Below the pieces are notes generated by a model. That model saw only the letters and a program-made list of their open reading frames with translations. It did not search any database and had not been told where the DNA came from. Position numbers and translations under genes: made by a program. Below, piece by piece: positions 1-7,865 of a stretch of 7,865 bases of DNA (its first letter is position 1; the number at the start of each line of letters is the position of its first letter). Origin of the DNA: Methanolinea sp. GTDB lineage: Archaea > Halobacteriota > Methanomicrobia > Methanomicrobiales > Methanospirillaceae. The DNA is taken from NCBI GenBank assembly GCA_013331225.1, contig DUGV01000209.1:1-7865 (forward strand), given 5' to 3'.

Positions 1-194
1 GGTTCTCCATCAAGGGGTTTGCCGGCGACACGACTGTCGAGGTGAGGTTCAAAAAAGAGGTGATGGACCTCACGGTGGACTTTGCCTACTCCCTCTTCTC
101 TTCGTTCAAGGATGAGAAGACCGATCTCTCCGGCCTGAAACAGCGGGAGGAGGCAGTCGCCGGGCGGGTCCGCCGACGCCGCCACGGGGAGTGA
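1..194 (+). CDS. C-terminal fragment of an unidentified protein
   Basis: The window opens inside a plus-strand reading frame that runs from base 3 without a stop to TGA at 192-194, giving 63 visible residues. The fragment starts FSIKGFAGDTTVEVRFKKEV and ends in a basic tail (RVRRRRHGE). It alternates a possible beta-strand (TVEVRF), an amphipathic helix (residues about 19-36) and a charged tail. No signal peptide, membrane segment or catalytic motif is visible in this piece. I do not recognise the family; a C-terminal regulatory or DNA-binding domain would fit the charge, but that is speculation. Its TGA overlaps the GTG start of the methyltransferase gene (GTGA at 191-194), which points to an operon with translational coupling. 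The reading frame is certain in outline; the identity is unknown. Confidence 0.7.
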   Translation, partial: FSIKGFAGDTTVEVRFKKEVMDLTVDFAYSLFSSFKDEKTDLSGLKQREEAVAGRVRRRRHGE

Positions 195-781
195 GCGGGG
201 GAATATTCGTGCCCGAAGATGTCTTCGAGCGGTATGCGGAGGACTATGACCTCTGGTTCGAGGAGCACCCCGCCGAGTACCGTTCAGAACTCGGCCGGGT
301 TCGCGCACTTTCCCCTCCCATAGCCCCCTTTTCCCTCGAAGTGGGAGCGGGATCGGGACGGTTTGCCGCACCGCTCGGGATCGGGCTCGGGGTCGAGCCC
401 TCGGTGGCGCTCTGCCGGATGGCGCGATGGAGGGGGATCGAGGTTATCCGGGCAATCGGCGAGGCAATCCCCTTCAGGGACGCATCCATCCCGTCAGTCC
501 TGATGGTGACCGTCATCTGCTTCCTGGAAGACCCCTCCCGGGTGCTCGCCGAACTGCAGCGAATCCTCGTCCCCGGGGGCGCTGTCGTGATTGCGTTCAT
601 CGAACGCGGCGGCCCAATACACCAAAAATACCTCTATGAGGGAGGGAAGGGACGATTTCTCTCCTGTGCACGCTTCTATACCAAGGAGGAGGTGTTATCT
701 CTCCTCGATAATAACGGGTTTTGGGTCACCGCTGTGGATCCCCGGGCAGGGTTCTGTGTCATCGCGGCGCAGAAGGGCTAA
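191..781 (+). CDS. Class I SAM-dependent methyltransferase
   Basis: A small Rossmann-fold methyltransferase of 196 residues, within the usual length for stand-alone members. The N-terminus (FERYAEDYDLWFEEHP, residues 12-27) is typical of the Methyltransf_11-like group. Motif I, EVGAGSGRF, lies at residues 50-58 and binds the SAM methionine. The acidic residue of motif II, which contacts the ribose, is E69 in GVEPS. Strand 4 and the post-motif region follow at about 100-112, then the LVPGGAVVIAF strand at about 126-136. The substrate (small molecule or protein) cannot be inferred. The first GTG (191) overlaps the TGA of the upstream gene. A second in-frame GTG at 209 (reading PEDVFERYA) lies nearer the conserved start, with GGGG at 197-200 and a GGAGTGA at 188-194 upstream, so the start is 191 or 209. 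It probably shares the upstream gene's transcript. Stop codon TAA. Confidence 0.88.
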   Translation: MSGGIFVPEDVFERYAEDYDLWFEEHPAEYRSELGRVRALSPPIAPFSLEVGAGSGRFAAPLGIGLGVEPSVALCRMARWRGIEVIRAIGEAIPFRDASIPSVLMVTVICFLEDPSRVLAELQRILVPGGAVVIAFIERGGPIHQKYLYEGGKGRFLSCARFYTKEEVLSLLDNNGFWVTAVDPRAGFCVIAAQKG

Positions 782-793
782 TCGGAGAGGGAT

Positions 794-873
794 TGGGTTT
801 TTGCCCAGATTGTCATTGGTTCCGGAATCAATCGACGACATTTGATTTTAATCCCACAATACCCCCTTTTTTT
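794..873 (+). terminator. Probable transcription termination region after the methyltransferase gene
   Basis: Two short dyads follow the methyltransferase stop. TGGG/CCCA (794-797/804-807) encloses a T5 run. ATTGGTTCCGGAATCAAT (815-832) is a palindrome apart from one G/A position. They are followed by T-rich DNA (841-849) and a T7 run at 867-873. Archaeal termination depends mainly on T-tracts in the non-template strand, so the T7 run is the best candidate; the palindrome could equally be an operator for the downstream gene. Confidence 0.4.
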
Positions 874-894
874 GCCGGCCGATTTTTCCGAGGC

Positions 895-949
895 ATTTAT
901 CCGCATTTGCGACGTTGATAGTAGTATTGCTGCCGGTAACTGGTGATCC
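895..949 (+). promoter_or_regulatory. Putative promoter and Shine-Dalgarno site of the STAS-kinase gene
   Basis: ATTTATCC at 895-902 is an acceptable archaeal TATA-like element, predicting a start of transcription near 922-926 and a leader of about 30 bases. GGTGATCC at 942-949 matches the complement of the archaeal 16S 3' end (GGATCACC). It sits correctly for the GTG at 953 and argues for that start over the ATG at 968. The TATA match is weak; the ribosome site is strong. Confidence 0.55.
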
Positions 950-952
950 CTG

Positions 953-2458
953 GTGAAGAGCGTAACGATGCGTGAAGGAGAAGTCATGGTCCTCTCCCTT
1001 GAGGGAAGGCTCGATGCGCAGGGGGCCGTGGAGATAGACGCGGTGCTGAAAGATCTCCTCCGTGAGACCGACAGCACGATAATCTTTGACATGTCGGGAG
1101 TCACCTACATGAGCAGCGCCGGCATCAGGACAATTGTTGCAACCGAGAAGAGGATGAAGGAGAGGGGCGGTCGAATCCACCTCTCATGTCTCCAGCCCTA
1201 TCCCCGCTCGGTCCTCGATATGACGGGTTTCTCTACCGTGCTCTCCATCCATTCCACCCGCAAAGAGGCGGTCCGGGCGGCAAGGGCAACGGTCGGACGG
1301 GAAATTGGAGTTCCCGGACACGCCCCTCTCGCCGTGCAGACCAGGGGCGCGGAGTTTGTTGCCACCTGCACGGGGCAGGATGCCTGCACCCTTGATATTA
1401 CCGGATTTCCCACCGATGAGAGGAGTGGAGGAAGGGACACTGGCCCCGCCATCCCAGTCACGATCCCCGTGTCCGCATGTTCCCTCGGATTCGGTTCACC
1501 AGGCCTCCCGGATGACGATGAGGAGAGCGCGATGGGGGACTTTTTGTCTGTCGGGCACATCGCGGCGTGGGTCCTCCCTGACAGCGGCGACACCCTCGAC
1601 TACCTGGTCCTCGAGAAGAATGTGGCAAGAATCCCGCTCGCCACCTCGTTTCTCATCTCTCCTTCCGCGCCACCCGGGTGCGAGGTCCGGGTGCATGCCG
1701 GATCACCGGGCGGAATCACGCTCTCGGATCTCTTCGATTCCCTCCATGAGATTGCAAAAGAGATGGATCCCCGCTACTGTGGTGTTCTCTGCACCTCGTT
1801 CTGCGCCGAATCTCCGGACGTGCAGACCCTCAATCCGGCGGAAGGCACGCCTCCAACTGCCACGCTCGCGGGATGTGCGGTTATTGTCGATGCTGCAGCC
1901 CTCCCGGATCACCTGGGGGGAGTGGTCACCGATGCGCTGGTCCGCCACCTTCCCGGAAGACCGGGCATCGTCCCACGGGCCACAGCGCTCGTCTTCCGGG
2001 ATCTCGCTGCAGGCGAGGGTGAGTCCGCCTGCGAGGCGGTCGCACGCGGGCTTTCCTCGGATGTGCAGGCGCTCCTCCGTCATCTCTCGCCCCGCACGAG
2101 GATATTTCAGGCGACTCTCCAGCTCTTCGTCATCTCCGACATCCGGCTTCATACCGGCACCACGATCGTCTTTGAGGGGGATGTCCCGGGATGGAACCCC
2201 GACTACGAGCGGATCACGAAGAGTGTTCACCATGACTGCTCGGAGGTGCGCCTCCACCCGATATCCGGCGGCTATTCCGGGTCGCTCGTCTTCCGCGACG
2301 ATGCCTACGACCGCAGCGGCAGGAGAGAGATGCCTTTTGTATTAAAACTCGACCGGTGGGAGAACATCCGGGCGGAGATCGAGGGGTACGAGGGGCATGT
2401 GAAACGGTATATCCAGAATAACGCGACCCAGATCATCCAGAAGGCGCGAAGCGGCTAG
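953..2458 (+). CDS. STAS domain-phosphotransferase fusion, part upstream of an in-frame TAG
   Basis: First 501 codons of a 780-codon frame (953-3295) broken only by TAG at 2456-2458. Residues 1-105 form a STAS domain like SpoIIAA/RsbV: strand VMVLSLEGRLDAQ, then DMSGVTYMSSAGIR at 46-59. By alignment to SpoIIAA (MDSSGLG, phosphoserine 58) the likely phospho-acceptor is S55. Residues about 106-165 look like a linker. Residues about 170-430 are an alpha/beta region I cannot assign. From about 436 a kinase N-lobe begins: Gly-rich loop SGGYSGS (438-444), candidate ATP-binding lysine K465 in FVLKLDR, and C-helix residues E470/E475. The TAG cuts after the C-helix, so this part alone would hold half a kinase. 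Start GTG is fixed by GGTGATCC at 942-949. In bacteria STAS proteins antagonise anti-sigma kinases; archaea have no such sigma factors, so the partner is unknown. Confidence 0.85.
   Translation: MKSVTMREGEVMVLSLEGRLDAQGAVEIDAVLKDLLRETDSTIIFDMSGVTYMSSAGIRTIVATEKRMKERGGRIHLSCLQPYPRSVLDMTGFSTVLSIHSTRKEAVRAARATVGREIGVPGHAPLAVQTRGAEFVATCTGQDACTLDITGFPTDERSGGRDTGPAIPVTIPVSACSLGFGSPGLPDDDEESAMGDFLSVGHIAAWVLPDSGDTLDYLVLEKNVARIPLATSFLISPSAPPGCEVRVHAGSPGGITLSDLFDSLHEIAKEMDPRYCGVLCTSFCAESPDVQTLNPAEGTPPTATLAGCAVIVDAAALPDHLGGVVTDALVRHLPGRPGIVPRATALVFRDLAAGEGESACEAVARGLSSDVQALLRHLSPRTRIFQATLQLFVISDIRLHTGTTIVFEGDVPGWNPDYERITKSVHHDCSEVRLHPISGGYSGSLVFRDDAYDRSGRREMPFVLKLDRWENIRAEIEGYEGHVKRYIQNNATQIIQKARSG
2456..2458 (+). 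other. In-frame amber codon (TAG) inside the STAS-kinase gene
   Basis: TAG is in frame with the GTG at 953 and with the downstream coding segment that runs to TGA at 3293-3295. The flanking residues read KARSG-TAG-YGGILYTFVG, joining the kinase C-helix to the expected strands 4 and 5 without a gap. It is the only lesion I see in 780 codons. The other complete genes here end in TAA or TGA, none in TAG, though the sample is small. Possible meanings are a sense or recoded codon (such as pyrrolysine), a fresh nonsense mutation (GAG, CAG, AAG and others are one base away), or a sequencing error. Confidence 0.9.
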
Positions 2459-3295
2459 TACGGCGGCATCCTCTACACGTTCGTCGGGATCCAGGGGCCC
2501 CAGAGCCGCATCTTCTCGCTCGAGGACTATTACCTCACCCATCCGACAGAAGAGGTGCTCGCGATCTTCGATATCCTCTTCAGGAGAGTGCTCAGGGCAT
2601 GGTACGGCCAGCCGCGGCTCCGGGACCTTCCCCTGTACGATGTCTACAGCGACATCTTCCGGTACGAGGATGTCCGCAGGTGGGCAGAATCCCGCTACAG
2701 CATCACCGCGGCGGACGAGACAATCGATCTCCCCTTCGGACTGGGGAGGTCGGCAAACCCCCTGCACTTCATGGAACACATTCTCCCGGACCGCCGATCG
2801 CGGACTTGGAGCGTGTACGAGGGGTCGGTCCACGGTGACCTGAACATGAAGAACGTGCTGATGGACGACGAGCAGAACCTCTGGTTGATCGACTTTGCGA
2901 TGACCGGGCACTCGCACATCCTGCGTGACGTCGCAAAACTTGAATCCGTGCTGAAGCTGGAGATGATTCCCATCGAGTCGCAGGAACGCCTCTTTGAGCT
3001 TGTCGCACTTGAGCAGGTCTTCCTGACCCCAAAAAAGCTCGGCGAGATCCCTTCGCTTCCCGAAGGTATCGCTGACCCGGATATCGCAAAGGCATTCCAG
3101 GTAGTCCATCAGCTCAGGCGGTACGCCGACACCATCACGCTGCTCGACGAGGACATCCTGCAGTATTACCTGGCGCTCCTCTATTACACGCTCTGTGTCC
3201 CAGCATTCGTGAGCGTAAATGATTACATGCGGGAGTATGCCTGGATCTCCTCGTCCCTCCTCTGCGAGGCCCTCCGGATACATGGGGAGCACTGA
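2459..3295 (+). CDS. APH-like kinase C-lobe, continuation of the STAS fusion after the TAG
   Basis: Codons 503-780 of the frame that begins at 953, open from just after the TAG to TGA at 3293-3295. The first in-frame start candidate is GTG at 2555, with no good ribosome site, and using it would drop 32 conserved-looking residues, so I treat this as the same gene. It supplies the C-lobe of an aminoglycoside/choline-kinase-type phosphotransferase. The catalytic loop VHGDLNMKNVLMD has H627, D629 (general base) and N634 (metal ligand). WLIDFAMTGHSHILRDVAKLE-type sequence from 644 carries the metal-binding D647 of the DFG-equivalent. All key residues are intact, so selection was acting until recently. 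From memory, the IDFA-TG-GH-LRD-A-LE pattern resembles kinase-like domains in bacterial multi-domain conflict or signalling proteins (the TCAD9 family is one to test). Substrate unknown; phosphorylation of the fused STAS serine is a hypothesis. Confidence 0.82.
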   Translation, partial: YGGILYTFVGIQGPQSRIFSLEDYYLTHPTEEVLAIFDILFRRVLRAWYGQPRLRDLPLYDVYSDIFRYEDVRRWAESRYSITAADETIDLPFGLGRSANPLHFMEHILPDRRSRTWSVYEGSVHGDLNMKNVLMDDEQNLWLIDFAMTGHSHILRDVAKLESVLKLEMIPIESQERLFELVALEQVFLTPKKLGEIPSLPEGIADPDIAKAFQVVHQLRRYADTITLLDEDILQYYLALLYYTLCVPAFVSVNDYMREYAWISSSLLCEALRIHGEH

Positions 3296-3547
3296 TCTGC
3301 GACGAATCGCTATGGCAGGGTTTTTGAGGGATTGCTGTCCAGAGGCATCGGATAAGAGTTCCCTTTTCGCAGGGCTGCTGATGCGTGAGACATCACTCAT
3401 CCAGACGAACCTTCCAGAGCGGTGCTGCCACCTCCATCACCGGTATCTTGTGTGTTCTCTCCTCCTGCAATACGAATACAGGTACTCGTAAAAGTGCACC
3501 GGACGCGGGTGTGGACTGGCATAAACGCAGTCGGGCATGCCCATTTG

Positions 3548-3566
3548 TTGTATTGTACAAATACAA
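3548..3566. repeat. Inverted repeat, candidate operator
   Basis: TTGTATT and AATACAA form perfect 7-base arms around a 5-base centre. Both the symmetry and the position, about 50 bases upstream of the DUF350 gene's TATA-like box, suit a dimeric regulator. No regulator gene is adjacent, and a chance occurrence is possible. Confidence 0.4.
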
Positions 3567-3608
3567 GCAAACACGTCGGATTTGTAACATTACGCAGCGA
3601 TTGTTTGC

Positions 3609-3651
3609 GGAAATGAATTTAAGCCCTCATCCCCATGGATCCTCTGAGGTG
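3609..3651 (+). promoter_or_regulatory. Promoter and ribosome binding site of the DUF350 gene
   Basis: GGAAA (3609-3613) resembles a BRE and GAATTTAAG (3615-3623) a TATA box, centred about 39 bases before the ATG. That predicts transcription from about 3645 and a very short leader. GAGGTG at 3646-3651 is a good Shine-Dalgarno sequence six bases before the ATG at 3658. If the transcript starts near 3645, nearly the whole leader is the ribosome site. Confidence 0.6.
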
Positions 3652-3657
3652 TAACAG

Positions 3658-4140
3658 ATGGATATAGTAAACGCATTCGTTGGACTGATTCAGCTCGTCA
3701 TCGCCATAATCCTGGCAGTAGCAGCCCTCTACATCGGGTACGCCACGTTCTCGAAGATCACCAAGGGAATGGACGAGGCCGCTGAACTCAGAAAAGGCAA
3801 TGTCGCGGTGGGCATCGTCATCGCCTCCATCCTCTTTGCCATCGCTATCGTGGTACAGTCCGGGATCGCCGGGATCTCCATAGGTATCATGAACGCTCTT
3901 GCAGGGGACTGGTTCTCGCTCATCGCCGCAGTCATCCAGCTGATCCTCGGCATCATCCTTGCCGTCGCGGTCAGCTACTTTGCGCTGCACGTCATGGACC
4001 GGCTCACGAAGGGACTCAACGAGTTCGAGGAATTGAAGAAAGGAAATGTCGCGGTTGCCCTCCTGATGGCAGGAGTCATCATTGCGACCGCAGTCATCAT
4101 CCAGTCCGGGGTCATCGGCATCACCTCGGCACTCATATAA
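3658..4140 (+). CDS. DUF350 membrane protein with tandem duplicated unit
   Basis: A 160-residue, very hydrophobic protein of two homologous halves with four predicted membrane helices. Each half has a helix (IQLVIAIILAVA at 11-22; IQLILGIILAVA at 93-104), a charged cytosolic-type connector (TKGMDEAAELRKGNVAV; TKGLNEFEELKKGNVAV) and a second helix ending in QSGI or QSGV. Matching motifs (KGNVAV at 46 and 128, QSG at 67 and 149) keep an exact 82-residue offset. KGNVAVA followed by a helix is the hallmark of DUF350 (YjfL-type) inner-membrane proteins, whose function is not established. The ATG at 3658 is supported by GAGGTG. The gene is monocistronic as far as can be seen and converges on the next gene, another small membrane protein. 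A role in envelope or osmotic stress is a guess from the neighbour only. Confidence 0.88.
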   Translation: MDIVNAFVGLIQLVIAIILAVAALYIGYATFSKITKGMDEAAELRKGNVAVGIVIASILFAIAIVVQSGIAGISIGIMNALAGDWFSLIAAVIQLILGIILAVAVSYFALHVMDRLTKGLNEFEELKKGNVAVALLMAGVIIATAVIIQSGVIGITSALI

Positions 4141-4160
4141 CCCAACAATATTTTTATTGA

Positions 4161-4197
4161 CCTGTAGCGTCAGGCGCCAGGGTTGCCCTGCGACAGG
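4161..4197 (+). repeat. Extended imperfect hairpin downstream of the DUF350 gene
   Basis: The outer stem is CCTGT/ACAGG (4161-4165/4193-4197). The inner stem is CAGGG/CCCTG (4178-4182/4186-4190) closing a TTG loop, with a possible CG/CG step between them. It lies just past the T5 run and may define the 3' end of the mRNA or protect it; this is inferred from symmetry only. Confidence 0.4.
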
Positions 4198-4330
4198 TTG
4201 CGGAAAGCGAATTCCCCGCCTTCCGGTCGTTCATGGCTTTCCCCGGCGACTCTATTCTCCTTCAGCCACCGCTATTCAGGCATGATGAATGGATTCCCAT
4301 TATCGTATCCGATAAGAGACTGTGCGTATA

Positions 4331-4347
4331 CTCCCGGTTATCGGGAG
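4331..4347. repeat. Perfect hairpin downstream of the minus-strand channel-like gene
   Basis: CTCCCG (4331-4336) and CGGGAG (4342-4347) form a perfect 6-base stem with loop GTTAT. Read on the minus strand it lies about 27 bases beyond a T7 run (4380-4374), so it may contribute to termination or 3' processing of the gene ending at 4387. Confidence 0.4.
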
Positions 4348-4373
4348 AGGATGAATGCTGCAATGGCAGAGGG

Positions 4374-4380
4374 AAAAAAA
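4374..4380 (-). terminator. T-tract terminator of the MscS-type TM-helix gene
   Basis: A7 on the plus strand is a T7 run in the non-template strand of the minus-strand gene, starting 7 bases after its TAA stop. Archaeal RNA polymerase terminates at such runs of five or more T without needing a hairpin. Confidence 0.5.
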
Positions 4381-4386
4381 GGGGAA

Positions 4387-5085
4387 TTACTTGATGATCT
4401 TCTTCAGCATGTTGTCTATCATCTCAGGGGCACGGTCCTTTAAGCCAAATGCCAGGAACACCGCGACGCCGACACCAACTCCAATCCCCACACCCCATGC
4501 AATCGGCGTGATGAACGTGTAGATGATTGTAAGGTCGATCAGCAGCTGGGAGAGCGCGAGAATCAGGACCACGAAGTAGAAGAATACCCGCAGCAGCATG
4601 ATGATGACACCAAGGAACTCGATATTCTGGGTCTTTCCCCATGCATGCATCAGGTCCGAGAAGTAGTCGACGATGACGAACCCTGCAACCAGGATGATAA
4701 GGAACATCGCGACGTGGGGCATGTAGAGGATGATCTTCTCGAAGAGTTCGCTGATGAATCCGATCTGAAGGACGCTTGCCGCGGCGGCGATTGCAATCAG
4801 GTAGATGAACCATCTGACAATGAGATCAAAGAGCCGTACAATATGCATTCCCGTCCCTTCAATCGCCTTTCCAAGGCTGGTCTTCCGGAGTGCGTCGTCA
4901 ACTCCCACCTTGTCGAGGATCTTCGATACGAGAGAACCGAGAACCCGGCCGACAACCCACCCGATGAGCAGGATGATGATTGCTGCAATGAGGTATGGGA
5001 TGTATGCGACAACCGAGGAGAACATCTGGGTCAGGGAATCACCGAGGGAGGTCATGGTCTGTGTAGCTATGTCTGTTGTTGCCAT
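4387..5085 (-). CDS. MscS-type conserved TM-helix membrane protein
   Basis: A 232-residue protein beginning MATTDIATQTM, with about five membrane helices. Numbering from this start, they lie near 24-47, 90-108, 122-142, 159-182 and 187-213. The segment IPYLIAAIIILLIGWVVGRV followed by LGSLVSKILDKVGVDD is a clear match to the 'conserved TM helix' family (PF05552) that precedes MscS channels. The last helix and GLKDRAPEMI resemble the entry to the MscS pore helix, but the soluble beta domain of a full MscS is absent. It is therefore more likely an accessory or channel-like protein than a complete mechanosensitive channel. A longer reading from GTG at 5112 (9 more residues) is possible. The TATA box GTTAAATAC (5123-5115) predicts transcription from about 5093, inside that extension, which favours ATG 5085. 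Convergent with the DUF350 gene. Stop TAA. Confidence 0.82.
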   Translation of the reverse strand: MATTDIATQTMTSLGDSLTQMFSSVVAYIPYLIAAIIILLIGWVVGRVLGSLVSKILDKVGVDDALRKTSLGKAIEGTGMHIVRLFDLIVRWFIYLIAIAAAASVLQIGFISELFEKIILYMPHVAMFLIILVAGFVIVDYFSDLMHAWGKTQNIEFLGVIIMLLRVFFYFVVLILALSQLLIDLTIIYTFITPIAWGVGIGVGVGVAVFLAFGLKDRAPEMIDNMLKKIIK

Positions 5086-5114
5086 AACGATCAAAACCCC
5101 AATAAGGGACACGA

Positions 5115-5137
5115 GTATTTAACAATATTCCACGTGG
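5115..5137 (-). promoter_or_regulatory. TATA box with adjacent CCACGTGG palindrome
   Basis: On the minus strand, GTTAAATAC (5123-5115) is a good TATA box, giving a predicted leader of about 8 bases before ATG 5085. The perfect 8-base palindrome CCACGTGG (5130-5137) sits immediately upstream of the BRE position. A protein bound there could touch or block TFB, so it is a plausible operator. The only weak ribosome signal is TGATC at about 5092-5088. Confidence 0.5.
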
Positions 5138-5447
5138 CATACGTTTCCAATTAATATTTTGAAAACTCCAGCCCAGATTCCGGTTTCACGCGACGGAATA
5201 GGTGAACGGCGGAATCAACTGAATGGCAGGCGTTCCGCACAACAATAGGTAAAATCCCGGGATCATGGAGCGTGTCGCAAAGGGAGATGCCTTTTCATTG
5301 AGAAAGGTCAGGGGTCACATCATCCGTGTTCGGATGGGACACGTGTAATGATGACGATCATGTGAAGGGTAGAGTGTCCTCTTTCGTCAATTGCCAGGAA
5401 TATACCGGGTAGCATCTCGAAAAATGAGGAAATTAATATGGTTCTGA
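5138..5447. other. Dyad-rich non-coding region between the two minus-strand genes
   Basis: No coding region is supported. There are many short perfect inverted repeats: ATTCCG/CGGAAT (5177-5182/5194-5199), GCGGAA/TTCCGC (5209-5214/5233-5238) and ATCCCGGGAT (5254-5263). Further right are CCTTT/AAAGG (5290-5294/5303-5307), CATCCG/CGGATG with a TGTT loop (5321-5336), ACACGTGT (5339-5346) and ATGAT/ATCAT with loop GACG (5348-5361). TTAATATTTTG at 5151-5161 could act as a TATA element for plus-strand transcription across them. A small RNA or regulatory array is possible; neither is proven. A T5 run on the minus strand (plus-strand AAAAA at 5420-5424) could terminate the DUF937 gene. Confidence 0.4.
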
Positions 5448-6023
5448 TTATTTCCCGAGGAATTTTTTGAAGATTCCCGAGACGCCGGCTGCCTCTTTCT
5501 GCGATCCCAGCATCTGCTCTGCCATGCGTGCGGCATCCGGTGATGACTGCATCGCCATCTTCGACTGCTCGCCGAGGAGGCTGGTGAGGCCCTGCTGGTC
5601 CATCTGTTTGCCACCCATGCTCTTCGTGACGTACCCCATGACCATCGGGGTCGCGATGGCGAGGATCTTTTCAACCACTGCAGAGGGAAGACCGGTCTTC
5701 TGTGCAATCGCATTCGAGATCGGCGCCATCTGGCTTCCGAGAAGGCTGCTTGCCATCCCGGATCCCCCGGATGCGGCTGAACTGCCAAGGAAGCCACCCA
5801 GGTTATCAAGGGGGTTACTCCCTCCCATCTGCCCCATCATTGACGTGATCATGTCTGCTCCACCCGGTTTCTGTGAGGTCTGTGCCATGGAGCCCATGAT
5901 CATCGGAAGGCCCATACCAAGTGCGGACTGCACACTCTTCTCATCCGAACCGACAGATTTGCTGATCATGGAGAGATTGTCTCCCGTCGCTACCTGTTTC
6001 ATGAGATCTGCTACTATGTTCAT
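5448..6023 (-). CDS. DUF937 family protein
   Basis: 191 residues, rich in Met, Gly and Ser, matching DUF937 (PF06078, YidB-like). The family pattern of helical repeats with LP-IMG is visible twice: VQSALGMGLPMIMGSMAQ at 31-48 and VEKILAIATPMVMGYVTKS at 117-135. They are separated by a Gly/Ser-rich segment (about 53-98, PGGADMITSMMGQMGG and GGFLGSSAASGGSG). The C-terminus ends GIFKKFLGK. There is no signal peptide or convincing membrane helix, so it is probably cytoplasmic. Family function is not established. The ATG at 6021-6023 has no Shine-Dalgarno sequence, and the TATA box lies only about 29 bases upstream, so the mRNA is probably leaderless. Stop TAA. The next gene downstream on this strand has its own promoter, so the gene looks monocistronic. 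Confidence 0.85.
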   Translation of the reverse strand: MNIVADLMKQVATGDNLSMISKSVGSDEKSVQSALGMGLPMIMGSMAQTSQKPGGADMITSMMGQMGGSNPLDNLGGFLGSSAASGGSGMASSLLGSQMAPISNAIAQKTGLPSAVVEKILAIATPMVMGYVTKSMGGKQMDQQGLTSLLGEQSKMAMQSSPDAARMAEQMLGSQKEAAGVSGIFKKFLGK

Positions 6024-6047
6024 ACTGCAGGAGAATACGCGATGGAA

Positions 6048-6055
6048 CTTATATA
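6048..6055 (-). promoter_or_regulatory. Consensus TATA box of the DUF937 gene
   Basis: TATATAAG on the minus strand (6055-6048) is close to the archaeal consensus and the strongest promoter element in the window. With the usual distance of 25-27 bases from box centre to transcription start, the mRNA would begin at about 6025-6027, almost at the ATG (6023). No ribosome binding sequence lies in the few leader bases. Confidence 0.7.
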
Positions 6056-6136
6056 CCTATGTGTAAGGTCAATTGGTTGACGAAAATTACCACAGCATGC
6101 AGAGGTATCTCACGATGCAACCCGGGAAATCCTCGC

Positions 6137-6142
6137 AAAAAT
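6137..6142 (-). terminator. Possible T-tract terminator after the PKD gene
   Basis: Plus-strand AAAAAT (6137-6142) reads as ATTTTT on the minus strand, about 20 bases after the TGA of the PKD gene. Short, but of the type used by archaeal RNA polymerase; no hairpin is needed or obvious. Confidence 0.3.
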
Positions 6143-6160
6143 AAGGGAGGAGTCCGACCA

Positions 6161-7865
6161 TCACCTCACGTATATGCGGCGTGAGGTGGTGCTCTCCCCG
6201 TGCGTATTCGCCACCTTGAGGGAAACCGAATACGTCCCCGGAATTATGAACGTGTGGGACGGGCTCCTGATAGTCGAGGTCTGGCCATCGCCAAAGTTCC
6301 AGTCCCACGAGGTCGGGCCATTGAAGGACATGTCAGTAAACGCAACAGTCATCGGGGCAAACCCAATGCTTTTACTCACCATGAAGAAGGAGATTGGAGC
6401 CCGGCCCGGCATCAGCGGAGGCGCAGGCGTTGCAGTGGCCGTGGGAGCGGCAGTTCCCGAAGAAGACGTGGTGACGGGCAGGAACACGGTAGACGCCGAT
6501 CTCACGAAGACATAGGAAGAGTGCGAATTGCTCCCGCCATGGTTGAAGACTCTCAGGGTGACCGTGTAAGTCCCGGTCCCGGTATAGGTGTGCACAGGGT
6601 TCTGCTCCGTGGAGGTGGTTCCATCCCCGAAGTTCCACTCCCACGCAAGTGGCGTCCCCATCGAGCGGTCAGTAAAGGCAACGGTCAACGGAGCAATACC
6701 AGACATCGGCCTCATCGTGAAGAATGCCATGGGAGGTGCACCGGATGACGACACCTGGATGTATCCTGGCTTTGTAACTGTCTCCTGTCCCGCGGCATTG
6801 CCAACCGTCAGCGAGACGGTGTAGGGGCCGGGGAAGGGATACGTGTGATCGACATCCGTGCTCTCGTTGCGCCATTCATTCGTCCCATCCCCAAAGTCCC
6901 ACAGCCGGGAGGTGACGAGGCCTGTCGAGGTGTCGGTAAAGGCAATGCCAAGTGGCGCACTCCCTGACAGCGGGCTGGCCTCGAAGTCAGGGACCGGGGG
7001 CAGGGACTGCGTAACATTGATGAACCCTTCCTTTGTGAGCGTGCTGTTGCCGTACGCGCTCGTTACGGTCAGAGTGACGTTATAGAGGCCGGGGGCATCA
7101 AAGGTATGATACAGCCAGCTCCCGCTCCCTGTTGTCCCGTCACCAAAGTCCCAGAGGAATTCGTCATAACACCAGGAATATGGAACCATCTCCCAGAACT
7201 CTACCTCAAGGGGCGCATCGCCCTCCATTGGGTATGCATTGAAGTCTGCTTCCGGTGCAGGGGGATCGACCTGGATGTACCCCTCTTTCGTGACGGTGTC
7301 TGTCTCACCGGTCCTGCTGACGGTAAGGCTCACCGAGTAGTTCCCAGGGGAGGTGTAGATGACAACCGGGTCTTTCTCGGCCGAGAATTCGTTGCCTAAA
7401 TAGGGAATTGCCTGTTTCGTTGCGGCATCGCGCAACAGGTAGTACGAGTCTTTCTGGAACACCCATGACCATGAACTCGGGCTTCCAGTTGAAGTATCAT
7501 AAAACTGGACGGTGACAGGGACTGCCCCAATGGTGAGGTTGGAGGTGAAATTCGCCTTCAGGGGCTCATCCTTTGTGACCTTGATATATTTCTCCCTGCA
7601 TTCTGTGCTCGACCCGGCGGAGTTCGTGACCGTAAGTGTCACGTTGTAGGTTCCGGCCGAGACGTACGTATGTACATTTTCCTTCTTGGTCGAATACGTC
7701 CCGTCACCAAAGTCCCAGTAATACGAGAGATGACCTCCTGTTGACTGGTCCGCAAATATGACCGAGAGTGGTTCATCGCCGCTTCGTGGAATCGCGAAGA
7801 AATCGGCGACGGGCGGTTCCGGATCAGGAGTCGTCGCAACCCATACCTGGCACCCCGCAAACGGG
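6161..7865 (-). CDS. Multi-PKD-domain surface protein, 5' end beyond the window
   Basis: Open from the right edge to TGA (6163-6161): 567 visible residues, with no start in view. The codon at 7642 is an internal GTG within a PKD strand, not a start. Six PKD (polycystic kidney disease) beta-sandwich domains follow one another, at about 7810-7577, 7558-7268, 7252-7013, 6991-6752, 6727-6503 and 6397-6164. Five carry the WDFGDGT or WNFGDG signature followed by HTY or HTF; the second has WVFQKDS and an enlarged loop instead. A Thr/Pro/Ser-rich linker (6502-6401) separates domain 6. PKD arrays are common in exported archaeal cell-surface or S-layer-associated proteins and mediate protein or polysaccharide contacts. 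The C-terminus stops at the end of PKD6 with no membrane anchor or sorting signal. Any enzymatic or signal-peptide part lies outside the window. Confidence 0.9.
   Translation of the reverse strand, partial: PFAGCQVWVATTPDPEPPVADFFAIPRSGDEPLSVIFADQSTGGHLSYYWDFGDGTYSTKKENVHTYVSAGTYNVTLTVTNSAGSSTECREKYIKVTKDEPLKANFTSNLTIGAVPVTVQFYDTSTGSPSSWSWVFQKDSYYLLRDAATKQAIPYLGNEFSAEKDPVVIYTSPGNYSVSLTVSRTGETDTVTKEGYIQVDPPAPEADFNAYPMEGDAPLEVEFWEMVPYSWCYDEFLWDFGDGTTGSGSWLYHTFDAPGLYNVTLTVTSAYGNSTLTKEGFINVTQSLPPVPDFEASPLSGSAPLGIAFTDTSTGLVTSRLWDFGDGTNEWRNESTDVDHTYPFPGPYTVSLTVGNAAGQETVTKPGYIQVSSSGAPPMAFFTMRPMSGIAPLTVAFTDRSMGTPLAWEWNFGDGTTSTEQNPVHTYTGTGTYTVTLRVFNHGGSNSHSSYVFVRSASTVFLPVTTSSSGTAAPTATATPAPPLMPGRAPISFFMVSKSIGFAPMTVAFTDMSFNGPTSWDWNFGDGQTSTIRSPSHTFIIPGTYSVSLKVANTHGESTTSRRIYVR

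What the first reader, a model, noticed from the sequence alone, without database searches (positions are those of the whole stretch)
2456..2458. Single in-frame TAG inside an otherwise intact 780-codon STAS-kinase gene
Seen: the frame from GTG 953 to TGA 3293-3295 is open except for one TAG at codon 502. The kinase signature is split across it: Gly-rich loop, K465 and C-helix before; HGD...N and IDF after. None of the other complete genes here ends in TAG. Known: some methanogenic archaea read UAG as pyrrolysine, and in some lineages TAG is rare as a stop. Inference: this is either a translated UAG, a very recent nonsense mutation, or a sequencing error. Pyrrolysine use is not typical of Methanomicrobiales, so the prior for recoding is modest.
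Basis: partly seen in the sequence, partly recalled or inferred. Interest (0 to 1): 0.75.

Follow-up and report, generated by a model that had tools for sequence, protein, structure and literature searches.

The report
Ordinary premature stop in methanogen gene
One regulatory kinase gene in this methanogen assembly carries a single stop codon where related genes have an amino acid, and because the genes needed to read such a stop were not found in it or its relatives, it is likely an ordinary recent gene-breaking mutation or a sequencing slip.

Summary
In detail: GTG 953 to TGA 3293-3295 is one long frame with a single TAG at 2456-2458 (codon 502). It is not good evidence of recoding. The 39 same-family proteins compared have a residue at this site, acidic in 35; the nearest named relative (PtaB.Bin056) has a Glu codon one base away, and a 99%-identical database protein has Glu. 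In six-frame genome searches, which do show stops, only this genome of 17 with the gene has a mid-gene TAG. No searched genome is over the curated cut-off for PylS (0 of 41), PylD (0 of 41), PylC (0 of 13) or pyrrolysine-type MttB (0 of 41); one of 14 controls is each time. TAG is an everyday stop here (47 of 353 long ORFs in a partial sample). The 3' part is as constrained as the 5' part (dN/dS 0.21 and 0.26), so the break is recent or not real. I favour a recent null allele of a patchily held gene (17 of 232 genomes of the order). A consensus error is the serious rival and needs the reads. The predicted truncated product lacks the HGD, N and DF motifs. Low interest; the intact protein's predicted three-domain layout is the more unusual thing.

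The parts
953..2455 (+). 5' part of the STAS-kinase gene: STAS domain (residues 9-106), middle domain, and the start of a TCAD9/APH-like kinase with K465 and E475; predicted truncated product of 501 aa
   Evidence: translation; Pfam STAS 9.1e-18 and TCAD9 9.5e-14 on this part alone
2456..2458 (+). in-frame TAG at codon 502; 39 relatives carry Asp 21, Glu 14, Asn 2, Gly 1, Ala 1 here
   Evidence: nearest named relative has a Glu codon
2459..3295 (+). 3' part: rest of the kinase with HGD (627-629), N634 and IDF (646-648), ending in TGA 3293-3295; predicted not to be made unless the ribosome restarts
   Evidence: TCAD9 6.9e-31 and APH 6.7e-06 on this part alone; dN/dS 0.212 against L039

Best explanation
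An in-frame TAG interrupts codon 502 of an otherwise conserved STAS-kinase gene in this methanogen assembly, and it is most likely a recent single-base nonsense mutation that would end translation at residue 501 and leave a STAS protein without a working kinase. Shown: the TAG, intact relatives with a residue at the site, no pyrrolysine gene over cut-off in the genomes searched, and TAG in everyday use as a gene end. Inferred: that the base is real in the organism, that translation ends there, and that the 501-residue product is inactive as a kinase because it lacks the catalytic loop (HGD, N) and IDF (roles of these motifs are recalled). The gene is patchily held, which makes its loss plausible: a match in 6 of 13 genomes of the genus and 17 of 232 of the order.
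For: Column 502 in 39 homologues P0001-P0039: Asp 21, Glu 14, Asn 2, Gly 1, Ala 1. Nearest named relative L039 (PtaB.Bin056) has a Glu codon one base from TAG. P0001, 99% identical, has Glu. Six-frame search of 232 genomes: of 17 with a match, only G000 has a mid-gene TAG. PylS 0 of 41, PylD 0 of 41, PylC 0 of 13, Pyl-type MttB 0 of 41 over cut-off; one of 14 controls over cut-off in each (named, Methanosarcina acetivorans, only in the MttB search). No CUA anticodon among 14 tRNAs that ARAGORN found in 77 of 80 sampled contigs. TAG ends 47 of 353 ORFs and 11 of 83 orthologue-aligned termini; 10 of the 83 pairs have TAG in one species and TAA or TGA in the other. dN/dS before and after the stop 0.255 and 0.212. 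Only mid-gene stop judged true among 126 coding HSPs / 37,383 codons. Another genus member (G007) has a frame break in the same gene.
Against: A single base in a fragmented MAG (304 contigs, 67.8% complete, many NN joins) could be a consensus error; no reads are held. The MAG lacks about a third of its genome, so absence in G000 alone is weak; the pyl claim rests on relatives. The 39 database proteins are predicted frames, which cannot show a stop, so only the genome searches bear on whether others share it. The dN/dS test only excludes an old pseudogene. The TAG-stop share alone is not decisive: the Pyl-using M. luminyensis has 11.3% (PMC4153887, passages). Five of the 19 tRNAs that Rfam found in G000 were not given an anticodon.
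Confidence: 0.62

Rival explanations
1. The TAG is a consensus or minority-strain error of the metagenome assembly; the living population mostly has a sense codon and a working kinase.
For: One base differs in an otherwise constrained gene; the MAG is fragmented and its NN joins already break reading frames artificially in other genes; a 99%-identical intact protein exists, in a cluster of 28 member sequences.
Against: Away from NN joins the sample looks clean: no other mid-gene stop judged true in 126 coding HSPs / 37,383 codons, and of 7 frameshift candidates 6 fall on NN joins. The nearest NN is 5.4 kb from the TAG.
Confidence: 0.32
2. UAG is read as pyrrolysine and the protein is full length.
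For: The frame is open on both sides and both halves are under constraint.
Against: PylS, PylD, PylC and Pyl-type MttB under cut-off in all genomes searched (41, 41, 13, 41); common TAG stops; relatives use mostly Asp/Glu and no other genome shows a TAG there. One of the two weak PylS-model hits in G000 (C108) is a phenylalanyl-tRNA synthetase fragment by its G008 counterpart; the other (C215) I did not name.
Confidence: 0.02
3. Some other readthrough (near-cognate or suppressor tRNA), or restart at a downstream start such as GTG 2555, gives a regulated mixture of truncated and full or split kinase.
For: Nothing direct; GTG 2555 opens a 246-aa frame with the HGD motif.
Against: The stop is not shared by the other genomes with the gene; restart would begin inside the predicted kinase fold, after the stretch that holds K465 and E475.
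Confidence: 0.04

Closest known systems
Nonsense (amber) allele / recent pseudogene
   Same: One stop in an otherwise conserved frame, sense residue in relatives, downstream part still constrained
   Different: Whether the base is real is untested for lack of reads
Pyrrolysine UAG decoding (Methanosarcina, Methanomassiliicoccales)
   Same: In-frame UAG in a methanogen gene
   Different: No pyl genes or Pyl-type MttB over cut-off in the genomes searched, stop not shared by relatives, TAG common as stop
STAS proteins with a Pfam TCAD9 (PF19974) / APH-like kinase (the intact gene family)
   Same: STAS and TCAD9 over cut-off on the read-through frame; predicted fold of the intact relative resembles APH kinases and lexapeptide kinase LxmK
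   Different: This allele stops before the HGD, N and DF motifs

Membership tests
Pyrrolysine-decoding organism | pylS over the curated cut-off | tested here: not met
   0 of 41 genomes (own 1, genus 12, family 12 more, order 16 more); all 41 give weak hits, best 35.9 of 178.15 bits; 1 of 14 controls over cut-off, not named in the output
Pyrrolysine-decoding organism | pylD and pylC over the curated cut-off | tested here: not met
   PylD 0 of 41 (3 weak hits, best 21 of 150 bits); PylC 0 of 13 (13 weak, best 52 of 248.3 bits); 1 of 14 controls over cut-off in each. PylB not searched
Pyrrolysine-decoding organism | pylT, tRNA with CUA anticodon | tested here: inconclusive
   None among 14 tRNAs found by ARAGORN in 77 of 80 sampled contigs (2 of the 77 masked) of a 304-contig, 68% complete MAG
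Pyrrolysine-decoding organism | Pyl-containing methylamine methyltransferase MttB | tested here: not met
   0 of 41 genomes; control M. acetivorans over cut-off. MtmB and MtbB not searched
Pyrrolysine-decoding organism | UAG shared by orthologues at the same site | tested here: not met
   of 17 genomes with a match, only G000 has an internal TAG; 6 of the 17 matches are partial, and all 17 are listed without the exact site
Recent nonsense allele | Sense codon one base away in close relatives | tested here: met
   L039 (PtaB.Bin056) Glu codon
Recent nonsense allele | No decay downstream of the stop | tested here: met
   dN/dS 0.212 after, 0.255 before; no further stop
Recent nonsense allele | The base is real in the organism | not testable with these tools
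   no reads held
STAS-TCAD9 kinase family | STAS and TCAD9 domains over cut-off | tested here: met
   read-through frame: TCAD9 171.3 bits (cut-off 40), STAS 63.6 (22.6)

The most novel reading that the evidence does not exclude
UAG 502 is a genuine regulatory switch in this lineage: partial readthrough by a non-pyrrolysine route makes a mixture of a kinase-less STAS protein and the full STAS-kinase, so that stop-codon readthrough sets a partner-switching signal in a methanogen.
Probability: 0.02. Interest if true: 0.65.

Novelty: new member of a known kind. Interest (0 to 1): 0.1.

Why it matters
As a recoding claim it finds no support, which is useful: it removes a doubtful lead for pyrrolysine in Methanoregulaceae. 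If the base is real it is a natural null allele of a patchily held regulatory kinase, of local interest only. If it is an error it is a warning about reading single stops in fragmented MAGs.

Tried and rejected
Pyrrolysine: no support. Against a clean reading: all 41 genomes gave weak hits to the PylS C-terminal model (best 35.9 of 178 bits) and all 13 to PylC (best 52 of 248 bits), as did 13 and 14 of 14 controls; I take them as related synthetases and ligases. Only one of the two G000 PylS hits was checked (C108: its G008 counterpart is named phenylalanine--tRNA ligase alpha by NCBIfam).

Stops in other copies: the TGA flagged in G007's copy lies after LLCNALK at the C-terminal end of the alignment; for G004's copy tblastn over residues 7-774 showed no stop. 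G007's copy does have a frame break around residues 151-161 without Ns.

Error load of the assembly, in a partial sample (80 of 304 G000 contigs against 60 G008 stretches): 16 internal stops were first listed. Besides the window's TAG I set aside 15: those whose HSP did not survive (third-position filter, overlap with a better HSP, or too few changes), including L133_11050 and one other TAG in a 65-residue match; L179_2785 and L133_14189, where another frame carries a likelier gene, judged by eye; the PheS fragment in L119, with an NN within 100 bases; and L156_6121, a stop 33 residues into a 497-aa frame, which I judge to lie upstream of the true start (not proven). Of 7 frameshift candidates, five were seen on NN joins (L121 twice, L101 twice, L049), the window contig's PKD gene spans the NN at 7866, and one (L133_15148) is a weak N-terminal match without N.

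Solved structures: by sequence the family profile finds STAS proteins and, weakly, Rio2 kinase (E 0.0018); Foldseek's best rows are SpoIIAA-type STAS and APH kinases.

Literature: TCAD9 or its full name was in 4 papers, 2 listed, neither on this family by title; STAS plus phosphotransferase plus methanogen terms gave 1, off topic by title; premature stops in MAGs gave 2, not read; pyrrolysine terms gave 58, 12 listed. I saw only passages of PMC2933860 and PMC4153887. I make no claim that this is absent from print.

The first dN/dS attempt used the wrong strand of L010 and was discarded; one search replaces it.

Full report
What is there. The frame from GTG 953 to TGA 3293-3295 has 780 codons with one internal stop, TAG at 2456-2458, codon 502. 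Both parts match the same Pfam family: the first 501 residues match STAS (9.1e-18) and the start of TCAD9 (9.5e-14), the rest matches the remainder of TCAD9 (6.9e-31) and APH (6.7e-06).

Relatives. A search of 5.8 billion proteins gave 42 hits at E 1e-10 (the 7,994 candidates sharing most words were scored). I set aside three distant ones of another architecture (P0040-P0042). In the remaining 39, column 502 holds Asp 21, Glu 14, Asn 2, Gly 1, Ala 1. These are predicted proteins, which cannot show a stop, so the six-frame genome search is the fairer test: of 232 genomes of the order 17 have a match at E 1e-60, six of them partial, and only G000 has an internal TAG; the TGA flagged for G007 is at the end of the gene, and G004's did not appear in a second alignment. 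P0001 is 99% identical to the window over 775 aa, differs at six positions including 502, and has Glu there. The tool gives it no source ('-', as for proteins the window encodes), so I cannot say what sample it is from. The nearest named genome, Methanoregulaceae archaeon PtaB.Bin056 (L039, the same place as G008:C38), has an intact gene, 89% identical in protein, with a Glu codon one base from TAG. Methyltransferase, kinase, 160-aa gene, DUF937-like gene (name recalled) and PKD gene are collinear there; only the 4387-5112 gene gave no match at E 1e-5.

Recoding. PylS, PylD and Pyl-type MttB were searched in 41 genomes (own, 12 of the genus, 12 more of the family, 16 more of the order) and PylC in 13 (own, 8 of the genus, 4 of the order): none over the curated cut-off. 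Of 14 control genomes one is over the cut-off each time; the output names it, Methanosarcina acetivorans, for MttB only, and lists M. acetivorans among those that ring in the other three. Weak hits exist: 41 of 41 for PylS, 3 of 41 for PylD, 13 of 13 for PylC, all far below cut-off. The genus set includes genomes given as 99-100% complete (G002, G004, G006, G011). ARAGORN found 14 tRNAs in 77 of 80 sampled contigs, none with a CUA anticodon; Rfam finds 19 in the whole MAG. In the 80-contig sample (516 kb; 503 kb without 5 masked contigs) 47 of 353 non-overlapping ORFs of 150 aa or more end in TAG, against 53 of 482 in the G008 sample. In 83 gene ends aligned to G008, TAG ends 11 in G000, and 10 pairs have TAG in one species and TAA or TGA in the other (those queries were not filtered for shadow frames). 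Published shares of TAG stops are about 4-5% in Methanosarcina and 1.6% in Ca. M. alvus, but 11.3% in Pyl-using M. luminyensis (PMC4153887, passages), so the share is supportive, not decisive.

Age and cause. Against L039, dN/dS is 0.255 before the stop and 0.212 after it: no decay downstream, so the stop is recent or not real. To gauge assembly quality, 595 G008 ORFs were compared with the G000 sample. After keeping HSPs whose changes fall mainly on third positions, 126 non-overlapping HSPs with 37,383 codons remain; five carry a stop, and on inspection I keep only the window's TAG as a mid-gene stop away from a gap (two of the other four were judged by eye as shadow frames, one as an over-long N-terminus, one lies by an NN). 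Of 7 frameshift candidates six fall on NN joins. Base-level quality therefore looks fair, which tilts me to a real allele, but one base in a MAG cannot be settled without reads.

Consequence. A model of the intact relative P0002 (mean pLDDT 86.3) puts residue 502 in the turn between strands 494-500 and 503-508; the invariant H627, D629, N634 and D647 all lie downstream. The predicted 501-aa product keeps the STAS domain with its SSAG motif (from residue 54) but not the motifs that I recall as catalytic. The gene is patchy: 17 of 232 genomes of the order and 6 of 13 of the genus at E 1e-60 (many are incomplete MAGs, so this is a lower bound), and G007's copy has a frame break of its own. Loss is thus plausible biology.

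Verdict. An ordinary premature stop, most likely a recent nonsense mutation, with consensus error as the main rival; recoding is not supported.

Noticed in passing
[not shown]
   Followed up: partly
L015:1460-1540 (G007:C52): Another genus member's copy of this gene changes frame around residues 151-161 without Ns: a second likely broken copy or an error.
   Followed up: partly
7866 (contig C80, L047:7866-7867 and 9558-9559): The window ends exactly at an NN scaffold join; 66 runs of N occur in the 80 sampled loci of this genome, five of them whole masked contigs, and NN joins create false frameshifts in genes. The PKD gene (6161 minus) is cut by this join.
   Followed up: yes
4387-5112 minus: A 241-aa membrane-protein gene (mechanosensitive-channel-like by eye, recalled) gave no match in the collinear locus of the nearest relative, so it may be a lineage-specific gain or loss.
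   Followed up: no
L049:2654-4358 (G000:C291): A STAS-matching stretch lies next to a 5TMR/SpoIIE-phosphatase gene, suggesting a partner-switching module in this methanogen.
   Followed up: no
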